Part shown: one piece after another, positions 1-64,000 of the stretch | Numbering within the stretch: the first letter of the stretch is position 1 | How the letters are laid out: the number at the start of each line of letters is the position of its first letter | Source of the DNA: Microlunatus sagamiharensis | Lineage (GTDB): Bacteria; Actinomycetota; Actinomycetes; Propionibacteriales; Propionibacteriaceae | Reading direction: 5' to 3' | Length of the DNA: 64,000 nt | Assembly: GCF_900105785.1 (NCBI RefSeq) | Contig: NZ_LT629799.1 | Coordinates: 3,224,001 to 3,288,000 of the forward strand | The notes under the pieces: generated by a model | Databases searched by the model: none | What the model was told of the DNA's origin: nothing | Seen by the model: the letters and a program-made list of their open reading frames with translations, nothing else | Program-made: the position numbers and the translations under genes

Positions 1-112
1 GATCAGGTCGGCCTACCGCCAGCCCTTCGGGACCTTCACGGGCACCCTCCCCGGCGGCCTGGTGGTCCAGCATGCCTGGGGCGTCATGGAGCAGCACCGC
101 GCCCTGTGGTGA
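1..112 (+). CDS. 3' end of a probable DUF2804 family protein (truncated by window edge)
   Basis: Only the last 36 codons are present; reading from base 2 the frame is open to the TGA at 110-112. The tail contains SAYRQPFGTFTG and ends GVMEQHRALW, which resembles what I recall of the C-terminus of the DUF2804 family, a protein of unknown function common in actinobacteria. The gene converges on the ZIP transporter gene with only 13 bp between stops. With so little sequence the family call is tentative, but that this is a real gene end is likely because of its codon bias and the convergent fit. Confidence 0.5.
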   Translation, partial: IRSAYRQPFGTFTGTLPGGLVVQHAWGVMEQHRALW

Positions 113-125
113 GCGGGCGGGCGGG

Positions 126-839
126 TCAGACGAGCTCGGAGAGCACGAGGTAGATCAGGAAGCCGACGAAGAACCCGACGCTGCCGATGCTCGTCTCGCC
201 CTTGGCGTGGGCCTCGACGAGCAGCTCCTCGGTCGCGAGGTACATGAAGGCGACCGCGCCGAAGGCGAGGACGCCGGCCAGGACGGACGGGCTCGCGGAG
301 GCGAGCAGCACCACGCCCAGCGCGGTCCCGACGACGGTCAGCAGCGCGAGCACGACCGGGGCGAGCGCCACGAAGCGCCGAGTGACCGAGCCGGCCAGGC
401 TCGCCGACAGCGACAGACCGACGAACAGGTACTCCACGGCCAGCGCGACCGTGAGCAGGACCCCGACCCGCTGCTCGGCCGCGAAGCCGGCACCGAGGAT
501 CAGCCCGTCGATGAAGAAGTCGACGCCGATCGCGACGGCGAGCCCGATCGGCAGCCCGGCGCGCCCGGAGGTCGCACGCCGCTCCTCGAGCCGCTCGCCG
601 ACCGCACGGAAGCCGAACATCACCGCGATGCCCACCGCGAAGCCGACGACGGCGACGAGGGGCGAGCGCTCCAGCACCCCGGGCAGCAGCTCGATCGCCG
701 CGGCCGCGAAGACCACGCCGGCGGCGAAGTGCTGCAGCCCGCTGGTGAGCCGGACCCCGGGTGGCCGCAGCGCCGCGACCGCGCCCGACACCGCCGCCGC
801 GAGCACCGGGACGAGGGCGAGCAGCAGCACGACTCCCAC
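126..839 (-). CDS. ZIP family metal transporter
   Basis: A 237-residue integral membrane protein with about eight hydrophobic segments and a charged loop near residues 78-95 (GERLEERR), the layout of ZIP (zinc/iron permease) proteins that import divalent metals. Segment 4 carries GVDFFIDGLILG and segment 5 carries EYLFVGLSLS, at the places where classical ZIPs have HNFPEG and HEIPEG metal ligands; Asp/Glu replace the usual His. It is the last gene of a minus-strand run, 9 bp after the ankyrin gene, so it is probably co-transcribed with it. ZIP membership is fairly secure; the metal is unknown. Confidence 0.8.
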   Translation of the reverse strand: MGVVLLLALVPVLAAAVSGAVAALRPPGVRLTSGLQHFAAGVVFAAAAIELLPGVLERSPLVAVVGFAVGIAVMFGFRAVGERLEERRATSGRAGLPIGLAVAIGVDFFIDGLILGAGFAAEQRVGVLLTVALAVEYLFVGLSLSASLAGSVTRRFVALAPVVLALLTVVGTALGVVLLASASPSVLAGVLAFGAVAFMYLATEELLVEAHAKGETSIGSVGFFVGFLIYLVLSELV

Positions 840-848
840 GGCCGGCGC

Positions 849-1865
849 CTACCCCGTCCCGGCGCGCGTCACCGGCCGCAGCAGGGCGGCGGTGGCGTCC
901 GCGTACGCCCACTCCGCCCACCCCAGCGGGGTCGCGTCGTGCGCGTCGTCGCGCACCTGAGGGTCGGCGCCGACCTCGAGCAGCGCGGACACCAGCTCGA
1001 CGTCGCCGATCCAGGCCGCGTGGTGGAGCAGGGTGCGCCCGTGGGCCCGGGCGTCGGGGTCGGCCCCCTCGGACACCACCCGCCGCACCCCCAGCGGCGT
1101 CGCGGAGGCGAAGACCGGGGGCAGCGGCTGCCGCTCGCGCCAGGGCGAGGGCTCGTCCGCGGGCGTGCCGTCGGTGAAGCCGTGCGCGGCGAGCAGGGCC
1201 AGCCGGTCGGTGAGCCCGTGCTCGCGCGCCCAGTCCACCTGCAGCGCCACCATGCGCTGCGGGGAGTCCTGCCGCTCCCCCAGCCGCCGGCGCCACGCCC
1301 CGGCGTCCCCGCGCCCGAGCCCGTGCGCGAGCAGCAGGCGGAGGTGGCCGTCGTCGCGGGCGAACATCCGGTCGTAGAGCGCCTGGCCGTCGTGGGGGTC
1401 GGCGCCACGCTCGAGCAGCAGCCCGGCGAGCAGGTCGCCCTGGGGATGGCGCGGCGTCCGGCCCGGGCCCTGCTCGCCCTCGCCGAAGCAGCCCGTGAGC
1501 ACGGTGAACGGCGGCACCCGGCCGCCGAGCTGGACGCCGGCGTCGGGGTCGGCGCCCGCATCGAGCAGCAACCGCGCGGTGGCGTACGGGTCCCGCTGCC
1601 GGACGCGGGCGTAGGCGAGGCACATCAGCGCCGTCCAGCCGTCCTCGCGGCGGGTGGCGGTGGCGAGGCCGGGGTCGCGTCGGAGGTGGCGTCGGACGGC
1701 CTCGGCGTCCCCGACGGCCGCGGCCACGAAGGGGTCCTCCGCGACCAGGCCGGGGTGCTCGGCGAGCAGCGCCTCGGCGCGCGCCCAGCGGTCGGGACCG
1801 TCGTCGAGGTAGGTGAGCCGGGCGAGCGCGAGGACGTCCTCGCCCGCACCCGGCCCCGCGGTCAT
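849..1865 (-). CDS. Ankyrin repeat protein
   Basis: A 338-residue soluble protein. Ankyrin-type units are visible near residues 60-95 (DGWTALMCLAYARV, LLLDAGADPDAGV), 130-160 (LLAGLLLERGADPHDG) and 250-320 (GRTLLHHAAWIGDVEL, ALLEVGADPQVRDD, ATPLGWAEWAYADATA). Such proteins mediate protein-protein contacts; no enzymatic domain is seen. The ATG overlaps the stop of the upstream Usp gene as ATGA (1862-1865), so the two are translationally coupled. Neighbours are a carboxylate importer and a ZIP transporter, but the partner bound by the repeats cannot be inferred. Confidence 0.85.
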   Translation of the reverse strand: MTAGPGAGEDVLALARLTYLDDGPDRWARAEALLAEHPGLVAEDPFVAAAVGDAEAVRRHLRRDPGLATATRREDGWTALMCLAYARVRQRDPYATARLLLDAGADPDAGVQLGGRVPPFTVLTGCFGEGEQGPGRTPRHPQGDLLAGLLLERGADPHDGQALYDRMFARDDGHLRLLLAHGLGRGDAGAWRRRLGERQDSPQRMVALQVDWAREHGLTDRLALLAAHGFTDGTPADEPSPWRERQPLPPVFASATPLGVRRVVSEGADPDARAHGRTLLHHAAWIGDVELVSALLEVGADPQVRDDAHDATPLGWAEWAYADATAALLRPVTRAGTG

Positions 1866-2254
1866 GCCTTGACGGCCAGGACCGCGTGCTGCGCCGTGAG
1901 GAGGATCCGGCTGGCCGCGCTGCCGAGGATGAGCTTGCCGACGGGGGAACGCCGCCGCAGCCCGATGACGATGAGGTCGGCGTCGAGCTCCTCGGCCACG
2001 GCGTCGAGGTCCTCCGCGACGTCGTCCCAGGTCTGCGGCTGCCGGAGCTCGGCCTCGACGTCGAGACCCTCGAGCTCGGCCCGCAGCTCATCGAGCGCGT
2101 CGCCCGCGAGGTAGCGGTCGTCGACCAGCGAGTCGCCGCGGGAGGTGTTGACGACCACGAGGCGGACGCCGCGCAGCCGGGCCTCCTCGATCCCGGTGGC
2201 GAGGGCCGCCCGGCCCTCCGCGCTGGGCACGTAACCGACCACGACACCGCTCAC
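1862..2254 (-). CDS. Universal stress protein (UspA family)
   Basis: A 130-residue single-domain Usp fold protein: beta-strand [15 protein letters not shown] at the N-terminus, [12 protein letters not shown] in the middle, and the ATP-loop-like region [27 protein letters not shown] near residues 93-119 (G-x2-G-x9-G-S type). The GTG start is chosen because it overlaps the tctA stop as GTGA (2251-2254) and has AGGAGG about 7 nt upstream inside tctA. Usp proteins respond to stress and starvation; coupling to a tripartite carboxylate permease gene suggests joint expression with solute uptake, which is inference. Confidence 0.9.
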
Positions 2255-3747
2255 GCGGCCACCTCCTGACGACGACGGAACCGGCGCAGCACCGGCGGGC
2301 CGACGACGGCGAGCACCGCCACGAGCAGCACGACGACGCTGAAGGGCGAGGAGACGAGCACGCTCGTGTCGCCGTCGCTGATGGCCAGCGCGCGGCGCAG
2401 GTTGGTCTCGGCGACCGGGCCCAGGATCAGGCCGATGACGGCCGGCGCCACCGGCCAGCCGAAGCGCCGCATCGCGAAGCCGAGCAGGCCCAGGACCAGC
2501 AGGATCACGAGGTCGAAGGGGTCGGCGTTCACCGCGTACGAGCCGAGCGAGGCGAACATCAGGATCCCGGCGTACAGGTAGGGCCGCGGGATCTTCAGCA
2601 GCTTCACCCACACGCCCACGAGCGGCAGGTTGAGCACGAGCAGCATCGTGTTGCCGATGAACAGCGACGCGATGAGCGTCCAGACGAGGGCCGACTCGGT
2701 GGTCAGCAGCGTCGGGCCGGGCTGGATGCCGTAGCCCTGGAAGGCGGCCAGCAGGATCGCGGCCGTGGCCGAGGTCGGCAGCCCGAGGGTCAGCAGCGGC
2801 ACCAGGACGCCGGCCGCCGCCGCGTTGTTCGCCGCCTCGGGCCCGGCGACGCCCTCGATGGCCCCCTTGCCGAAGTCCTCCGGGTGCTTGGTCAGGCGGC
2901 GCTCGGTGGCGTACGAGAGGAAGGTCGGGATCTCCGCGCCGCCCGCGGGCAGCGCGCCGAAGGGGAAGCCGAACGCGGTCCCGCGCAGCCAGGGCTTCCA
3001 GGAGCGGCGGAGGTCCTCGCGGGTCATGAACCTCCCGGTCGTGCTCATCACCCGGACCGGCCCGTGCCGCAGCCGCGACGCGACGTGCAGGGCCTCGCCG
3101 ACCGCGAAGAGGGCGACGGCCACGACGACCACGTCGATGCCGTCGCTCAGCTGCGGGACGCCGAGGGTGAAGCGCTGCTGGCCGGTGAGCAGGTCGGTGC
3201 CGACGAGGCCGAGGAAGAGCCCGATGCACAGCGACGCGAGGCCGCGCAGCGGCGAGGCGCCGAGCACCGTGGAGACCGCGACGAAGGCGAGCAGCGCGAG
3301 GGCGAAGTAGTCGGCGGGCCCGATGGCGACCGCGAGCGAGACCACGACCGGGGCGAGGAAGGCGAGCGCGAGGGTGGCGATCGTGCCGGCCACGAAGGAC
3401 CCGATGGCCGCGGTCCCGAGCGCGGCGGCGCCGCGGCCGGCCTTGGCCATCAGGTTGCCCTCGAGCGCGGTCATGATCGAGGACGACTCGCCGGGGGTGT
3501 TGAGCAGGATCGAGGTCGTCGACCCGCCGTACATGCCGCCGTAGTAGATGCCGGCGAACATGATGAACGCGCTCGTCGGCTCGAGCACGTAGGTGATCGG
3601 CAGCAGCAGCGCGACGGTCATCGCCGGGCCGATGCCGGGCAGCACGCCGACGGCGGTGCCGAGCAGCGTCCCGATCAGCGCGAAGAGCAGGTTCAGGGGC
3701 GTCACCGCGTCGGCGAAGCCCTGCATGAGCTGGCTGAAGGCCTCCAT
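2251..3747 (-). CDS. tctA: Tripartite tricarboxylate transporter permease, large subunit
   Basis: A 498-residue polytopic protein with about 12 membrane segments and the TctA signature near residues 25-60 ([20 protein letters not shown]) followed by [18 protein letters not shown]. TctA is the large permease subunit that, with TctB and the extracytoplasmic TctC binding protein, imports tricarboxylates or related organic acids using an ion gradient. The gene lies 52 bp after tctB and overlaps the following usp gene by four bases. Length and motifs match the family fully; the substrate is not predictable from sequence because TctC paralogues diverge widely. Confidence 0.95.
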
Positions 3748-3799
3748 CAGTGTCCTACCTCCTCAGGGGGACGACCCCCTGGAACCCCCGCAAGAAGCA

Positions 3800-4369
3800 T
3801 CAGCCGATCCACCCCGTCGCGAGCTCCAGCAGGATCCCGCCGGGCAGCAGCACGCCGAGCGCCTTCACGAAGACGAGCCAGACGACCACCGAGACGATGC
3901 CGCCCGCCACGAGCGGCCGGACGATCCCCCGCGCCCCGAGGCTCCAGGACACGGCCCCGAACATCAGGGTGACCGCGAGCGGCCAGCCGATCACGTTGAT
4001 CAGCAGGGCGTGGGCGAGGAAGGCGAGCGCGATGGTGCCGACCGAGCGCCACGAGGTCCGCGCGTCCGGGTCGACGTCCTCCCCGCCCTCCTCCGGGCCC
4101 TGGTCGCCGCGCAGCACGCGCACCGCGAGCATCCCGCCGACGACGATCGTCGCGGCCCCGACGAGGTAGGGGAAGAAGCGCGGGCCGACCGTGTTCGAGG
4201 ACCCGGGCACGATGATGCTGCCGGCCCCGACGACCAGGTAGACCCCGAGCAGCGCCAGCAGGACGCCGAGCGCGAGCTCGCCCCAGTTGCGCGGCCGCTC
4301 CGGCGGTGCGACGACCTCCGAGGGGGGCGGCGTCCGGGGCTGCGTGGCCGCCGGCTCGGCGGTGCTCAC
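3800..4369 (-). CDS. tctB: Tripartite tricarboxylate transporter small permease subunit TctB
   Basis: A 189-residue membrane protein with a hydrophilic proline-rich N-terminus and four hydrophobic segments (ELALGVLLALLGVYLVVGAG, FFPYLVGAATIVVGGMLAV, VGTIALAFLAHALLINVIGW and a C-terminal segment ending LLPGGILLELATGWIG), the TctB arrangement. TctB is the small membrane subunit of the TctABC importer. The GTG start overlaps the tctC stop as GTGA (4366-4369). The gap to tctA is 52 bp with an AGGAGG-like site near the tctA start. Confidence 0.92.
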   Translation of the reverse strand: MSTAEPAATQPRTPPPSEVVAPPERPRNWGELALGVLLALLGVYLVVGAGSIIVPGSSNTVGPRFFPYLVGAATIVVGGMLAVRVLRGDQGPEEGGEDVDPDARTSWRSVGTIALAFLAHALLINVIGWPLAVTLMFGAVSWSLGARGIVRPLVAGGIVSVVVWLVFVKALGVLLPGGILLELATGWIG

Positions 4370-5343
4370 ACGAGCCCGATCTCGCGCAGGATCTCGCCCA
4401 CCCGCTGCTCCTCGGCGGCCAGGAAACGGCCGTAGTCGGGACCGGTCTGGAACTCGTCGTCCCAGCCCTGCTTGGCCAGCACGTCGCGCCACTCGGGCGT
4501 GTCGTGGGCCTGCTGCACGATCTCGGTCAGGTCGGCCAGTGCCTGCTCTGAGATGTCCGGGTGGGTCATCAGCCCCCGCCAGTTGGACACCACCAGGTCG
4601 AAGCCGGCCTCGGTCAGCGTCGGGACGTCCGGCACCTGCGCGGAGCGCCTCTCCCCCGAGACGGCCCACCCCTTGAGGTCGCCGGAGAGCACCTGCTCGC
4701 CGTACTCGCCGACGCCGGAGATGCCGGCGGCGACCTGGTTGCCCAGCAGGGCGGCGAGCGACTGCCCGCCACCGGAGTAGGCGATGTAGTTGATCTGCTT
4801 GGGGTCGACGTCGCCCGCCTGGGCCAGCAGCCCTGCGAGCACCTGGTCGGTGCCGCCCGCCGAACCACCCGCGATCGGCAGCGAGCGGGGGTCCTTCCGC
4901 CAGGCCTCGACGAACTCGGCCAGCGAGGCGTACGGGCTGGCGGCCGGCGCCACGACGATCTCCGGCTCCCCGATGACCCGGGCCACCGGCGTGACGTCGC
5001 CCAGCCCGACCGGGGACTCGTTGGTCTCGATCGCGCCGACCATGACCAGGCCCATCATCATCAGCAGCGCGTCGTCGCTCTCGCGCGCGAGCTGGCCGAG
5101 CCCGATGGTGCCGCCGGCGCCCTCGACGTTGAAGACCTGGACGTTGCGGGCCAGGCCGGCGGAGCGGATCACCCGCTGCAGCAGGCGGGCGGTGGTGTCC
5201 CAGCCGCCCCCCGGGCTCGCCGGCGCCATGATGCGCAGCCGGGACAGGTCGCCGGGCTTGGCCACGGTCCCGGCGCACCCGGTCGCGGCCAGGGCCGTCG
5301 TGCCCAGCGCCCCGGCCAGGAACCCCCGGCGGCTCAACCCCAC
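4366..5343 (-). CDS. tctC: Tripartite tricarboxylate transporter substrate-binding lipoprotein TctC
   Basis: A 325-residue extracytoplasmic binding protein. The N-terminus has a twin-arginine motif ([11 protein letters not shown]) and a lipobox ending AATGC, so it is probably a Tat-exported lipoprotein. The body shows the Bug/TctC features: [18 protein letters not shown], an [15 protein letters not shown] segment and [12 protein letters not shown]. It captures the carboxylate and delivers it to TctAB. GTG is the start, preceded by GAGGAGG 7-8 nt upstream. It is the first gene of the minus-strand tct operon, and its promoter must lie in the 174-bp divergent gap shared with the TerC gene. Substrate unknown. 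Confidence 0.93.
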
Positions 5344-5517
5344 GCGGTCCTCCTCGACGTCGTCGTCAGGAAATCGTGACCCGGACTAGGAAGCCGGGCA
5401 ATGGAAAGGCGGCACCTTACGCCCTGCCCCTCCCGTCGGCGAAACCGGGGCCCCGAAAAGCCACTATCCTTGAGGTTCTCGCCCGTTCCCGGCCCACCGA
5501 CAGGAGAAGCGCCCCGA
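5344..5517. promoter_or_regulatory. Divergent regulatory region between tctC and the terC-like gene
   Basis: This 174-bp gap separates divergent starts. On the plus strand a -10-like TATCCT lies at 5465-5470 and AGGAGA at 5502-5507 serves as ribosome binding site for the TerC gene. No yybP-ykoY manganese riboswitch consensus (often upstream of TerC-type genes in other bacteria) could be recognised. The minus-strand promoter for tctC is not identifiable by eye. Confidence 0.4.
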
Positions 5518-6750
5518 ATGGACGTCTCACCCCTCGCCTGGACCCTCACGATCGCCTTCGTGGTGGCTCTGCTGCTGTTCGACTTCATCTTCCACGTGCG
5601 CAAGGCGCACACCCCCTCGCTCGGCGAGGCCGCCCGCTGGTCGGCCGTCTACGTCGGGATCGCGATCCTCTTCGGCGTCGGCGTGCTGGTGCTCGGCGGC
5701 AGCGAGGCGGGCGGTGAGTACTTCGCCGGCTACATCACCGAGAAGGCGCTCAGCGTCGACAACCTGTTCGTCTTCCTGATCATCATGACGAGCTTCAAGG
5801 TGCCGCGCGCCGACCAGCAGAAGGTGCTGCTCTTCGGCATCGTCTTCTCGCTGATCGCCCGGACCGGCTTCATCTTCCTCGGCGCCGCGCTGATCAACAG
5901 CTTCGCCTGGGTCTTCTACCTGTTCGGCCTGATCCTGCTGCTCACCGCCGGCAACCTGATCAAGTCCCAGGGCGAGGACGGCCACGAGGCCGACAACATC
6001 ATGATCAGGGTCGCCCGGAGGCTCTTCCACACCTCCGACCGCTACGACGGCGACAAGCTGTTCACCGTCGAGAACGGCAAGCGCGTGATGACCCCGATGC
6101 TGCTGGTGATGGCGGCCATCGGCGGCACCGACATCCTCTTCGCCCTCGACTCGATCCCGGCGATCTTCGGCCTGACGCAGAACGTCTTCATCGTCTTCAC
6201 CGCGACGGCCTTCTCGCTGCTGGGCCTGCGCCAGCTCTACTTCCTCATCGACGGCCTGCTCGACCGGTTGATCTACCTGAGCTACGGCCTCGCGGCGATC
6301 CTCGGCTTCATCGGCGTGAAGCTCATCCTGCACGCCCTCCACGAGAACAACGTGCCGTTCATCAACGACGGCGAGCACGTGGACGTGGTCGAGATCAGCA
6401 CCCCGGTGTCGCTCTCGGTGATCATCGGCGTCCTCGTCGTCACCGTCGTCGCCTCGCTCGTGAGCCCCAAGGGCCGTGCGCAGAACGCGGTCTCCGGCGC
6501 CCGCCGGCACGCGACGCAGTACCTCGACGCCAACTTCGAGGCCGACCCCGGGCTGCGCCAGAAGATCTACGACGACCTCCTCGACGAGGAGCAGACGATC
6601 CTCGGGCTCCCGGAGAAGTACCGCTCCCGGATCCGCGAGGAGGACAAGCTGATGCGGCTGCTGAAGGACGCGCACGCCGAGCACGACGCGTACCTCGCCG
6701 AGCCGGGGACCACGGGCGACGCCCGCGAGCACGCCCGGATCGTGCAGTAG
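5518..6750 (+). CDS. TerC family integral membrane protein
   Basis: A 410-residue polytopic protein. Hallmarks of the TerC family are seen: EKALSVDNLFVFLIIM near residue 75, and GGTDILFALDSIPAIFGLT near residue 200, whose acidic residues sit in membrane segments and are thought to bind metal. TerC/Alx proteins are associated with tellurite resistance and with manganese efflux, in part supplying exported metalloenzymes. A hydrophilic C-terminal tail of about 90 residues follows the last membrane segment. ATG at 5518 is chosen because AGGAGA lies 10 nt upstream and the conserved hydrophobic N-terminus starts there. It stands alone and converges on asnB. Confidence 0.92.
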   Translation: MDVSPLAWTLTIAFVVALLLFDFIFHVRKAHTPSLGEAARWSAVYVGIAILFGVGVLVLGGSEAGGEYFAGYITEKALSVDNLFVFLIIMTSFKVPRADQQKVLLFGIVFSLIARTGFIFLGAALINSFAWVFYLFGLILLLTAGNLIKSQGEDGHEADNIMIRVARRLFHTSDRYDGDKLFTVENGKRVMTPMLLVMAAIGGTDILFALDSIPAIFGLTQNVFIVFTATAFSLLGLRQLYFLIDGLLDRLIYLSYGLAAILGFIGVKLILHALHENNVPFINDGEHVDVVEISTPVSLSVIIGVLVVTVVASLVSPKGRAQNAVSGARRHATQYLDANFEADPGLRQKIYDDLLDEEQTILGLPEKYRSRIREEDKLMRLLKDAHAEHDAYLAEPGTTGDAREHARIVQ

Positions 6751-6767
6751 CCGAGCCGCCGCAGGGC

Positions 6768-6803
6768 GGGACGCACCGCACGGCGTCGGCCGCGGTGCGT
6801 CCC
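6768..6803. terminator. Bidirectional stem-loop terminator between terC-like gene and asnB
   Basis: A perfect 12-bp stem (6768-6779 GGGACGCACCGC with 6792-6803) and 12-nt loop fills the 72-bp gap between two convergent stops. There is no U-tract, which is common for actinobacterial terminators. Confidence 0.75.
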
Positions 6804-6822
6804 CGCCGGTCCCGGCCGCGCC

Positions 6823-8676
6823 TCAGCCCGCGAGGTCCAGGGTCGGCGCGTACTCCTCGATCCACGTGGCGAGGTCGAGGGTGCGCTCCAGGCCCGCCCG
6901 GCCGAACATGGTCGGGTTGTCGCTCAGCGCGACCTCGTGGGCGAGCCAGTCGCGGTCCATGATCTCGAACACCGCGTGGTCGCCCTGCGACAGCAGCTCG
7001 CGGCCCTGGGCCCGCAGGGCGGCGGCGTACGCCGGGTCCTGGGTCGAGGGGTAGGGCGACTTGACGCGCTCCACGACCGAGTGCGGCAGCACGTCGGCGG
7101 TGGCCCCGCGCAGCAGCGACTTCTCCCGCCCGTCGTAGGTCTTGAGCGCCCAGGGCGCGTTGTAGACGTACTCGACGAGGCGGTGGTCGCAGAAGGGCAC
7201 CCGCACCTCCAGCCCGGTGGCCATGCTCGTGCGGTCCTTGCGGTCCAGCAGCACCCGGACGAAGCGCGTCAGGTGCAGGTGGCTGATCTCGCGCATCCGG
7301 GCCTCGAGCCCGGTCTCGCCCTCGAGGGGCTGCACGTCGGCGAGCGCGGAGCGGTAGCTGTCCTTCACGTAGCCCTGGAGGTCCAGCCGGCCGCGCAGCC
7401 CGGGCTCGTACATCGAGGCCGTCGCCACGTCGTGGTCGCTCCGCCGGGCCGTCCGCAGCGCGATCCAGGGGAACGTGTCGGCCTCGCGGGCGACGGGCGA
7501 GAAGAACTGCTGGTAGCCGCCGAACACCTCGTCGGCCGACTCGCCCGAGAGCGCCACCGTGGAGTGCTGCCGGACCGCCTTGAAGAGCAGGTAGAGCGAG
7601 GCGTCCATGTCGCCGAGCCCGGCCGGCAGGTCGCGCGCGGTGATCACCGTGCGGCGGACCTCGGGGTCGGCCAGCTCGGCGGAGGACAGCACGATGTCGC
7701 GGTGCTCGGTGCCCGACAGGGCGGCGACGTCGTGCACGTACGGCGCGTCCGGCGTCCCGCGCATCTCGTCGGGGACGAAGTTGTCGGCCTGGCCGACGAA
7801 GTCGACCGCGAAGCTGCGCACCTGCTCGCCCTGCCCGGCGAGCTGCCGGGCGGCGAGGGCGGTCAGCGCCGAGGAGTCGAGGCCTCCGGACAGGAGCATG
7901 CAGCGCGGCACGTCGGAGACGAGCTGGCGCGCGACGACGTCGTCGAGCAGGGCGCGGACGTGCTCGACCGTCTCCTCCTGCGAATCGGTGTGCGGGCGCG
8001 TCTCCAGGCGCCAGTAGGTGCTCGTGCGCAGGCCCCGGCGGTCGAGGGTGACCACCGTGCCGGGCACGACCTCGGCCATGCCGTCCCAGACCGCGTGGCC
8101 CGGCGTCTTGACGAAGGCGAAGAGCTCCCGCAGCCCGTCGAGGGTGACCCGCCGCCGCGCCAGCGGGTTCGCCAGCACGGCCTTGGGCTCGGAGCCGAAG
8201 AGCACCCCGTCCGGGGTCTCGTAGTAGTAGAGCGGCTTGACGCCCATGCGGTCGCGGACCAGCGTCAGGCTCTCGTCGCGGGCGTCCCAGACGGCGAAGG
8301 CGAACATGCCGTTGAGCCGCTCGGCGACCGCGCTCCCCCACTCGAGGTAGCCGTGCAGCACGACCTCGGTGTCGGAGTCGGTGACGAAGCGGTGGCCACG
8401 GGCCGCGAGCTCGGCGCGCAGCTCGGTGAAGTTGTACGCCTCGCCGGAGTAGACGAGCGCGACCGCGCCCTCCGGCGTCTCGTACGTCATCGGCTGGCGC
8501 CCGTGCTCGACGTCGATGATGGCGAGCCGGCGGTGTCCGAGCGCGGCGTGCGGGGCCACGAAGGTGCCCTCGTCGTCCGGCCCCCGGCAGGCCATGGTCT
8601 GCGTCATCGCGTCCACCGCCCGCGTCTGCGTCCTCAGGTCGTGGTCGAAGCCCACCCACCCGGCGATCCCGCACAC
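6823..8676 (-). CDS. asnB: Asparagine synthase (glutamine-hydrolysing)
   Basis: A 617-residue class II amidotransferase that makes asparagine from aspartate, ATP and glutamine. The GTG at 8676 is the start because the next codon is the catalytic Cys (CGIAGWVGF), which must become the N-terminal residue, and GGAGG lies 6 nt upstream. The glutaminase domain spans about 1-210 (RGPDDEG, HRRLAIID, YSGEAYNF). The synthetase domain has the PP-loop SGGLDSSALTA near residue 260 and SGESADEVFGGY near 370. Length fits the actinobacterial AsnB type. It is divergent from a TetR regulator across a 95-bp gap with a palindrome. Confidence 0.93.
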   Translation of the reverse strand: MCGIAGWVGFDHDLRTQTRAVDAMTQTMACRGPDDEGTFVAPHAALGHRRLAIIDVEHGRQPMTYETPEGAVALVYSGEAYNFTELRAELAARGHRFVTDSDTEVVLHGYLEWGSAVAERLNGMFAFAVWDARDESLTLVRDRMGVKPLYYYETPDGVLFGSEPKAVLANPLARRRVTLDGLRELFAFVKTPGHAVWDGMAEVVPGTVVTLDRRGLRTSTYWRLETRPHTDSQEETVEHVRALLDDVVARQLVSDVPRCMLLSGGLDSSALTALAARQLAGQGEQVRSFAVDFVGQADNFVPDEMRGTPDAPYVHDVAALSGTEHRDIVLSSAELADPEVRRTVITARDLPAGLGDMDASLYLLFKAVRQHSTVALSGESADEVFGGYQQFFSPVAREADTFPWIALRTARRSDHDVATASMYEPGLRGRLDLQGYVKDSYRSALADVQPLEGETGLEARMREISHLHLTRFVRVLLDRKDRTSMATGLEVRVPFCDHRLVEYVYNAPWALKTYDGREKSLLRGATADVLPHSVVERVKSPYPSTQDPAYAAALRAQGRELLSQGDHAVFEIMDRDWLAHEVALSDNPTMFGRAGLERTLDLATWIEEYAPTLDLAG

Positions 8677-8744
8677 GTCGTCCTCCTCGTCCCGCGCCGC
8701 GTCCGTGCGGCGCATCTCGATAGCGTGGCTAACTGCTCGCCAAA

Positions 8745-8762
8745 CTAGCACCGTCGTGCTAG
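8745..8762. promoter_or_regulatory. 18-bp perfect palindrome, candidate TetR operator
   Basis: CTAGCAC-CGTC-GTGCTAG, 7-bp arms with a 4-bp spacer, lies between asnB and the TetR gene. It overlaps a possible -10 (TAGAAC, 8760-8765) sitting six bases before the TetR GTG, the position expected for autorepression. Binding by this TetR is inferred, not shown. Confidence 0.6.
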
Positions 8763-8771
8763 AACGAGGGC

Positions 8772-9365
8772 GTGCCCCGGGTCGTCGATGGAGAGCAGCG
8801 TCGCCGCGCCATTGCGCACGCCGTCTTCCGCGTGGTCTGCGCCCGCGGCCTGGACGCCGTCACGCTCGGCGGCGTGGCCGCGGAGGCCGGCCTCGCGACC
8901 GGGTCGGTCCGGCACTTCGTCGGCAGCCGCACCGACCTGCTCGTGCTCACCCTGCGCACGCTGCGCGACGACGTGCGCCGTCGCGTGCAGGCCCTCGACG
9001 ACCACGACCCCGAGGCCGCGCTGCAGGAGCTGCTGCCCCTGGACGACGTCCGGCGCACCGAGGCGGTGGTCTGGCTGGCCTTCGAGGCCGCCGCCCGCAC
9101 CGAGGGGACGCTGCGCCCGCTCCTGCTCGAGGTCGTCGACGACGTGCGCGGCCTGCACCGGCGAGTGGTGGCCGAGCTGTGCCCCGGGGCGGACGAGGAG
9201 TCGGTCGCCGCGGCGGCGGACCGCGTGGCGGCGGTGCTCGACGGGCTCACGGTCGGGGCCGTCCTCGTGTCGGATCGGACCGACGCGGGCCGGATGCGGC
9301 GGGTGCTGGCCGACGAGCTCGCCGCGATCGCCGGGCGCTCCGGGCGCGTGGGCACCGGCGCCTGA
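8772..9365 (+). CDS. TetR family transcriptional regulator
   Basis: A 197-residue regulator. Residues about 8-55 form a TetR DNA-binding domain (RRRAIAHAVFRVVCARGLDAVTLGGVA followed by GLATGSVRHFVGSR); the remaining helical part is the ligand/dimer domain, resembling the BetI-type C-terminal class. The GTG at 8772 has no Shine-Dalgarno sequence but a TAGAAC hexamer 6 nt upstream, suggesting a leaderless transcript. It is divergent from asnB and shares an 18-bp palindrome with it, so it likely regulates itself and possibly asnB. The ligand is unknown. Confidence 0.9.
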   Translation: MPRVVDGEQRRRAIAHAVFRVVCARGLDAVTLGGVAAEAGLATGSVRHFVGSRTDLLVLTLRTLRDDVRRRVQALDDHDPEAALQELLPLDDVRRTEAVVWLAFEAAARTEGTLRPLLLEVVDDVRGLHRRVVAELCPGADEESVAAAADRVAAVLDGLTVGAVLVSDRTDAGRMRRVLADELAAIAGRSGRVGTGA

Positions 9366-9408
9366 GCCGCCCGTCCGACCGCTCCGGGCCGGGCGCACGA
9401 TGGGAGGC

Positions 9409-10311
9409 ATGGAGCGCCCCACGTCCGACCTGCCGCTGCTCGTCCTCGCCCTCGACCAGCGCGGCTCCTTCGCCAAGCTCTTCGGCACGGAGGAGGCCTC
9501 GGCGAGCGAGGAGGACGTCGCCCGGATGCGGGCGGCCAAGACGCTGGTCTACCGCGGCGTCGCCGAGGTCGCCGCTGCGGTCGAGGGCGCGCAGGTCGGC
9601 GTGCTCACCGACGAGGAGTACGGCGCCGAGGTGCTCGGGCGGGCCCGGGCCGACGGCCGAGTCGTCGCCTACCCGGTGGAGAAGAGCGGGCAGCAGCTCT
9701 TCGACCTCGAGTTCGGCGACGAGACCGCGGAGCACGTCGAGCGGTGGGACCCCGACTACGTCAAGGTGCTCGTGCGGATGAACCCCGACGACGACGCCGA
9801 CGACACCCGCGGCCAGCTCGACCGGCTTCGCGCGCTGTCGGAGGAGCTGCACGACTCCGGCCGGCCCTTCCTGCTCGAGCTGCTCGTGCCGGCGTCGGAG
9901 GCCCAGCTCGCCTCGGTCGGTGGCGACAGCACCGCGTACGACCGGGACCTCCGACCGGGCCTGGCCGCGCAGGTGATCCACGCGGTCCAGGACGCCGGGG
10001 TCGAGCCGACCCTGTGGAAGATCGAGGGCCTGGAGACCACCCAGGCGGCCGAGCAGGTGGTCGCGGCGGCGCGGCGCGGTGGACGCGACGCCGACTGCAT
10101 CGTGCTCGGGCGCGACGCCCCGCAGGAGACGCTCGACCACTGGCTCCGGGTCGCGGCCCCGGTGCCGGGCTTCGTCGGCTTCGCCGTCGGGCGCTCGATC
10201 TGGAAGGAGCCGCTCGAGCAGTACCTGGCCGACGACGACGAGGCACGGCTGCTCGAGGTCGTCGGCCAGAACTACCTGCACTACGTGCGGACCTACCTCG
10301 CCGCACGCTGA
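9409..10311 (+). CDS. DUF2090 / IolC C-terminal aldolase-like protein
   Basis: A 300-residue protein of the DUF2090 family, related to the aldolase-like C-terminal half of bifunctional IolC proteins and to class I aldolase barrels. LPLLVLALDQRGSF at the N-terminus is the family mark; YPVEKSGQQLFDLEFG, YVKVLVRMNPDDD, LLELLVPASEAQL and LWKIEGLE follow as barrel strands. Reactions known for relatives are cleavage of 2-deoxy-5-keto-gluconate 6-phosphate, but the reaction here is not established. ATG 9409 is preferred over ATG 9400 because a CACGAT hexamer (9396-9401) lies 7 nt upstream, as in other leaderless genes here. Confidence 0.8.
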   Translation: MERPTSDLPLLVLALDQRGSFAKLFGTEEASASEEDVARMRAAKTLVYRGVAEVAAAVEGAQVGVLTDEEYGAEVLGRARADGRVVAYPVEKSGQQLFDLEFGDETAEHVERWDPDYVKVLVRMNPDDDADDTRGQLDRLRALSEELHDSGRPFLLELLVPASEAQLASVGGDSTAYDRDLRPGLAAQVIHAVQDAGVEPTLWKIEGLETTQAAEQVVAAARRGGRDADCIVLGRDAPQETLDHWLRVAAPVPGFVGFAVGRSIWKEPLEQYLADDDEARLLEVVGQNYLHYVRTYLAAR

Positions 10312-10314
10312 GGC

Positions 10315-11004
10315 CTACCGCTGCAGCGAGGCGTTCGTCCGGACGAGCCGGAGGATGGTGCCGAAGCCGCCGAGCACCCCGAAGACGACGAACAGCACGA
10401 TGTCGCGCGTGTACTCGCCCAGCACGGGGCCATAGGTCAGGTTCTCGCGGACGAACGCGCCCCGGCTCGGGTAGGAGCCGGTGATCTCCGCGTCGAGCGT
10501 CGGGAACACGGTCCAGAGGTCGGTGGCCACGGCCGCGAAGAAGCTCGCGACGATGCCGAGGGCGATGATCGCGGCGACGACCGGGATGCCCTTCTTGACC
10601 CGGCCGCCGGAGCCGCGGGCGTAGAGCACGGCCGCGCCGGCCGCCACGACGACGCCGGACAGCGAGGCGACGAAGCCGAGGCGCCAGATGATCGCCGACA
10701 GGACCGCACCCACGGGCACGGCGAGCAGGGCGAGCAGCGCGCCGTGGCCGACCCGCTCGGGCGGCAGGACCACGGTCGGCGTCGCGACGAGGCCCTCGGG
10801 ACCGTAGCGGTGCTCCACCACCTCCTCCGGCCGGGCCCCGTACGCGGCGGGTGCCTGCGGTGCCGCATCCTGCTGCTGCACGTTGGGCTGCTGTGCGTAC
10901 GGCTGCCGGGGCTCGGCCGGCGGCGGGACCTGCGGCGCCTGCGGCGGGGCGTACGCCGGGCCGGGCTGGCCGTTGCGGTCGCTCGGGGTCGGGTCGATGC
11001 TCAT
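10315..11004 (-). CDS. Hypothetical membrane protein with proline/glutamine-rich N-terminus
   Basis: A 229-residue protein I do not recognise. Residues 1-60 are rich in Pro, Gln and Ala (APPQAPQVPPPAEPRQPYAQ) and probably disordered and cytoplasmic. Four hydrophobic segments follow (ALLALLAVPVGAVLSAIIW, FVASLSGVVVAAGAAVLYA, GIPVVAAIIALGIVASFFAA and a C-terminal one near VLFVVFGVLGGFGTILRLV). The start at 11004 is chosen over ATG 11010 because GAGG lies 6 nt upstream of it. Its stop is 3 bp from the stop of the convergent aldolase-like gene. Confidence 0.75.
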   Translation of the reverse strand: MSIDPTPSDRNGQPGPAYAPPQAPQVPPPAEPRQPYAQQPNVQQQDAAPQAPAAYGARPEEVVEHRYGPEGLVATPTVVLPPERVGHGALLALLAVPVGAVLSAIIWRLGFVASLSGVVVAAGAAVLYARGSGGRVKKGIPVVAAIIALGIVASFFAAVATDLWTVFPTLDAEITGSYPSRGAFVRENLTYGPVLGEYTRDIVLFVVFGVLGGFGTILRLVRTNASLQR

Positions 11005-11146
11005 GATCATCCTCGTGGAGGGCGGTCGGGTCGGAGCAGTCGACCATGATCAGGGGTCGTGCGCGGCGGGATCGCGAGTTGTCCACAGCCCGACCGGCGA
11101 ACTCTTCACCGGCGTTCAGGTTCCATCGCCGGTCTATGCACCTCGA

Positions 11147-11175
11147 GGCCCGCCCGCGCCGGCGGCGGGCGGGCC
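11147..11175. terminator. GC-rich near-perfect hairpin downstream of phosphoketolase
   Basis: A 29-nt imperfect palindrome with 10-bp G/C-only outer arms lies 11 bp after the phosphoketolase stop and before the next minus-strand gene. It probably acts as a U-less terminator. Confidence 0.55.
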
Positions 11176-11186
11176 CGGAGGGTCGC

Positions 11187-13661
11187 TCAGAAGGGCCAGG
11201 TCCAGCCCGCGACGGCCGGGTCGTCGACGCCGTTCTCGCGCGTGTAGGTCCGCGCCCGGAGGCGGGCGTCGGCCATCTCCTGGCGCAGCCCGGCCGCGCT
11301 CGCGCCGAGCGAGGGCACGCGGTCGATCACGTCCATGACCAGGTGGAAGCGGTCGAGGTCGTTGAGCATGACCATGTCGAAGGGCGTGGTCGTGGTCCCG
11401 CGCTCCTTGTAGCCGCGCACGTGGATGCCGGAGTGGTTGGCGCGGCGGTAGGTGAGCCGGTGGACAAGCCACGGGTAGCCGTGGAAGGCGAAGATCACCG
11501 GCTGGGTCGCGGTGAAGAGCGTGTCGAAGTCGCGGTCGGACAGCCCGTGCGGGTGCTCGTCCTCGGGCAGCAGGCGCATCAGGTCGACGACGTTGACCAC
11601 GCGGACCCGCAGGTCGGGCAGTCGCTCCCGCAGGATCGCCGCGGCGGCGAGCACCTCGAGCGTCGGGATCTCCCCGGCCGCACCGAGGACGACGTCGGGC
11701 AGCGTGCCGGCGTCGTCGTGGCTCGAGGCCCAGTCCCAGATCCCCGCGCCGCGGGCGCAGTGCAGCCCGGCGTCCTCGACCGACAGGTAGTCGAACTGCG
11801 GCTGCTTGCCCGCGACGACGACGTTGACGTAGTGCCGCGACCTGAGGCAGTGGTCGAAGGTCGACAGCAGTGTGTTCGCGTCCGGGGGCAGGTAGATCCG
11901 CACGATCGACGGGTCCTTGTTGAGCACGACGTCGAGGAAGCCCGGGTCCTGGTGGGTGAAACCGTTGTGGTCCTGGCGCCACACGTGCGAGCTCAGCAGG
12001 TAGTTCAGGCTGGCGATCGGGCGGCGCCACGGCACCTGCGCGCTGGCCTGGAGCCACTTGGCGTGCTGGTTGAACATCGAGTCGACGATGTGGATGAACG
12101 CCTCGTAGCAGGTGAAGGCGCCGTGCCGCCCGCTGAGCAGGTAGCCCTCGAGCAGGCCCTCGCAGAGGTGCTCGCTCAGCACCTCGATGACCCGGCCCTG
12201 CCGGTCGAGCCGCTCGTCGAACTCACCCTCCTGGGCCTGCCACCGCCGCCCGGTCACCTCGAGGATGTCCTGCAGGCGGTTGCTGGCCAGCTCGTCCGGC
12301 GCCATGGTCAAGAAGCTGGTCGGGTTGTCGCGGGTGACGTCGCGCAGCCACGTGCCCAGCACCTTCGTCGCCTCGTGCGCCGTGGTGCCCGGGTTGGGCA
12401 CGTCGACGCCGTAGTCCCGCCAGTCGGGCAGGCGCAGGTCGCGCAGCAGCGCGCCGCCGTTGGCGACCGGGTTGTCGCTCATCCGGCGGGTGCCGGTCGG
12501 CGGCAGGTCGAGCAGCTCCTGGACCGGCCGGCCCTCGTCGTCGAACAGCTCCTCCGGGCGGTAGCTGCGCAGCCACTGCTCGAGGACCGCGCGGTGCGTG
12601 CCGTCCGTGCGTGCTGCGGGCAGCGGCACCTGGTGGGCGCGGAACGTCCCCTCCACCTGCTGGCCGTCGACCTGCGGCGGGCAGGTCCAGCCCTTCGGGG
12701 TCCGCATGATGATCATGGGCCAGCGGGGTCCGGCGTCGTCGGGGCCGGGGACCTCGTCGGTGCTGCGGGCGCGCCGCTGGATCTCCGCGATGGCGTCGAG
12801 GCAGGTCTCGAGCGTCTCGGCGTACAGCTGGTGGACGGTGCCCGGGTCGTCGCCCGCGACGACGTGCGGGTCGTAGCCGTAGCCGCGCATCAGCTCCAGC
12901 AGCTCGGCCTCGGGGATGCGCGCGAGCAGCGTCGGGTTGGCGATCTTGTACTCGTTGAGCGCGAGGATCGGCAGCACGGCACCGTCCCGCGCGGGGTCGA
13001 TGAACTTGGCCGCGTGCCAGCTGCCGGCCAGCGGCCCGGTCTCGGCCTCGCCGTCCCCGACGACGCAGAAGACGGTGAGCTCCGGGCTGTCGAGCGCGGC
13101 GCCGTACGCGTGCAGGAGCGAGTAGCCGAGCTCGCCGCCCTCGTGGAACGAGCCGGGCGTCTCGGGTGCGCAGTGGCTGGGGACGCCGCCGGGGAAGGAG
13201 AACTGGTGGAAGAAGGCACGCATGCCGCGCTCGTCACGCCCGATGTGGCTGTAGAGCTCGGAGTAGGTCCCCTCCAGCCAGGCGCAGGCGTTGGGGCCCG
13301 GGCCGCCGTGGCCGGGACCGGCGACGAAGACCGCGTTCAGGTCGCGGGCCTTGATCGCCCGGTTGGCGTGGACGTAGGCGAGGTTGAGCCCCGGCACGGT
13401 GCCGAAGTGGCCGAGCAGGCGCGGCTTGACGTGCTCGGCCTGCAGCGGTTCGCGCAGCAGCGGGTTGGCCATCAGGTAGATCTGGCCGACCGCGAGGTAG
13501 TTGGCCGCCCGCCACCAGGCGTCGACGAGGCGCAGCTCCTCGGCGCCCAGGACGCCCTCCGGCGTGCCGAGGTCGTACGGGGTGGGCGCGACGGTCGGAC
13601 CGTTGGAGCCGCCCTCGTTGTCGGCGGCGGTGTCGCCGCCCATGCTCGCGAGCTGCGTCAT
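11187..13661 (-). CDS. xfp: Phosphoketolase (xylulose-5-phosphate/fructose-6-phosphate)
   Basis: An 824-residue thiamine-diphosphate enzyme that splits xylulose 5-phosphate and usually fructose 6-phosphate with inorganic phosphate to acetyl phosphate plus a shorter sugar phosphate. Family marks include [19 protein letters not shown] near residue 110, [17 protein letters not shown] (ThDP site) near 190, and [18 protein letters not shown] near 555. Length is that of the single-chain family. A TACCGT hexamer lies 6 nt upstream of the ATG with no Shine-Dalgarno site, so the mRNA is probably leaderless. It stands alone, flanked by a terminator-like hairpin; acetyl phosphate production gives a glycolysis bypass. 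Confidence 0.96.
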
Positions 13662-13712
13662 GACGACACGGTAGGGCTGCCCGACCGGCTCCCGGAGGGC
13701 GGTCGGGTGAAC

Positions 13713-14774
13713 CTACGGCGACGCCTCCGGGTGGACACGCGAGGCGAGCACGACCGCCGCGACGCGGTCCACCGGCAGGTCGGCGAGGCAGGCCGGGGCG
13801 TCCCCGGTCAGCGGGCAGCGCGCCGACCACCAGCACTCCTGCTCGCTGATGGCGAGCGGGCGGCGGACCTCGCAGCCGGGCAGCCCCTGCAACGAGGAGC
13901 CGGAGCGCGGGTCGAGCCCGTAGCGGCCCGCGACGGTGGGCCCGAAGAGGGCGACCGCGCGGGCGCCGACCGCGGTGGCGAGGCGGACCGGCCCGGTGTC
14001 GCCGCCGACGACGACGCCGCCGGCCTCGCCGACGACGGCCAGGTTGGCGGCGAGCTCGCGGAGGCTGCCGGGCGGGAGCAGCGTCGTGCCCGGGACCGGT
14101 TCGCTGCCGGCGGCGCCCGCGGTGAGGACGGGGTGCCCGCCGGCCGCCGCACGGGCGGCGAGCGCGACCCAGCGCTCCGCCGGCCACTCCTTGACGCGCA
14201 TCCCGGAGCCCGGCACGAGCACGACCGGTGAACTTCTCGCCCTCTGACCACCGCTGAGGTGGTCAGAGGGCGAGAAGTTGGGCAGACGGTCGCGGGCGGC
14301 GGACCACTCGGTCTCCGTGAGGGTCACCGTCGGGGGTTCGTCCACGAAGCGGGGGTCGACCAGGCCGTCCTCGACCAGCAGCCGCACGAACCTCCGGTCG
14401 ATCAGCTCGTCGACCGGCGGGCTCCGCCAGAGGTTGGTGACCGCGCGCGGGGCGCGGGCGGCGCAGAGCTCGCCGATGCCGTCGTAGGTCGTCGTGGTGA
14501 CCACGAGGTCGTACGCCCGCCCCGCGCGCTCCGCCGCGTCGAGCTCCGCCTCCACCACGGTGCGCGGGACGCCGTCGGTGTGGTCGCTCGTCGCGACCAC
14601 CCGGGCGACGAGCGGGTCGTGGGCCAGCAGCACGTCGCCGGGGGTGAACGTCAGCACGGTCAGCTCGGCGGCGGGGTGGCTGCGGGCCAGGGCGTGGATC
14701 GCGGGCAGCGCGAGGAGCACGTCGCCGAAGCCGCCGAGGAGCTCGACGACGAGGATCCGGCGCACCGCGCTCAC
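13713..14774 (-). CDS. Glycosyltransferase family 9 (heptosyltransferase-like) with an in-frame palindrome
   Basis: A 353-residue GT9-type (GT-B fold) protein: VRRILVVELLGGFGDVLLALPAIHAL at the N-terminus, VVLVPGSGMRVKEWPAERWVAL in the centre, VVVGGDTGPVRLATAVG (nucleotide-sugar site) and FGPTVAGRYG near the end. In Gram-positives such proteins act on unknown glycans rather than LPS. The GTG start overlaps the stop of the upstream GT4 gene as GTGA. Between RDRLP and PVVLVPG the protein carries about 17 extra residues encoded by a perfect 22-bp-arm inverted repeat (14231-14279), apparently an inserted palindrome that keeps the frame open. The acceptor is unknown. Confidence 0.85.
   Translation of the reverse strand: MSAVRRILVVELLGGFGDVLLALPAIHALARSHPAAELTVLTFTPGDVLLAHDPLVARVVATSDHTDGVPRTVVEAELDAAERAGRAYDLVVTTTTYDGIGELCAARAPRAVTNLWRSPPVDELIDRRFVRLLVEDGLVDPRFVDEPPTVTLTETEWSAARDRLPNFSPSDHLSGGQRARSSPVVLVPGSGMRVKEWPAERWVALAARAAAGGHPVLTAGAAGSEPVPGTTLLPPGSLRELAANLAVVGEAGGVVVGGDTGPVRLATAVGARAVALFGPTVAGRYGLDPRSGSSLQGLPGCEVRRPLAISEQECWWSARCPLTGDAPACLADLPVDRVAAVVLASRVHPEASP
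14231..14279. repeat. Perfect inverted repeat inside the GT9 coding sequence
   Basis: Two 22-nt arms (14231-14252 and 14258-14279) are exact reverse complements around a 5-nt loop (GCTGA). It lies wholly in the GT9 coding sequence and is translated as NFSPSDHLSGGQRARSS on the gene's strand. It is not a plausible terminator, being mid-gene. Confidence 0.95.
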
Positions 14775-15955
14775 GCCTCGAGCGCCGTCCGGTAGACCGC
14801 TCGGTGCGCCGCCGCGATGGCCGGCCAGTCGCGGTTGGCGGCGAAGGCCTGCCCGCCCTGCGCCACCCGGGCGGTGAGCGCCGGGTCGCCGAGCGCGCGC
14901 CGGACCGCGGCCGCGATCGCCGCCGGGTCGCGCCGGGCGGTGACGTCGAGCACCGTCACCCCGTCGACCAGGTCGGCGTCGCGCTCGTCCGCGACGGTCG
15001 CGAGCACCGGGGCACGGTGCGCCAGCGCGGCCAGCAGCGAACCGCTCTTGGTCGTCACGCCGGCGGTGAACGGCAGCACCACCAGGTCGGCCGCGGACAG
15101 CAGCTGCGAGACCTCGTCGCCGTCGACCCAGCCCGTCAGCGTGACCCGGTCGGCGACCCCGCGGTCGGCGACGCGCTGCTCGACCTCGGCCCGGAACGAG
15201 CGCGCCTCCTCCCCCGGCAGCGCGAGCGAGGCGAACCCGCCCGCCCCGACCACGTGCACGTCCACGCCCTCGTCGCGCAGCAGCGCGGCCGCGTCCACCA
15301 GCTCGCGGAAGCCCTTCACCGGGTGGACGAAGCCGAAGAAGACCAGCAGCGGCACGCCGTCGGCGAGCCCGAGCCGTGCCCGCACCCGCTCCCGCGCCCC
15401 GGCGGCGTCCGGGCCCGGGCCGGGGACGTTCGGTCCGATGGGGATCGTCGTGGGCTCGCGCCCGAGCCGGCGCCGGACCACCTCGGCGTGCCCGGCGTTG
15501 GTGGTCACCAGCGCGCGGCTGCGCGGCCCGAGCAGCCCGCTCTCGCGGTCGTACCGCCCGTGGCCCTCGACCAGCGGCCAGGCGCGGCCCGGGACCCAGC
15601 CCGGCCAGCCCCACCAGCCGTACTCGTGCAGCGTGGTCACGACCGGCGTCCGCACCAGGGCGGGCAGCCAGCCGACGGCTCCCGACCAGCCGTACGCCGA
15701 GGGCGCCCACTGCACGTGCAACAGGTCGGCGCCCAGCCCGTCGAGGGCCCGCGCGGCTCCGCGCAGGTGGCGCGGCGACCAGTCCGGGGCGAGGGCGACG
15801 GCCCCGTCCGGCTCGCGGCCGTCCTCGGCCCGGGCGGCGACGACGACGTCGAGGGCGTCGGGTCCGGAGCGCAGCTCCTCGGCCAGGCGCCGGACGTAGT
15901 CGGCGACGCCGTCGCGCTCGGGCGCGTACGTCCCGCAGACCAGCGCGACCCGCAC
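14771..15955 (-). CDS. Glycosyltransferase family 4
   Basis: A 394-residue GT-B glycosyltransferase. The N-terminal domain starts VRVALVCGTYAPERDGVADYVRRL with HVQWAPSAYGW near residue 80; the donor-binding C-terminal domain has LLVFFGFVHPVKGFRELVDA near 215, ADRVTLTGWVDGDEVSQLL near 285, and the E-x7-E-like region TTKSGSLLAALAHRAPVLAT near 325 in which the first acidic residue is replaced. GTG 15955 is chosen because GGAGGG precedes it closely. The gene couples to the GT9 gene by GTGA and is divergent from a GT2-like gene, so the three may build one glycan. Confidence 0.85.
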   Translation of the reverse strand: MRVALVCGTYAPERDGVADYVRRLAEELRSGPDALDVVVAARAEDGREPDGAVALAPDWSPRHLRGAARALDGLGADLLHVQWAPSAYGWSGAVGWLPALVRTPVVTTLHEYGWWGWPGWVPGRAWPLVEGHGRYDRESGLLGPRSRALVTTNAGHAEVVRRRLGREPTTIPIGPNVPGPGPDAAGARERVRARLGLADGVPLLVFFGFVHPVKGFRELVDAAALLRDEGVDVHVVGAGGFASLALPGEEARSFRAEVEQRVADRGVADRVTLTGWVDGDEVSQLLSAADLVVLPFTAGVTTKSGSLLAALAHRAPVLATVADERDADLVDGVTVLDVTARRDPAAIAAAVRRALGDPALTARVAQGGQAFAANRDWPAIAAAHRAVYRTALEA

Positions 15956-16048
15956 CCGCCCTCCCCTCCACGTCCGTCTCACGCCCATCGGTCGACGGGT
16001 TCGGCGTGCCACGATCGGCGGCGTGCCGGCCCCGATCCTTACCCACCC

Positions 16049-16891
16049 GTGACCCAGGACGTGCCCCACCGCGGGGACCTGGACGTGCTGGTCCCCACGC
16101 GGGACCGCCGCGAGGCGCTCGCCGTGACGCTGTCCGGCCTCCTCGCCCAGGACCTCAGCGCCCGGCTCGTGCTGGCCGACCAGACGCCCGGCACGAGCGC
16201 CGCCGAGCAGCCCGAGATCGCCAGCCTGCTCGGCGTCATGCGGCTGCGCGGGTGGGAGGTCGAGGTCGAGCACCGCACGGGCCCGGCGCGCGGTGTGACC
16301 GAGCAGCGCCAGCACCTGCTCGACCGGGCGCGGCGGCCGTACCTGCTGATGCTCGACGACGACGTGCTGCTCGAGCGCTGGGTGCTGCGCCAGCTGGTCG
16401 AGGCGATGGACGTGCTCGGGTGCGGGTTCGTCGGGATGGCGCACGCCGCGGCCTCCTACCTCGACGACGTGCGTCCCGCGGAGCTCGAGTCCTTCGAGCT
16501 GTGGGAGGGCGGTCGCGTGCGCCCCGAGCGGATCCGCAAGGGCGACCCGGGCTGGGAGCGCTGGCGGCTGCACAACGCCGCGAACGTCCAGCACCTGCTC
16601 GACCGGGTGCCCGGCGGCGCGCTCGACGCGCACGGCTGGGTGCCGTACAAGGTCGCCTGGGTCGCCGGGTGCGTGCTGTTCCGGACCGAGGCGCTGCGCG
16701 ACGTCGGCGGGTTCGGCTTCTGGGCCGACCTGCCGCCCAACCTGCGCGGCGAGGACGTGGTCACCCAGCTCCAGGTCGCCGAACGGTTCGGAGGGGCGGG
16801 GCTGCTGCCCTCCGGCGCGTGGCACCTCGAGCTGCCGACCTCGATCGAGGACCGCTCGGTCGACGCGTACGCCGCCGTGCTGGAGGCCTGA
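16049..16891 (+). CDS. Glycosyltransferase family 2-like protein
   Basis: A 280-residue GT-A type protein. LDVLVPTRDRREALAVTLSGLLAQ opens the nucleotide-binding domain, YLLMLDDDVLLERWVLRQL carries the DDD (DXD-type) metal site near residue 110, and GCVLFRTEALRDVGGF with NLRGEDVVTQLQV near 240 matches the ED catalytic region of GT2 enzymes. The GTG at 16049 has no Shine-Dalgarno sequence; a GATCCT hexamer lies 9 nt upstream, so a leaderless message is possible. It is divergent from the GT4 gene by 93 bp. Substrate is unknown. Confidence 0.8.
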   Translation: MTQDVPHRGDLDVLVPTRDRREALAVTLSGLLAQDLSARLVLADQTPGTSAAEQPEIASLLGVMRLRGWEVEVEHRTGPARGVTEQRQHLLDRARRPYLLMLDDDVLLERWVLRQLVEAMDVLGCGFVGMAHAAASYLDDVRPAELESFELWEGGRVRPERIRKGDPGWERWRLHNAANVQHLLDRVPGGALDAHGWVPYKVAWVAGCVLFRTEALRDVGGFGFWADLPPNLRGEDVVTQLQVAERFGGAGLLPSGAWHLELPTSIEDRSVDAYAAVLEA

Positions 16892-16996
16892 GCTCCACTC
16901 CCCCGGCGCGGGTTGATCGCGCCGCCGCTGGGTAGGTCCCGGTGAGGGCGCCACCGCGAGGCTCGGCGCCCGGACCCCACCAGCAAGGAGATCAGC

Positions 16997-18658
16997 GTGA
17001 CGGACGTCGCCAGCCAGGGACCGGCCGCGAGCGAGCAGGACCGCGCGGTCCTGACCAACCGCCAGGGCCACCCGGTCTACGACAACCAGAACCAGCGCAC
17101 CGTCGGCGCCCGCGGCCCGGCGACGCTGGAGAACTACCAGTTCCTCGAGAAGATCAGCCACTTCGACCGCGAGCGCATCCCCGAGCGGGTCGTGCACGCG
17201 CGCGGCGCGACGGCCTTCGGGACGTTCGTCGCCGACGGCACCGTGGGCGACGAGCCGGTCGCGAGGCACACCCGAGCCAGGCTCTTCCAGACGGCGGGCC
17301 AGGAGACCGAGGTCGCCGTCCGCTTCTCCACCGTCGCCGGCGGCCGGGACTCCTCCGAGGCCGCGCGCGACCCGCGCGGGTTCGCGGTGAAGTTCTACAC
17401 CGAGGACGGCAACTGGGACCTCGTCGGCAACAACCTCGGCGTCTTCTTCCTCCGCGACGCGATCAAGTTCCCCGACTTCATCCACTCCCAGAAGCCCGAC
17501 CCCGTGAGCTTCGACCGCCAGGTCGCCAACCGGGTCTTCGACTTCGCGAGCCAGACGCCCGAGTCGATCCACATGTTCTGCCTGGTCTTCAGCCCGCGCG
17601 GCCTGCCGGCGAGCTACCGCACCCAGCAGGGCTTCGGCGTGAACACGTACAAGTGGGTCAACGAGGCCGGCGAGACCCAGCTGGTCAAGTACCACTGGCT
17701 GCCCCAGCAGGGCGTGAAGTCGTGGACCGCGGCCGACGCCGCCGTCGTCCAGGGCCGTGAGCTCGGCGTGCACACCAAGGACCTGTACGAGGCGATCGAC
17801 GCGGGCGACTTCCCGTCCTGGGAGCTGCACGTGCAGCTGATGAGCGACGACGAGCACCCCGAGCTCGACTTCGACCCGCTGGACGACACCAAGGTGTGGC
17901 CGGAGAACGACTTCCCGCTGCGCAAGGTCGGCACCATGACCCTGAACCGCACCCCGCAGAACTTCTTCACCGAGAGCGAGCAGATCGCGTTCGGCACCGG
18001 GGTGCTCGTCGACGGGCTCGACTTCTCCGACGACAAGATGCTCGTCGGGCGCACGTTCAGCTACTCCGACACCCAGCGCTACCGCGTCGGGCCGAACTAC
18101 CTGCAGCTGCCGGTGAACGCGCCGAGGACGCGCTTCGCCACCAACCAGCGCGACGGGCAGATGGCGTACGGCGTCGACCTCGGTGAGGGGCAGAACCCGC
18201 ACGTCAACTACGAGCCGTCGATCCTCGGCGGCCTGCGCGAGGCGCAGTACCCGACGCACGACGACCAGGGTCCGGAGATCACCGGTCGGCTGACCCGCAA
18301 GCGGATCCCGCGCACCGACGACTACACGCAGGCCGGTCAGCGCTACGTCTGCAGCGAGCAGTGGGAGCGCGACGACCTGGTGGCCAACTTCGTCGACGCC
18401 CTGTCGCAGTGCGACCGCCCGATCCAGGAGCGGATGGTCTGGCACCTGTTCATGGCCGAGGACGAGCTGGGCCAGCGCGTGGGCGACGGTCTCGGCATCA
18501 GCGCGGACGACGTCCGCGGGCTCGAGCAGTTGCAGACGCAGACGCTCACCGAGGCCGAGCTCGAGCGCGCCGCGAACCTCGGCAAGAACGGCCCCCGCGA
18601 CGTCACCGGGCTGGTGATGACGCACTGCGTGCCGAACGAGCACGTCGTCGTCAGCTGA
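16997..18658 (+). CDS. katA: Monofunctional heme catalase
   Basis: A 553-residue catalase that disproportionates hydrogen peroxide. Catalytic His lies in [15 protein letters not shown] near residue 60, the conserved [12 protein letters not shown] with the distal-side Asn in the preceding NNLGV near 150, and the proximal heme Tyr in [17 protein letters not shown] near 355. The size and short C-terminus place it among small-subunit (clade 3-like) catalases. AAGGAG lies 7 nt before the GTG start. It follows a glycosyltransferase gene by 105 bp and is probably independently transcribed. The region after its stop carries a dispersed repeat and a long inverted repeat. Confidence 0.96.
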
Positions 18659-18666
18659 CGTTCGCG

Positions 18667-18707
18667 CCCTGAGCCTGTCTGCCCCGTTCCCTGAGCCTGT
18701 CGAAGGG
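18667..18707 (+). repeat. Dispersed repeat CCCTGAGCCTGTCGAAGGG with truncated partner
   Basis: A complete 19-bp copy lies at 18689-18707, preceded 22 bp upstream by a 13-bp partial copy (18667-18679). Identical 19-mers, each also preceded 24-27 bp upstream by a partial copy, occur at 33361 and 38536. This one is intergenic. Confidence 0.9.
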
Positions 18708-18766
18708 CCGAGCGGTAGGTTGCCGCGCCAATTCCCCCAGGAATCGCGCCGCAACCTACCGCTCGG
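18708..18766. repeat. Long inverted repeat downstream of catalase
   Basis: Arms 18708-18722 and 18752-18766 pair perfectly over 15 bp and the pairing continues inward with few mismatches. It abuts the dispersed 19-mer and fills the catalase-lipase gap. It may end catalase transcription or be a miniature mobile element; no U-tract follows. Confidence 0.85.
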
Positions 18767-18787
18767 CGGTCCGGGGACACTGGGGTC

Positions 18788-19579
18788 GTGCCCAGCGCCC
18801 TCTCGGCCCTCTCGCCCCAGCGCCGCCGGCTCGTGCTGGTCGTGGTCGGGCTCGTCGGCGTGCTCGTGCTCGCCCTCGCGGCGACGCTGGTCGTCCGCGC
18901 GCTGACCCGGGGCCGGCCGGTGCCGCAGGACCGGCCCGGTCCGGTGCTGCTCGTCCCCGGCTACGGCGGGCGGACGGCGTCGCTCGACCCGCTGGCCGCC
19001 GTGCTCCGCGCCGAGGGCCGTGACGTGACCATCGTGAGCCTGCTCGGCGACGGCACCGGCGACCTCGACGCCCAGGCCGGCCACCTCGCCGACGTGGCCG
19101 ACGACGTGCTGCGGACGAGCGGCGCGCCCTCGGTCGACGTGGTCGGCTATTCCGCCGGCGGCGTCGTCGTCCGCCTGTGGGTGCGCGACCACGGCGGCGA
19201 CGTCCAGGCGCGACGCGTCCTCACCCTCGGCTCCCCGCAGCACGGAACGAGCGTCGCCGCGCTCGGGGCCGAGGTCGCCGGCGGCTGCCCCACCGCCTGC
19301 GAGCAGCTCCTGCCCGACAGCAGCCTGCTGCGCCGCCTGAACGCCGGCGACGAGACCCCGTCCGGGCCGGAGTGGGCGACCGTCCGGTCGGCGAGCGACC
19401 AGGTGGTGACGCCGACGGGCTCGGCGGCGCTCGACGGCGCCCTCAACGTCCTCGTGCAGGACGCGTGCCCCTCGGCGACCACCTCGCACTACCAGCTGCC
19501 GGCCGACGCGGTCGTCGCGGCGACGGTCCGCTCGACGCTCGGCGCCGGCCCGGTGGCCGCGCCCGAGCCTGGCTGCTGA
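18788..19579 (+). CDS. Secreted or anchored triacylglycerol lipase-like alpha/beta hydrolase
   Basis: A 263-residue protein with one N-terminal membrane segment (RRLVLVVVGLVGVLVLALAA, residues 13-33) and an extracellular alpha/beta-hydrolase domain: PVLLVPGYGGRTASL near residue 52 (oxyanion region), nucleophile Ser in VVGYSAGGVVVRLW near 120, and SHYQLPADAVV carrying the likely catalytic His near 240. Two Cys pairs in the C-terminal half (GGCPTACEQ, QDACPSA) may form disulfides, fitting export. This resembles LipA/EstA-type lipases. The GTG has a GACACT hexamer 6 nt upstream and no Shine-Dalgarno site. Confidence 0.82.
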   Translation: MPSALSALSPQRRRLVLVVVGLVGVLVLALAATLVVRALTRGRPVPQDRPGPVLLVPGYGGRTASLDPLAAVLRAEGRDVTIVSLLGDGTGDLDAQAGHLADVADDVLRTSGAPSVDVVGYSAGGVVVRLWVRDHGGDVQARRVLTLGSPQHGTSVAALGAEVAGGCPTACEQLLPDSSLLRRLNAGDETPSGPEWATVRSASDQVVTPTGSAALDGALNVLVQDACPSATTSHYQLPADAVVAATVRSTLGAGPVAAPEPGC

Positions 19580-19644
19580 CCGGGGAGTCGCGGTCCTTCG
19601 CCGGGACCACCACCGGGTCGAGCGCCGACGCCTGGACGACCGGA

Positions 19645-19694
19645 TCGTGACGCCGCGCCCTGGTGCGGGAGGCGGCAGGGCTACGGCGTCACGA
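19645..19694. terminator. Large hairpin between convergent lipase and ABC permease genes
   Basis: Outer arms of 11 bp (19645-19655, 19684-19694) enclose a second 6-bp stem (GCCCTG 19657-19662 with CAGGGC 19676-19681). It sits in the 182-bp convergent gap, suiting a bidirectional terminator. The rest of the gap holds no recognisable gene. Confidence 0.65.
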
Positions 19695-19761
19695 GGAGGG
19701 AGGAAGGCGTCGGACCGGAGCGAGATCCCGCGTCGGAGCGGAGCGGAGACAGGAGGTACGG

Positions 19762-20574
19762 CTACTCGTCCACGTCCGAGGTCGAGAAGTTCGCCCAGGC
19801 GGCGAGGCTGAAGACGACCAGGTAGCCCAGCTGGACGAGCAGGCCCCGGACCACGTCGTCCCACAGGATGGGGTCGCGGAACAGGTCGACGAAGGCCAGC
19901 CAGTAGCGCGTCGGCAGGTAGGGGTGCAGCGCCGAGGCGGCGTCGAGGCCGAGCAGCACGGTCGAGGCGATGAGCAGCCCGACGGTGCCGAGAGCCGCGC
20001 CGATCGAGGAGCTGCTGACCGTGGACAGGAACAGCGCCACGGCGGCCACCCCGAGCATGCAGACGACCATGTACGCCAGCGCGAGCGCCGTGCGCCAGGC
20101 CAGCTGCTGCGGCGTCAGGGTCGAGCCGCTCAGGCTGACAGTGCCGGTCGCGGGCGCCGTGCCGAGGAGGAGCCGCCCCTCGACGGCCGCGACGGCGGCC
20201 ACCACGAGCACGGCGGCGACGACGAACACCACGACGGTGACGAGCTTGGCCACGAGCAGCCGGAGCCGGCTGACCGGCCGGACGAGCAGGTAGCGCAGCG
20301 TGCCCGACTGGACCTCGCCGGCCACGGCGTCGCCGCCGAGGACGGCCACGGCGATGGGCAGGAACAGCGGCAGCACGACCCCGAGGGCCGCGAGCGGGAA
20401 GAGCGTCCCGTCGCTCAGCACCGCGGAGAGGAAGGGCGGGCCCTCCCCCGGCCCGGGTGCCACGTCGGTGATGGCCAGCAGCACCGCGACGAGGGTCGGC
20501 AGCGCGACGAGCATGCCGAGGACGACCCAGGTCCGCGGACGCAGCACCAGCTTGACGAGCTCGACGCCGATCAC
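19762..20574 (-). CDS. ABC-2 type transporter permease
   Basis: A 270-residue integral membrane protein with about six hydrophobic segments: WVVLGMLVALPTLVAVLLAI, FPLAALGVVLPLFLPIAVAV, LVTVVVFVVAAVLVVAAVAA, ALALAYMVVCMLGVAAVALF, ALGTVGLLIASTVLLGL and a C-terminal one. The phrase DAVAGEVQSGTLRYLLVRPVSRLRLLVAK is typical of ABC-2 export permeases. The GTG start overlaps the ATPase stop as GTGA (20571-20574). It should form an exporter with the adjacent ATPase; the cargo is unknown. Confidence 0.88.
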   Translation of the reverse strand: MIGVELVKLVLRPRTWVVLGMLVALPTLVAVLLAITDVAPGPGEGPPFLSAVLSDGTLFPLAALGVVLPLFLPIAVAVLGGDAVAGEVQSGTLRYLLVRPVSRLRLLVAKLVTVVVFVVAAVLVVAAVAAVEGRLLLGTAPATGTVSLSGSTLTPQQLAWRTALALAYMVVCMLGVAAVALFLSTVSSSSIGAALGTVGLLIASTVLLGLDAASALHPYLPTRYWLAFVDLFRDPILWDDVVRGLLVQLGYLVVFSLAAWANFSTSDVDE

Positions 20575-21515
20575 GCGCTCAGCACCTCCGCCCGCGGGAG
20601 CTCGGCCGGGGCCGGCGGGGCGCTGCTCGCCTCCAGGACGACCTGCTCGAGGTCGCGCTCGTAGGGCCCGAGCCGCTCGACGCCGACGCCGGAGGTCACG
20701 AGGTGGTGGTTCAGGGAGGCGGCGTCCTCGGCGCGGACCAGCAGCCGCGCGCAGGTCACGTCGACGACCGCGTCGCCGAGCAGGCGGGCGGCCGTCGCGG
20801 CGTCGGGGCTGTGGACCTCGACCAGGCCCGTCGGGCGCAGCAGCGTCTCCAGCCGCTCCTGCAGCACCAGCCGCCCGCGGTCGAGGACGCCGACGTCGGT
20901 GCACATCTGCTCGATCTCGGCGAGCAGGTGGCTGGACAGGAAGATCGTCGTGCCCTCGGCGTTCAGCGCCAGCAGCAGCGCGCGGATCTCGCTGATCCCC
21001 TGGGGGTCGAGGCCGTTCGTCGGCTCGTCGAGCACCAGCAGCCGCGGGCGGCGCACCAGCGCGGCCGCGAGGCCGAGGCGCTGGCGCATGCCGAGCGAGT
21101 ACGCCCGCACCGGTCGGCGGTCGGCCGGGTCGAGGCCGACCTGCTCGAGCACCTCGCCGACACGGGCGCGCCGGCGCGACCGGGGCAGCGGGTCGGGTCC
21201 GGCGGCGTCGAGGAGCGCGAGGTTGAGCCGGCCCGAGAGGTGGTCGTACGCGCCCGGGCCCTCGACGAGCGCGCCGACCTGCGGCAGGACGCTCGTGCGC
21301 GCCGACGGCATCGGCTGCCCGAGCACCTCGGCGTAGCCCTCGGTGGGCAGGACGAGGCCGAGGAGCATCCGCACGGTCGTCGTCTTGCCCGACCCGTTCG
21401 CCCCGAGGAAGCCGTAGACCGAGCCCTCGCCGACCTCGAGGTCGACCGCGTCGACGGCGCGCAGCTCGCCGTAGCGCTTGGTGAGGCCGCGCGTACGGAT
21501 GGTCGGGTCGCTCAT
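20571..21515 (-). CDS. ABC transporter ATP-binding protein
   Basis: A 314-residue ATPase of the drug/lantibiotic-export (CcmA/DrrA-like) class. Walker A is FLGANGSGKTTT near residue 38, the signature YSLGMRQRLGLAAAL near 135, Walker B RRPRLLVLDEPTNGLDPQG near 150 and the switch His in FLSSHLLAEIEQM near 185. A C-terminal domain of about 100 residues follows, as in DrrA-like proteins. The ATG overlaps the upstream MucB-like gene's stop as ATGA and its own stop overlaps the permease start, so all three are translationally coupled. Confidence 0.92.
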   Translation of the reverse strand: MSDPTIRTRGLTKRYGELRAVDAVDLEVGEGSVYGFLGANGSGKTTTVRMLLGLVLPTEGYAEVLGQPMPSARTSVLPQVGALVEGPGAYDHLSGRLNLALLDAAGPDPLPRSRRRARVGEVLEQVGLDPADRRPVRAYSLGMRQRLGLAAALVRRPRLLVLDEPTNGLDPQGISEIRALLLALNAEGTTIFLSSHLLAEIEQMCTDVGVLDRGRLVLQERLETLLRPTGLVEVHSPDAATAARLLGDAVVDVTCARLLVRAEDAASLNHHLVTSGVGVERLGPYERDLEQVVLEASSAPPAPAELPRAEVLSA

Positions 21516-22591
21516 GCGCGCTCCTGCAGCTGGTCGGCGGCCTGCGCCAGGGTCTCGGGCGTGACGGTGCCCGCGAGCAGGTAGCCGCCGCCCCGGCCGG
21601 GGAAGCGGGTGAGCAGGAGGTTGACCGGCCCGACCGGGGCGAGGGTGCCCTGCCGCGACCGGCTGGCGGCCCCGTTGCGCTCGAGCTGCTCGCGCAGCGG
21701 TCCGGCGACCGACCCGCGCAGCGGGAAGACGATCATGGTCGTGGGACCGCGCCCGTAGACGCCGACCGCGCCCGGCGCGTCCCCGCCGCGGGTGCCCAGG
21801 CCGGCCAGGGCGCGGGGCAGCCGGGCGGCCTGCAGGCCGTTCGCGGCCGCGACCACGTCGGTCGACTCCTCGTAGCTGAGCGAGACGCTCGCCGGCGGGT
21901 CGAAGCGCACGTCGGCCGGGTCCGGGTCGCGCAGCGTCAGCTCGGTCAGGGTCGTGCTCAGCACGGGCACCGCACCGCCCTTGGCGTAGAGGTCGACGCG
22001 GACCGGGAGCCCGGTCCGCGGCTCGAGCCACAGCTCGACGCGCCCCACGGTGGTCCCCGTCTGCGACGGCGTCAGCACGTAGCCGACCGCGTCCACCCCG
22101 GCGATCCGGCGACCCGCGACGGCGGTGAGCTCGTCGGGCGTGGCGCCCTGCAGCAGGTCGCGCCCGAGCGTGGGGGGCAGCACGTCGACGGCGTCGGGCA
22201 GGCGGATGGTCGAGACCGGCGAGTAGGTGGCGCGCTCGGACTCGAAGATCCAGCGGACCTGCCCGTTGCCGTCGCGGAAGGTGTCGGTCTCGCCGGTGCT
22301 GCGGACCCGGTCGACCCGCCAGCTGCGCTCGCCGCGCCACCAGGCCCGCAGCTCGACCTGCTCGCCCAGCAGCTGGCCGAGGGTGGCGAAGGAGTCGCTG
22401 CTCGGCAGCTGCAGCGAACCCGTGCTCTCCGCCCGGCCCGACCAGCCGACCGAGCCCGAGGCGCGGACCTGCGCGATCAGCTCGGCGGTGGGCCGGGTCG
22501 GGGGTCCGCCGCCGGGTCGGTGGGCGACCAGGAGCGGCGCCACGACCAGCAGCACGGCGGCGCCGAGCACGACGAGCCAGCGCCACCTCAC
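21512..22591 (-). CDS. MucB/RseB- or LolA-like exported protein, partner of the ABC exporter
   Basis: A 359-residue protein with an N-terminal membrane/signal segment (RWLVVLGAAVLLVVAPLLVAH) and no lipobox. The region of about residues 40-230 looks like the beta-rich fold shared by LolA and MucB/RseB (GSVGWSGRAESTGSLQLP; VDRVRSTGETDTFRDGNGQVRWIF; VELWLEPRTGLPVRVDLYAKGG). It is predicted to lie outside the membrane and bind an acyl or lipid ligand, but that is inference. It is the first gene of a three-gene coupled operon with an ABC-2 exporter, so it may present cargo or sense envelope state. Family assignment is moderate. Confidence 0.65.
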   Translation of the reverse strand: MRWRWLVVLGAAVLLVVAPLLVAHRPGGGPPTRPTAELIAQVRASGSVGWSGRAESTGSLQLPSSDSFATLGQLLGEQVELRAWWRGERSWRVDRVRSTGETDTFRDGNGQVRWIFESERATYSPVSTIRLPDAVDVLPPTLGRDLLQGATPDELTAVAGRRIAGVDAVGYVLTPSQTGTTVGRVELWLEPRTGLPVRVDLYAKGGAVPVLSTTLTELTLRDPDPADVRFDPPASVSLSYEESTDVVAAANGLQAARLPRALAGLGTRGGDAPGAVGVYGRGPTTMIVFPLRGSVAGPLREQLERNGAASRSRQGTLAPVGPVNLLLTRFPGRGGGYLLAGTVTPETLAQAADQLQERA

Positions 22592-22759
22592 GGGCGCCAG
22601 GGTAGGCGCGCAGGCCTAACCCGCCAGGCCGGCCACGAGCCCGCTCACGGGCACGGCCGGGAGCCGGGCGGGGCTCCGCGGCGGCTCGGGGTGCGCTGTC
22701 GAGATGATCACGTCGGCCCGGCGCGCCCTGTATCGATTCGGTAGCGGCCCCGCGCGCCC

Positions 22760-22765
22760 TACACT
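22760..22765 (+). promoter_or_regulatory. -10 hexamer TACACT of a leaderless promoter
   Basis: TACACT lies 7 nt before the GTG of the GNAT gene, so transcription should begin at or next to the start codon. No -35 match is convincing. Confidence 0.5.
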
Positions 22766-22772
22766 CCGACTC

Positions 22773-24095
22773 GTGCAGGTCCGTGCTGAGACCGTCCTCG
22801 ACGGCCCTGATCTCGAGGTGCTGCACCCGCTGTACCTCGGGGCGATGGCCCCCCTCGCCACCCGGGCTGCGGCACGCCACGTGCTGTCCCGCGCCGAGTT
22901 CGACGAGGAGATGGCCGACCCGCGCATCATCAAGTTCCTCGTGCGCGACGACGACGGCACGCCCTTCGCGCTGACCACCCTCACCAAGGACCTGTCCGCG
23001 GTGCCCTGGATCAGCCCCTCCTACTTCGAGACGCGCTTCCCCGACGCGGTCGGGCGCGACGCGATGTTCTACCTCGGCTACACCTTCGTCGCCCCGGACC
23101 GGCGACGCTCGCAGGCGCTGCTGCTGATGGCGTCGGCGGTCAAGAACCAGCTCGAGTCGACGCGGGGCGTCGTCGGCTTCGACACCTGCGCCTACAACGA
23201 CGAGCACGGCGTGGGCCGCTGGTCGGGCTGGCTCTTCGGCCCGATGAGCTCGGTCTCGAGGCTCGACGCGCAGAGCTACAGCGTGGCCGACTACCGCCAC
23301 GGGCGGATCCCGGTGCCGACGACCGACCCGCGCCGGCTGGCGGCCGACGACCTCCGGCTGCTGAGCCTGGCCGACCGGCCCGACCTGGCCGACGAGGTCG
23401 GCGCCCTGCTGGCCTCCCGCTGGCCGACCTTCATGCTCGCGGGTCGCCCGGGCCACGACGAGGACCTCTTCGCGCTGCTGCAGGCGGCGCCGGAGCACCA
23501 GGTCGTCGCGGTCGACGCCGACGACCGGGTCCGCGGGGCGGCCTTCTCGCTGCCGATCACCTGGGACGGCACCGAGGCCGACCTGCCGCTCGGCTGGGAC
23601 GACGCCGTGAGCCGTGCCGGCCGGCACGAGCCGGGGTCCCCCGTCCAGGCGGCGACCGCGCTCTCGATCACGGTCGCCCCGGACGCGACGCGGCGCGGGC
23701 TCGCCGTACGGCTCATCGAGGCCCTGCGCGCCGCGACGGCGAAGGCGGGCGGCCGGGCCCTCGTGGCCCCGGTGCGGCCGGTGCTCAAGGAGCGCTACCC
23801 CCTCGTCGCCATGGACGACTACCTCACCTGGCAGACCGCCGACGGCGTCGCCTTCGACCCCTGGGTGCGGACCCACCTCCGCCTCGGGGCGCGCCTGCAG
23901 GGGGTCGCCGAGTCCTCGATGACCATCAGCGGGTCGGTCGAGGACTGGCGCCGCTGGCTCGACGACCCGATCCCGGGCCCGGGCCGCTACGTCGCCCCGG
24001 GCGGGCTGGCGCCGGTGGTGATCGACGGCGACTCCGGCACCTACGTGGAACCCAACGTCTGGCTCGTCCACGACGTGACCCCGGCCGCCGCCTGA
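22773..24095 (+). CDS. Tandem GNAT-type acetyltransferase-like protein
   Basis: A 440-residue cytoplasmic protein that I read as two GNAT-like halves. The first (about 1-190) has FLVRDDDGTPFALTTLTKDL and FVAPDRRRSQALLLMASAVKN, the second SITVAPDATRRGLAVRLIEALRAATAK near residue 310, resembling the acetyl-CoA pyrophosphate loop R-x-x-G-x-A/G. It ends with a segment FDPWVRTHLRLGARL typical of large actinobacterial GNAT proteins of unknown substrate. The GTG at 22773 is supported by the TACACT hexamer 7 nt upstream and absence of a Shine-Dalgarno site. It is divergent from the exporter operon and convergent with the arginine decarboxylase gene. Confidence 0.7.
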   Translation: MQVRAETVLDGPDLEVLHPLYLGAMAPLATRAAARHVLSRAEFDEEMADPRIIKFLVRDDDGTPFALTTLTKDLSAVPWISPSYFETRFPDAVGRDAMFYLGYTFVAPDRRRSQALLLMASAVKNQLESTRGVVGFDTCAYNDEHGVGRWSGWLFGPMSSVSRLDAQSYSVADYRHGRIPVPTTDPRRLAADDLRLLSLADRPDLADEVGALLASRWPTFMLAGRPGHDEDLFALLQAAPEHQVVAVDADDRVRGAAFSLPITWDGTEADLPLGWDDAVSRAGRHEPGSPVQAATALSITVAPDATRRGLAVRLIEALRAATAKAGGRALVAPVRPVLKERYPLVAMDDYLTWQTADGVAFDPWVRTHLRLGARLQGVAESSMTISGSVEDWRRWLDDPIPGPGRYVAPGGLAPVVIDGDSGTYVEPNVWLVHDVTPAAA

Positions 24096-24155
24096 GGCGG
24101 AGGGGCGGCGTCCGTCCCGGGCGTCGGCTCGGTCGGACCAGTCGTACCGGTCGGA

Positions 24156-24764
24156 TCAGGCCGGCCAGCTCGGTCTAGGGCCCCAGCCGACGGCGGCGTA
24201 CGGCACGACCACGAGCGCGCAGACCGGTCGGTCCTCGCAGGTCACGCCCTCGAGGACCCACTCGGGCGGCCCGAAGGCCACGTCCTCGTCGGCCACCATG
24301 TCGGTCAGGCTGGCCCGGATCTCGGCGACGACCACGTCGGGGTCGTCGCCCTCGTGCTCCACGAAGTAGCCGCCCTGGCCGTCGGTGCGCTGCACCCAGC
24401 CGACCCCCGCCCAGGCCTGCTCACCGGGCACCTCGGTCGACTGCTCGGCGTAGACGCAGTAGACGCGGTCGCCCCAGCGGCCGTCGGCGAACTCGACCGG
24501 GCGCTCGGAGGGCCGCAGCGACCGCAGGCCCGGTGCCCCGTGCGGGCGACCGGCGACGACCTCGGTGTCCGGCGGGATCACGCTCGAGAGCCGGACGAGG
24601 TTGTAGTGGGCCAGCCCCATGGTCCGCAGCGCGCGGTGGAAGGCCGCGAGCCGGGTGCCGGCCGCGGCGGACGCGCGGAGCACGGGCAGCCGCTCCGGGA
24701 CGAGCCCGGCCCCGGGCGCGCTCGCACCCGGCAGGCCGGGGCCGACCACGGCGTCCGCGCTCAC
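24156..24764 (-). CDS. Pyruvoyl-dependent arginine decarboxylase
   Basis: A 202-residue homologue of PvlArgDC/AaxB, which converts arginine to agmatine and CO2 using a pyruvoyl group formed by self-cleavage. The cleavage region is seen at residues 47-68 (RTMGLAHYNLVRLSSVIPP), with the scissile Ser-Ser at about 60-61; EVVAGRPHG and RVYCVYAEQ follow as family strands, and GGYFVEHEGDDPDVV lies near the end. The GTG start overlaps the stop of the hybrid histidine kinase as GTGA (24761-24764), a coupling I find unusual. Agmatine could feed polyamine synthesis or acid resistance; no agmatinase gene lies nearby. Confidence 0.88.
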   Translation of the reverse strand: MSADAVVGPGLPGASAPGAGLVPERLPVLRASAAAGTRLAAFHRALRTMGLAHYNLVRLSSVIPPDTEVVAGRPHGAPGLRSLRPSERPVEFADGRWGDRVYCVYAEQSTEVPGEQAWAGVGWVQRTDGQGGYFVEHEGDDPDVVVAEIRASLTDMVADEDVAFGPPEWVLEGVTCEDRPVCALVVVPYAAVGWGPRPSWPA

Positions 24765-27700
24765 GCGGCCCTGGCGGCGGCGATGGCGTCGAGCTCGTCG
24801 ACCGCCAGCCGCAGCTCGACCTCGAGGTCGTCCAGCACCGTGGGGCGGCGCCCGAGCACCCGCGAGCCCTCGTGCTCGAGCTCGGCGCACAGCGACGCCA
24901 CCCGCGTGGCGCCGATCGTGGCCGCCGAACCCTTCAGCTCGTGGGCGGCGGCCGCGAGGGCCTCGTCGTCCGCCCGGCCGCAGGACGTGCGGATCGCGTG
25001 CAGCCGGTCGTCCGCCCGCCGGGTGAAGGAGGAGATGAAGGTGGTGAGCAGGTCCGCGCCGTCGCGCGAGCGGAGCTCGGCGAGCCCCTCGATCTGCTCG
25101 GCGTCGATCCGGCCGCACGCCCGGGACGGCGCCTCGAGGTCCTCGACGAGCGTCGGACCGCCACCCGCGGCGCCCGGGGACCCGTCGTGGCCGTGCGCCA
25201 CGGGCACCCACCGGTCGAGGGCCACGGCGAGCGCGTCCGGGTCGATGGGCTTGGCGATGTAGTCGTCCATGCCGGCGGCCAGGCAGCGCTCCCGGTCCGA
25301 CACCATCGCCCCCGCGGTCAGGGCGATGACCGGCGTACGGCTGCGGCCCTGCTCGCGCTCGCGGATCCTCCGGGTGGCGGCGTAGCCGTCCATCAGCGGC
25401 ATGTGGCAGTCCATGAGCACCGCATCGTAGGTCGCCGCCTCCAGCGCGGCGAGCGCCTCGAGCCCGTTGCCCGCGACCGCCGTGCTGAAGCCGAGCCGCT
25501 CGACCAGCCCGCAGGCCACGAGCTGGTTGAGCTCGTTGTCCTCCACCACCAGCACCCGGCCGCGAGTCGCGGTGGCCGCGACCGGCTGGGCGGCCCCGGT
25601 CCCGCGCTCCTCGACCGGGGACACCGGGCGCGGGGCGCTGCGTCCGACGAGGCGCACGATGGCGTCGTACAGCGCCGCGGCCCGGACGGGCTTGTTGAGC
25701 CAGCGCGCGACGCCGACCTCCTCCAGCATCGGCAGCGGCAGGCGCGGTGCCGAGCTCAGCATGATCATCGGCAGCCCGGTCAGCTCGTCGTCGCGGTCGA
25801 TGCGGCGGGCGAGCTCCATGCCGTCCACGTCGGGCATCAGCATGTCGAGGATCGCGAGGTCGTGACGGCGGCCCTCCGTCCGCGCCGCCCGCAGCGCCGC
25901 CAGCGCCCCGTCCGCGCTGTCCACCGCGTCGACGGCGATCCCCCACGCCCCGAGCTGGGCAGCCAGGATGGTGCGGTTGGTCGCGTTGTCGTCGACGACG
26001 AGGGCGCGGAGGTGGGACGGCAGGCTGCCCGGAGCGAGGTGGTCGCCGGTCTGCTGCGGCTGGGCCTCCACGACGGGCAGCCGCAGGTCGAACCAGAAGG
26101 TGCTGCCCAGCCCGGGCACGCTGCGCACCCCGATCTCGCCGCCCATGGCCTCGACCAGGCGCCGGCAGATGGCGAGGCCGAGCCCGGTCCCGCCGTAGCG
26201 GCGGGTGGTGGAGGCGTCGGCCTGGGAGAAGGACTCGAAGACCCGGGGCTGGTCGGCCTCGGCGATCCCGATGCCGGTGTCGACCACCTCCACGTGCAGG
26301 TCCGCCGTGCCGTCGTCGGCCAGGGTCGAGCCGACCTTGATCTGCACCTCGCCCGCCGCGGTGAACTTCACGGCGTTGGACGCGAGGTTGAGCAGGACCT
26401 GGCGGACGCGGACGTGGTCGCCCCGCACCGAGCGCACCGCGGTCGGGTCGAAGTCGACGAGCAGCTCCAGGCCCTTCGCGTACGCCGCGGGCGCCAGCAG
26501 GTCGCCGACCTCCTCCACGAGCCTGCGCAGGTCGAAGTCGTCGGAGTCGAGGACGAGCTTGCCGGCCTCGAGCTTGGAGAAGTCCAGGATGTCGTTGATC
26601 ACGTCGAGCAGCGCCTGGCCGGCGTGGTGGACGCCCTCGGCGTAGTCGCGCTGCTGCTGGTCGAGCTCGGTGTCCAGCAGCAGCGACACCAGCCCGATGA
26701 CGCCGTTCATCGGGGTGCGGATCTCGTGGCTCATCGTCGCGAGGAACTCCGACTTGACCCGCGCCGACTGCAGCGCCTCCTCGCGGGCCTGCTCCAGCAC
26801 CTCGGCCTCGCGCCGGCGCTCGGTGATGTCCTGCGCCGAGACGGAGATGCCGACCACCTCGTCGCCGTCGAGGACCGGGGAGACCGTGAAGGCGACCGGG
26901 ATGGTGGAGCCCGACGGCCGCTGCCACTCGGCCTCGTAGCTCTCGAGGGGCTCGCGCCGGACGGCGGCCCCGAGCAGGCGGGTCACCCGCTCGCGCGTCG
27001 CCTCGGGCAGGAAGCCGAAGTCGCGCCCCAGCGTCTCGGTGGCCGGGTGACCGAACAGCTCCTCGGCGGCGGGGTTCCAGGCGATGATCGAGCGGTCCAG
27101 CCCGAAGCCGACGACCGCGTCGCGCGAGGACGTGACGATCGAGCCCAGCGTGGCGAGCTCGGCGGTGCGCTCCGCGACCTTGCGCTCGAGGTCGCGGGTG
27201 AGCGTCAGGTTCTCGTAGACGATCATCACCTGGCGCGCGGCGACGGTGACCAGGAGGACGACCGCGCCGACGAGCAGGAAGGGGTCGTCGCGCACGGGTC
27301 GCGTCGCGACGACGACGGCCGCGCCGATCACCGGCGCGTACGGGATCAGCTGCGAGGCAAGGTCGAGGTCCCGGTGCCGCCCGGTGCGGAGGCCGGCCGT
27401 CTGCGAGGCCAGGCCGATCAGCAGCGGTGCCGCCACCCAGCCCAGCACCAGCGGCGTGCCCGTGGCACCCATGGTCCCCGCGGCCAGCTCGCGGACGTAG
27501 ACGCTGTCGGTCACGGCGAGGCTGAGCAGCCCGGCGCCCATGCAGAGCCAGACCAGCCGGTCGGCCGGGGCCTGCCGCATGCCGAGGGTGAGCACGACGG
27601 CGCAGATGGCGACGTCGGCCACCGGGTACGCCAGCGTGGCCAGGCCGGTGGGTGAGGAGAGGTCCATCGCCTGGCGCAGCACGCCGAGGACGGTGCCCTC

Positions 27701-28204
27701 GCTGACCAGCAGCACGCCGGTCGTGATGACCACGGCGTCGACGACCCCCCGGAAGCGGGAGATCAGGCGCTCCGGCGGCCGCGGGAAGAGGAAGAGGGCC
27801 ACCAGCAGGGGCAGCGAGTAGCCGAGGTAGGCGAGCGTGTCGGTGAGGGGCGACGGCTTCGGCGCCGCACCCTGCAGCACGGCCGAGGTGAACAGCGCCT
27901 GCCCGGCGGCACCGAGGCAGAGCGCGAGCGAGATGAGCACCCAGGCCGCACGTCCCGGCGCCCGGCGCCGCGCCGCGACGACGCAGCAGCCGACGCCGAA
28001 GACCATGGCCACCAGCAGCGCGAGGTTGCCCACGAGCAGCCTGCTCCCGCTCGTGGGGGGACCGCCGTGCAGGTACGCCGCCACCGCCACCATGGCGACG
28101 ACCAGCACGACCAGCTGGACGAGGACCGCGGTCCGCCGGTCCCGGAGCGGGCTCGGGACGGCCAGGGGGTCGCCCAGCGCGAGGACCGTACGGTCGGCGG
28201 TCAT
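24761..28204 (-). CDS. Hybrid sensor histidine kinase with two receiver domains and Hpt
   Basis: A 1147-residue membrane kinase. Residues about 25-330 hold roughly ten hydrophobic segments of unrecognised sensor type; a coiled link leads to a PAS domain (340-460; [20 protein letters not shown]), HisKA with the phospho-His in [14 protein letters not shown] near 492, HATPase with [18 protein letters not shown] near 690, a first receiver ([13 protein letters not shown]; Asp in [10 protein letters not shown] near 786), a second receiver ([12 protein letters not shown]; Asp in [10 protein letters not shown] near 930), and an Hpt domain ([12 protein letters not shown] near 1086). This is a complete phosphorelay in one chain with no separate DNA-binding output beside it. 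It couples by GTGA to an arginine decarboxylase gene. The ligand is unknown. Confidence 0.93.
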
Positions 28205-28389
28205 GCCCGCCGTCCGCAGCCGGTCCCGCGCGTCACGCGAGACATCATGTGGGGTTCTTCCGTCGTCCCCCGAGGACGATGCTGGGAGGGTTGTGCTGGC
28301 CGCCAACCTATCCCACCGCGGCGACACCTGCCGAGGCTCGCGGTGGTGCCCCGGGGCGCCGCGCCGACGCCGCGTGCCCGCACACCGGC

Positions 28390-29466
28390 TCAGGGCCCGG
28401 GGAATCTCCGGACGCGCCCCCACCACAGCGAGAGGCCGAGCGCCGTGGCCACCAGCAGGCCGCCCGCGCCGGCGAACCACGAGGCGACGTCGACGTCCTC
28501 GCGGGCGACCGTGACGTGGGTCGGGAGGTCGCCGAGCGCCTCGGCGAGCTGGTCGGCGTTCTCCGCGCGGTAGTACTGCCCGCCGGTCGTCTCGGCCACG
28601 CCCTGCAGCGCGGGCTCGTCGATCACGAGCGGGCTCCGCCCGCCGAACCGTCCGCCGCCGCCCCCGCCGAAGCCGCCCCCGCCGTACCCGCCGCCGCCGT
28701 ACCCGAGACCGCCGGCCTGCTGCCCGGTGCAGGCCATCCGCGTGGGCGAGGTCGTGCCGAAGCCGATCGTGAAGACCCGCAGGCCGCGCACCGCCGCCGC
28801 CTCGGCCGCCGTCGCCGGGGCGGGTCCCTGGGTGTTCGCGCCGTCGGTCAGCACCACGACCACGTCGGGCGCGACGCCGTCGCGCTGCGCGGTCTCGGCG
28901 TCCACGCCGCTGGGGGCGACGGTCGGGTCGACCAGGGCGATCGCGTCGACCGAGGTGAGGATCGCCGAGCCGATGGCCGTGCCGCGCGCCGTGGACAGCG
29001 CGCCGATCGCCTCGACCAGGGCATCGGTGTCGGTGGTCGGCGCCACCCGCACGCCGGCCACGCCGGCGAAGGCCACGAGCCCGATCTTGACGTCGCCGCC
29101 CTCGGACTCGATGAACCTGGTCGCCGCCTGCTGGGCCACCGTGAGCCGGTTGGGCTCGACGTCGGTGGCGCACATCGAGCCCGACACGTCCATCGCCAGC
29201 ATGATCGTGGTCGAGTCCGAGGCGACCGGCACGCGGGCCTGCGGCCGGGCGGCGGCCACCGCGACGAGGACGAGGCCGAGCAGGAGCAGCGCGGGCGGCA
29301 GCAGCCGGACGCGGCGGGAGCGCGGCGGCAGCGCCTCGCGCACCAGCGCGATCGAGGTGACCCGTACGGCGGCCGCCCGGCGGCGGCGCCGCCCGAGCCA
29401 GGCCACCGCGAGCAGCAGCGGGACGACGAGCAGCGACAGCAGGGCCCAGGGCCAGGCGAGGGTCAC
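28390..29466 (-). CDS. VWA domain membrane protein (BatA-like) with glycine-rich insertion
   Basis: A 358-residue protein: N-terminal membrane helices (PWALLSLLVVPLLLAVAWLG and LLPPALLLLGLVLVAVAAA), a von Willebrand A domain from about residue 85 with the metal site AMDVSGSMCATD and VVVVLTDGANT, and a C-terminal helix ending in a short tail. It belongs to the aerotolerance-type VWA proteins that work with MoxR ATPases and DUF58 proteins. A run of about 26 residues near 225-255 is almost all Gly and Tyr/Phe (GLGYGGGGYGGGGFGGGG), not expected in the family. The GTG overlaps the upstream VWA stop as GTGA. It is the last gene of a five-gene operon. Confidence 0.88.
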   Translation of the reverse strand: MTLAWPWALLSLLVVPLLLAVAWLGRRRRRAAAVRVTSIALVREALPPRSRRVRLLPPALLLLGLVLVAVAAARPQARVPVASDSTTIMLAMDVSGSMCATDVEPNRLTVAQQAATRFIESEGGDVKIGLVAFAGVAGVRVAPTTDTDALVEAIGALSTARGTAIGSAILTSVDAIALVDPTVAPSGVDAETAQRDGVAPDVVVVLTDGANTQGPAPATAAEAAAVRGLRVFTIGFGTTSPTRMACTGQQAGGLGYGGGGYGGGGFGGGGGGRFGGRSPLVIDEPALQGVAETTGGQYYRAENADQLAEALGDLPTHVTVAREDVDVASWFAGAGGLLVATALGLSLWWGRVRRFPGP

Positions 29467-30464
29467 ACCAGCCTCCCGGTGCGCAGCACGGTCAGGGCCG
29501 CCCCGGCCACGAGGAGGGCGAGCGCGACCGCGGCGACGCCCCCGGCGAGGGGCACGTCCTGGCGCGCGACGGTGAGCCGCAGGTCGATGCCCGAGGCCAC
29601 GTCGTCGAGCTCGGCCGCGTCGGAGGCCGGGTGGTACGCCCCACCGGTCGTCTCCGCGAGCGCGGTGAGCCGGTCGGCGTCCAGCGCGGTGCGGATCGAG
29701 TAGCCGTCGACCTGCACGTCCGCGCCGGCGGCCGTGCCCACCCCGACGGTCTCGAGGTGGACGCCGGCGTTCTGGGCCAGCGTCGCCGCCTGCTCCGCTG
29801 CGGCGTCGGCCGTGCCGCCGGCGCCACCGGCCGCCCCGCCGTCGGAGAGCAGCACGATCGTCGCCGAGCCCCACTGCCCGATGTCGGGCAGCGACCCGTC
29901 CTCGCCGACCGTCACCGCCCTGCCGGTGATCGCGCTGAGCGAGCCGAGGATCGCCGCGGCGAGCGAGGTGCCGCCCGAGAGGCGGAGGTTCTGCACGGCG
30001 GCCTTCGTGACCGCGCGGTCGGCGGTCGGCGGCGAGGTCGTCAGCGCGCCCTGGTCGAAGCCGACGACGCCGATGTCGACGGTGCCCGGCTGGGCGTCGA
30101 CGAACGCGTCCGCCACCTGCTGCGCCGCGGCCAGGCGGTTCGGGGCCACGTCGGTCGCCCCCATGCTGTTCGACACGTCCATGGCCAGGACCACTGTGCC
30201 CGCGCTGCGACCCACCGGCAGGGCGGCGGCCGGCCCGGCCCACGCGAGCGCGAGCAGCAGCACCCCGCCGAGGCTCAGCCAGCGGCCGAGCGGCAGCACG
30301 GCCCGTGTGCGCCGCCCGGGCACCGAGACCCCGGCCGCGGCCAGGGCGGCGCCCCGGCTCCGGGTCAGGCGTACGGCGAGCGCGACCAGGGCGGCCGCGA
30401 CCAGCAGGCCGACGACGAGCAGCACCGGGTGCGCGACGCTGAGCGCCCCGCCGTCGTCGTTCAC
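29463..30464 (-). CDS. VWA domain membrane protein (BatA/BatB-like)
   Basis: A 333-residue paralogue of the next gene: helices VAHPVLLVVGLLVAAALVALAV and LSLGGVLLLALAWAGPAAA, a VWA domain with the metal site AMDVSNSMGATD and ATIVLLSDGGA, and a C-terminal helix (GGVAAVALALLVAGAALTVL). VWA proteins of this type are thought to be chaperone-like partners of MoxR ATPases at the membrane. It overlaps DUF58 upstream (GTGA 30461-30464) and the other VWA gene downstream (GTGA 29463-29466), so the operon is tightly coupled. Confidence 0.9.
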   Translation of the reverse strand: MNDDGGALSVAHPVLLVVGLLVAAALVALAVRLTRSRGAALAAAGVSVPGRRTRAVLPLGRWLSLGGVLLLALAWAGPAAALPVGRSAGTVVLAMDVSNSMGATDVAPNRLAAAQQVADAFVDAQPGTVDIGVVGFDQGALTTSPPTADRAVTKAAVQNLRLSGGTSLAAAILGSLSAITGRAVTVGEDGSLPDIGQWGSATIVLLSDGGAAGGAGGTADAAAEQAATLAQNAGVHLETVGVGTAAGADVQVDGYSIRTALDADRLTALAETTGGAYHPASDAAELDDVASGIDLRLTVARQDVPLAGGVAAVALALLVAGAALTVLRTGRLV

Positions 30465-31480
30465 CGCGCCTGCCCCGGGACGCCTCGGCGGGTGCGCGCG
30501 AGGACGTCGACGAGCGTGGTCACCAGGTCGGCGTCGGTCCCGACGCGGTGCAGCGCGACGCCGGCCCGGCGCGTCCCGGTCCGCAGCTCGTCCTCGCGCC
30601 GGTCCACGCCCTCGCCGAACCGCGACCGGAACCACGGGTCGCCCGAGTCGACGAGCAGCTGCTCCCCCGTCTCGGCGTCCTCGACGACGACGAGCCCGAC
30701 GTCGGGCAGCGCGTCGTCGGCGGCGTCGACCACGCGCAGCGCGACCACCTCGTTGCGGTGGGCCAGGCGGACCAGGGGCCGCTGCCAGTCGCCGGTGCCG
30801 ATCAGGTCCGACACCACGACGACGAGGCTGCGGCGGGCCAGGCCGGCGACGGTGGTGAGCATCTCGGCGAGGTCGGTGGTCCCTGTGGCCTCGATGGGTC
30901 CGGGGGCACGACGCCACCAGCCGCGCGCCCGCCGGCGGACCGGCTCGACGCCCGAGCCCGGATCGGGGAGGGGGTCGGGCCGGTCCAGCTCGCGCGCGAT
31001 GCGCAGCGCCTGGTTGCGCCCGGTGCCCGGCGGCACGATCCGCGGCGACCCGGCCCCGTAGAGCACGGCGCCGACCCGGTTGCCCCCGCGCCCGAGCAGC
31101 CGCGCGAGCACCAGGGCCAGCTCGGTGAGCACCTCGGCCTTGCCGCGCCCGGTCCCACCGCCGTCCCGGCCGCCGCCGACCCGCATCGACGCGGACCGGT
31201 CGAGGACCAGCCACGAGGTCAGCTCGCGGTCCTCGGTGTGCTCGCGGACCTGCGGCTCGTCGAGGCGGGCGGTGACGTTCCAGTCGATGTGGCGCGCGTC
31301 GTCGCCGTCGGTGTACGCGCGGAGCCCGGCGAGGTCGAGCCCGCTGCCGCGCCGGCTCGTGCGGTAGCCGCCCTGGACCCGCCCGTCGAGCTGCCGCAGC
31401 ACCCGCCACTCGAGGCGGTGCAGCAGCGCGTCCGGGGTCGGGCCGGCGCTCACCGGCGTCGACGGGAGGTCGAGAGGCAC
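30461..31480 (-). CDS. DUF58 domain protein
   Basis: A 339-residue soluble protein. The DUF58 core is plain: GYRTSRRGSGLDLAGLRAYTDGDDARHIDWNVTAR is characteristic (shown at residues about 40-74 in part), followed by a VWA-like half with LVLDRSASMRVGGG near 93 and VVVVSDLIG near 220. DUF58 proteins occur with MoxR and VWA proteins in complexes implicated in stress tolerance and assembly of membrane or periplasmic partners. The GTG start is 3 bp after the MoxR stop, and the stop overlaps the VWA gene. Confidence 0.92.
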   Translation of the reverse strand: MPLDLPSTPVSAGPTPDALLHRLEWRVLRQLDGRVQGGYRTSRRGSGLDLAGLRAYTDGDDARHIDWNVTARLDEPQVREHTEDRELTSWLVLDRSASMRVGGGRDGGGTGRGKAEVLTELALVLARLLGRGGNRVGAVLYGAGSPRIVPPGTGRNQALRIARELDRPDPLPDPGSGVEPVRRRARGWWRRAPGPIEATGTTDLAEMLTTVAGLARRSLVVVVSDLIGTGDWQRPLVRLAHRNEVVALRVVDAADDALPDVGLVVVEDAETGEQLLVDSGDPWFRSRFGEGVDRREDELRTGTRRAGVALHRVGTDADLVTTLVDVLARTRRGVPGQAR

Positions 31481-31483
31481 GGC

Positions 31484-32520
<1,037 letters not shown>

Positions 32521-32524
<4 letters not shown>

Positions 32525-33465
32525 ATCTGGGGTCCTCCTCCTGGTCCGGTCCCGTCCCCGCCACCGGCCAGCGCGGTGGCGATGGGCACCGCGAAGCCGA
32601 TGCCGGCCCACGCCTCGTCCTTGCCGGGGTCGGCGATCGACACGACCACCCCGACCAGCAGCCCCTGGCGGTCGAGCAGGGGCCCGCCCGAGCTGCCCGG
32701 GTTGACCGCGGCGTCGAACTGGACCAGCCCCTTGACCGTGCCGCTGCGGGTCCGGCTCGTGCGGTCGAGGCCGGAGACGATGCCCGAGGTCGTCGTCTGC
32801 CGCAGGCCCAGCGGGTTGCCGATGGCCACCACGTCGGCGCCGACCGCCGGCGGTCCGCCGATCGCCGCCGGGACGACGACCTCCGGCAGCTTCTGCGGCT
32901 CGAGGACCGCGGTGTCGTTGCGCGGGTCGGCCGACGCGACCTCCGCGCGGCTCCGGGTGCCGTCGGCGAAGACCACCGTCAGGTCGCCCCCGCCGGCGAT
33001 GACGTGGTTGGCCGTGAGGACGAGCCCCTTGTCGGTCACCACCGTCCCCGACCCCAACGAGCCCCGCGAGGTCGTCACGAGGACGACCGACGGCACGAGG
33101 CGGGTGTAGAGGTCGGTCGTCGCCAGCGGCGTCGCGCTCGCCCGCGGGGTCGGGCTCGGCGACGGGCTGCTGCGCTGGTCGAGGGCCGCCGAGGTCGACC
33201 CGAGCCGGAAGGCGAGGGTCCCGATCACCGCCATCGCGACCACGAGCACCGCCCCGGCCGCGACGAGCCAGCGCCACGACGACGTGCGCCCGCCCCCGTT
33301 CCCGGAGCCGGACGCGACGACGTCCTCGACCGCGTCCCCTGAGCCGGACCCGACCACGATCCCTGAGCCTGTCGAAGGGCCGCTCCCGGCACCCTCCGCA
33401 CCCGCCCGCTCGCCGGCCCCTGGCGCACGGAACCCGCGCAGCCGACCAGCCCCGCGGGGGTCCAT
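32521..33465 (-). CDS. Membrane-anchored trypsin-like serine protease (HtrA/S1C type, no PDZ)
   Basis: A 314-residue protein with a disordered Gly/Ser-rich cytoplasmic N-terminus, one membrane helix (WRWLVAAGAVLVVAMAVIGTLAF, about 63-85), a Ser/Pro linker, and an exported trypsin-like domain: His in LVLTANHVIAGG, Asp in DPRNDTAVLE, Ser in NPGSSGGPLL. No PDZ domain follows, unlike full HtrA/DegP. The N-terminal tail contains the dispersed 19-mer repeat read antisense (33361-33379). A TAGGCT hexamer lies 7 nt before the ATG, suggesting a leaderless operon start. It heads the MoxR-DUF58-VWA operon, so it may act in envelope quality control. Confidence 0.92.
33337..33379 (+). repeat. Dispersed repeat copy inside the protease gene
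   Basis: The exact 19-mer CCCTGAGCCTGTCGAAGGG is at 33361-33379, with a 9-bp partial copy at 33337-33345. It lies in the part of the protease gene that encodes the cytoplasmic Gly/Ser-rich tail and is read antisense (GPSTGSGI). Confidence 0.9.
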
Positions 33466-33620
33466 GCCGCCCAGCCTAAGGACGCTGCCTAGCCCCGGTC
33501 TGGGCGTCGACGGGTCTGCGGCCGTGGGGCTCGCACTGATCCGGGTGGGCGGGGTCCCGAGAGTTGGTGGCCTCCGGCACGCTGTGCGGGACCGTCGACC
33601 GACCCCGGAGGCCCGCCCGC

Positions 33621-34448
33621 ATGGACCGCAAGACCATCGTCATCACCGGCGCCAGCGACGGCATCGGCGCCGCCGCGGCCCGCGAGCTCAAGCGCGAGGG
33701 CCACGAGGTCGTGCTCGTGGGGCGCTCGCCGGCCAAGACCGGGGCGCTGGCCGCCGAGCTGGGCGCGCCGTCGTACACGAGCGACTTCGCCGACCTCGAC
33801 GACGTGCGCCGCCTCGCCGGCGAGCTCGGCACGAACCACCCGCGCATCGACGTCCTCGCCAACAACGCGGGCGGGATCATGGGCCACCGGTCGCTGACCA
33901 CGGACGGCTTCGAGTCGACCTTCCAGGTCAACCACCTGGCCCCGTTCCTGCTCACGAACCTGCTCCTGCCGACCCTGACCAGCAGCCGCGCGACGGTGGT
34001 GCAGACGGCCAGCATCGCGGCCCGGCTCTTCGGCCACGTCGACCTCGACGACCTCCAGCTCGAGCGCGGCTACAGCCCCGACCGGGCGTACGGCAACGGC
34101 AAGCTGGAGAACATCCTCTTCACCCGCGAGCTCGACCGCCGTCACTCGGCGGACGGGATCGCGGCGGCGGCCTTCCACCCCGGCGTCGTCGGCACGAGCT
34201 TCGCGCGGGACACGACGCACCCGATGCGCTTCCTCTACCACACCCCGGTGATCAAGAACCTGTTCACGATCAGCCCGGAGCGCGGCGCGAAGGGCCTCGT
34301 CTGGCTGGCCACCCAGGAGCCCGGGCGCGACTGGCCGACGGGTGAGTACTTCGAGCGCAACAAGGTCGCGAAGTCCAACCCGCAGGCTCGCGACGCCGAC
34401 CTCGCCCGCGGCCTGTGGGACCGCAGCGCGGAGCTCGTCGGGCTCTGA
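33621..34448 (+). CDS. Short-chain dehydrogenase/reductase
   Basis: A 275-residue SDR. The cofactor site is TIVITGASDGIGAAAAREL at the N-terminus with LVGRSPAKTGAL after strand 2 (Arg suggests NADP preference), NNAGG near residue 83, and a YGNGKLENILFTREL segment in place of the usual YxxxK: the motif YSPDRAYGNGK puts Tyr and Lys at the right distance. ATG 33621 follows GGAGG by 9 nt. It is divergent from the protease operon and followed by a DUF3592 gene. The closest character is retinol dehydrogenase/WW-oxidoreductase-like SDRs; substrate unknown. Confidence 0.88.
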   Translation: MDRKTIVITGASDGIGAAAARELKREGHEVVLVGRSPAKTGALAAELGAPSYTSDFADLDDVRRLAGELGTNHPRIDVLANNAGGIMGHRSLTTDGFESTFQVNHLAPFLLTNLLLPTLTSSRATVVQTASIAARLFGHVDLDDLQLERGYSPDRAYGNGKLENILFTRELDRRHSADGIAAAAFHPGVVGTSFARDTTHPMRFLYHTPVIKNLFTISPERGAKGLVWLATQEPGRDWPTGEYFERNKVAKSNPQARDADLARGLWDRSAELVGL

Positions 34449-34488
34449 CCCGGGTCAAGGCCGCCCGTCGCTGCTAGCGTCCGGCGGC

Positions 34489-34962
34489 ATGTCCTTCGGC
34501 CGAGGGTTCCGGCTCGTCGCCGTCGCGCTCGGCGGGCTGGCCGTCGTGCTGACGATCGTCTGCGTGGTGGACGTGGTGCGTACGCGCGCCTTCCTCGCCG
34601 AGAGCGCCGTCGCCACCGGGCAGGTCGTCGAGCTGGTCGAGCGTCAGAGCTGCCGCGACGACGACCAGGACGAGGACCGCGACCGAGAGGTCTGCAGCAC
34701 CATCTGGGCCCCGCGGATCGTCTTCACCGCCGAGGACGGCCGTGACGTCGACTTCGTCTCGGCGGTCGCCGAGGCCCCGCCCGCGTACGCGGAGGGCGAC
34801 CTCGTGGACGTCCGCTACGACCCGCGCCGCCCGGCGCAGGCGCGGGTCGACTCGGTGATGGGGCTCTGGCTCGCCGCGATCGTCACCGGCGCCCTCGCGG
34901 CGGTGTTCGCGGGGATGTGCGCGATCTGGATGGTGCTCGCGGTCAGGTTCCGGCGGGAGTGA
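34489..34962 (+). CDS. DUF3592 family membrane protein
   Basis: A 157-residue protein with two membrane helices (VAVALGGLAVVLTIVCVVDVV near the N-terminus and MGLWLAAIVTGALAAVFAGM near the C-terminus) bracketing an extracytoplasmic beta-rich domain: ATGQVVELVERQ, IVFTAEDGRDVDFV and YAEGDLVDVRYDPRRPAQARVD. This is the DUF3592 pattern; function is unknown. ATG 34489 has a TAGCGT hexamer 8 nt upstream and no Shine-Dalgarno site. A long inverted repeat begins at its stop. Confidence 0.82.
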   Translation: MSFGRGFRLVAVALGGLAVVLTIVCVVDVVRTRAFLAESAVATGQVVELVERQSCRDDDQDEDRDREVCSTIWAPRIVFTAEDGRDVDFVSAVAEAPPAYAEGDLVDVRYDPRRPAQARVDSVMGLWLAAIVTGALAAVFAGMCAIWMVLAVRFRRE

Positions 34963-35055
34963 TCTGCTGACTTCGGCTCACTCGATGTCGGGCGGCCGTC
35001 GCGCTGAGCGTGGCCCGACGCGTCGCCGCCCGTCGAGTGAGGCGAAGTCAGCAGA
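34963..35055. repeat. Inverted repeat element (family copy 1)
   Basis: Terminal arms 34963-34985 and 35033-35055 match over 23 bp with one mismatch; a second stem pairs GGGCGGC (34990-34996) with GCCGCCC (35025-35031). The arm core GACTTCGGCTCACTCGA is shared, with few changes, by the element at 61307-61393. It fills a convergent intergenic gap. Confidence 0.9.
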
Positions 35056-35074
35056 CGACCCGGTCAAGGGCCGG

Positions 35075-35905
35075 TCATTCGTCGAAGTCGGTGCTCCGGC
35101 TGAGCGTCTCCCACTGGTCGACCTCGTCGAGCAGGGCGTGCAGCGCCGTCCGGAAGTTGTCCGAGGCGTCGTTGCCGAGCAGCAGCATGTACGGCGGCTG
35201 GTCCGACTCGACGGCCTCGATGAGCGCGGCGGCGGCCTTGGCCGGGTCGCCCGGCTGGGTGCCGTGGACCGTGTCGTTCTCCTTGCGGCGCTTGCCCGCG
35301 GTGTCGGCGTAGTCGGCGATCGGCTCGGTCGACTGCGTCAGCGAACGTCCGGCGAAGTCGGTGCGGAACCCGCCCGGCTCGACGACCATCGCGCGGATCC
35401 CGAGCGGGGCGACCTCCTTGCGCAGCGAGAGGGTCAGCGCCTCGACCGCGGCCTTGACCGCGGCGTAGTAGCCCGAGCCCTCCGGCGCGACGCGCGCGCC
35501 GATCGAGGAGAGGTTCACGATCGTGCCGGAGCGGCGCTCGCGCATCGCCGGCAGCACGGCCTTCGTCAGCCGGACGGTGCCGAAGACGTGGGTCTCGAAG
35601 AGCTGGCGCACGTCGGCGTCCACGCCCTCCTCGAGGGCGCTGCGGTAGCCGTAGCCGGCGTTGTTCACCAGCACGTCCACGCCGCCGAACCGCTCCTCCG
35701 CGGCCCGCACCGCCGCGCCCACCTGCGCGTCGTCGGTGACGTCGAGCGCCACAGCCAGCGCCGTCTCGGGATGCGCGTCGGCCAGGTCCTGCACCGACGC
35801 GACGTCGCGCGCGGTGACGACGACGTCGTGCCCGCGGTCGAGGACGGCCTCGGCGAACGCGCGCCCGAGGCCGGTGGAGCAGCCGGTGATCAGCCAGGTG
35901 GTCAT
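35075..35905 (-). CDS. Short-chain dehydrogenase/reductase
   Basis: A 276-residue classical SDR: TTWLITGCSTGLGRAFAEAVL (cofactor site), VVTARD after strand 2, LVNNAGYGYRSALEEG near residue 80, catalytic Ser in IVNLSSIGARVAPEGSGYYAAVKAAVEALT with the YxxxK pair (Y-Y-A-A-V-K), and VVEPGGFRTDF. It resembles actinobacterial oxidoreductases acting on hydroxyacyl or steroid-like substrates, but no substrate can be named. A CAGGGT hexamer lies 6 nt before the ATG, so the transcript may be leaderless. It lies 47 bp downstream of the two epoxide hydrolase genes in the same direction. Confidence 0.9.
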   Translation of the reverse strand: MTTWLITGCSTGLGRAFAEAVLDRGHDVVVTARDVASVQDLADAHPETALAVALDVTDDAQVGAAVRAAEERFGGVDVLVNNAGYGYRSALEEGVDADVRQLFETHVFGTVRLTKAVLPAMRERRSGTIVNLSSIGARVAPEGSGYYAAVKAAVEALTLSLRKEVAPLGIRAMVVEPGGFRTDFAGRSLTQSTEPIADYADTAGKRRKENDTVHGTQPGDPAKAAAALIEAVESDQPPYMLLLGNDASDNFRTALHALLDEVDQWETLSRSTDFDE

Positions 35906-35952
35906 GCGTCCACCCTGCCTCACCGACGAGCGTCGCTCGGGGCGCGGGTCCC

Positions 35953-37056
35953 TCAGGCCAGGGCAAGCGCCGCGCGCACCCCCGCCACGTAGTCGTCCGG
36001 GCGCTCCCACGCGGCGAAGTGCCCGCCCGCGTCGTGCTCGCGCCACGACCGGACGTCGTAGAAGCGTTCGGCCCACGACCGCGGGGCACCGACGAGGTCG
36101 TGCGGGAAGAGCGTGAACGCCGTGGGCACGGCGGTCCGGCCCGAGCGCCCCGAGGTGGACCGCTCGACGTACGGGGTGAACGACGTCTCGATCGCGCCGG
36201 TCGTCCAGTAGGCCATGACCCAGGTGAGCAGCTCGTCGGGGCTGAACACCGATCCGACGTCGCCGCCGCAGTCGGTCCAGGACCGCAGCTTCTCGACGAC
36301 CCACGCCGCCAGCCCGGCCGGGGAGTCGCCCAGCCCGACGGCGAGCGTGTGCGGCTTGGTCGACTGCTCGTGCCCGTACGCCCCCTCGGCCGCCTGCCAC
36401 GCGTGTCCTCGGGCGACGTACGCCTCCTCCTCGGGCGTCAGGTCGGTCGGCGGTTCGACCAGGTAGTGCTGCTGGGGCGCGTCGGTCAGGTGCAGCGCGG
36501 CGACCCGGTCCGGGTGCTGCTGCGCGAGCGCCCTGGCCACGTTGGCCCCCACGTCGCCGGCGGAGAGGACGAAGCGCTCGACCCCGAGCTCCGGCAGCGC
36601 AGCGGCGAGGGCCGACGCGATGGCCACGGAGGACAGGCCGCCCCGGGCGACCGGCGCCGCGAAGGGGTAGCCGGGCAGCGCCGGGACGACCACGTCGACG
36701 TCCCCGAGCAGCGGGAGCACCCGCTCGAAGCGCAGCACCGAGTCGGGCCAGCCGTGCAGCAGCACCACGGTCGGCGCGTCCGGGCGCCCGCTGCGGACGT
36801 GGACCGCCCGGACGGGCACCTCGGCGTCCTCGGTCAGGACCCACGGCAGGTCGCGCGGCCGCGCCTCGTGCGGGCGCCAGTCGTAGCGCTCGCGCCAGTG
36901 GTCGACCAGGTCGGCCAGGAAGTCGGCGTCGGTCCCGCGGTCCCAGCCGTGCCCGGACGGCAGGGTCACCCGCCGGTACGCGGCGAGGCGCCTCCGCAGG
37001 TCGTCGAGCTCGTCGTCGGGGACGCGCGGCGGCGCGGCGGCCGTTCCGGTGGTCAC
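35953..37056 (-). CDS. Epoxide hydrolase (EHN domain), downstream copy
   Basis: A 367-residue alpha/beta hydrolase with the N-terminal EHN lid domain (residues about 10-95; DELDDLRRRLAAYRR, VDHWRERYDWRPHEA) typical of microsomal/juvenile-hormone-type epoxide hydrolases. The oxyanion motif is LLHGWPDSVLRFE near residue 108; the nucleophile Asp lies in VLSAGDVGANVARAL near 180, differing from the usual GGDWG. It ends GGHFAAWERPDDYV with the catalytic His. GTG 37056 is chosen for its GTGA overlap with the upstream paralogue; an in-frame GTG at 37059 is equally possible. Confidence 0.88.
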   Translation of the reverse strand: MTTGTAAAPPRVPDDELDDLRRRLAAYRRVTLPSGHGWDRGTDADFLADLVDHWRERYDWRPHEARPRDLPWVLTEDAEVPVRAVHVRSGRPDAPTVVLLHGWPDSVLRFERVLPLLGDVDVVVPALPGYPFAAPVARGGLSSVAIASALAAALPELGVERFVLSAGDVGANVARALAQQHPDRVAALHLTDAPQQHYLVEPPTDLTPEEEAYVARGHAWQAAEGAYGHEQSTKPHTLAVGLGDSPAGLAAWVVEKLRSWTDCGGDVGSVFSPDELLTWVMAYWTTGAIETSFTPYVERSTSGRSGRTAVPTAFTLFPHDLVGAPRSWAERFYDVRSWREHDAGGHFAAWERPDDYVAGVRAALALA

Positions 37057-38219
37057 CACGGCAGCGCCCCCAGCCCGGCGCGGAGCTCGGCGACGTAGGT
37101 CTCCGGCACCTCGAGCATCGGGAAGTGCCCGCCGCGCTCGACGACGCGGAACGAGCGCAGATCGGTGTAGCGGCGCTCGACCCAGGGCCGCGGGAGCTTC
37201 TCGATGTCGGCCGGGAAGACCGTCACCGCGCTCGGGACCGTGATCTCGCCGGACTCGTCGGGCGGGCTGTTCTCCCAGTAGAAGCGGGCCGACGACGCGG
37301 CCGTCGCCGACAGCCAGTACAAGGTGACCAGGTCGAGGACCTGGTCGCGGCTGACCGCCGTCTCCAGGTCGCCGTCGTGGTCGGTCCAGGCCCAGAGCTT
37401 GTCGAGCACCCAGGTCAGCTGCCCGACCGGGGAGTCGGTGAGCGCGTAGCCGATCGTCTGCGGGCGGGTCGACTGCTCCATCGAGTAGCCGCGCCCGTGG
37501 TCCATGAAGTCCTGCCGGTCGCGCAGCCAGCCGCGCTCCTGCTCGCTCAGGGGCCCGTACGCCTCGGGGTCGCCGGGCGCCTCCACGTACGGGGTGAAGC
37601 TGTGCACGCCGGCGACCCGCTCGGCGTGCCGGACGGCCAGGCCCGCGGTGACCCGCGCGCCCCAGTCGCCGCCCGCGGCGTAGAAGCGGTCGTAGCCCAG
37701 CCGCGTCATGAGCTCGGCCCACGCGTCGGCGGTGCGTTCGGCGCTCCAGCCGGGGCTGCTCGGACGGGTCCCGAAGCCGTAGCCGGGGAGCGACGGTGCG
37801 ACGACGTGGAAGGCCGGTTGGTCGGGGTCGTCGGGGTTCGCGAGCGCGTCGGCGACGGCCAGCGGTTCGAGGACCGCGCTCGGCCAGCCGTGCGTGATCA
37901 CCAGCGGCTTCGCGTCCGGCCGGGGCGAGCGGACGTGCAGCAGGTGGACCTCCTGCCCGTCGACCTCGGTCAGCGCCTGCCCGTGCGCGTTCAGCGCCGA
38001 CTCGACCGGGCGCCAGTCGTACGCCAGCCAGGCCTCGACGAGCTCCCGCACGTACGCCAGCGGCGGTCCCTGCTGCCAGCTCGCGCTCGTGCCGTCCGAG
38101 ACGGTCTCGCGCTCGGGCCACCGGGTGCGGCGCAGGCGCTCGCGGAGGTCGTCGAGCGCCTCCTCGGGGACGTGCAGCGCGAAGGGACGGACCAGGTCGT
38201 TCTCGGCGTGGCTCGACAC
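37053..38219 (-). CDS. Epoxide hydrolase (EHN domain), upstream copy
   Basis: A 388-residue epoxide hydrolase: EHN domain at about 5-110 (ALDDLRERLRRTRWPE, LVEAWLAYDWRPVES), THGWPSAVLEP oxyanion site, nucleophile Asp in AAGGDWGARVTAGLA near 180, and the catalytic His in VERGGHFPMLEVPE near 370. It opens epoxides to diols by a covalent ester intermediate. GTG 38219 is chosen because a promoter-like TACGTT (38226-38231) sits 6 nt upstream, with TTGACG 18 bp before that; an ATG at 38264 would lie upstream of the promoter. It is coupled to a second epoxide hydrolase gene and divergent from a CGNR protein. Confidence 0.92.
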   Translation of the reverse strand: MSSHAENDLVRPFALHVPEEALDDLRERLRRTRWPERETVSDGTSASWQQGPPLAYVRELVEAWLAYDWRPVESALNAHGQALTEVDGQEVHLLHVRSPRPDAKPLVITHGWPSAVLEPLAVADALANPDDPDQPAFHVVAPSLPGYGFGTRPSSPGWSAERTADAWAELMTRLGYDRFYAAGGDWGARVTAGLAVRHAERVAGVHSFTPYVEAPGDPEAYGPLSEQERGWLRDRQDFMDHGRGYSMEQSTRPQTIGYALTDSPVGQLTWVLDKLWAWTDHDGDLETAVSRDQVLDLVTLYWLSATAASSARFYWENSPPDESGEITVPSAVTVFPADIEKLPRPWVERRYTDLRSFRVVERGGHFPMLEVPETYVAELRAGLGALPW

Positions 38220-38225
38220 CAGCAC

Positions 38226-38255
38226 AACGTAAAGCCGGTGTCGCGAGTTCGTCAA
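38226..38255 (-). promoter_or_regulatory. Promoter of the epoxide hydrolase operon, leaderless
   Basis: On the minus strand TTGACG (38250-38255) and TACGTT (38226-38231) are separated by 18 bp, and the GTG start begins 6 nt after the -10, so the message should start at the codon itself. This is the best sigma-70-like promoter in the window. Confidence 0.65.
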
Positions 38256-38262
38256 CACCGGC
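38234..38262. promoter_or_regulatory. Inverted repeat overlapping the epoxide hydrolase promoter
   Basis: GCCGGTGT (38234-38241) and ACACCGGC (38255-38262) form 8-bp arms 13 nt apart, spanning the -35 and spacer. The related heptamer GGTGTCG recurs at 38237 and 38276, and its complement CGACACC at 38214. It is a candidate operator; the divergent CGNR protein is a natural but unproven candidate to bind it. Confidence 0.5.
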
Positions 38263-38269
38263 ATCGCGC

Positions 38270-38275
38270 TACGCT
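38270..38275 (+). promoter_or_regulatory. -10 hexamer TACGCT of the CGNR gene, leaderless
   Basis: TACGCT lies 6 nt before the CGNR GTG at 38282. Together with the minus-strand promoter it makes a compact divergent leaderless promoter pair. Confidence 0.5.
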
Positions 38276-38281
38276 GGTGTC

Positions 38282-38863
38282 GTGGACGAGGTAGGGCTGG
38301 TGGCGGTGGTGGACCTGCTGAACACGCTCGACCAGCGCACGTTCCTCCGCCTCGGCACCGTGCACCAGGCCGAGGACCGGCTGACGACGGTCGAGGCCCT
38401 GGAGGGATGGTTCGGCGAGCACGGCCTGCCGACCACCGCCTCACCCGCCGACCTCGGCGCCGCCCGGACGCTCCGCGACGGGCTCCGCGCAGCCCTGCTC
38501 GAGACGCTCCCTGAGCCTGCCGATGCCGGCACGCCCCCTGAGCCTGTCGAAGGGCCTCGAAGAGGTCGGCGTTCCGACCCGGCCACCGACGTCCTCCGCG
38601 CCTTCCCCCTCCGCCTCCGCGCGGACGACGGCCGGCTCCGCCTTGCCGCCGACACCGGTTCGGCCGGCCTCGACGCGGTCGTCGAGACGGTCGCGACGGC
38701 CGTCGCCGACGGGCGCTGGAAGCGGCTCAAGCTCTGCGCGTCCGAGGACTGCCACTGGGCCTACCTCGACACCTCGCGCAGCGGCGGCGGCCGCTGGTGC
38801 TCGATGGACACCTGCGGCAACCGCCACAAGACGCGGGCCTACCGGCAGCGGAAGGCCGGCTGA
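38282..38863 (+). CDS. CGNR zinc-finger transcription regulator (ABATE domain)
   Basis: A 193-residue protein. The N-terminal ABATE region (about 1-125) includes VDLLNTLDQRT. The C-terminal CGNR zinc finger has the full signature: LKLCASEDCHWAYLDTS, then RWCSMDTCGNRHKTRAYRQR, with four Cys ligands. Such proteins are predicted stress-related transcription regulators. Residues near 85-92 are PEPVEGP, encoded by the dispersed 19-mer repeat (38536-38554), in a linker between the two domains. GTG 38282 is supported by a TACGCT hexamer 6 nt upstream. It is divergent from the epoxide hydrolase operon and may control it. Confidence 0.92.
   Translation: MDEVGLVAVVDLLNTLDQRTFLRLGTVHQAEDRLTTVEALEGWFGEHGLPTTASPADLGAARTLRDGLRAALLETLPEPADAGTPPEPVEGPRRGRRSDPATDVLRAFPLRLRADDGRLRLAADTGSAGLDAVVETVATAVADGRWKRLKLCASEDCHWAYLDTSRSGGGRWCSMDTCGNRHKTRAYRQRKAG
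38509..38554 (+). repeat. Dispersed repeat copy inside the CGNR gene
   Basis: The exact 19-mer CCCTGAGCCTGTCGAAGGG is at 38536-38554 and a degenerate copy (CCCTGAGCCTGC) begins at 38509. Both are in the same reading frame and encode PEPVEGP and PEPADAG. Confidence 0.9.
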
Positions 38864-38918
38864 GCCCTGCCGGCCCGGGAGGGCGGGAGGACCCGCCCGG
38901 CCCGAGCCGCAGGTAGCC

Positions 38919-39505
38919 CTAGAGGGTCGGGACCGTTCCGCCGACGATCCTGCACTCCGCTCCGACGATCGCGGACGCCCGGTCCGAGACGAGGAAGCCC
39001 ACCAGGTCGGCCACCTCCTCGGTGCTGGCGAACCGACCGAGCGGGATCCCGCCGAGGGCGTCGAGGACGCTCTGCCGCGCCTCCTCGCGCGACCGGCCGC
39101 TGCCGTGAGCGATGGTGTCGACGTCGCGAACGCCTCCGTCTGGATCCCGCCCGGGCTGATGGTGTTGACCCGCACGCCCTTCGGGGCCAGCTCGTTCGCG
39201 AGGCCCTTGCTGTCCGTGCGCAGCGCGGCCTTCGCCGCCGTGTACGGCAGCGTGGCGTCGTGCAGGGGCATCTCGCGCTGGATGGACCCGAAGTGCAGCA
39301 CGACGCCCGAGCCCTGCGCGATCAACGTCGGGAGGAGCGCCCGGTCGAGCCGCACGGCCCCGAGGAGGTTGAGGTTCAGCTCGAGGAGCCACTGGTCCTC
39401 GGTGATGACCGCGAACCCGCCGGGCGGCGTCGACGACCCGCCGACGACGTGGACCGTGCTCGCGCTCGCGGTGGGCGCGACGCCTCGGGGGGTCGTGCGA
39501 GCAAG
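38919..39505 (-). pseudogene. Remnant of a short-chain dehydrogenase gene
   Basis: Two frames together give the last two-thirds of an SDR. From about 39465 the frame reads VHVVGGSSTPPGGFAVITEDQW, then LDRALLPTLIAQGSGVVLHFGSI and YTAAKAALRTDSKGLANELAP with the YxxxK pair. Near 39126 one base is missing relative to the expected frame and the text continues RDVDTIAHGSG to the end GAECRIVGGTVPTL. An in-frame TAA at 39506-39508 closes the upstream end and the NAD-binding Rossmann start (about 85 residues) is absent, so this is decayed and not only a sequencing slip. It lies next to tRNA-Lys. Confidence 0.85.
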
Positions 39506-39605
39506 TTACGACCGGATCCATAGGAAAGGGAAGGAGTTCGTCCACGCCAGCGACGGCCTCGGCCGCCCTGCGGTGCGACCCTCGGCGGGCGGCGTCGGAG
39601 CCGGG

Positions 39606-39678
39606 TGGGCCCCGTGGGGATCGAACCCACAACCCGCGGATTAAAAGTCCGCTGCTCTGCCAGTTGAGCTAGAGGCCC
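39606..39678 (-). tRNA. tRNA-Lys (anticodon TTT)
   Basis: The minus strand folds as a full cloverleaf starting GGGCCTCTAGCTC, with loop CTTTTAA (anticodon TTT) and T-loop GGGTTCGATCC. The acceptor stem pairs over 7 bp with one wobble. CCA is not encoded. Confidence 0.97.
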
Positions 39679-39690
39679 GGCCCGCTCAGC

Positions 39691-40647
39691 CTAGGTGAGG
39701 GCGGAGCCGGCGTGCCGTCCCCGCTCGCTCCCGGTCGAGCGCCGGACGGCCGCGCCGCTGACGGCGCCGAGCGCGGCCGGAACGCCGACCAGGACGAGGA
39801 AGAAGAGGAGCGACGACGGGAGGTCGGCGGCGTCCACCCGGAACGACTCCCGCAGCGCCCTCCGGCCGTCCCCGTCGACCAGGCCGTCGATCGTCGGCTG
39901 GAAGCTCACGAGCAGGCTCACGAGCACCGTCACGACGGACCAGACGAGCACCAGCGGCCGAGCCTTGAGCACGAGGCCGTCGAGGAGCGCGAGCACGAAG
40001 GCGAGCGCCGCGATCACGGCGAAGGCGAGGAGGCCGGCACCGAGTGCGTCGTCCTGGGTCCGGGCGGTCAACGAGGCCGCCACCTCGATCACCAGGGGCC
40101 ACAGGAGCAGCCGGAGCCCCACGGCCCAGGGACGGCGGAGCAGCGAACGCATCGGCGAGGGGTCCATGACCTCAGCGTCGCCAGCCGGCTCGGCCGGCGC
40201 GTCCACCCCAGGGGGGACCTCGCCCGCCTGAGGGTGGGTCCTCCGGAGGCCCCGCCGCTCGCGCCAGCGCTCGACGACGGCGTCCAGGTCGACCTTCGCC
40301 GTGATCACGGGCGGGCCGTCGACCCGGCGCCGGTGGGAGTCGAGGATCCGCTCGTTGAGCTCGTCGACAACGTCGCGGACGCCGGCCTCGTCGCGGCAGC
40401 CGGCGACGGTCTCGTCGATCTCCCTCGCCTCGCGCCGCAGCTGGAGCGACGTCGGCAGGGGCATCCGGATCTGCTCGCGCTCGAGCAGCCCCTTGACCCA
40501 CCAGTTGGGGTCGCGGTCGTCGAGGTTCAGCGGCTTGCCCTGGCCGGGCAGGTCGTCGAACTCGCCCCGCTCCATCGCCTCGCGCACCTTGCGCTCGGCG
40601 ACCGTCTCGGGGCGCCGAGCGGGGTCCGGTGCCCACCATCTCGCCAC
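39691..40647 (-). CDS. DUF1992 (DnaJ-C28 conserved domain) protein with C-terminal membrane domain
   Basis: A 318-residue protein. Residues about 12-120 are the DUF1992/DNAJC28 conserved domain: ERKVREAMERGEFDDLPGQGKPL and LNLDDRDPNWWVKGLLER are diagnostic. After a linker of about 40 residues the C-terminal half has four hydrophobic segments (LRLLLWPLVIEVAASL, AGLLAFAVIAALAFVLALLDG, LVLVWSVVTVLVSLLVSF, LLFFLVLVGVPAALGAVSG), which the usual short members lack. The role of the domain is unknown. GTG 40647 has a TAGCCT hexamer 6 nt upstream. It is divergent by 36 bp from the GroEL-apical-like gene. Confidence 0.85.
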   Translation of the reverse strand: MARWWAPDPARRPETVAERKVREAMERGEFDDLPGQGKPLNLDDRDPNWWVKGLLEREQIRMPLPTSLQLRREAREIDETVAGCRDEAGVRDVVDELNERILDSHRRRVDGPPVITAKVDLDAVVERWRERRGLRRTHPQAGEVPPGVDAPAEPAGDAEVMDPSPMRSLLRRPWAVGLRLLLWPLVIEVAASLTARTQDDALGAGLLAFAVIAALAFVLALLDGLVLKARPLVLVWSVVTVLVSLLVSFQPTIDGLVDGDGRRALRESFRVDAADLPSSLLFFLVLVGVPAALGAVSGAAVRRSTGSERGRHAGSALT

Positions 40648-40683
40648 CCAGCCAGGCTATGAGGTCTGTGGCACGCTGAGCCG

Positions 40684-41376
40684 GTGCAGGCGTGGGTCGT
40701 GGTGATGGTCGTGGTCCTCGTGGTCGCGCTCGCGCTCACCGTCTACGGGGCGCTGCACGACCGCGCCCTGAACCGCCGCCGCGCTGCCGAGATGCTCGGC
40801 CCGCCCGCGCGCGACATCCCGAACCTGCCGTCCGACGCGCCCTCCCCCGCGTACGTGACCGAGGCCCAGGCCCGGAGGCGTCCGGAGACAGCGCGCGACA
40901 CGCTCGGCGAGCGTGACCGCGACGCCGAAGGCACGGTCGAGGTCGCCGCCGGCCACGCCTCGGCCGACTTCGCCACCGACACCCGGACGGGGACCGCCGT
41001 CCTCGACGCACCGCTCGTCCTGGTCTGCGAGGGCGGCGTGGGGACGATCCGTGAGCTGCTGCCCGCGCTGGAGCACGCGATCAGGGCGTCGCGGCCGCTG
41101 GTCGTCGTCGCCCCGTCGATCGCGCCCGACGTGCTCGGCACGCTCGAGGTCAACGCGATCCAGGGGCTCGTCCCTGGGGTCGCGGTCCTCGCCGACGACG
41201 CCGTCCGCGCCGAGATCGCCTCGCTCAGCAGAGCCGTGCCGGTCGACGCCACCGACCGCCGCTCCGGCTGGACCGACCCGGCCGCGTTCGGCCGCCTGGC
41301 CCGCTGGACCAGCACCCGTACGTCGAGCCGGCTGACCCCGGCCGCCTCCCTGTCGAGCGCCGAGGTCGCCGAGTGA
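40684..41376 (+). CDS. Membrane-anchored GroEL apical-domain-like protein
   Basis: A 230-residue protein. Residues 3-22 (AWVVVMVVVLVVALALTVYG) are one membrane helix. Residues about 84-215 align by eye with the GroEL apical domain: VEVAAGHASADFATDTRTG matches the start of that domain, LDAPLVLVCEGGVGTIRELL and LPALEHAIRASRPLVVVAP match its core, and LGTLEVNAIQGL is the GroEL ALATLVVNKLRG region. Equatorial and intermediate domains (ATP site) are absent, so this is not a chaperonin subunit but resembles a minichaperone on a tether. Orientation is probably N-out or N-in ambiguous. The stop overlaps the EamA gene start (GTGA). A CACGCT hexamer lies 6 nt before the GTG. Confidence 0.8.
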   Translation: MQAWVVVMVVVLVVALALTVYGALHDRALNRRRAAEMLGPPARDIPNLPSDAPSPAYVTEAQARRRPETARDTLGERDRDAEGTVEVAAGHASADFATDTRTGTAVLDAPLVLVCEGGVGTIRELLPALEHAIRASRPLVVVAPSIAPDVLGTLEVNAIQGLVPGVAVLADDAVRAEIASLSRAVPVDATDRRSGWTDPAAFGRLARWTSTRTSSRLTPAASLSSAEVAE

Positions 41377-42281
41377 GCGAGCAGGAGGGCGGCAGCCGCT
41401 TCGCCTACGTCAGCGCGCTCACGCCGCTGATCTTCGGCACGACCTACCTGCTCACCACGAACTTCCTGCCGCCCGACCGGCCGCTGCTCGCCGCGCTGAT
41501 GCGTTCGCTGCCGACCGGGCTGGTGCTGGTGATCGGCAGCAGGCTGCCGAACCGGCTCTGGCTGGGCCGCTTCCTGCTGATGTCGGTGCTGTGGGCCTCG
41601 GCGGTCTTCCCGCTCCTCTTCTTCGCCGCCTACCACCTGCCCGGCGGCGTCGCGGCGGTGATCAACTCGCTCGGCCCGATCTGCGTCGTGGTCCTGGCCG
41701 TGCCGATCCTGGGCAACCGGATCAGGCCGTTGCAGGTCGTCGCCGGGATCATCGGGGTGGTCGGCGTCGCGCTGCTGGTGCTGCGGGCCAACGCCAAGCT
41801 CGACCTGCTCGGCATCCTGGCCATGGTCGCCGTGGTGGTCATGATGGCGTTCGGCACCGTGCTGATGAAGCGTTGGGGCAGCCCGCCCGGCATGGGCCCG
41901 ATCCGGGTGACCGGCTGGACCTTCCTCTTCGCCGGGCTGACGCTGCTGCCCTTCACCCTCGTCTTCGAGGGCCTGCCCCGCTCGGTCACCCCGACGCAGG
42001 TCGGCGGCCTGGTCTACCTCGTGGTGATCAGCGGGATCTTCGCGTACGCGCTGTGGTTCTGGGCGATCGGGCAGCTGAGCGCGGCGTCGGTGACCTTCCT
42101 CGGCCTGCTCAACCCGGTCATGGCCACGTTCCTCGGCTGGTGGGTGCTCGACCAGCGGCTCAACCTGCTGCAGGTGCTGGGCGCGGCCCTCGTGCTGGTC
42201 TCGGTCGTGCTGGGCCAGCAACGGCGCGTACGCCCGCCGGTGACGGTCGAGCAGCCGGTCGAGGCCGCGGCCCGCTCCTAG
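41373..42281 (+). CDS. EamA family (DMT) transporter
   Basis: A 302-residue polytopic protein with ten hydrophobic segments in two EamA repeats: LIFGTTYLLTTNFLPPDRPLL and ALMRSLPTGLVLVIG in the first, LVYLVVISGIFAYALWFWAIG and VTFLGLLNPVMATFLGWWVL in the second. DMT transporters export amino acids, metabolites or drugs. GTG 41373 overlaps the stop of the GroEL-apical-like gene by four bases. The specific substrate cannot be predicted; this copy resembles the RhaT/EamA general exporter type. Confidence 0.93.
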   Translation: MSEQEGGSRFAYVSALTPLIFGTTYLLTTNFLPPDRPLLAALMRSLPTGLVLVIGSRLPNRLWLGRFLLMSVLWASAVFPLLFFAAYHLPGGVAAVINSLGPICVVVLAVPILGNRIRPLQVVAGIIGVVGVALLVLRANAKLDLLGILAMVAVVVMMAFGTVLMKRWGSPPGMGPIRVTGWTFLFAGLTLLPFTLVFEGLPRSVTPTQVGGLVYLVVISGIFAYALWFWAIGQLSAASVTFLGLLNPVMATFLGWWVLDQRLNLLQVLGAALVLVSVVLGQQRRVRPPVTVEQPVEAAARS

Positions 42282-42336
42282 TACCCCACCGCACCACCCG
42301 GCTGGCTCGGGACCCCACGCCGCCGCGGCGGCTCCG

Positions 42337-42342
42337 TACGCT
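42337..42342 (+). promoter_or_regulatory. -10 hexamer TACGCT of a leaderless promoter
   Basis: TACGCT lies 7 nt before the GTG of the first DUF202 gene, with no Shine-Dalgarno sequence between. Confidence 0.5.
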
Positions 42343-42349
42343 GCCGTGC

Positions 42350-42730
42350 GTGAGCGACGAGCAGGCCGACCGGCGCTGGCCGCGCAGCGTCTACGGCGTC
42401 GGGAGCGAGCCGGACCCGCGCTTCACCTTCGCCAACGAGCGCACCTTCCTGGCCTGGATCCGGACGGGGCTCGGCTTCCTGGCCGCCGGCGTGGCCGTCG
42501 CGGCGGTCGCCCGGATCGACCAGCGGCTGAGCCTGGAGGTGCGCCTCGCCTCCCTGCTGCTGGTGGCCTGCGGCCTGGGCTGCGCAGTCGGGGCCTGGCT
42601 GCGCTGGGTGGGGAGCGAGCGCGCGATGCGCGAGGGGCGGGCGCTGCCGTCGTCCCCGCTGCTGCTCGTGCTGGTGGGGGTCCTGGTCGTGGTCGCGCTC
42701 ATCGCCGCCGTCGTGCTCTTCGTCGGGTGA
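42350..42730 (+). CDS. DUF202 (YidH-like) membrane protein, first copy
   Basis: A 126-residue protein with three membrane helices. The DUF202 mark is FTFANERTFLAWIRTGLGFLAAGVAV near residue 25, then LASLLLVACGLGCAVGAWLRW and LLLVLVGVLVVVALIAAVVLF. Function of the family is unknown; members occur in pairs in many actinobacteria, as here. GTG 42350 is supported by the TACGCT hexamer 7 nt upstream. Confidence 0.92.
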   Translation: MSDEQADRRWPRSVYGVGSEPDPRFTFANERTFLAWIRTGLGFLAAGVAVAAVARIDQRLSLEVRLASLLLVACGLGCAVGAWLRWVGSERAMREGRALPSSPLLLVLVGVLVVVALIAAVVLFVG

Positions 42731-42740
42731 GGCGTCCGCG

Positions 42741-43073
42741 GTGACGCACGAGGCCCCGCCGCCCTGGGACTCGGGGCTGCAGAACGAGCGCACCGGGCTG
42801 GCCTGGCAGCGCACGATGCTCTCCGGCCTGGCCTGCGGGCTGCTCGTCGCCCGGCTCCTCGTCGACGTGTCGCTGGCCCTGGCCGTCCTCACCGGCGCGC
42901 TCTCCCTCGGCGCGACCGCGGCGTTCGGCCTGGCCGCGCTGCGACGGTTCCGGCTCAACGCCGAGGCGCTCGTCGGGGGCGGCACGCTCGGCGACGGCCG
43001 TCCCGTCGCGCTCGCGGTCCTGCTGCTCGGGCTGACCGCCCTCGGCGGGCTGGGGTTCGTGCTGCTCGCCTGA
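42741..43073 (+). CDS. DUF202 membrane protein, second copy
   Basis: A 110-residue three-helix protein: GLQNERTGLAWQRTMLSGLACGLLVA is the shortened DUF202 mark, followed by two more helices (LALAVLTGALSLGATAAFGLAA and ALAVLLLGLTALGGLGFVLLA). It lies 10 bp after the first copy and is surely co-transcribed; the two may form a heteromer. Start is the GTG at 42741. It converges on the metallopeptidase gene with a 25-bp gap. Confidence 0.9.
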   Translation: MTHEAPPPWDSGLQNERTGLAWQRTMLSGLACGLLVARLLVDVSLALAVLTGALSLGATAAFGLAALRRFRLNAEALVGGGTLGDGRPVALAVLLLGLTALGGLGFVLLA

Positions 43074-43098
43074 GCGCTCTCGCCACGAGGGAGAATGC

Positions 43099-43476
43099 TC
43101 AGGCGTACCCGAGCTCGTGCAGCCGGTCGTCGTCGATGCCGAAGTGGTGGGCGATCTCGTGGACGACGGTGATGTGGACCTCCTCGACGACGTCGTCGAA
43201 GGTCTCGCAGATCGCCAGGATCGGCTCGCGGAAGACGTAGATCCGGTCGGGCAGCACCGCGGAGTAGAACTCACCGCGCTCGGTCAGCGGGATGCCCTCG
43301 TAGAGCCCGAGGAGGTCGTCGGGTGCGTCCTCCGGCGGCCGGTCCTCGACGAGCACCACGCAGTTGTCCATCAGGTCCGCAAGCTCGGACGGCACGCGGT
43401 CGAGCGCCGCGGCGACCAGGTCGTCGAACTGGGCGGCGCTGAGGGGGCCGAGCGGTTCGGGCGGGGTCTCGACCAT
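43099..43476 (-). CDS. Zincin-like metallopeptidase family protein
   Basis: A 125-residue protein of the small zinicin-like family. The motif VHITVVHEIAHHFGIDDDRLHELGYA at the C-terminus contains HExxHH with a downstream Asp, consistent with a zinc site. Residues 10-60 have LVAAALDRVPSELADLMDNCVVLVEDRP and the family phrase GLYEGIPLTERG. Substrates are unknown. ATG 43476 is preferred over the adjacent GTG because a TAGGCT hexamer (43483-43488) lies exactly 6 nt upstream. Confidence 0.9.
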   Translation of the reverse strand: MVETPPEPLGPLSAAQFDDLVAAALDRVPSELADLMDNCVVLVEDRPPEDAPDDLLGLYEGIPLTERGEFYSAVLPDRIYVFREPILAICETFDDVVEEVHITVVHEIAHHFGIDDDRLHELGYA

Positions 43477-43575
43477 CACTCGAGCCTACGGGCGGCGGCC
43501 CGGTCGGTGGCCGAGCCGGCGCGACGGGCAGTCGTGGGGCCCGTTCCACGCGGGGAACAGCTCTGGAGGCAAGGA

Positions 43576-43671
43576 ATGACACTTGTGGAATTATCACCAT
43601 GTCATCCGCGTGTCGCCTTGCTTCCTGACTGCGAAATCTACTCAACCCTTGCTGTGGTGACTGAGACGTGA
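43576..43671 (+). CDS. Possible 31-residue small protein or leader peptide
   Basis: ATG 43576 is preceded by GGAGG with a 6-nt gap, one of the best Shine-Dalgarno sites in the window, and reads 31 codons to TGA (starts MTLVELSPCHPRVALLPDCE). Against a real gene are its codons, which are AT-rich and include TTA. It lies 115 nt upstream of the SH3 protein start and could be a leader or regulatory ORF. I do not recognise the peptide. Confidence 0.3.
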   Translation: MTLVELSPCHPRVALLPDCEIYSTLAVVTET

Positions 43672-43698
43672 TTAAAGTCCTGCGCAGTTTGAGGTTGA

Positions 43699-43724
43699 TG
43701 TGACGAATGTGACCTAACGGTGAC
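43699..43724 (+). promoter_or_regulatory. Direct repeats TGTGAC-TGTGAC-GGTGAC, possible MtrA-type site
   Basis: TGTGAC at 43699-43704 and 43708-43713 are spaced 9 bp; GGTGAC follows at 43719-43724. On the other strand this is GTCACA-N3-GTCACA, like the direct-repeat motif reported for the response regulator MtrA, which controls wall hydrolases in mycobacteria. The match is by memory and binding is unproven. Confidence 0.4.
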
Positions 43725-43786
43725 CCTCCGGCGCATCACCCGGGCGACGCCCCCACGCACTCGGGATCGACGGAGGAAACCACCGC

Positions 43787-45115
43787 ATGCGCTCGACCCT
43801 GATCCGCGCCGTCCTGGTCGCGGTCCTGACCATCGCCACGACGATCGGCCTGCTCGGATCGGGCGCGGCCACGGCCAGCACCCCGGTCACGGCCACCACC
43901 GAGCTCAACGTACGGGCCAAGCCCAGCACCAGCGCCAAGATCCTCGGCAGCCTGCACCGCGGCCAGACCGTGAAGGCCAGCGCCGAGAGCGGCGGCTGGA
44001 CCACGATCACGTTCAAGGGCGCGAAGGCCTACGTCTCGAGCCGCTACCTGACCGGCGGCGACGACCTGCCCGACAGCGACGACGTCGACAAGGGCGCGGC
44101 CAAGGTCACCACGACCCAGGTCAACCTCCGCGAGGGCCCCAGCCTGACCGACGACGTCATCGTCGTGCTCGACCAGGGCACCCGCGTGACCACGACGGGC
44201 AAGACGGCGAAGGGCTGGACCGAGGTCACGGCCGGCTCGCGCAAGGGCTGGGTGAGCAGCCAGTACCTGACGGCGGCCACCAGCAACGGCGGGCTGCCCA
44301 AGCCGATCGGCACCCGCAAGACCACCGCCGACCTGAACGTCCGCGCCACCAGCGCCGAGGACGGCAAGCTCCTCGGGCTGGCCCGCAAGGGCACGACGGT
44401 CTCGATCACCGGGGCCACCGACAACGCCCGGGCGCAGATCATCTTCGAGGACACGGTCGGCTGGGTGCTCGCCAAGTACCTCACCAACGGCGACACCGAC
44501 CAGCCGAGCGCCCCGCCGCTCCCGGCCGTGACGGGCACCCGCTACGCGACGGCCGACCTCACCATCCGCACCACGAGCGGGGCGGACTTCGAGGACCTCG
44601 GGGACATCCCCAAGGGCACCAAGATCTCGATCACGGGGAAGACCGAGAACGCCCGGGCGCAGATCATCTGGGACGGCGCCGTCCGCTGGGTGACGGCGCA
44701 GTACCTGTCGAAGACCAAGCCGACGAGCGGCTCGACGGCCGGCAGCACCAAGGGCCTCAAGCCCAACGGGGTCAAGGTGCTGGAGGCGGTGCGCAAGAAC
44801 TGGCCGCAGATCAAGACCATCGGCACCGTGCGTCCCGACGCGCTGCCCGACCACCCGTCGGGCCGGGCGCTGGACCTGATGATCCCCGACTACAAGTCGA
44901 AGGCGGGCAAGCAGCTCGGCTACGACCTGTCGCGCTGGCTCCGGGCGCACCACTCCGAGCTCGGCATCAACTACATCATCTGGGACCAGCACATCTGGAA
45001 CGTGCAGCGCGACAGCCAGGGCTGGCGCTCCATGGCCGGCCGCGGCAGCGACAGCGCCAACCACAAGAACCACGTGCACGTCACCGTGCTGGCGAAGGGC
45101 TACGCGCCCATCTGA
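43787..45115 (+). CDS. Secreted protein with four bacterial SH3 repeats and an M15-like C-terminal domain
   Basis: A 442-residue exported protein. A signal peptide (RAVLVAVLTIATTIGLLGSGAATAS) is followed by four SH3-like repeats of about 70 residues (TELNVRAKPSTSAKILGSL; QVNLREGPSLTDDVI; DLNVRATSAEDGKLLG; DLTIRTTSGADFEDLG). The C-terminal domain (about 325-440) has HPSGRALDLMIPD and NHKNHVHVTVL, a His/Asp plus HxH zinc pattern of D,D-carboxypeptidase-like M15/VanY folds, but closer to the uncharacterised class seen in actinobacterial wall proteins. It likely binds and trims peptidoglycan. GGAGG lies 9 nt before ATG. A hairpin terminator follows. Confidence 0.85.
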   Translation: MRSTLIRAVLVAVLTIATTIGLLGSGAATASTPVTATTELNVRAKPSTSAKILGSLHRGQTVKASAESGGWTTITFKGAKAYVSSRYLTGGDDLPDSDDVDKGAAKVTTTQVNLREGPSLTDDVIVVLDQGTRVTTTGKTAKGWTEVTAGSRKGWVSSQYLTAATSNGGLPKPIGTRKTTADLNVRATSAEDGKLLGLARKGTTVSITGATDNARAQIIFEDTVGWVLAKYLTNGDTDQPSAPPLPAVTGTRYATADLTIRTTSGADFEDLGDIPKGTKISITGKTENARAQIIWDGAVRWVTAQYLSKTKPTSGSTAGSTKGLKPNGVKVLEAVRKNWPQIKTIGTVRPDALPDHPSGRALDLMIPDYKSKAGKQLGYDLSRWLRAHHSELGINYIIWDQHIWNVQRDSQGWRSMAGRGSDSANHKNHVHVTVLAKGYAPI

Positions 45116-45121
45116 TCCCGC

Positions 45122-45189
45122 CCGTACGCCGCTCGCCGCCACCCGGTCGCCCCTCGGAAGAGGCCGGGTCGGTGACGGGCGGCGTACGG
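45122..45189. terminator. Hairpin terminator after the SH3 protein gene
   Basis: Outer arms of 11 bp (45122-45132 CCGTACGCCGC with 45179-45189) enclose an inner ACCCGG/CCGGGT stem. It starts 6 bp after the stop codon. Confidence 0.75.
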
Positions 45190-45262
45190 TCGCGCGACGC
45201 TACAGTGGGGGCCGCTGCGCCGCGAGCGTCGTGGCTCTGAGCACGACAGAGAAGCACCACAG

Positions 45263-45338
45263 GTCCCCATCGTCTAGCGGCCTAGGACTCCGCCCTTTCA
45301 AGGCGGCAACGCGGGTTCGAATCCCGTTGGGGGTACCA
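45263..45338 (+). tRNA. tRNA-Glu (anticodon TTC)
   Basis: A full cloverleaf starting GTCCCCATCGTCTAG with anticodon loop CTTTCAA (TTC). The acceptor stem ends with wobbles at positions 1 and 2. CCA is encoded at 45336-45338, unlike the other tRNAs in the window. A TACAGT hexamer lies upstream at 45201-45206. Confidence 0.97.
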
Positions 45339-45355
45339 GCGGCGCTCGGCGCCGG

Positions 45356-47167
45356 TCACGGGGTCTCCTGCGCCGACGGCCCGACCCGACCGTCCTCCTG
45401 CGGCTCCGGTGCGACCGCTGCCGCCCGCCCGGTCCCCTGCCCCGCCGAGGTGTCCGGCGCCGCCGGGGCCGCGCGGTCGTCACCGCGCCGCCCCCTCCTG
45501 CGCTCCTCCCACTGCTGCGTGATCGGACCGCGCGCCCTCGCCCGGGTCGGCGCGTCGACCTCGAGCCCGTAGTAGTCGCCGACGTGCTCGAGGAGCACCT
45601 CGCGCTCGGCCCGGTCGTAGGCCCGCCGCTCACGGGTGAAGGCGAGCGCGGTCGACCAGCAGGTGAGCAGCAGGACGACGCTGAAGGGCAGCGCGGTCGT
45701 GATCGCCGCCGTCTTGAGCGCGTTCAGGCCGCCGGTGAGCAGCAGCGCCACCGCGAGCAGCGAGGCCGCCGTCGCGAAGAAGACCCGGAGCCAGTTCCGG
45801 GGCTCGAGGTCGCCGCCCGAGGCGATCATCGCCATGACGAGGGAGCCCGAGTCCGACGAGGTCACGAAGAAGACCCCGATCAGAAGGATCGCGCCGAAGG
45901 TCAAGACCGTCCCGGCCGGGAGCCCGCCCAGCAGGGCGAACAGCGAGCCCTCGACGTCGACCGACCCGTCCGCACCCACGAGGCCGCCGGCCCCGTCGGT
46001 CTGCTGGTGGATCGCCGCGCCGCCCAGCACCGCGAACCAGAGGAAGGTGAGGGACGTGGGGACCAGGAGGACACCCGCGACGAACTGGCGGACCGTCCTC
46101 CCCTTGGAGATGCGGGCGATGAAGATCCCGACGAACGGGGCCCACGACATCCACCAGCCCCAGTAGAAGGTCGTCCAGGCGCCCTGCCACTCCTCACCCG
46201 CGGCCCCCTGCTGGGCGGTGATGTTGAACGACAGACCCACGACGTTCTGCAGGTAGGCACCGATCGACTGGACGAAGTCGCGCAGGAGGAACTGCGTCGG
46301 CCCGACGACGAGGACGAACACCAGCACGGCCGCGGCCAGGACCAGGTTGAAGTTCGACAGGATCTTCATGCCCCTCGTGACCCCGGTGACCAGGGAGACG
46401 ATGGTGACGGCGGTGATCACGGCGATGATCGCCAGCTGCTCGACGACGCTGCTCTCGACGAGACCGGCGCTCTCGAGCCCTGCCCCGATCTGGATGACCC
46501 CGAGCCCGAGCGACGTGGCGACGCCGAAGACGGTCCCCACCAGGGCGACGACGTCGATGACGTTGCCCCAGCCGCCCCGCACGCGGTCCCCCAGGAGGGG
46601 TTCGAGGGCCCAGCGGATGGAGACGGGGCGACCACGCCGGTGGATCGCGTAGGCGAGGGCCAGGCCGAGGACGACGTAGATCGCCCAGGCGTGCAGCCCC
46701 CAGTGCAGGAAGGTCTGGGTCAGGGCCTGCTGCGCCAGCTGGTCCTCCGAGCCGGTGACCCCGGGGCGGGGCGAGACGAAGTGGCTCAGCGGCTCGGAGA
46801 CGCCGTAGAAGACGAGCCCGATCCCCATGCCGGCCGCGAACAGCAGCGAGAACCAGGACGCCGTCGAGAACTCGGGCTCGTCCGCGTCCTTGCCGAGCTT
46901 GATGCCCCCGAACGGGCCGAACCCGAGGAAGAGCGAGAAGCCCACGAAGAAGGCCACCACCAGCACGTAGTACCAGCTGAAGTTGGAGACGATCCCTTCC
47001 TGCAGGCTCAGGAACAGCGCCTCGGCGCTGCCGGGCGCCACGAGCGTGAAGGCGACGAAGCCGAGCACGATCACGGCGGCCGGCCAGAACACCCACCGCT
47101 TCAGCTGGCGGGGCGCTTCGTGCGGGCCAGTGGCGGTGTCCGGACGTGGGGTGACGTGCGTAGACAT
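45356..47167 (-). CDS. BCCT family betaine/choline/carnitine transporter
   Basis: A 603-residue symporter with 12 membrane segments and a charged C-terminal tail of about 90 residues. Family marks: FGPFGGIKLGKDADEPEFSTASWFSLLFAAGMGIGL near 85-120 (shown in part: GMGIGLVFYGVSEPL), and the substrate-site Trp region WTTFYWGWWMSWAPFVGIFIARISKGR near 320. BCCT carriers use sodium or proton gradients to take up betaine and related osmoprotectants; the long tail in BetP-type members senses osmotic stress. A CACGAT hexamer lies 6 nt before the ATG. It follows the PQQ dehydrogenase gene on the same strand. Confidence 0.95.
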   Translation of the reverse strand: MSTHVTPRPDTATGPHEAPRQLKRWVFWPAAVIVLGFVAFTLVAPGSAEALFLSLQEGIVSNFSWYYVLVVAFFVGFSLFLGFGPFGGIKLGKDADEPEFSTASWFSLLFAAGMGIGLVFYGVSEPLSHFVSPRPGVTGSEDQLAQQALTQTFLHWGLHAWAIYVVLGLALAYAIHRRGRPVSIRWALEPLLGDRVRGGWGNVIDVVALVGTVFGVATSLGLGVIQIGAGLESAGLVESSVVEQLAIIAVITAVTIVSLVTGVTRGMKILSNFNLVLAAAVLVFVLVVGPTQFLLRDFVQSIGAYLQNVVGLSFNITAQQGAAGEEWQGAWTTFYWGWWMSWAPFVGIFIARISKGRTVRQFVAGVLLVPTSLTFLWFAVLGGAAIHQQTDGAGGLVGADGSVDVEGSLFALLGGLPAGTVLTFGAILLIGVFFVTSSDSGSLVMAMIASGGDLEPRNWLRVFFATAASLLAVALLLTGGLNALKTAAITTALPFSVVLLLTCWSTALAFTRERRAYDRAEREVLLEHVGDYYGLEVDAPTRARARGPITQQWEERRRGRRGDDRAAPAAPDTSAGQGTGRAAAVAPEPQEDGRVGPSAQETP

Positions 47168-47330
47168 CCGTTCATCGTGCCCGGCGAGCGCCCGTCCGCC
47201 GAATGGGAGGCGTACCGGTCGGGCCGGTCGGACCGGTTGATCGGCCCGAGCTGGCCGTCCCGGCCGAAGGCCCGCCTGGGCCGGTGCGCGAGCGAGCGCC
47301 CGTACGGCACGGTCAAGCCGGGTCGGTGGA

Positions 47331-48484
47331 TCAGCGAGCGACGAGCCGGAGCACCTGGCCCTCGTCGGTGAGCAGCCAGATCGTGCCGTCCGGGGCCTGC
47401 TCCACCTCCCGGACCCGCTGGCCCAGGTCCCACTGCTCGGCCTTGGCGGCCTCGGTGCCGTCGAGGTCGACGCGGACCAGCGCCTCGCCGGACAGGGCGC
47501 CGAGGAACGCGTCGCCCTGCCACGCGGGGAACTCGGAACCGCTGTAGATCATCAGGCTGCCCGGCGAGATCGACGGGTTCCAGGACGCCTTCGGGGCTTC
47601 GAAGCCGTCGCCCTCGGCGTGGTCGGGGATCTCCCCACCGCCGTACTGCGACCCGTTCGACGCCTCGGGCCAGCCGTAGTTCGCCCCTTCGCGGACCACG
47701 TTCAGCTCGTCGCCGCCCTGCGGCCCCATCTCGGAGCTCCAGAGGTTGCCGTCGGCGTCGAAGGCGAGCCCGAGCGGGTTGCGGTGCCCGTAGCTCCACA
47801 CCTCGGAGGCGACCTCGCCGCGATCGGCGAACGGGTTGCCCTCGGCGGCCGTGCCGTCGGGGCGGAGCCGCACGATCTTGCCCAGGCTGGAGCCCAGGTC
47901 CTGCGCGGGCGCCATCTTCTGGCGCTCCCCGAGGAGACGAAGAGGTGCTGGCCGTCCGGGGAGAACGCCAGGCGGTGCCCGTAGTGGCCGTTGCCGCTCA
48001 CCTTCGGGCGCTGCCGCCAGACGACGGAGAGGCCCTCCAGCCGGGCCGACCCGCCGTCGTCGACCAGCGTCGCCCGCCCCACGGCCGCGCCGGAGCCCCC
48101 GTCGCCGGCCTCGGCCCAGCTGAGGTACACGGTGCCCGTCGACGCGAAGTCAGGCGCCGCGACGACGTCACCCAGCCCGCCCTGGCCGGAGTCCTCCACC
48201 TCGGGCACCCCCGCGACGTCGGTGAGGCCGCCGCCGGTGGCGCGAAGGGTGAGCTCGCCGCCCTTGCCGGTCACGAGCGCCCGGCCGTCGGGCAGGAAGG
48301 TCATCGCCCAGGGCTCGTCCAGCTCCGCGACCTCCTCGACCACGAACGGTCGGTCTGCGGCGCCGGCCTGCGTCGGCCGGCTGGCCGGGGCGGGCGCGTC
48401 ACGCGACGACGGCGACGTGCACCCGGCGAGCAGAGCCCCCACGGTCATGGTGGCGGCGGCGGTCAGTCCCCACGTGGCTCTCAT
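47331..48484 (-). pseudogene. PQQ-dependent sugar dehydrogenase lipoprotein gene with a frameshift
   Basis: The 5' part (48484 to about 47930) encodes a lipoprotein signal (LLAGCTSPSS) and the start of a soluble aldose dehydrogenase-like beta-propeller: EPWAMTFLPDGRALVTGKGGEL, GNGHYGHRLAFSPDGQHLFVSSG. The rest (to 47331) continues in another frame from RQKMAPAQDLGSSLGKIVRL with WSYGHRNPLGLAFD and EMGPQGGDELNVV. One base is missing in a C4 run at 47927-47930. Joined, the product would be about 380 residues, normal for the family, and both halves are otherwise intact, so a recent mutation or a sequencing error are both possible. Confidence 0.88.
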
Positions 48485-48595
48485 CGACCGAAACTACCCG
48501 GGGGCCGAGCGGCACCTCGTTGGTCGGCCGGGGACCCGTACGCCCGCCGGTTCTCACCCCGATCTTCTCGGTTCGGCGGCAGGGCGCTGCTGCGC

Positions 48596-48601
48596 TATAG
48601 T
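48596..48601 (+). promoter_or_regulatory. -10 hexamer TATAGT for the tRNA-Asp/tRNA-Phe genes
   Basis: TATAGT lies 36 nt before tRNA-Asp, with TTCGGC 18 bp upstream as a weak -35. It is the most consensus-like -10 in the region. Confidence 0.5.
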
Positions 48602-48636
48602 TCTGCGGGCGCCCGGAAGGGCGTTCTGGGCCATGA

Positions 48637-48710
48637 GGCCCCGTAGCGCAGTTGGTTAGCGCGCCGCCCTGTCACGGCGGAGGTCGCGGGTTCGAGTCCC
48701 GTCGGGGTCG
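48637..48710 (+). tRNA. tRNA-Asp (anticodon GTC)
   Basis: Cloverleaf starting GGCCCCGTAGCGCAG, anticodon loop CTGTCAC (GTC), T-loop GGGTTCGAGTCC. Acceptor stem has one G-T pair. CCA is not encoded. Confidence 0.97.
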
Positions 48711-48774
48711 CGGAAGCGGCAGCAGACGCCTAGCGCGTCTGGTGCCGTGGGCGGGCAGGTCCTGCCTGACCCAC

Positions 48775-48848
48775 GGCCAGGTAGCTCAGCTGGTAGCAGC
48801 GTTCGCCTGAAAAGTGAAAGGTCGCCGGTTCGAACCCGGCCCTGGCCA
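48775..48848 (+). tRNA. tRNA-Phe (anticodon GAA)
   Basis: Cloverleaf starting GGCCAGGTAGCTCAG, anticodon loop CTGAAAA (GAA), perfect acceptor stem. The D arm reads GGTAGCAGCG where GGTAGAGCG is usual, one extra base that shortens the D stem to three pairs. CCA is not encoded. Confidence 0.95.
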
Positions 48849-48890
48849 CGTAGAGTCGCGGTGCCCACCGCACCGGGAGGAACACGACGC

Positions 48891-49454
48891 GTGACTGCCG
48901 CGCCTGACGACGAGGAGCGCGACGCCCTCGTGGCGGCGTTCCTCGACGGGGACGAACGAGCTCTCGAGCAGATCTACCGCCGCTACTCCTCGCTCGTGTA
49001 CAGCGTCTGCCTGCGCTCGCTCGGCGAGGTCACCGAGGCCGAGGACGTCACCCAGAAGGTCTTCGTCGCCGCCTGGGACAAGCGGCACAACTACAAGCCC
49101 GAGCGCGCCAGCATCTCCGCCTGGCTGATGGGCATCACCCGCAACAAGATCGTCGACGCGCACCAGGGCCGGGCCCGGCAGCGAAGAATCGCCGACCAGG
49201 TGGCGTCCAACACCGAGCCTGCGCGCGAACCCCTGGACGTGGCCGAGCGCCTCATCGTGGCCGACGAGATCGCGCGGCTCGACGAGATGCCGCAGAAGGT
49301 GCTCCGCCTCGCGTTCTACGAGGACCTCACGCACATGCAGATCGCCGAGCGGCTGCAGCTGCCCCCGGGGACGGTCAAGAGCCACATCAGGCGCAGCCTG
49401 ATCAAGATCAGACGGAGACTGGAGGAGTCAGGCGATGGCCCATCCGGCTCCTGA
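48891..49454 (+). CDS. ECF sigma factor (SigK-like)
   Basis: A 187-residue sigma-70 family protein with region 2 at about 20-90 (LEQIYRRYSSLVYSVCLRSL, TEAEDVTQKVFVAAWD, ISAWLMGITRNKIVDAHQ) and region 4 at about 125-180 (LPPGTVKSHIRRSLIKIRRRL). It directs RNA polymerase to a stress regulon, held inactive by the anti-sigma factor encoded next. GTG 48891 has GGGAGG 9-10 nt upstream. A TAGAGT hexamer at 48851-48856, just after tRNA-Phe, may be its promoter. It overlaps the anti-sigma gene by 20 bp. Confidence 0.93.
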   Translation: MTAAPDDEERDALVAAFLDGDERALEQIYRRYSSLVYSVCLRSLGEVTEAEDVTQKVFVAAWDKRHNYKPERASISAWLMGITRNKIVDAHQGRARQRRIADQVASNTEPAREPLDVAERLIVADEIARLDEMPQKVLRLAFYEDLTHMQIAERLQLPPGTVKSHIRRSLIKIRRRLEESGDGPSGS

Positions 49455-50262
49455 CCTCCTGGCGCTCCTCGCCCTGGGCGAGGACGCCGACCAGAGCCTG
49501 CTGGACCACGTCTCCTCCTGCCGCCCCTGCACCGACGAGGTGCACGCCCTCCAGCAGGTCGTCGCCGTCGGGCAGTCGCTCGGCCCCCAGGACCGGATCT
49601 CCGCGCCGCACCCGCGCGTCTGGCAGCGCATCGCCAGCGACGTCAACGACGGGCGCGTCATCCCGCTCCCCGGCGCCGTCGTCCTGCGCGAGCGACCCGT
49701 CGTGCCGCCCGCCGCGCCCGCGCCCGTCCCGCTCGGCGGGGTGGGCGAGGAGACCCGCCGGTCCGGCGAGGCGTCCGAGGACCGGGGGCACGAGGACCGG
49801 GCGCGTGGGGCCGGTCGTCCCCGGCGCCGCTGGTTCGTCCCGGCGCTGGCCGCCGCCGTGGCGCTCGTCGCCGGCCTGGCCGGCTTCGGTCTGCGCGGCG
49901 TTCTCGACCCCGCGCCTGACGTCGTCGGCGTCACCCAGCTGAACGCGCTGCCCCGCTTCCCCGGCGCCAACGGCACGGCGACCGTCGAGGAGGACCCGGA
50001 CGGCCAGCGGACGCTCGTCGTCTCGATGGAGATGCCCGCGACGGCCGTCGCCGACGGCCGGCTCGAGGTGTGGATGACCGACAGCCGCGCGACCGACATG
50101 GTCCCGATGGGGATGATGACCGGCCTGTCCGGCCGCTTCCCCGTCCCGGCCGGCATGAGCCTCGAGGGCCACCCGATCGTGGACGTGTCCCTCGAGCCGA
50201 CGGACGACGCCGACCCGGCCCACTCCTCGGTGTCGGTCCTCCGCGGGCGGCTGAAGCTCTGA
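49435..50262 (+). CDS. Zinc-type anti-sigma factor (RskA-like)
   Basis: A 275-residue membrane protein. Residues 1-60 form an anti-sigma domain with the zinc motif LLDHVSSCRPCTDEVHAL (HxxxCxxC near 24-31). A basic, disordered stretch leads to one membrane helix (WFVPALAAAVALVAGLAGFGL, about 133-153) and an extracellular RskA/anti-sigma-K domain (VTQLNALPRFPGANGTATV; LEVWMTDSRATDMVPMGMM). It should bind the sigma factor at the membrane and release it after regulated proteolysis. Its start lies inside the sigma gene. Its stop forms a CTGA overlap with the next gene. Confidence 0.92.
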   Translation: MAHPAPDLLALLALGEDADQSLLDHVSSCRPCTDEVHALQQVVAVGQSLGPQDRISAPHPRVWQRIASDVNDGRVIPLPGAVVLRERPVVPPAAPAPVPLGGVGEETRRSGEASEDRGHEDRARGAGRPRRRWFVPALAAAVALVAGLAGFGLRGVLDPAPDVVGVTQLNALPRFPGANGTATVEEDPDGQRTLVVSMEMPATAVADGRLEVWMTDSRATDMVPMGMMTGLSGRFPVPAGMSLEGHPIVDVSLEPTDDADPAHSSVSVLRGRLKL

Positions 50263-51050
50263 GCGGCTCCGGGCCGTCCCCGACAGGGGCCGGCGAGCCG
50301 TACGTCAAGCACGGCGGCCCGAGCACGCCGCCGGAGTACTTCGCGGTCGAGGCGGCGGGTCTGCGCTGGCTCGCGGCGGCGCCGGACGGTGCGGCCGTCG
50401 TCGGCGTGCGGGAGGTCGGTCGCCACCGGATCGTGCTCGACCGCCTCGAGACGGCCCGGCCGACCGCCGACGCGGCCGAGTCCTTCGGGCGGGCCCTCGC
50501 CCGGACCCACGCCGCCGGCGCCCCGGCCTTCGGCTCCCCGCCCGCAGGGTGGGAGGGCGACGGGTTCATCGGGCGGCAGCGGATGAGCATGCGGCCCACC
50601 GCGACCTGGGGCACCTTCTACGCCGAGCAGCGCGTGCTGCCGTACGCCCGCGAGGCCCACGACGTCGGGCACCTCTCGGCGGCCGCGCTCGCCGCCGTCG
50701 AGCGGGTGGCGGAGCGGCTGCGCGGCGGCGACCTCGACGACGACCGCCCGCCGGCCCGCGTCCACGGCGACCTGTGGTCGGGCAACGTCGTCTTCACCCC
50801 GGGCGGCGTCGTCGTCATCGACCCGGCCGCGCACGGCGGCCACGGCCTGACCGACCTGGCCATGCTCCACCTCTTCGGCGTCCCCGGGCTCGAGCGGATC
50901 AGCGCCGCGTACGCCGACGAGGCCGGGCTCGACGCCGGCTGGGAGGACCTGATCGGTCTCCACCAGCTGCACCCGCTGCTCGTGCACGCGGTCAGCCACG
51001 GGCCCGCGTACGGCCAGGAGGCCGGAACGGTGGCCCGCCGCTACCGGTGA
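50259..51050 (+). CDS. Fructosamine kinase family protein, probable CTG start
   Basis: A 263-residue kinase-like protein. Residues about 10-35 have AGEPYVKHGGPSTPPEYFAVEAAGLRWL (shown in part: YVKHGG...AAGLRWLA), the ATP-binding start of fructosamine-3-kinases; the catalytic loop is ARVHGDLWSGNVVF near 170 and the metal Asp VVVIDPAAHGGHG near 188. These enzymes phosphorylate and destabilise glycated amines. No ATG, GTG or TTG exists in frame between 50070 and the conserved start, but a CTG at 50259 overlaps the anti-sigma stop as CTGA, the same geometry as the GTGA pairs elsewhere here. Start is therefore inferred as CTG. Confidence 0.85.
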   Translation: MSGSGPSPTGAGEPYVKHGGPSTPPEYFAVEAAGLRWLAAAPDGAAVVGVREVGRHRIVLDRLETARPTADAAESFGRALARTHAAGAPAFGSPPAGWEGDGFIGRQRMSMRPTATWGTFYAEQRVLPYAREAHDVGHLSAAALAAVERVAERLRGGDLDDDRPPARVHGDLWSGNVVFTPGGVVVIDPAAHGGHGLTDLAMLHLFGVPGLERISAAYADEAGLDAGWEDLIGLHQLHPLLVHAVSHGPAYGQEAGTVARRYR

Positions 51051-51078
51051 GGTGGGAGCTCGGGGGTAAGAAGGCTGC

Positions 51079-51957
51079 ATGACCCTGATCAACCCCGTCA
51101 CGCAGTACCCGTCGAACACCGAGGAGCAGTCGCAGCCGGCGCCCGGCCTGGACGCCGACATGACGCCCAAGGCCGACCACGGCGAGGGCTCCTACGTCGG
51201 CAGCGGCAAGCTGGCCGCCCGCAAGGCGCTCATCACCGGCGCCGACTCCGGCATCGGCCGGGCCACCGCGATCGCCTTCGCCCGTGAGGGCGCCGACGTC
51301 GCGCTCAACTACCTGCCCGGCGAGCAAGAGGACGCCGACGACGTCGCCAAGATTATCGGCGAGGACGGCCGCAAGGTCGTCCAGCTGCCGGCCGACGTGT
51401 CCGTCGAGGAGAACGCCCGCAAGGTCGTCACCGACGCCGTCGAGCAGCTCGGCGGGCTCGACGTCCTGGTGATCGTCGCCGGCAAGCAGCAGTACGTCGA
51501 CGACCTCGCCGACGTCACGTCGGAACAGTTCGACCAGACCTACAAGACCAACGTGTACGCGCTGTTCTGGATGGTCCAGGAGGCCCTGAAGCACCTGCCC
51601 GCAGGCTCGAGCATCATCACGACCTCCTCGATCCAGGCCTACAGCCCGAGCCCCGGCCTGGTCGACTACGCCAGCACCAAGGCGGCGATCAACACCTTCA
51701 GCAAGGCCCTCGCCCAGCAGGTCGCGCCGAAGGGCATCCGCGTCAACGTCGTGGCCCCCGGACCGGTCTGGACCCCGCTGCAGGTCACCGGAGGCCAGCC
51801 GACCGAGGCCCTCGGCGAGTTCGGCCAGCAGACCCCGCTGGGGCGCGCCGGCCAGCCGGCCGAGATGGCCGCCGCGTACGTCTACCTCGCCTCGCCCGAG
51901 TCGAGCTACGTCACCGGCGAGACCCTGAACCTCAACGGCGGGATGCCCACCCCCTGA
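51079..51957 (+). CDS. Short-chain dehydrogenase (general stress/YghA-like group)
   Basis: A 292-residue SDR with the extended N-terminus (about 40 residues, [19 protein letters not shown]) typical of the YghA/general stress protein 39 group. Cofactor site: [38 protein letters not shown] near residue 132; catalytic [25 protein letters not shown] with Ser, Tyr and Lys in place; [14 protein letters not shown] and [14 protein letters not shown] at the end. AAGAAGG lies upstream of ATG 51079. It is downstream of the kinase-like gene by 28 bp. Substrate is unknown; many relatives are osmotic- or oxidative-stress induced. Confidence 0.93.
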
Positions 51958-51973
51958 GGCTCCTCCTCCCGGG

Positions 51974-53608
51974 TCAGCCGTCCGCCGCTCGGCGCCACCA
52001 CACGGTGGTGCCGGGCGGCACGGCCCGGCCCGCGCCGGGGTCGCTGCTCAGCAGCACCTCGGCCCCGGCCGGCAGCGCGACCATCTGCGTGGACGCGTTC
52101 GCCGTGACCGAGACCCCCGCGGACTCGAAGGCCAGCACGGCGTCGCCGGGCGCCGAGCGCCAGGTCAGCTCCCCCGCCCCCAGCTCCAGCGCACGGCGCA
52201 GCCGCAGCGCGTCGGTGTAGAGCGCGAGCACGGAGCCCGGGTCCTGCCGCTGGCGATCACGCGCCAGGGGTGCGTACGACTCGGGCTGCGGCAGCCACGG
52301 CCGACCCGCGCCGAAGCCCAGGTGGGGCTCGTCGGCCACCCACGGCATGGGTATGCGGCAGCCGTCCCGGCCCAGGTCGACCCCGCCCGTCCGCGCGAAC
52401 GCCGGATCCTGCCGGTCGGCGTCGGCCAGGTCCACGTGCTCGGGCAGGCCGAGCTCCTCGCCCTGGTAGACGTACGCCGAGCCCGGCAGCGCGAGCATCA
52501 GCAGCGCGGCCGCCCGGGCCCGCCGCAGGCCTGCCTCGGCGTCGGGCTGCGCCGTGCGCGGTCCGACCCGCCGCGGGGCCTCGCCGGGCGGGAAGCCCAG
52601 CCGGGTCGCCACGCGCAGCGAGTCGTGGTTGCCGAGCACCCAGGTGGACGCGGCGCCCACCTCGCCGTACGCGACGAGGGTCTCCTCGATCACGGCACGC
52701 AGCGCCGGCCCGTCCCACGGCGCGACGAGGTAGGGCCAGTTGAAGACCTGGTGCAGCTCGTCGGGGCGGACGTAGCGCACCGCCCGCGGGACCGGCACGT
52801 TGACCTCGCCGCAGAGCATCCGCGGCCGCCGCTCGCCCGTCGTCGCGTACTCGTCGGCCAGGGCGCGCCAGTGCCGGTGCAGGTCGTGGACGCCCTCCTG
52901 GTCCCAGTACGGCGCCTGGGCCTTGGCGCCCGAGGCCAGCGGCGAGGCGGGGAAGGACGGGAAGCGGGGATCCTTGACCAGGCCGTGCCCGACGTCGATG
53001 CGGAAGCCGTCGACGCCGCGGTCGAACCAGAAGCGCAGGACGTCGTCGAACTCGGCCACGACCTCGGGCGAGGACCAGTTCAGGTCGGGCTGGGAGGAGT
53101 CGAACAGGTGCAGGTACCACTGGCCGTCCTCGACCTGGGTCCACGCGCTCCCGCCGAAGACCGAGAGCCAGTCGGTCGGCTCGTCGCGGAAGTGGTACCG
53201 CGCGCGCTCCGGCGAACCCGGACCGGCGGCCAGCGCCGCGGCGAACCACGGGTGGGCCGACGACGTGTGGTTGGGCACCACGTCGAGCAGCACCCGCAGC
53301 CCGAGGGCGTGCGCCCGCTCGAGCAGGGCGTCGACGTCGAGGAGCGTCCCGAAGAGCGGGTCGACCCCGCGGTAGTCGGAGATGTCGTAGCCGGCGTCGA
53401 CCTGCGGCGACGGGAAGAACGGGGTCAGCCAGACGGCGTCGACCCCGAGGTCGGCCAGGTCGTCCAGGTGCGCCGTGACGCCGCGCAGGTCGCCGAGCCC
53501 GTCACCGTCGGAGTCGGCGAAGGAACGCGGGTAGACCTGGTAGACGACGGCGGAGCGCCACCAGTCCCGACCGCCCGCGGCGGCCGGGACCGTGAGTCCT
53601 TCGGTCAG
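51974..53608 (-). CDS. GH13 alpha-glucosidase, probable CTG start
   Basis: A 544-residue GH13 enzyme of the oligo-1,6-glucosidase/alpha-glucosidase type. SAVVYQVYPRSFADSDGDG lies near residue 20, region I is LLDVVPNH near 105, region II GFRIDVGHGL (nucleophile Asp) near 205, region III CGEVNVP near 265, region IV LGNHDSLR near 335. It hydrolyses alpha-glucosides to glucose. From the upstream in-frame stop to the conserved start no ATG, GTG or TTG exists; CTG at 53608 (LTEGLTVP) overlaps the NDH-2 stop as CTGA. It is the second gene of an operon with NDH-2. Confidence 0.9.
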   Translation of the reverse strand: MTEGLTVPAAAGGRDWWRSAVVYQVYPRSFADSDGDGLGDLRGVTAHLDDLADLGVDAVWLTPFFPSPQVDAGYDISDYRGVDPLFGTLLDVDALLERAHALGLRVLLDVVPNHTSSAHPWFAAALAAGPGSPERARYHFRDEPTDWLSVFGGSAWTQVEDGQWYLHLFDSSQPDLNWSSPEVVAEFDDVLRFWFDRGVDGFRIDVGHGLVKDPRFPSFPASPLASGAKAQAPYWDQEGVHDLHRHWRALADEYATTGERRPRMLCGEVNVPVPRAVRYVRPDELHQVFNWPYLVAPWDGPALRAVIEETLVAYGEVGAASTWVLGNHDSLRVATRLGFPPGEAPRRVGPRTAQPDAEAGLRRARAAALLMLALPGSAYVYQGEELGLPEHVDLADADRQDPAFARTGGVDLGRDGCRIPMPWVADEPHLGFGAGRPWLPQPESYAPLARDRQRQDPGSVLALYTDALRLRRALELGAGELTWRSAPGDAVLAFESAGVSVTANASTQMVALPAGAEVLLSSDPGAGRAVPPGTTVWWRRAADG

Positions 53609-54876
53609 CCCCGGCTGCCGGCGCGGAGCTTCGGCGTCTCCATCACGTCACCCACGATGGCGTTGCTGCGGCGCGGCAGCAGGTAGCGCGAGGTGAGGCT
53701 GAGCAGGGTCTGGACGCGGTTGCGGCCACCGAGGATGTAGACGATGTGCAGGCCGATCCAGCCGAGCCAGGCCAGCACGCCCTTGAGCTTGAGGCCGAAC
53801 GGCGTCTGCAGCACGGCGTCGCCGCGACCGATCGTCGCCATGGTGCCCTTGTTGTGGTACTCGAACTTCTCCGTCGGCACACCGCGGTGCAGGCGGGCGA
53901 TCTGGCGGGCGACGAAGTGGCCGCCCTGGATCGCCGGCTGCGCGAGCTGCGGCAGCGGGTTGTCGACGGTGAGGCTCGCGTCCCCGGCGGCGAAGATGCG
54001 CTCCTCGCCCATCACGCGCAGGTCCGAGTTGACCTCGATGCGGCCACCGCGGCCGATCGGGATGCCCCACTCGCGCAGGATCGGGTTGCCCGAGACGCCC
54101 GCGGCCCAGATGACCAGGTCGACCGGCATGGACGAGCCGTCCTTGAAGTCCACCTTGTCGGCGTGGACCTCCGAGATCGCCGTGTTGAGCTTGACGTCGA
54201 CCCCGCGCTTGATGAGCTCCTCGAGGGCGTACTTGCGCAGCGAGTCGTCGAAGGGCGCGAGCACGAAGGGCGCCATCTCCACGAGGACCACGTGCACCTG
54301 GGCCGGGTTGAGCTCGGGGTAGGTCTTGGGCAGGGCCTCCTGCTTGAGCTCGGCCAGCTGCCCGGCCATCTCGACGCCGGTCGCGCCGCCACCGGCGATG
54401 AGGACCGTGAAGCCACCCGTGTTCGGGTGCGACTTGCCGGCGATGATCTCCATGCTGCCGAAGATCGTGTCGCGCACCCGCAGGGCCTCGGCCCGCGTGT
54501 ACATCGACATCGTGAACTCGGCGGCACCCGGGATGCCGAAGTGGTTGGTCGTGATGCCCGTGGCCAGGACGAGGTAGTCGTAGCCGATCGTCACGCCGTC
54601 GTCGCAGACCACGCGCTGCTCGGCGTGGTCGATGCCCGTCACCGAGCCGCGACGGAACCGCACGCCATGGTGGCGCGCGGCGAAGTAGCGCAGCGAGTAG
54701 GTCACGTCACCGGCGTTGAGGCCTCCGGTCGCCACCTGGTAGAGCAGCGGCTGGAACGTGTTGTACGGGTGCCGGTCGACGAGCGTGACCCGGAACCCCT
54801 CCTTGGCCAGCTCGCTGGACGCCGACAGCCCGGCGAAACCTGCACCCACCACGACGACATGCGGCATCTCAGTCAC
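53605..54876 (-). CDS. ndh: Type II NADH dehydrogenase (NDH-2)
   Basis: A 423-residue flavoprotein that passes electrons from NADH to quinone without pumping protons. Two Rossmann sites are seen: VVVVGAGFAGLSASSEL at the N-terminus for FAD and VLIAGGGATGVEMAGQLAEL near 170 for NADH; the FAD-side RIFAAGDASL near 300, and AQPAIQGGHFVARQI which fits the quinone/membrane region. The C-terminus (FGLKLKGVLAWLGWIGLHIVYI) is the amphipathic membrane anchor. GTG 54876 has a TTAGAT hexamer 6 nt upstream, so a leaderless message is likely. It couples to the GH13 gene by CTGA. Confidence 0.93.
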   Translation of the reverse strand: MTEMPHVVVVGAGFAGLSASSELAKEGFRVTLVDRHPYNTFQPLLYQVATGGLNAGDVTYSLRYFAARHHGVRFRRGSVTGIDHAEQRVVCDDGVTIGYDYLVLATGITTNHFGIPGAAEFTMSMYTRAEALRVRDTIFGSMEIIAGKSHPNTGGFTVLIAGGGATGVEMAGQLAELKQEALPKTYPELNPAQVHVVLVEMAPFVLAPFDDSLRKYALEELIKRGVDVKLNTAISEVHADKVDFKDGSSMPVDLVIWAAGVSGNPILREWGIPIGRGGRIEVNSDLRVMGEERIFAAGDASLTVDNPLPQLAQPAIQGGHFVARQIARLHRGVPTEKFEYHNKGTMATIGRGDAVLQTPFGLKLKGVLAWLGWIGLHIVYILGGRNRVQTLLSLTSRYLLPRRSNAIVGDVMETPKLRAGSRG

Positions 54877-54946
54877 CCGCCTATCTAACCAGCCCCACGG
54901 GAACCGACGAAGCGCGCCCGCTCGTTGGTAGATGTCGCTCGCGGCC

Positions 54947-55915
54947 TCAGGCCGCTGTCTCGGGCACGTAGCCGTGCACGAACCGGCTCATCTCCTCCAG
55001 CACCTGCTGACGCACCGCCGGGGCGGAGAGCACCAGGTCGTGCATGCCGTCCTCGACGCGGACGACCGTGACGCTGCGGCCGAGGCGGACCGCGCGGGCG
55101 GCGATCTGCTCGACGTCGAGGACGGTGTCGACGACGCGGAGGTCCTCGCTCCAGCGGCGGGCGAAGCTCGTCCGGGTCGAGGCGAGCGTCAGCACAGGGA
55201 CCTCGATGCCGAGCCCGGCGGCCACGCGCCGCTGCCCCTGCAGGACCGCACGGAGCCAGCCGACCCGGATCGGCGGGCCGGGCGAGAGCTTCATGTCGAG
55301 GTCGTAGTCCCACTCCCCCTCGAGCGTGCGGTGGAGCGTCCGCGCGTAGTGGCCCGGGTCGGCGGCGCGCAGGACCGCGTACGGGTTGCGGGCGCCGAGC
55401 GCGTCGATGACCGGGGCGCCGAGCGCGCGCACGAGGGCGGAGCCCTGCAGGTCGAGCCACGGCGAGTTCAGGACCAGCGCGTCGACCACGCCCGGGCGCC
55501 GGGCCGCCCACAGCGACGTCACCAGGCCGCCGGTGGAGTGGCCCATGACGACGAGCTGGTCGTGCTCGGCGCGGATCAGCTCCGCCGCGGCGTCCAGCTC
55601 GGCGTCGTAGTCCCCCAGGTCGGTGGTGAAGCCGCGCAGGTGGCCCACCCGGGCGCTGCGCCCGTAGCGACGCAGGTCGAGGGCGTAGAAGTCGAAGCCC
55701 AGGCCGGCCCAGTGGTCGGCGAGGTGGGTCTGGAAGAAGTAGTCGTTCCAGCCGTGGACGTAGAGGACGGCGCGGCGGGAGGGCGACGGGGCGTCGCGTC
55801 GCACGAGCGTGGCGACGACCTCGACGTCCTCCGGCTCGCCCGGGTAGCGCGCCGCGTCGGGCAGCGCGATCTCGGTCGAGACGTAGCCGTCCAGCAGGTC
55901 GGGGTCCCAGGGCAC
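54947..55915 (-). CDS. Alpha/beta hydrolase (serine aminopeptidase/lysophospholipase-like)
   Basis: A 322-residue cytoplasmic hydrolase of the Hydrolase_4 group. RRAVLYVHGWNDYFFQTHLAD is the oxyanion region near residue 48, the nucleophile Ser is in LVVMGHSTGGLVTSLW near 120, the acid probably near VLTLASTRTSF, and the His in VEDGMHDLVLSAP near 296. Such proteins act as monoacylglycerol lipases or esterases; no substrate can be given. GTG 55915 lies 7 bp after the DUF4870 stop, so the two are co-transcribed. Confidence 0.88.
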   Translation of the reverse strand: MPWDPDLLDGYVSTEIALPDAARYPGEPEDVEVVATLVRRDAPSPSRRAVLYVHGWNDYFFQTHLADHWAGLGFDFYALDLRRYGRSARVGHLRGFTTDLGDYDAELDAAAELIRAEHDQLVVMGHSTGGLVTSLWAARRPGVVDALVLNSPWLDLQGSALVRALGAPVIDALGARNPYAVLRAADPGHYARTLHRTLEGEWDYDLDMKLSPGPPIRVGWLRAVLQGQRRVAAGLGIEVPVLTLASTRTSFARRWSEDLRVVDTVLDVEQIAARAVRLGRSVTVVRVEDGMHDLVLSAPAVRQQVLEEMSRFVHGYVPETAA

Positions 55916-55922
55916 GGAGGTG

Positions 55923-56783
55923 CTACTTCACCAGCCGCCAGTTGAGCGGGTAGCGGTAGACCTCGCCCTTGTTCGACGCCACCGCGGCCAGGATGCACAG
56001 GACCAGGGCACCGACGCCGGCGACGAGCAGGATGAACGCGCCGACGAAGACGGTCGTCAGGACGATGCCGACGACGTACACGATGCTGTAGAGGATCGAG
56101 AAGTTCAGCGCCTCGGTCGTCGCGGCCTTGAGGAACGGGCTGCGGTCCTTGAGGACCAGGTAGGCCACGAGCGGCCCGACGAAGGTGAAGAACGGGATGC
56201 TGATGTGGGTCAGCGTCGCCCAGAGCCGCTGGTCGCTGTCGGCCATTGGCGCTGGCGGCTGACCCGGCTGGGCCGGGTACGGCTGCTGCCCGGGGTAGGG
56301 CTGCCCGGAGTAGGGCTGCCCGTACCCCGGCTGCTGCCCGTAACCCTGCGGCTGGCCGCCCCACGGCTGCTGCTGGCCGTAGCCCTGCTGGCCGTACGGC
56401 GCCTGCCCGTAGCCCTGCTGCCCGTAGGCCTGCTGCCCGTACGGCTGCTGCCCGCCCTGCGGGGGATAGGGCTGCTGGCCGTAGGGCTGCTGCCCGTACG
56501 CCTGCTCGGGCGGCTGGTAGCCGCCGCGGCCGGTCCCGGGTGCGGGAAAGCCCTCCTGGGCGTACGACGCCTGACCGTGGTCGGGCTGGCCGTACTGCTG
56601 CGGCCCGGGTCCCTGCACCGGCGCCGACTGACCGTCCGCCGCAGGCGGCTGGTAGCCGGTCGACGGCGGCTGCCCGTACTGCTGGGCGCCGCTCGGCACG
56701 TCGTACGGCTGGCCGTGGGCGTGCTGGACGCCGTCCTCCGAGGAGGACGGGTCGTCAGGCCGGGGAGCAGGGTTCTCGCTCAT
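55923..56783 (-). CDS. DUF4870 membrane protein with long glutamine/tyrosine/proline repeat tail
   Basis: A 286-residue protein. Residues 1-170 are a low-complexity Gln/Tyr/Pro/Gly region with many YGQQPY-like units ([16 protein letters not shown]), probably disordered and cytoplasmic. Residues about 180-285 hold the DUF4870 domain: [27 protein letters not shown], then [22 protein letters not shown] and a final helix with [17 protein letters not shown]. Function is unknown. A TACCCT hexamer lies 7 nt before the ATG, so transcription is probably leaderless. It precedes an alpha/beta hydrolase gene. Confidence 0.9.
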
Positions 56784-56834
56784 GGCGACCAGGGTAACGG
56801 TGGCCCAGGTCGCCGGGCCCGAGGTCAGGCTGGG

Positions 56835-57074
56835 TCAGCCGGACTTGCGGAGCTCCGTGTAGCCGTCGTCGTCCTCGTCCCAGGAGCGAGGTCGGTCCTC
56901 GTCGCTCTCGTCGGCGTCCGGGGACTCCTCCGCGAGGTCCGCGTACGCCGGAGGCACCTCAGAGCCTTCGTGGCGGAGCTCAGCGGCGAGCGACCCGAAG
57001 TCGGTGCCGAAGGAGCGGTACTTGAGTTCGCGAGCGACCTTGGTCTGCTTCGCCTTTGCACGGCCGCGCCCCAT
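56835..57074 (-). CDS. DUF3073 domain protein
   Basis: A 79-residue acidic protein. MGRGRAKAKQTKVARELKY followed by RSFGTDFGSLAAEL is the DUF3073 mark; the C-terminal half is rich in Asp and Glu. The family is restricted to actinobacteria, with unknown function. GAGGGGG lies 8-12 nt before ATG. It is followed at 52 bp by the DUF4870 gene and preceded by a 154-bp gap holding its promoter, in which I could fix no clear -10/-35 pair. Confidence 0.92.
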   Translation of the reverse strand: MGRGRAKAKQTKVARELKYRSFGTDFGSLAAELRHEGSEVPPAYADLAEESPDADESDEDRPRSWDEDDDGYTELRKSG

Positions 57075-57228
57075 TGGGTCGACCCCCTCGCTTTGTCAGC
57101 CGGCGGCTGGGCCGCGGCTCCATCTGGTCAATGTCGTGCCGCAGAGACTACGCGATGGACATGACAAGGCAAAGCAACCGCCCGTCGGCGGGACTGCAAC
57201 CTCGATCACGCCGGGCGGCGCGCGACCC

Positions 57229-58308
57229 TCAGGAGTGCGCGCCGACCAGGCGTACGCGGGCCTGGTCGGGACCGCTCGCGGCGTCCACGGAGCCGCACAC
57301 CCACGCCCGCAGCCCGCGGCGTCCGAGCACCTCGACGGCCTCCGCCACGCCCGCCTCCGGCAGCACGGCGACCATCCCGACGCCCTGGTTGAGCGTGGCC
57401 TCGAGGTCGGGCTCGCTCACCCCGCCGAGGTCGCGGACCATCCCGAAGACCGGGGCCGGGGACCACGTCGAGCGCTCGATCGTCACCGTGCACGAGTCCG
57501 GCACGACCCGCGCCAGGTTGTTCGCGAGACCGCCACCGGTGACGTGGCTCATCGCGTGCACCTCGACGGCGTCGATCAGCGCCAGGCAGTCGCGCGAGTA
57601 GATGCGCGTGGGCACGAGCAGCTCCTCGCCGACGGTGCGCCCGAGCTCGTCGACGTGGCGGTCGTAGCCCCAGCCGGCCTCGCGGAGCACGTGGCGCACG
57701 AGCGAGTAGCCGTTGGAGTGCAGGCCCGACGACTCCATCGCCAGCACGACGTCGCCCGGCCGCACGCGGTCCGGGCCGAGGATGCGGTCGCGCTCCACGA
57801 CGCCGGTCGCGGCCCCCGCCACGTCGTAGTCGTCAGGGGCGAGCAGGCCCGGGTGCTCGGCCGTCTCGCCGCCGAGCAGCGCGCAGCCGGCCTCGGCGCA
57901 CGCCTCGGCGATGCCCTTGACGATCGCCGCGATCCGCTCGGGGACGACCCGGCCGCAGGCGACGTAGTCGGTCATGAAGAGGGGCTCGGCCCCGCAGACC
58001 ACGAGGTCGTCGACGACCATGCCGACGAGGTCGAAGCCGATGGTGTCGTGCACGCCCATCGCCTGGGCCACCGCCACCTTGGTGCCGACGCCGTCGGTCG
58101 AGGTCGCGAGCACCGGGTGGGCCATCCGTGCCAGCGGAGCGGCGTCGAAGAGCCCGGCGAACCCGCCGAGCCCGCTCATCACCTCGGGGCGCCGGGTCTT
58201 GGCGACCCAGCCCTTCATCAGCTCGACGGCCCGGTCGCCGGCCTCGATGTCGACGCCGGCGGCCGCGTACGCGCTCGGCCCGCCCGGCGACGCTGCGGGG
58301 CCCGTCAC
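57229..58308 (-). CDS. purM: Phosphoribosylformylglycinamidine cyclo-ligase
   Basis: A 359-residue AIR synthetase, the fifth step of purine synthesis (FGAM plus ATP to AIR). Seen in order: SAYAAAGVDIEAGDRAVELMK, HPVLATSTDGVGTKVAVAQ near residue 70, the metal/ATP site FDLVGMVVDDLVVCGAEPLFMTDY in part near 92, CALLGGETAEHPGL near 150, and SSGLHSNGYSLVRHVL near 195. GTG 58308 overlaps the purF stop as GTGA (58305-58308), so purF and purM are translationally coupled, the usual actinobacterial order. Length fits the family. Confidence 0.96.
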   Translation of the reverse strand: MTGPAASPGGPSAYAAAGVDIEAGDRAVELMKGWVAKTRRPEVMSGLGGFAGLFDAAPLARMAHPVLATSTDGVGTKVAVAQAMGVHDTIGFDLVGMVVDDLVVCGAEPLFMTDYVACGRVVPERIAAIVKGIAEACAEAGCALLGGETAEHPGLLAPDDYDVAGAATGVVERDRILGPDRVRPGDVVLAMESSGLHSNGYSLVRHVLREAGWGYDRHVDELGRTVGEELLVPTRIYSRDCLALIDAVEVHAMSHVTGGGLANNLARVVPDSCTVTIERSTWSPAPVFGMVRDLGGVSEPDLEATLNQGVGMVAVLPEAGVAEAVEVLGRRGLRAWVCGSVDAASGPDQARVRLVGAHS

Positions 58309-59861
58309 GGCCGGCTCAGCGCGTCGGCGGCACCCACGCCCGCGACGGCGGTCTCGAGGCCGTCCACGTCGGTGCGGCCCTCCTGGCGGGCGCCGTCCTC
58401 GAGGATGCTCTTGCCGAGCCGCTCGGCCAGCGGCAGCTCGACCGGGTAGACCCCGTCGAAGCAGGCCCGGCAGAGCTGGTCCTTGCCGCGGTTCGTCGCC
58501 GCGACCAGCCCGTCGAGGCTGACGTAGCCGAGCGAGTCGGCGCCGATCGAGCGGCAGATCTCCTCGTCGGTCAGCCCGGTGGCGATCAGCTCGGCGCGCG
58601 AGGCGAAGTCGATGCCGTAGAAGCACGGCCACTTCACCGGCGGAGAGGAGATGCGGACGTGCACCTCGGCCGCGCCGGCCTCGCGGAGCATCCGCACCAG
58701 GGCGCGCTGGGTGTTGCCGCGCACGATCGAGTCGTCGACGACGACCAGGCGCTTGCCGGCGATCACGTCGCGCAGCGGGTTGAGCTTGAGCCGGATGCCG
58801 AGCTGGCGGATCGTCTGGCTGGGCTGGATGAAGGTGCGCCCGACGTAGGAGTTCTTGACCAGGCCCTGCCCGTACGGGATCCCCGACGCCTCGGCGTAGC
58901 CGATCGCGGCCGGCGTGCCCGACTCCGGCACCGGGATGACCAGGTCGGCCTCGGCCGGGTGCTCACCAGCCAGCGTCCGGCCGACCTCGACGCGGACCGA
59001 GTGCAGCCGGCTGCCGTTGATCAGGGTGTCGGGCCGGGCGAGGTAGACGTACTCGAAGAGGCAGCCCTTGGGGTCGGGCGTGGCGAAGCTGCGGGTGCGC
59101 AGCCCGTTCTCGTCGATGCTGATGAGCTCGCCGGGTGCCACCTCGCGGACGAAGGAGGCGCCGACGATGTCGAGGGCCGCGGTCTCGCTCGCGACGACCC
59201 AGCCTGACTCCAGCCGGCCCAGCACCAGCGGCCGGATGCCCTGGGGATCGCGGGCGGCGTAGAGGGTGTGGTCGTCCATGAAGACGAGGCAGAAGGCGCC
59301 GCGCAGCCGCGGGAGCACCTGCATCGCGGCCTCCTCGGTGCTGGAGCCCGGGAAGGTCGCCATCAGCGCGGTGATGAGCGCGGTGTCGGTCGTCGCCTCG
59401 TGGAGCAGCGAACCGGGGACGAGCGAGTCGTCGGTGTCGCGCTCGGCGAGCCACGACTGCAGCTCGAGGGTGTTGGTGAGGTTGCCGTTGTGGCCGAGCG
59501 AGAGGCCGCCGGTCGCGGTGCTGCGGAAGGTCGGCTGCGCGTTCTGCCAGACGCTCGCGCCGGTCGTGGAGTAGCGGCAGTGGCCGATGGCCAGGTGCGC
59601 CCCGCCGAGCGACTCGAGCGTCGACTCGTTGAAGACCTGGCTGACCAGCCCCATGTCCTTGAAGACCATGGTCTGGCTGCCCTTGACCACCGCGATGCCC
59701 GCGGACTCCTGGCCGCGGTGCTGCAGCGCGTAGAGCCCGAAGTAGGCGAGCTTGGCGACCTCCTCCCGGGGAGCCCAGACCCCGAAGACGCCGCAGGCGT
59801 CCTGAGGACCGCGGTCCTGAGGGTCGAGGTCGTGGTTCAGCAGGCCGTCTCCACCAGGCAC
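58305..59861 (-). CDS. purF: Amidophosphoribosyltransferase
   Basis: A 518-residue class II amidotransferase that commits PRPP and glutamine to purine synthesis. A propeptide of about 22 residues precedes the catalytic Cys (QDACGVFGVWAP). The glutaminase domain has LQHRGQESAGIAV and GHCRYSTTGASVWQNAQP; the PRPP site is RLVVVDDSIVRGNTQRALV near residue 380. I place the start at GTG 59861 because a TACGAT hexamer (59869-59874) lies 7 nt upstream, making the message leaderless; the conventional choice ATG 59870 would overlap that hexamer. It is coupled to purM. Confidence 0.94.
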   Translation of the reverse strand: MPGGDGLLNHDLDPQDRGPQDACGVFGVWAPREEVAKLAYFGLYALQHRGQESAGIAVVKGSQTMVFKDMGLVSQVFNESTLESLGGAHLAIGHCRYSTTGASVWQNAQPTFRSTATGGLSLGHNGNLTNTLELQSWLAERDTDDSLVPGSLLHEATTDTALITALMATFPGSSTEEAAMQVLPRLRGAFCLVFMDDHTLYAARDPQGIRPLVLGRLESGWVVASETAALDIVGASFVREVAPGELISIDENGLRTRSFATPDPKGCLFEYVYLARPDTLINGSRLHSVRVEVGRTLAGEHPAEADLVIPVPESGTPAAIGYAEASGIPYGQGLVKNSYVGRTFIQPSQTIRQLGIRLKLNPLRDVIAGKRLVVVDDSIVRGNTQRALVRMLREAGAAEVHVRISSPPVKWPCFYGIDFASRAELIATGLTDEEICRSIGADSLGYVSLDGLVAATNRGKDQLCRACFDGVYPVELPLAERLGKSILEDGARQEGRTDVDGLETAVAGVGAADALSRP

Positions 59862-59926
59862 GGTCCCCATCGTACGGGGAGCGGGCCTGCTTGCCGACCG
59901 CCCGCGGGGTGCGCCAGAGTGCGCGG

Positions 59927-61294
59927 ATGGTGCAGCCGGGCCTCGTCATCGACCACGCGCACGTCTACACCGCCGACGACCAGCGGCACGAGTGGGCCGA
60001 CGGGCACGTCGTGGTCCGCGACGGCGTCGTCGTCGCGGTGGGCGACGGACCCGCCGACGCGTCGTGGACCGGGCCCCGGCTGAACGCCCACGGCTGCCTC
60101 GTGACTCCGGGGCTCGTCAACACCCACCACCACCTGTATCAGTGGGTGACCAGGGGCTTCGCCGTCGACGGGACGCTCTTCGAGTGGCTGACCACGCTCT
60201 ACCCGGTGTGGGGCCACCTCGACGAGGACACCACCCGGACGGCGGCCACCGGTGCGCTCGCCACGCTCGCGCTGACCGGGTGCACGACCACGACCGACCA
60301 CCACTACGTCTTCCCGCGTGCGGGCGGCGACCTGCTCGCTGCCGAGGTGGAGGCGGCGCGGACGGTCGGGCTGCGGTTCCATCCCACGCGCGGTTCGATG
60401 GACCTCGGCCAGAGTCAGGGCGGGCTGCCCCCGGACCACGTGGTCGAGGACATCGACGCGATCCTCGAGGCCTCGGCGTCGGCGGTCGACCGCTTCCACG
60501 ACCCCTCGCCGGCCTCGATGCTGCGGATCGCCCTGGCGCCGTGCTCGCCCTTCTCGGTGACCGCCGACCTGCTCCGCGCGTCGGCCGAGCTGGCCCGCGA
60601 GCGCGGCGTACGGCTCCACACCCACCTGTGCGAGACGCTCGACGAGCAGGACTACTGCCGCGAGCACTTCGGCTCGACCCCGGTCGAGTACATGGAGTCG
60701 CTCGGCTGGCTCGGGCCTGACGTCTGGTACGCGCACGCCGTCCACCTCGACGACGCCTCGATCGCCCGGATGGCGGCGACCGGGACCGGGGCCGCCCACT
60801 GCCCGTCGTCGAACGCGCGGCTCGGCGCCGGGATCGCGCGGGTGCGCGACCTCGGGGACGCAGGCGTGCCCGTCGGGCTCGGCGTCGACGGGGCCGCCTC
60901 GAACGAGGCCGCCTCGATGTGGGAGGAGCTGCGCCACGCCGTGCTCTTCGCCCGGGCCCTCGGTGGGCCTCAGGCGCTCGGCGTGCGCGACGCCCTCGAC
61001 CTGGGCACGCGCGGCGGCGCCCGGGTGCTGGGCCGGGAGGCCGAGATCGGTCAGCTGGCGGTCGGGTTCCAGGCCGACCTGGCCGTCTGGGACCTCTCGG
61101 GCCTCGGCCACGTCGACGTGGCCGACCCGGTCGCCGCGCTGGTGCTGGGCAGCCAGCCGCCGCTGCGGCTGCTGCTGGTCGGCGGCGAGGCGGTCGTCAG
61201 CGGCGGCGCGCTGACCACGGTCGACCCCGAGGCCGTCGCGGCGGAGGTGGCTGCCTCGAGCCGGGCGCTGCTGGAGCGGGCCGGCGTGGCCTGA
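59927..61294 (+). CDS. 8-oxoguanine deaminase-like amidohydrolase
   Basis: A 455-residue amidohydrolase of the TRZ/ATZ group. VTPGLVNTHHHLYQWVTRGF carries the first metal His pair near residue 66; the sequence FEWLTTLYPVWGHLDED is typical of 8-oxoguanine deaminases. Further metal/catalytic sites: RLHTHLCETLDEQDYC near 232, WYAHAVHLDD near 267 and LGVDGAASNEAASMW near 318. It probably deaminates an oxidised purine to urate-like products, with hydroxyatrazine-type hydrolysis an alternative. ATG 59927 has a CAGAGT hexamer 6 nt upstream. It is divergent from purF, fitting a purine theme. Confidence 0.88.
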   Translation: MVQPGLVIDHAHVYTADDQRHEWADGHVVVRDGVVVAVGDGPADASWTGPRLNAHGCLVTPGLVNTHHHLYQWVTRGFAVDGTLFEWLTTLYPVWGHLDEDTTRTAATGALATLALTGCTTTTDHHYVFPRAGGDLLAAEVEAARTVGLRFHPTRGSMDLGQSQGGLPPDHVVEDIDAILEASASAVDRFHDPSPASMLRIALAPCSPFSVTADLLRASAELARERGVRLHTHLCETLDEQDYCREHFGSTPVEYMESLGWLGPDVWYAHAVHLDDASIARMAATGTGAAHCPSSNARLGAGIARVRDLGDAGVPVGLGVDGAASNEAASMWEELRHAVLFARALGGPQALGVRDALDLGTRGGARVLGREAEIGQLAVGFQADLAVWDLSGLGHVDVADPVAALVLGSQPPLRLLLVGGEAVVSGGALTTVDPEAVAAEVAASSRALLERAGVA

Positions 61295-61306
61295 GCGGGA
61301 GCCCGC

Positions 61307-61393
61307 GCTGACATCGGCTCACTCGATGACGTGCCGCGGCCTCGACGAGCGTGACCGCTCGCGTCAGCCGCGATCGAGTGAGCCGATCTCAGC
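61307..61393. repeat. Inverted repeat element (family copy 2)
   Basis: Arms 61307-61327 and 61373-61393 match over 21 bp with one mismatch; inner stem CGCGGC (61335-61340) with GCCGCG (61367-61372). Its arm shares GGCTCACTCGA and most of the flanks with the element at 34963-35055, and it too fills a convergent gap. Confidence 0.9.
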
Positions 61394-61407
61394 AGCGACC
61401 CGCGTCC

Positions 61408-62904
61408 TCAGCTCTTCTTCGTCCGCCAGGCGCGCTCGAAGGGCAGACGCCAGGCGTGCGGGGCGATGAGCTGGTGGATCGCGTTGGGGCCCCAGGAGCC
61501 CGGGGCGTACGGCTTCACCGGTGGCGGGTTCCGCAGCAGCGGCTCGGACCGCTCCCACAGCGACTCGATGCCCTCGGCGGTGGTGAAGAGCGTGTGGTCG
61601 TCGCGCATAGCGTCGAGGATCAGCCGCTCGTACGCCTCGAGGACGTCGCCGGCCTGGTCGGTCTCCTGGGTGGAGAACTGCATGCTCAGCTTGTCGAGCT
61701 TCATGCCCGGGCCGGGCCGCTTGCCGTAGAAGGACAGCGACACCTTGGACTCGTCGGCCAGGTCGAAGGTGAGGTGGTCCGGGCCCGACGCGCCGACGCC
61801 GGAGCCCTGCGGGAACATCGACTTCGGGGCCTCCTTGAACGCCACCGAGATGATGCGCTGCCCCTCGGCGAGCCGCTTGCCGGTGCGGCAGTAGAAGGGG
61901 ACGCCGGCCCAGCGCCAGTTGTCGATGCCGGCCTTGAGCGCGATGAAGGTCTCGGTGTCGGAGTCGCGGGCGACGCCGTCCTCCTGGCGGTAGCCGGTGT
62001 ACTGCCCGCGCACGACCTGGTTGGGGTCGAGCGGCAGCATCGAGCGGAAGACCTTGTTCTTCTCCTCGCTGATGGCCCGCGGCTCCAGCGCGGTCGGCGG
62101 CTCCATCGCGACGAAGGCCAGCACCTGGAAGAGGTGCGTCACGACCATGTCCTTGTACGCACCCGTCACCTCGTAGAAGGAGGCGCGGCGGTCGAGGCCC
62201 AGGGTCTCGGGGATGTCGATCTGGATGTGGTCGATGAAGTTGCGGTTCCAGATCGGCTCGAAGAGGCCGTTGGCGAAGCGGAAGGCCAGGATGTTCTGGG
62301 CCGCCTCCTTGCCGAGGAAGTGGTCGATCCGGAAGATCTGGCGCTCGCGGAACGTCTCGTGCAGCTGGTCGTTCAGCGTGATCGCGCTCTGCAGGTCGGT
62401 GCCGAACGGCTTCTCCATGACCACCCGCGAGCGCTCCACGAGGTTGGCGTCGCGCAGGGTCTGGATGACGGCGGGCGCGGCCACGGGCGGGACGCTCAGG
62501 TAGTGCAGGCGGCCCACCTCCCCGCCGAGCTTCTCCTCGGCGAGCTTGACCGCCTCGCGCAGGCCGTCGGGACCCTGGCTCTGGGGCACGTAGGTCAGGC
62601 GCTGCTTGAACTGCTCCCACTGCTCCGCGGTCAGCGGGTGGTGGGTGAACTCGTTGACCGCCTGCTTGGCGAAGGCGCGGAACTGGTCCTCGTCGAAGTC
62701 CTCGAGCGAGGTGCCGATGACCTGGATGTCGGGCGCCAGCGCGGAGAGGGCGAGGTGGGCCAGGCCCGGCAGCAGCTTGCGGCGGGCCAGGTCGCCGGTC
62801 GCGCCGAAGAGCACGATGACGTGCGGCGAGATCGCCTCCATCCCGTTGCGGGTCGCACGAGCGCCGATGGCGGGGTAGGCGATGGTCTGAGCCTCGAGGG
62901 TCAC
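61408..62904 (-). CDS. zwf: Glucose-6-phosphate 1-dehydrogenase
   Basis: A 498-residue G6PD, the first step of the oxidative pentose phosphate path. The cofactor site is VIVLFGATGDLARRKLLPGL near residue 28; the substrate site RIDHFLGKEAAQNILAFRF near 185 with the catalytic His; EKPFGTDL near 150; GVPFYCRTGKRLAE near 345. The family ending with AWR...W is present. GTG 62904 lies ahead of the conserved start; ATG 62842 (MEAISPHVIVLFGATGD) is a shorter option. A GAACAT hexamer lies 6 nt before 62904. It is divergent from a Gfo/Idh/MocA gene across 239 bp. Confidence 0.94.
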   Translation of the reverse strand: MTLEAQTIAYPAIGARATRNGMEAISPHVIVLFGATGDLARRKLLPGLAHLALSALAPDIQVIGTSLEDFDEDQFRAFAKQAVNEFTHHPLTAEQWEQFKQRLTYVPQSQGPDGLREAVKLAEEKLGGEVGRLHYLSVPPVAAPAVIQTLRDANLVERSRVVMEKPFGTDLQSAITLNDQLHETFRERQIFRIDHFLGKEAAQNILAFRFANGLFEPIWNRNFIDHIQIDIPETLGLDRRASFYEVTGAYKDMVVTHLFQVLAFVAMEPPTALEPRAISEEKNKVFRSMLPLDPNQVVRGQYTGYRQEDGVARDSDTETFIALKAGIDNWRWAGVPFYCRTGKRLAEGQRIISVAFKEAPKSMFPQGSGVGASGPDHLTFDLADESKVSLSFYGKRPGPGMKLDKLSMQFSTQETDQAGDVLEAYERLILDAMRDDHTLFTTAEGIESLWERSEPLLRNPPPVKPYAPGSWGPNAIHQLIAPHAWRLPFERAWRTKKS

Positions 62905-63143
62905 GTCGTGATGTTCCCACCCCTGATCGGCGACAAACAAGGACCCGGGGCCGCCCGCGCCGGGCCGTTCCACGATCGTCACGCCGCCCGTCACACCGCC
63001 GTCACCGCCCGTACGCGGGCCGCGCGGCCGTCCGGCGGCACGCGTCGGCCCCGCCGCTCCTGCCCGCGGACGCGCCGCTACGGTTTGTCGTGACAAATAG
63101 GCCGAGGTGGCCGGAGCAGGTCGGGACGCGAAGGAGCGGTGAC
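62905..63143. promoter_or_regulatory. Divergent regulatory region zwf / inositol-type dehydrogenase
   Basis: No gene is seen in these 239 bp. They hold a possible zwf -10 (62911-62916), a perfect palindrome (63084-63097) and the AAGGAG ribosome binding site (63131-63136) of the plus-strand gene. Confidence 0.5.
63084..63097. promoter_or_regulatory. Palindrome TTTGTCGTGACAAA, candidate regulator site
   Basis: A perfect 14-bp inverted repeat 47 nt before the dehydrogenase start. Its core TGTCGTGACA agrees at nine of ten positions with KGWCHTRACA, the motif I recall for the GntR-type inositol repressor IolR of corynebacteria. A regulator gene is not present in the window. Confidence 0.55.
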
Positions 63144-64000
63144 GTGGTCGTACGGGTGGGGATCGTCGGGGCGGGGATCATGGGCGCGGACCACGCGCTC
63201 ACGGTGCAGCGGTTCGTGTCGGGCGCGGAGGTGTCGCTGCTCGCCGACCCCGACCTGCAGCGGGCGGGCGCCGCGGCGCAGGCGGTCGGGGCACGCGCGG
63301 TCGACGACCCCTTCGGTCTGGTCGCCTCCGACGAGGTCGACGCCGTCGTGGTCGCCTCGCCCGACGCCACCCACCCGGCGCTGGTCCGCGCGTGCGTCGA
63401 GGCCGGCAAGCCGGTGCTCTGCGAGAAGCCCCTCTCGCCCACCCTGGCCGACTCCGCCGCGCTGCTCGACGACCTCGGCGAGCGCGCCTCGCTGGTCTCG
63501 CTCGGCTTCATGCGCCGCTTCGACCCCGGCTACACCGACCTCCGCGCGACGCTGGCGGCGGGCACCGTCGGCGCGCCCGTCCTCGTCCACAGCACCGGGC
63601 GCGGCGTCTCCTCGGCCCCGGGCGCGACGTCGGAGTCCGCGGTGACGAACTCCGCCGTCCACGACCTCGACATCGTCGCGTGGCTGCTCGGCTCCCCCGT
63701 CACCGAGGTGAGCTGGCACGCCCCCCGCCAGACCTTGGCCGCCGCCTTCGCCGACCCGCAGCTGGTCCTGCTGCGCACCGCCGACGGCGTCCTCTCCACC
63801 GTCGAGATGTTCCTCAACGCCCGCTACGGCTACGACGTGCGCTGCGAGGTCGTCGGCGAGTCCGGCACCGCGAGCCTGCGCGAACCCGCCCGTACCGAGG
63901 TCGACACCGCCCTCGCCCACGGCCACGCGTACGGCGCCGACTGGCGCCCGCGCTTCGCCGACGCCTACCGCCTCGAGCTGCAGGCCTGGGTCGACGGCCT
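63144..64000 (+). CDS. Gfo/Idh/MocA family oxidoreductase, inositol 2-dehydrogenase-like (cut by window edge)
   Basis: The first 285 residues are present. VVVRVGIVGAGIMGADHALTVQ is the NAD site, VVVASPDATHPALVRACVEAGKPVLCEKPLS carries the EKP motif near residue 95 (shown here in part: LCEKPLS), VSLGFMRRFDPGYTDLRA and NSAVHDLDIVAWLLGSPV follow with the catalytic Asp/His pair. This matches myo-inositol dehydrogenase-like members, though sugar-specific relatives are hard to separate. GTG 63144 follows AAGGAG by 7 nt. A palindrome upstream suggests substrate-controlled expression. The 3' end runs off the window. Confidence 0.88.
   Translation, partial: MVVRVGIVGAGIMGADHALTVQRFVSGAEVSLLADPDLQRAGAAAQAVGARAVDDPFGLVASDEVDAVVVASPDATHPALVRACVEAGKPVLCEKPLSPTLADSAALLDDLGERASLVSLGFMRRFDPGYTDLRATLAAGTVGAPVLVHSTGRGVSSAPGATSESAVTNSAVHDLDIVAWLLGSPVTEVSWHAPRQTLAAAFADPQLVLLRTADGVLSTVEMFLNARYGYDVRCEVVGESGTASLREPARTEVDTALAHGHAYGADWRPRFADAYRLELQAWVDG

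Follow-up and report, generated by a model that had tools for sequence, protein, structure and literature searches.

We identified, in a 64,000-nucleotide stretch of the Microlunatus sagamiharensis genome (NZ_LT629799.1; hereafter the window), a gene for a membrane-anchored, stand-alone GroEL apical domain that lacks the ATPase parts of the chaperonin. An earlier note on this DNA had described the protein in these terms from the letters of the sequence, and the homology, predicted fold and architecture computed here bear the description out. Computation also gives the distribution of the gene family and reveals that the gene is under purifying selection. We suggest, at about even odds and by analogy with isolated apical domains, that the protein is a natural minichaperone that would act without ATP as a peptide adaptor, tethered to the membrane and binding a narrowed range of ligands.

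Homology and architecture of the protein

Single-sequence searches matched residues 85-171 of the window protein to GroEL. Eight NCBIfam GroEL models match the protein (2.3e-14 to 1.3e-4), far under their whole-protein cut-offs, and GroEL chains in the PDB match it at about 1e-11. Pfam gave no match to the window protein and, across the 41 members of the family (the window protein and 40 relatives), only a single weak match to Cpn60_TCP1 (E 0.005). With profile A1, built from 28 family members, the E-value reached 1e-23 and the match widened to about GroEL 177-333. Positions are given below in E. coli GroEL numbering, which equals the window residue plus 108 according to the PDB-chain alignment and is valid for 188-278; beyond 278, the members lack about 7 residues relative to GroEL. 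Residues 122-135 and 148-160 of the window protein are what we take to be the counterparts of GroEL helices H and I, and we name them after these.

The predicted fold is that of the GroEL apical domain, and two structure models are confident. The Foldseek comparison proposed in the earlier note retrieved GroEL apical chains, including 1dk7 and 1jon, which the model matches over chain range 191-335; all 50 listed matches belong to group I, the choice of rows being Foldseek's own. The equatorial ATP-binding domain is absent from the 230-residue chain, with sequence matches confined to GroEL about 176-335. By these comparisons the protein corresponds, as a domain on its own, to GroEL about 191-345, which is the structural definition of a minichaperone. 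It sets a GroEL domain within a new architecture, placed outside the chaperonins by the lack of an ATPase domain and within the minichaperones by structure. The contacts that hold GroEL in its seven-membered ring lie mainly in the equatorial domain, and ring formation by the apical protein is not expected.

The apical domain is preceded by a membrane helix and a proline-rich linker (Table 1). In every one of the 41 rows of the family alignment, the charge ahead of the helix is 0 or -1 and the charge behind it +1 to +4, values that depend on the start codons of the relatives, which were chosen by eye. The positive-inside rule is established knowledge and, with the basic stretch that follows the helix, leads us to infer the side of the membrane: the apical domain, as the C-terminal part, is predicted to face the cytoplasm. 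Residue D26 is invariant across the 41 rows. The linker (residues 39-66) and the domain (84-220) are about equally conserved, with mean entropies of 1.88 and 1.96, respectively.

At about -12, 30 of the 41 members have a YANNNT element, often CAGGCT; shuffled sequences give 1.4, and no other place gives more than 4. We settled on this pattern once the sequences had been inspected, and its strict form TANNNT occurs in only 2 of 41. The element suggests a leaderless -10 box, from which the transcript would begin at the start codon itself, and its placement supports the GTG start. Upstream of the 41 genes we detected no exact arm of the heat-shock operators CIRCE or HAIR, bar one GCACTC, and thus nothing points to heat-shock control.

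Table 1. Features of the apical-domain gene and its surroundings, in window positions
Feature	Position	Strand	Remarks
YANNNT element, CACGCT	40672..40677	+	12 to 7 bases before the start codon
Gene for membrane-anchored GroEL-apical-domain protein	40684..41376	+	230 aa, GTG start
N-terminal membrane helix, residues 3-22	40690..40749	+	model helix spans 3-38
Proline-rich conserved linker, residues 39-66	40798..40881	+	PPxRxIP...PxY...ARR
GroEL apical domain, residues 84-220	40933..41343	+	GroEL about 192-335
Helix H equivalent, residues 122-135	41047..41088	+	R231, L234, L237 and E238 equivalents
Helix I equivalent, residues 148-160	41125..41163	+	L259, T261, V263->E, V264 and N265 equivalents
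EamA-family transporter gene	41373..42281	+	4-base GTGA overlap with the apical gene; this genus only
DUF202 small membrane protein a	42320..42730	+	in 22/40 loci; start codon not fixed
DUF202 small membrane protein b	42741..43073	+	in 22/40 loci
Zincin_1 metallopeptidase-like protein	43099..43479	-	in 32/40 loci
Probably exported protein with bacterial SH3 repeats	43787..45115	+	in 36/40 loci
DUF1992/DNAJC28-domain protein, divergent	39691..40647	-	upstream in 17/40 loci

Distribution, descent and gene neighbourhood

A search of 96 genomes gave a stand-alone match in 42 of 57 genomes of one family (f1); G001, where the match is only partial, is counted among the gene-bearing genomes and is absent from the 41-row alignment. 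Re-examination of the remaining 15 added seven, so that 49 of 57 carry the gene, and three extra genomes re-examined alongside all have it as well. This distribution, together with the architecture shared by 41 members, shows conservation across many genomes, which is part of what the earlier note had named as support. No stand-alone member was found in 8 of the 57 sampled genomes (G020, G025, G031, G032, G040, G044, G051 and G053), G044 among them having a weak N-terminal match (6.5e-5). One stop lies inside the matched stretch in three of the added genomes (G029, G037 and G049) and in G017, G054 and G056; in G017 this stop is that of the gene itself, close to where the match finishes. Six contigs bearing relatives come from Microlunatus, Friedmanniella and other Propionibacteriaceae, and f1 is most likely the Propionibacteriaceae.

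An N-terminal profile of 72 positions, from which the GroEL-like domain was excluded, matches 117 of 198 genomes of the family, a lower bound in that G054 is missed despite having the gene. Across the phylum this profile matches 12 of 396 genomes, one being the window's own and the other 11 giving weak matches. At nine of those 11 loci, six match only the first 78 profile positions, three have no match and none has an apical part; among the 396 phylum genomes, the N-terminal profile found no convincing member outside the family. A profile search of 394 genomes of the class matched 389. Apart from the window's own genome and one of the same genus (G018), the class matches listed start at profile position 73 or later, lie in frames of at least 360 aa and are GroEL-like; as this search was read from the matches listed, a diverged stand-alone member behind a GroEL may remain. 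None of the matching phage (84) or plasmid (1006) records covers 80% of the query, and among the 10 matches listed for each, nine phage and eight plasmid records are annotated as chaperonins. A viral structure library compared with the L107 model yielded eight matches at E < 0.001; these are 511-609 aa long, and six carry chaperonin names.

Four pairs of members gave dN/dS values of 0.38, 0.43, 0.21 and 0.28, and the gene is under purifying selection. In a tree of 51 apical domains, which took in 30 actinobacterial GroELs and 21 of the 41 members and has long branches and a root for drawing only, all the GroELs cluster together (100/100), separate from the family. The tree therefore does not tell from which GroEL copy the family arose. 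The source genome of the window (4.4 Mb in one single contig) has two full GroELs, at G000:C1:104926-106425 and 196829-198334, and a single GroES at G000:C1:196446-196721 that adjoins the second of them.

Neighbouring genes were counted in 40 loci by tblastn with the neighbours in the window, to within 6.5 kb downstream; G007 is in the alignment and outside these loci. The downstream counts in Table 1 are lower bounds because some contigs end early, the shortest downstream stretch being 1.4 kb. The two DUF202 genes occur together, as a tandem pair, in 22 of the 40 loci. The zincin gene is oriented differently in two loci and the SH3 gene in one, and the DUF1992 gene is almost 3 kb away in two of its 17 loci. 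Clustering of reading frames agrees with these counts (SH3 cluster, 37/40; zincin cluster, 32/40). The SH3-repeat protein is the most regular neighbour, and its C-terminal part (about 120 aa) lies outside the Pfam matches; the DUF1992/DNAJC28-domain protein has a long C-terminal part that looks membrane-embedded. The partnership with an EamA exporter that the earlier note had read from the overlapping genes does not extend across the family: an EamA relative is found in 9 of 18 loci in the window's genus and in 0 of 22 elsewhere, hence in 9/40 overall, and the 4-base overlap in 3/40. At L089:5150-6271 (+), from a metagenome genome (G021; the same as locus L024), the apical frame continues into DUF202 with no stop; this fusion could be genuine or erroneous.

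The substrate groove and its possible function

Excerpts of PMC3268035 and PMC7289027 name Y199, S201, Y203, F204, L234, L237, L259, V263 and V264 as substrate residues of GroEL; in the latter, L234, L237 and N265 contact GroES, and Y203 and V263 are listed for both substrate and co-chaperone binding. A large hydrophobic residue occupies position 199 in 34 of the 41 members (window residue 91, the counterpart of Y199, is His), 204 in 40, 234 in all, 237 in 40 and 259 in 35; with smaller hydrophobic residues included, 237 is hydrophobic in 41/41. Position 264 is likewise hydrophobic throughout (41/41; V 31, A 8), and N265 is retained in 41/41, T261 in 36/41 and S201 in 22/41. Position 203 is charged in 24/41 members and position 263 in 25/41 (E in 22). 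Six of the eight classical hydrophobic substrate positions (199, 203, 204, 234, 237, 259, 263 and 264) are therefore hydrophobic in most members. Within the helix H and I equivalents, where the earlier note had suggested a survey of hydrophobic residues, positions 234, 237, 259 and 264 stay hydrophobic in most members and 263 is mostly charged. R231 is found in 37/41 members; the same site varies in the 30 GroELs (Q, A, S, K, N), in which L234, L237 and N265 are invariant too.

Ten groove positions, which we picked from residues listed in an excerpt of PMC2741606, show higher conservation than randomly drawn sites of the domain (p 0.04) but not significantly higher conservation than the remaining sites of the two groove helices (p 0.10), so that much of the groove may be kept for the fold. 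Overall, the alignment is consistent with a groove that is retained and an outer rim that has probably turned polar. The charges at 203 and 263 would argue against an unchanged, promiscuous surface of the GroEL type.

According to an excerpt of PMC9138447, an isolated apical domain of near-equal length is monomeric, keeps its substrate surface and aids refolding without ATP, and from this behaviour we infer peptide binding and propose an ATP-free tethered adaptor. The apical domain would have been freed from the ring and the ATPase, and the single N-terminal helix and linker would tether it to the inner membrane face. There, the groove between helices H and I may grip a short client segment, hydrophobic or extended, and release it by simple equilibrium, independently of ATP. 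Since 203 and 263 are charged or small while the inner groove (234, 237, 261, 264 and 265) is kept, we would expect a narrower clientele than that of GroEL, perhaps one partner. The DUF202, zincin and SH3 proteins of the neighbourhood are candidate clients, position being the sole basis for naming them. Deprived of the avidity that a ring confers, a lone apical domain is a weak binder, which counts against the adaptor reading. A more specific form of the proposal, which we consider possible though doubtful, is a dedicated Propionibacteriaceae membrane receptor made from the GroEL groove, cytoplasmic-facing and ATP-free, that would pass clients to GroEL or capture GroES and whose range would be narrowed through 203 and 263.

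The hydrophobic residues at six of the eight classical positions, and a tether predicted on the cytoplasmic face, would also suit a general membrane holdase that shields hydrophobic stretches of many new proteins bound for the membrane or for export, much as the soluble minichaperone acts on several clients in vitro. We regard this as unlikely, given that 203 and 263 are mostly charged and that 8/57 sampled genomes of the family showed no stand-alone member, with none convincing beyond it (396 phylum genomes), which would be odd for a general service. Alternatively, only the fold may have been reused, for instance to scaffold the DUF202 membrane proteins or to act as a sensor, without chaperone-like peptide binding. 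The fast sequence change evident in the long branches, the altered 203 and 263, the conserved linker motif outside the GroEL-like part, the DUF202 pair downstream in 22/40 loci and the one in-frame continuation into DUF202 fit such reuse; the groove core is nevertheless kept, and the continuation, known from a single contig in an incomplete genome, could reflect a sequence error. We give this reading no better chance than the general holdase.

Somewhat less probable again is a membrane dock or antagonist of the chaperonin system, in which the groove would bind the mobile loop of GroES and so hold GroES or GroES-capped GroEL. The GroES contacts L234, L237 and N265 named in the excerpt of PMC7289027 are among the best-kept groove residues (41/41 each), and the genome encodes one GroES and two GroELs. 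Y203 and V263, also co-chaperone-binding residues in that excerpt, are altered in the family, however, and the three contacts, being invariant in GroELs as well, may owe their conservation to the fold. Since the protein is a truncated relative of a common gene, and Pfam is silent on it bar one weak match in 41 members, one might suppose a GroEL fragment in decay or a miscalled reading frame. This we consider highly improbable: the promoter-like element is conserved, there are two confident models, 41 members have one architecture and dN/dS is below 0.45 in four pairs, and on the last two grounds the pseudogene reading was rejected.

Relation to known chaperonin domains

We found no natural stand-alone protein of this kind among the matches listed in open-licence literature, which is not proof and is in line with the earlier note's impression that the family had not been described. 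Ever since minichaperones were engineered, it has been asked whether a lone GroEL tip is of use in the living cell, and a natural membrane-anchored minichaperone family under purifying selection makes that question directly testable.

The family protein resembles GroEL/Cpn60, the group I chaperonin, in apical sequence, predicted fold and the core residues of the groove. In contrast to GroEL, it is devoid of the equatorial ATPase domain and of nearly all the intermediate domain, lacks the last apical helices, adds a membrane helix and linker, and is changed at positions 203 and 263. A chaperonin apical-type domain outside the ring and at a membrane is known from the 'CCT' domain of the lipid kinase PIKfyve/Fab1, which is eukaryotic, of group II type and contained within a large kinase; the protein described here would, if our reading is true, be a bacterial case of a chaperonin domain turned membrane adaptor. 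The engineered minichaperones (GroEL 191-345, 1jon; 1dk7; Thermus 1srv; GrAD 190-333) are, in the excerpt of PMC9138447, soluble laboratory constructs, whereas the family protein is natural, membrane-anchored and marked by conserved changes of its own.
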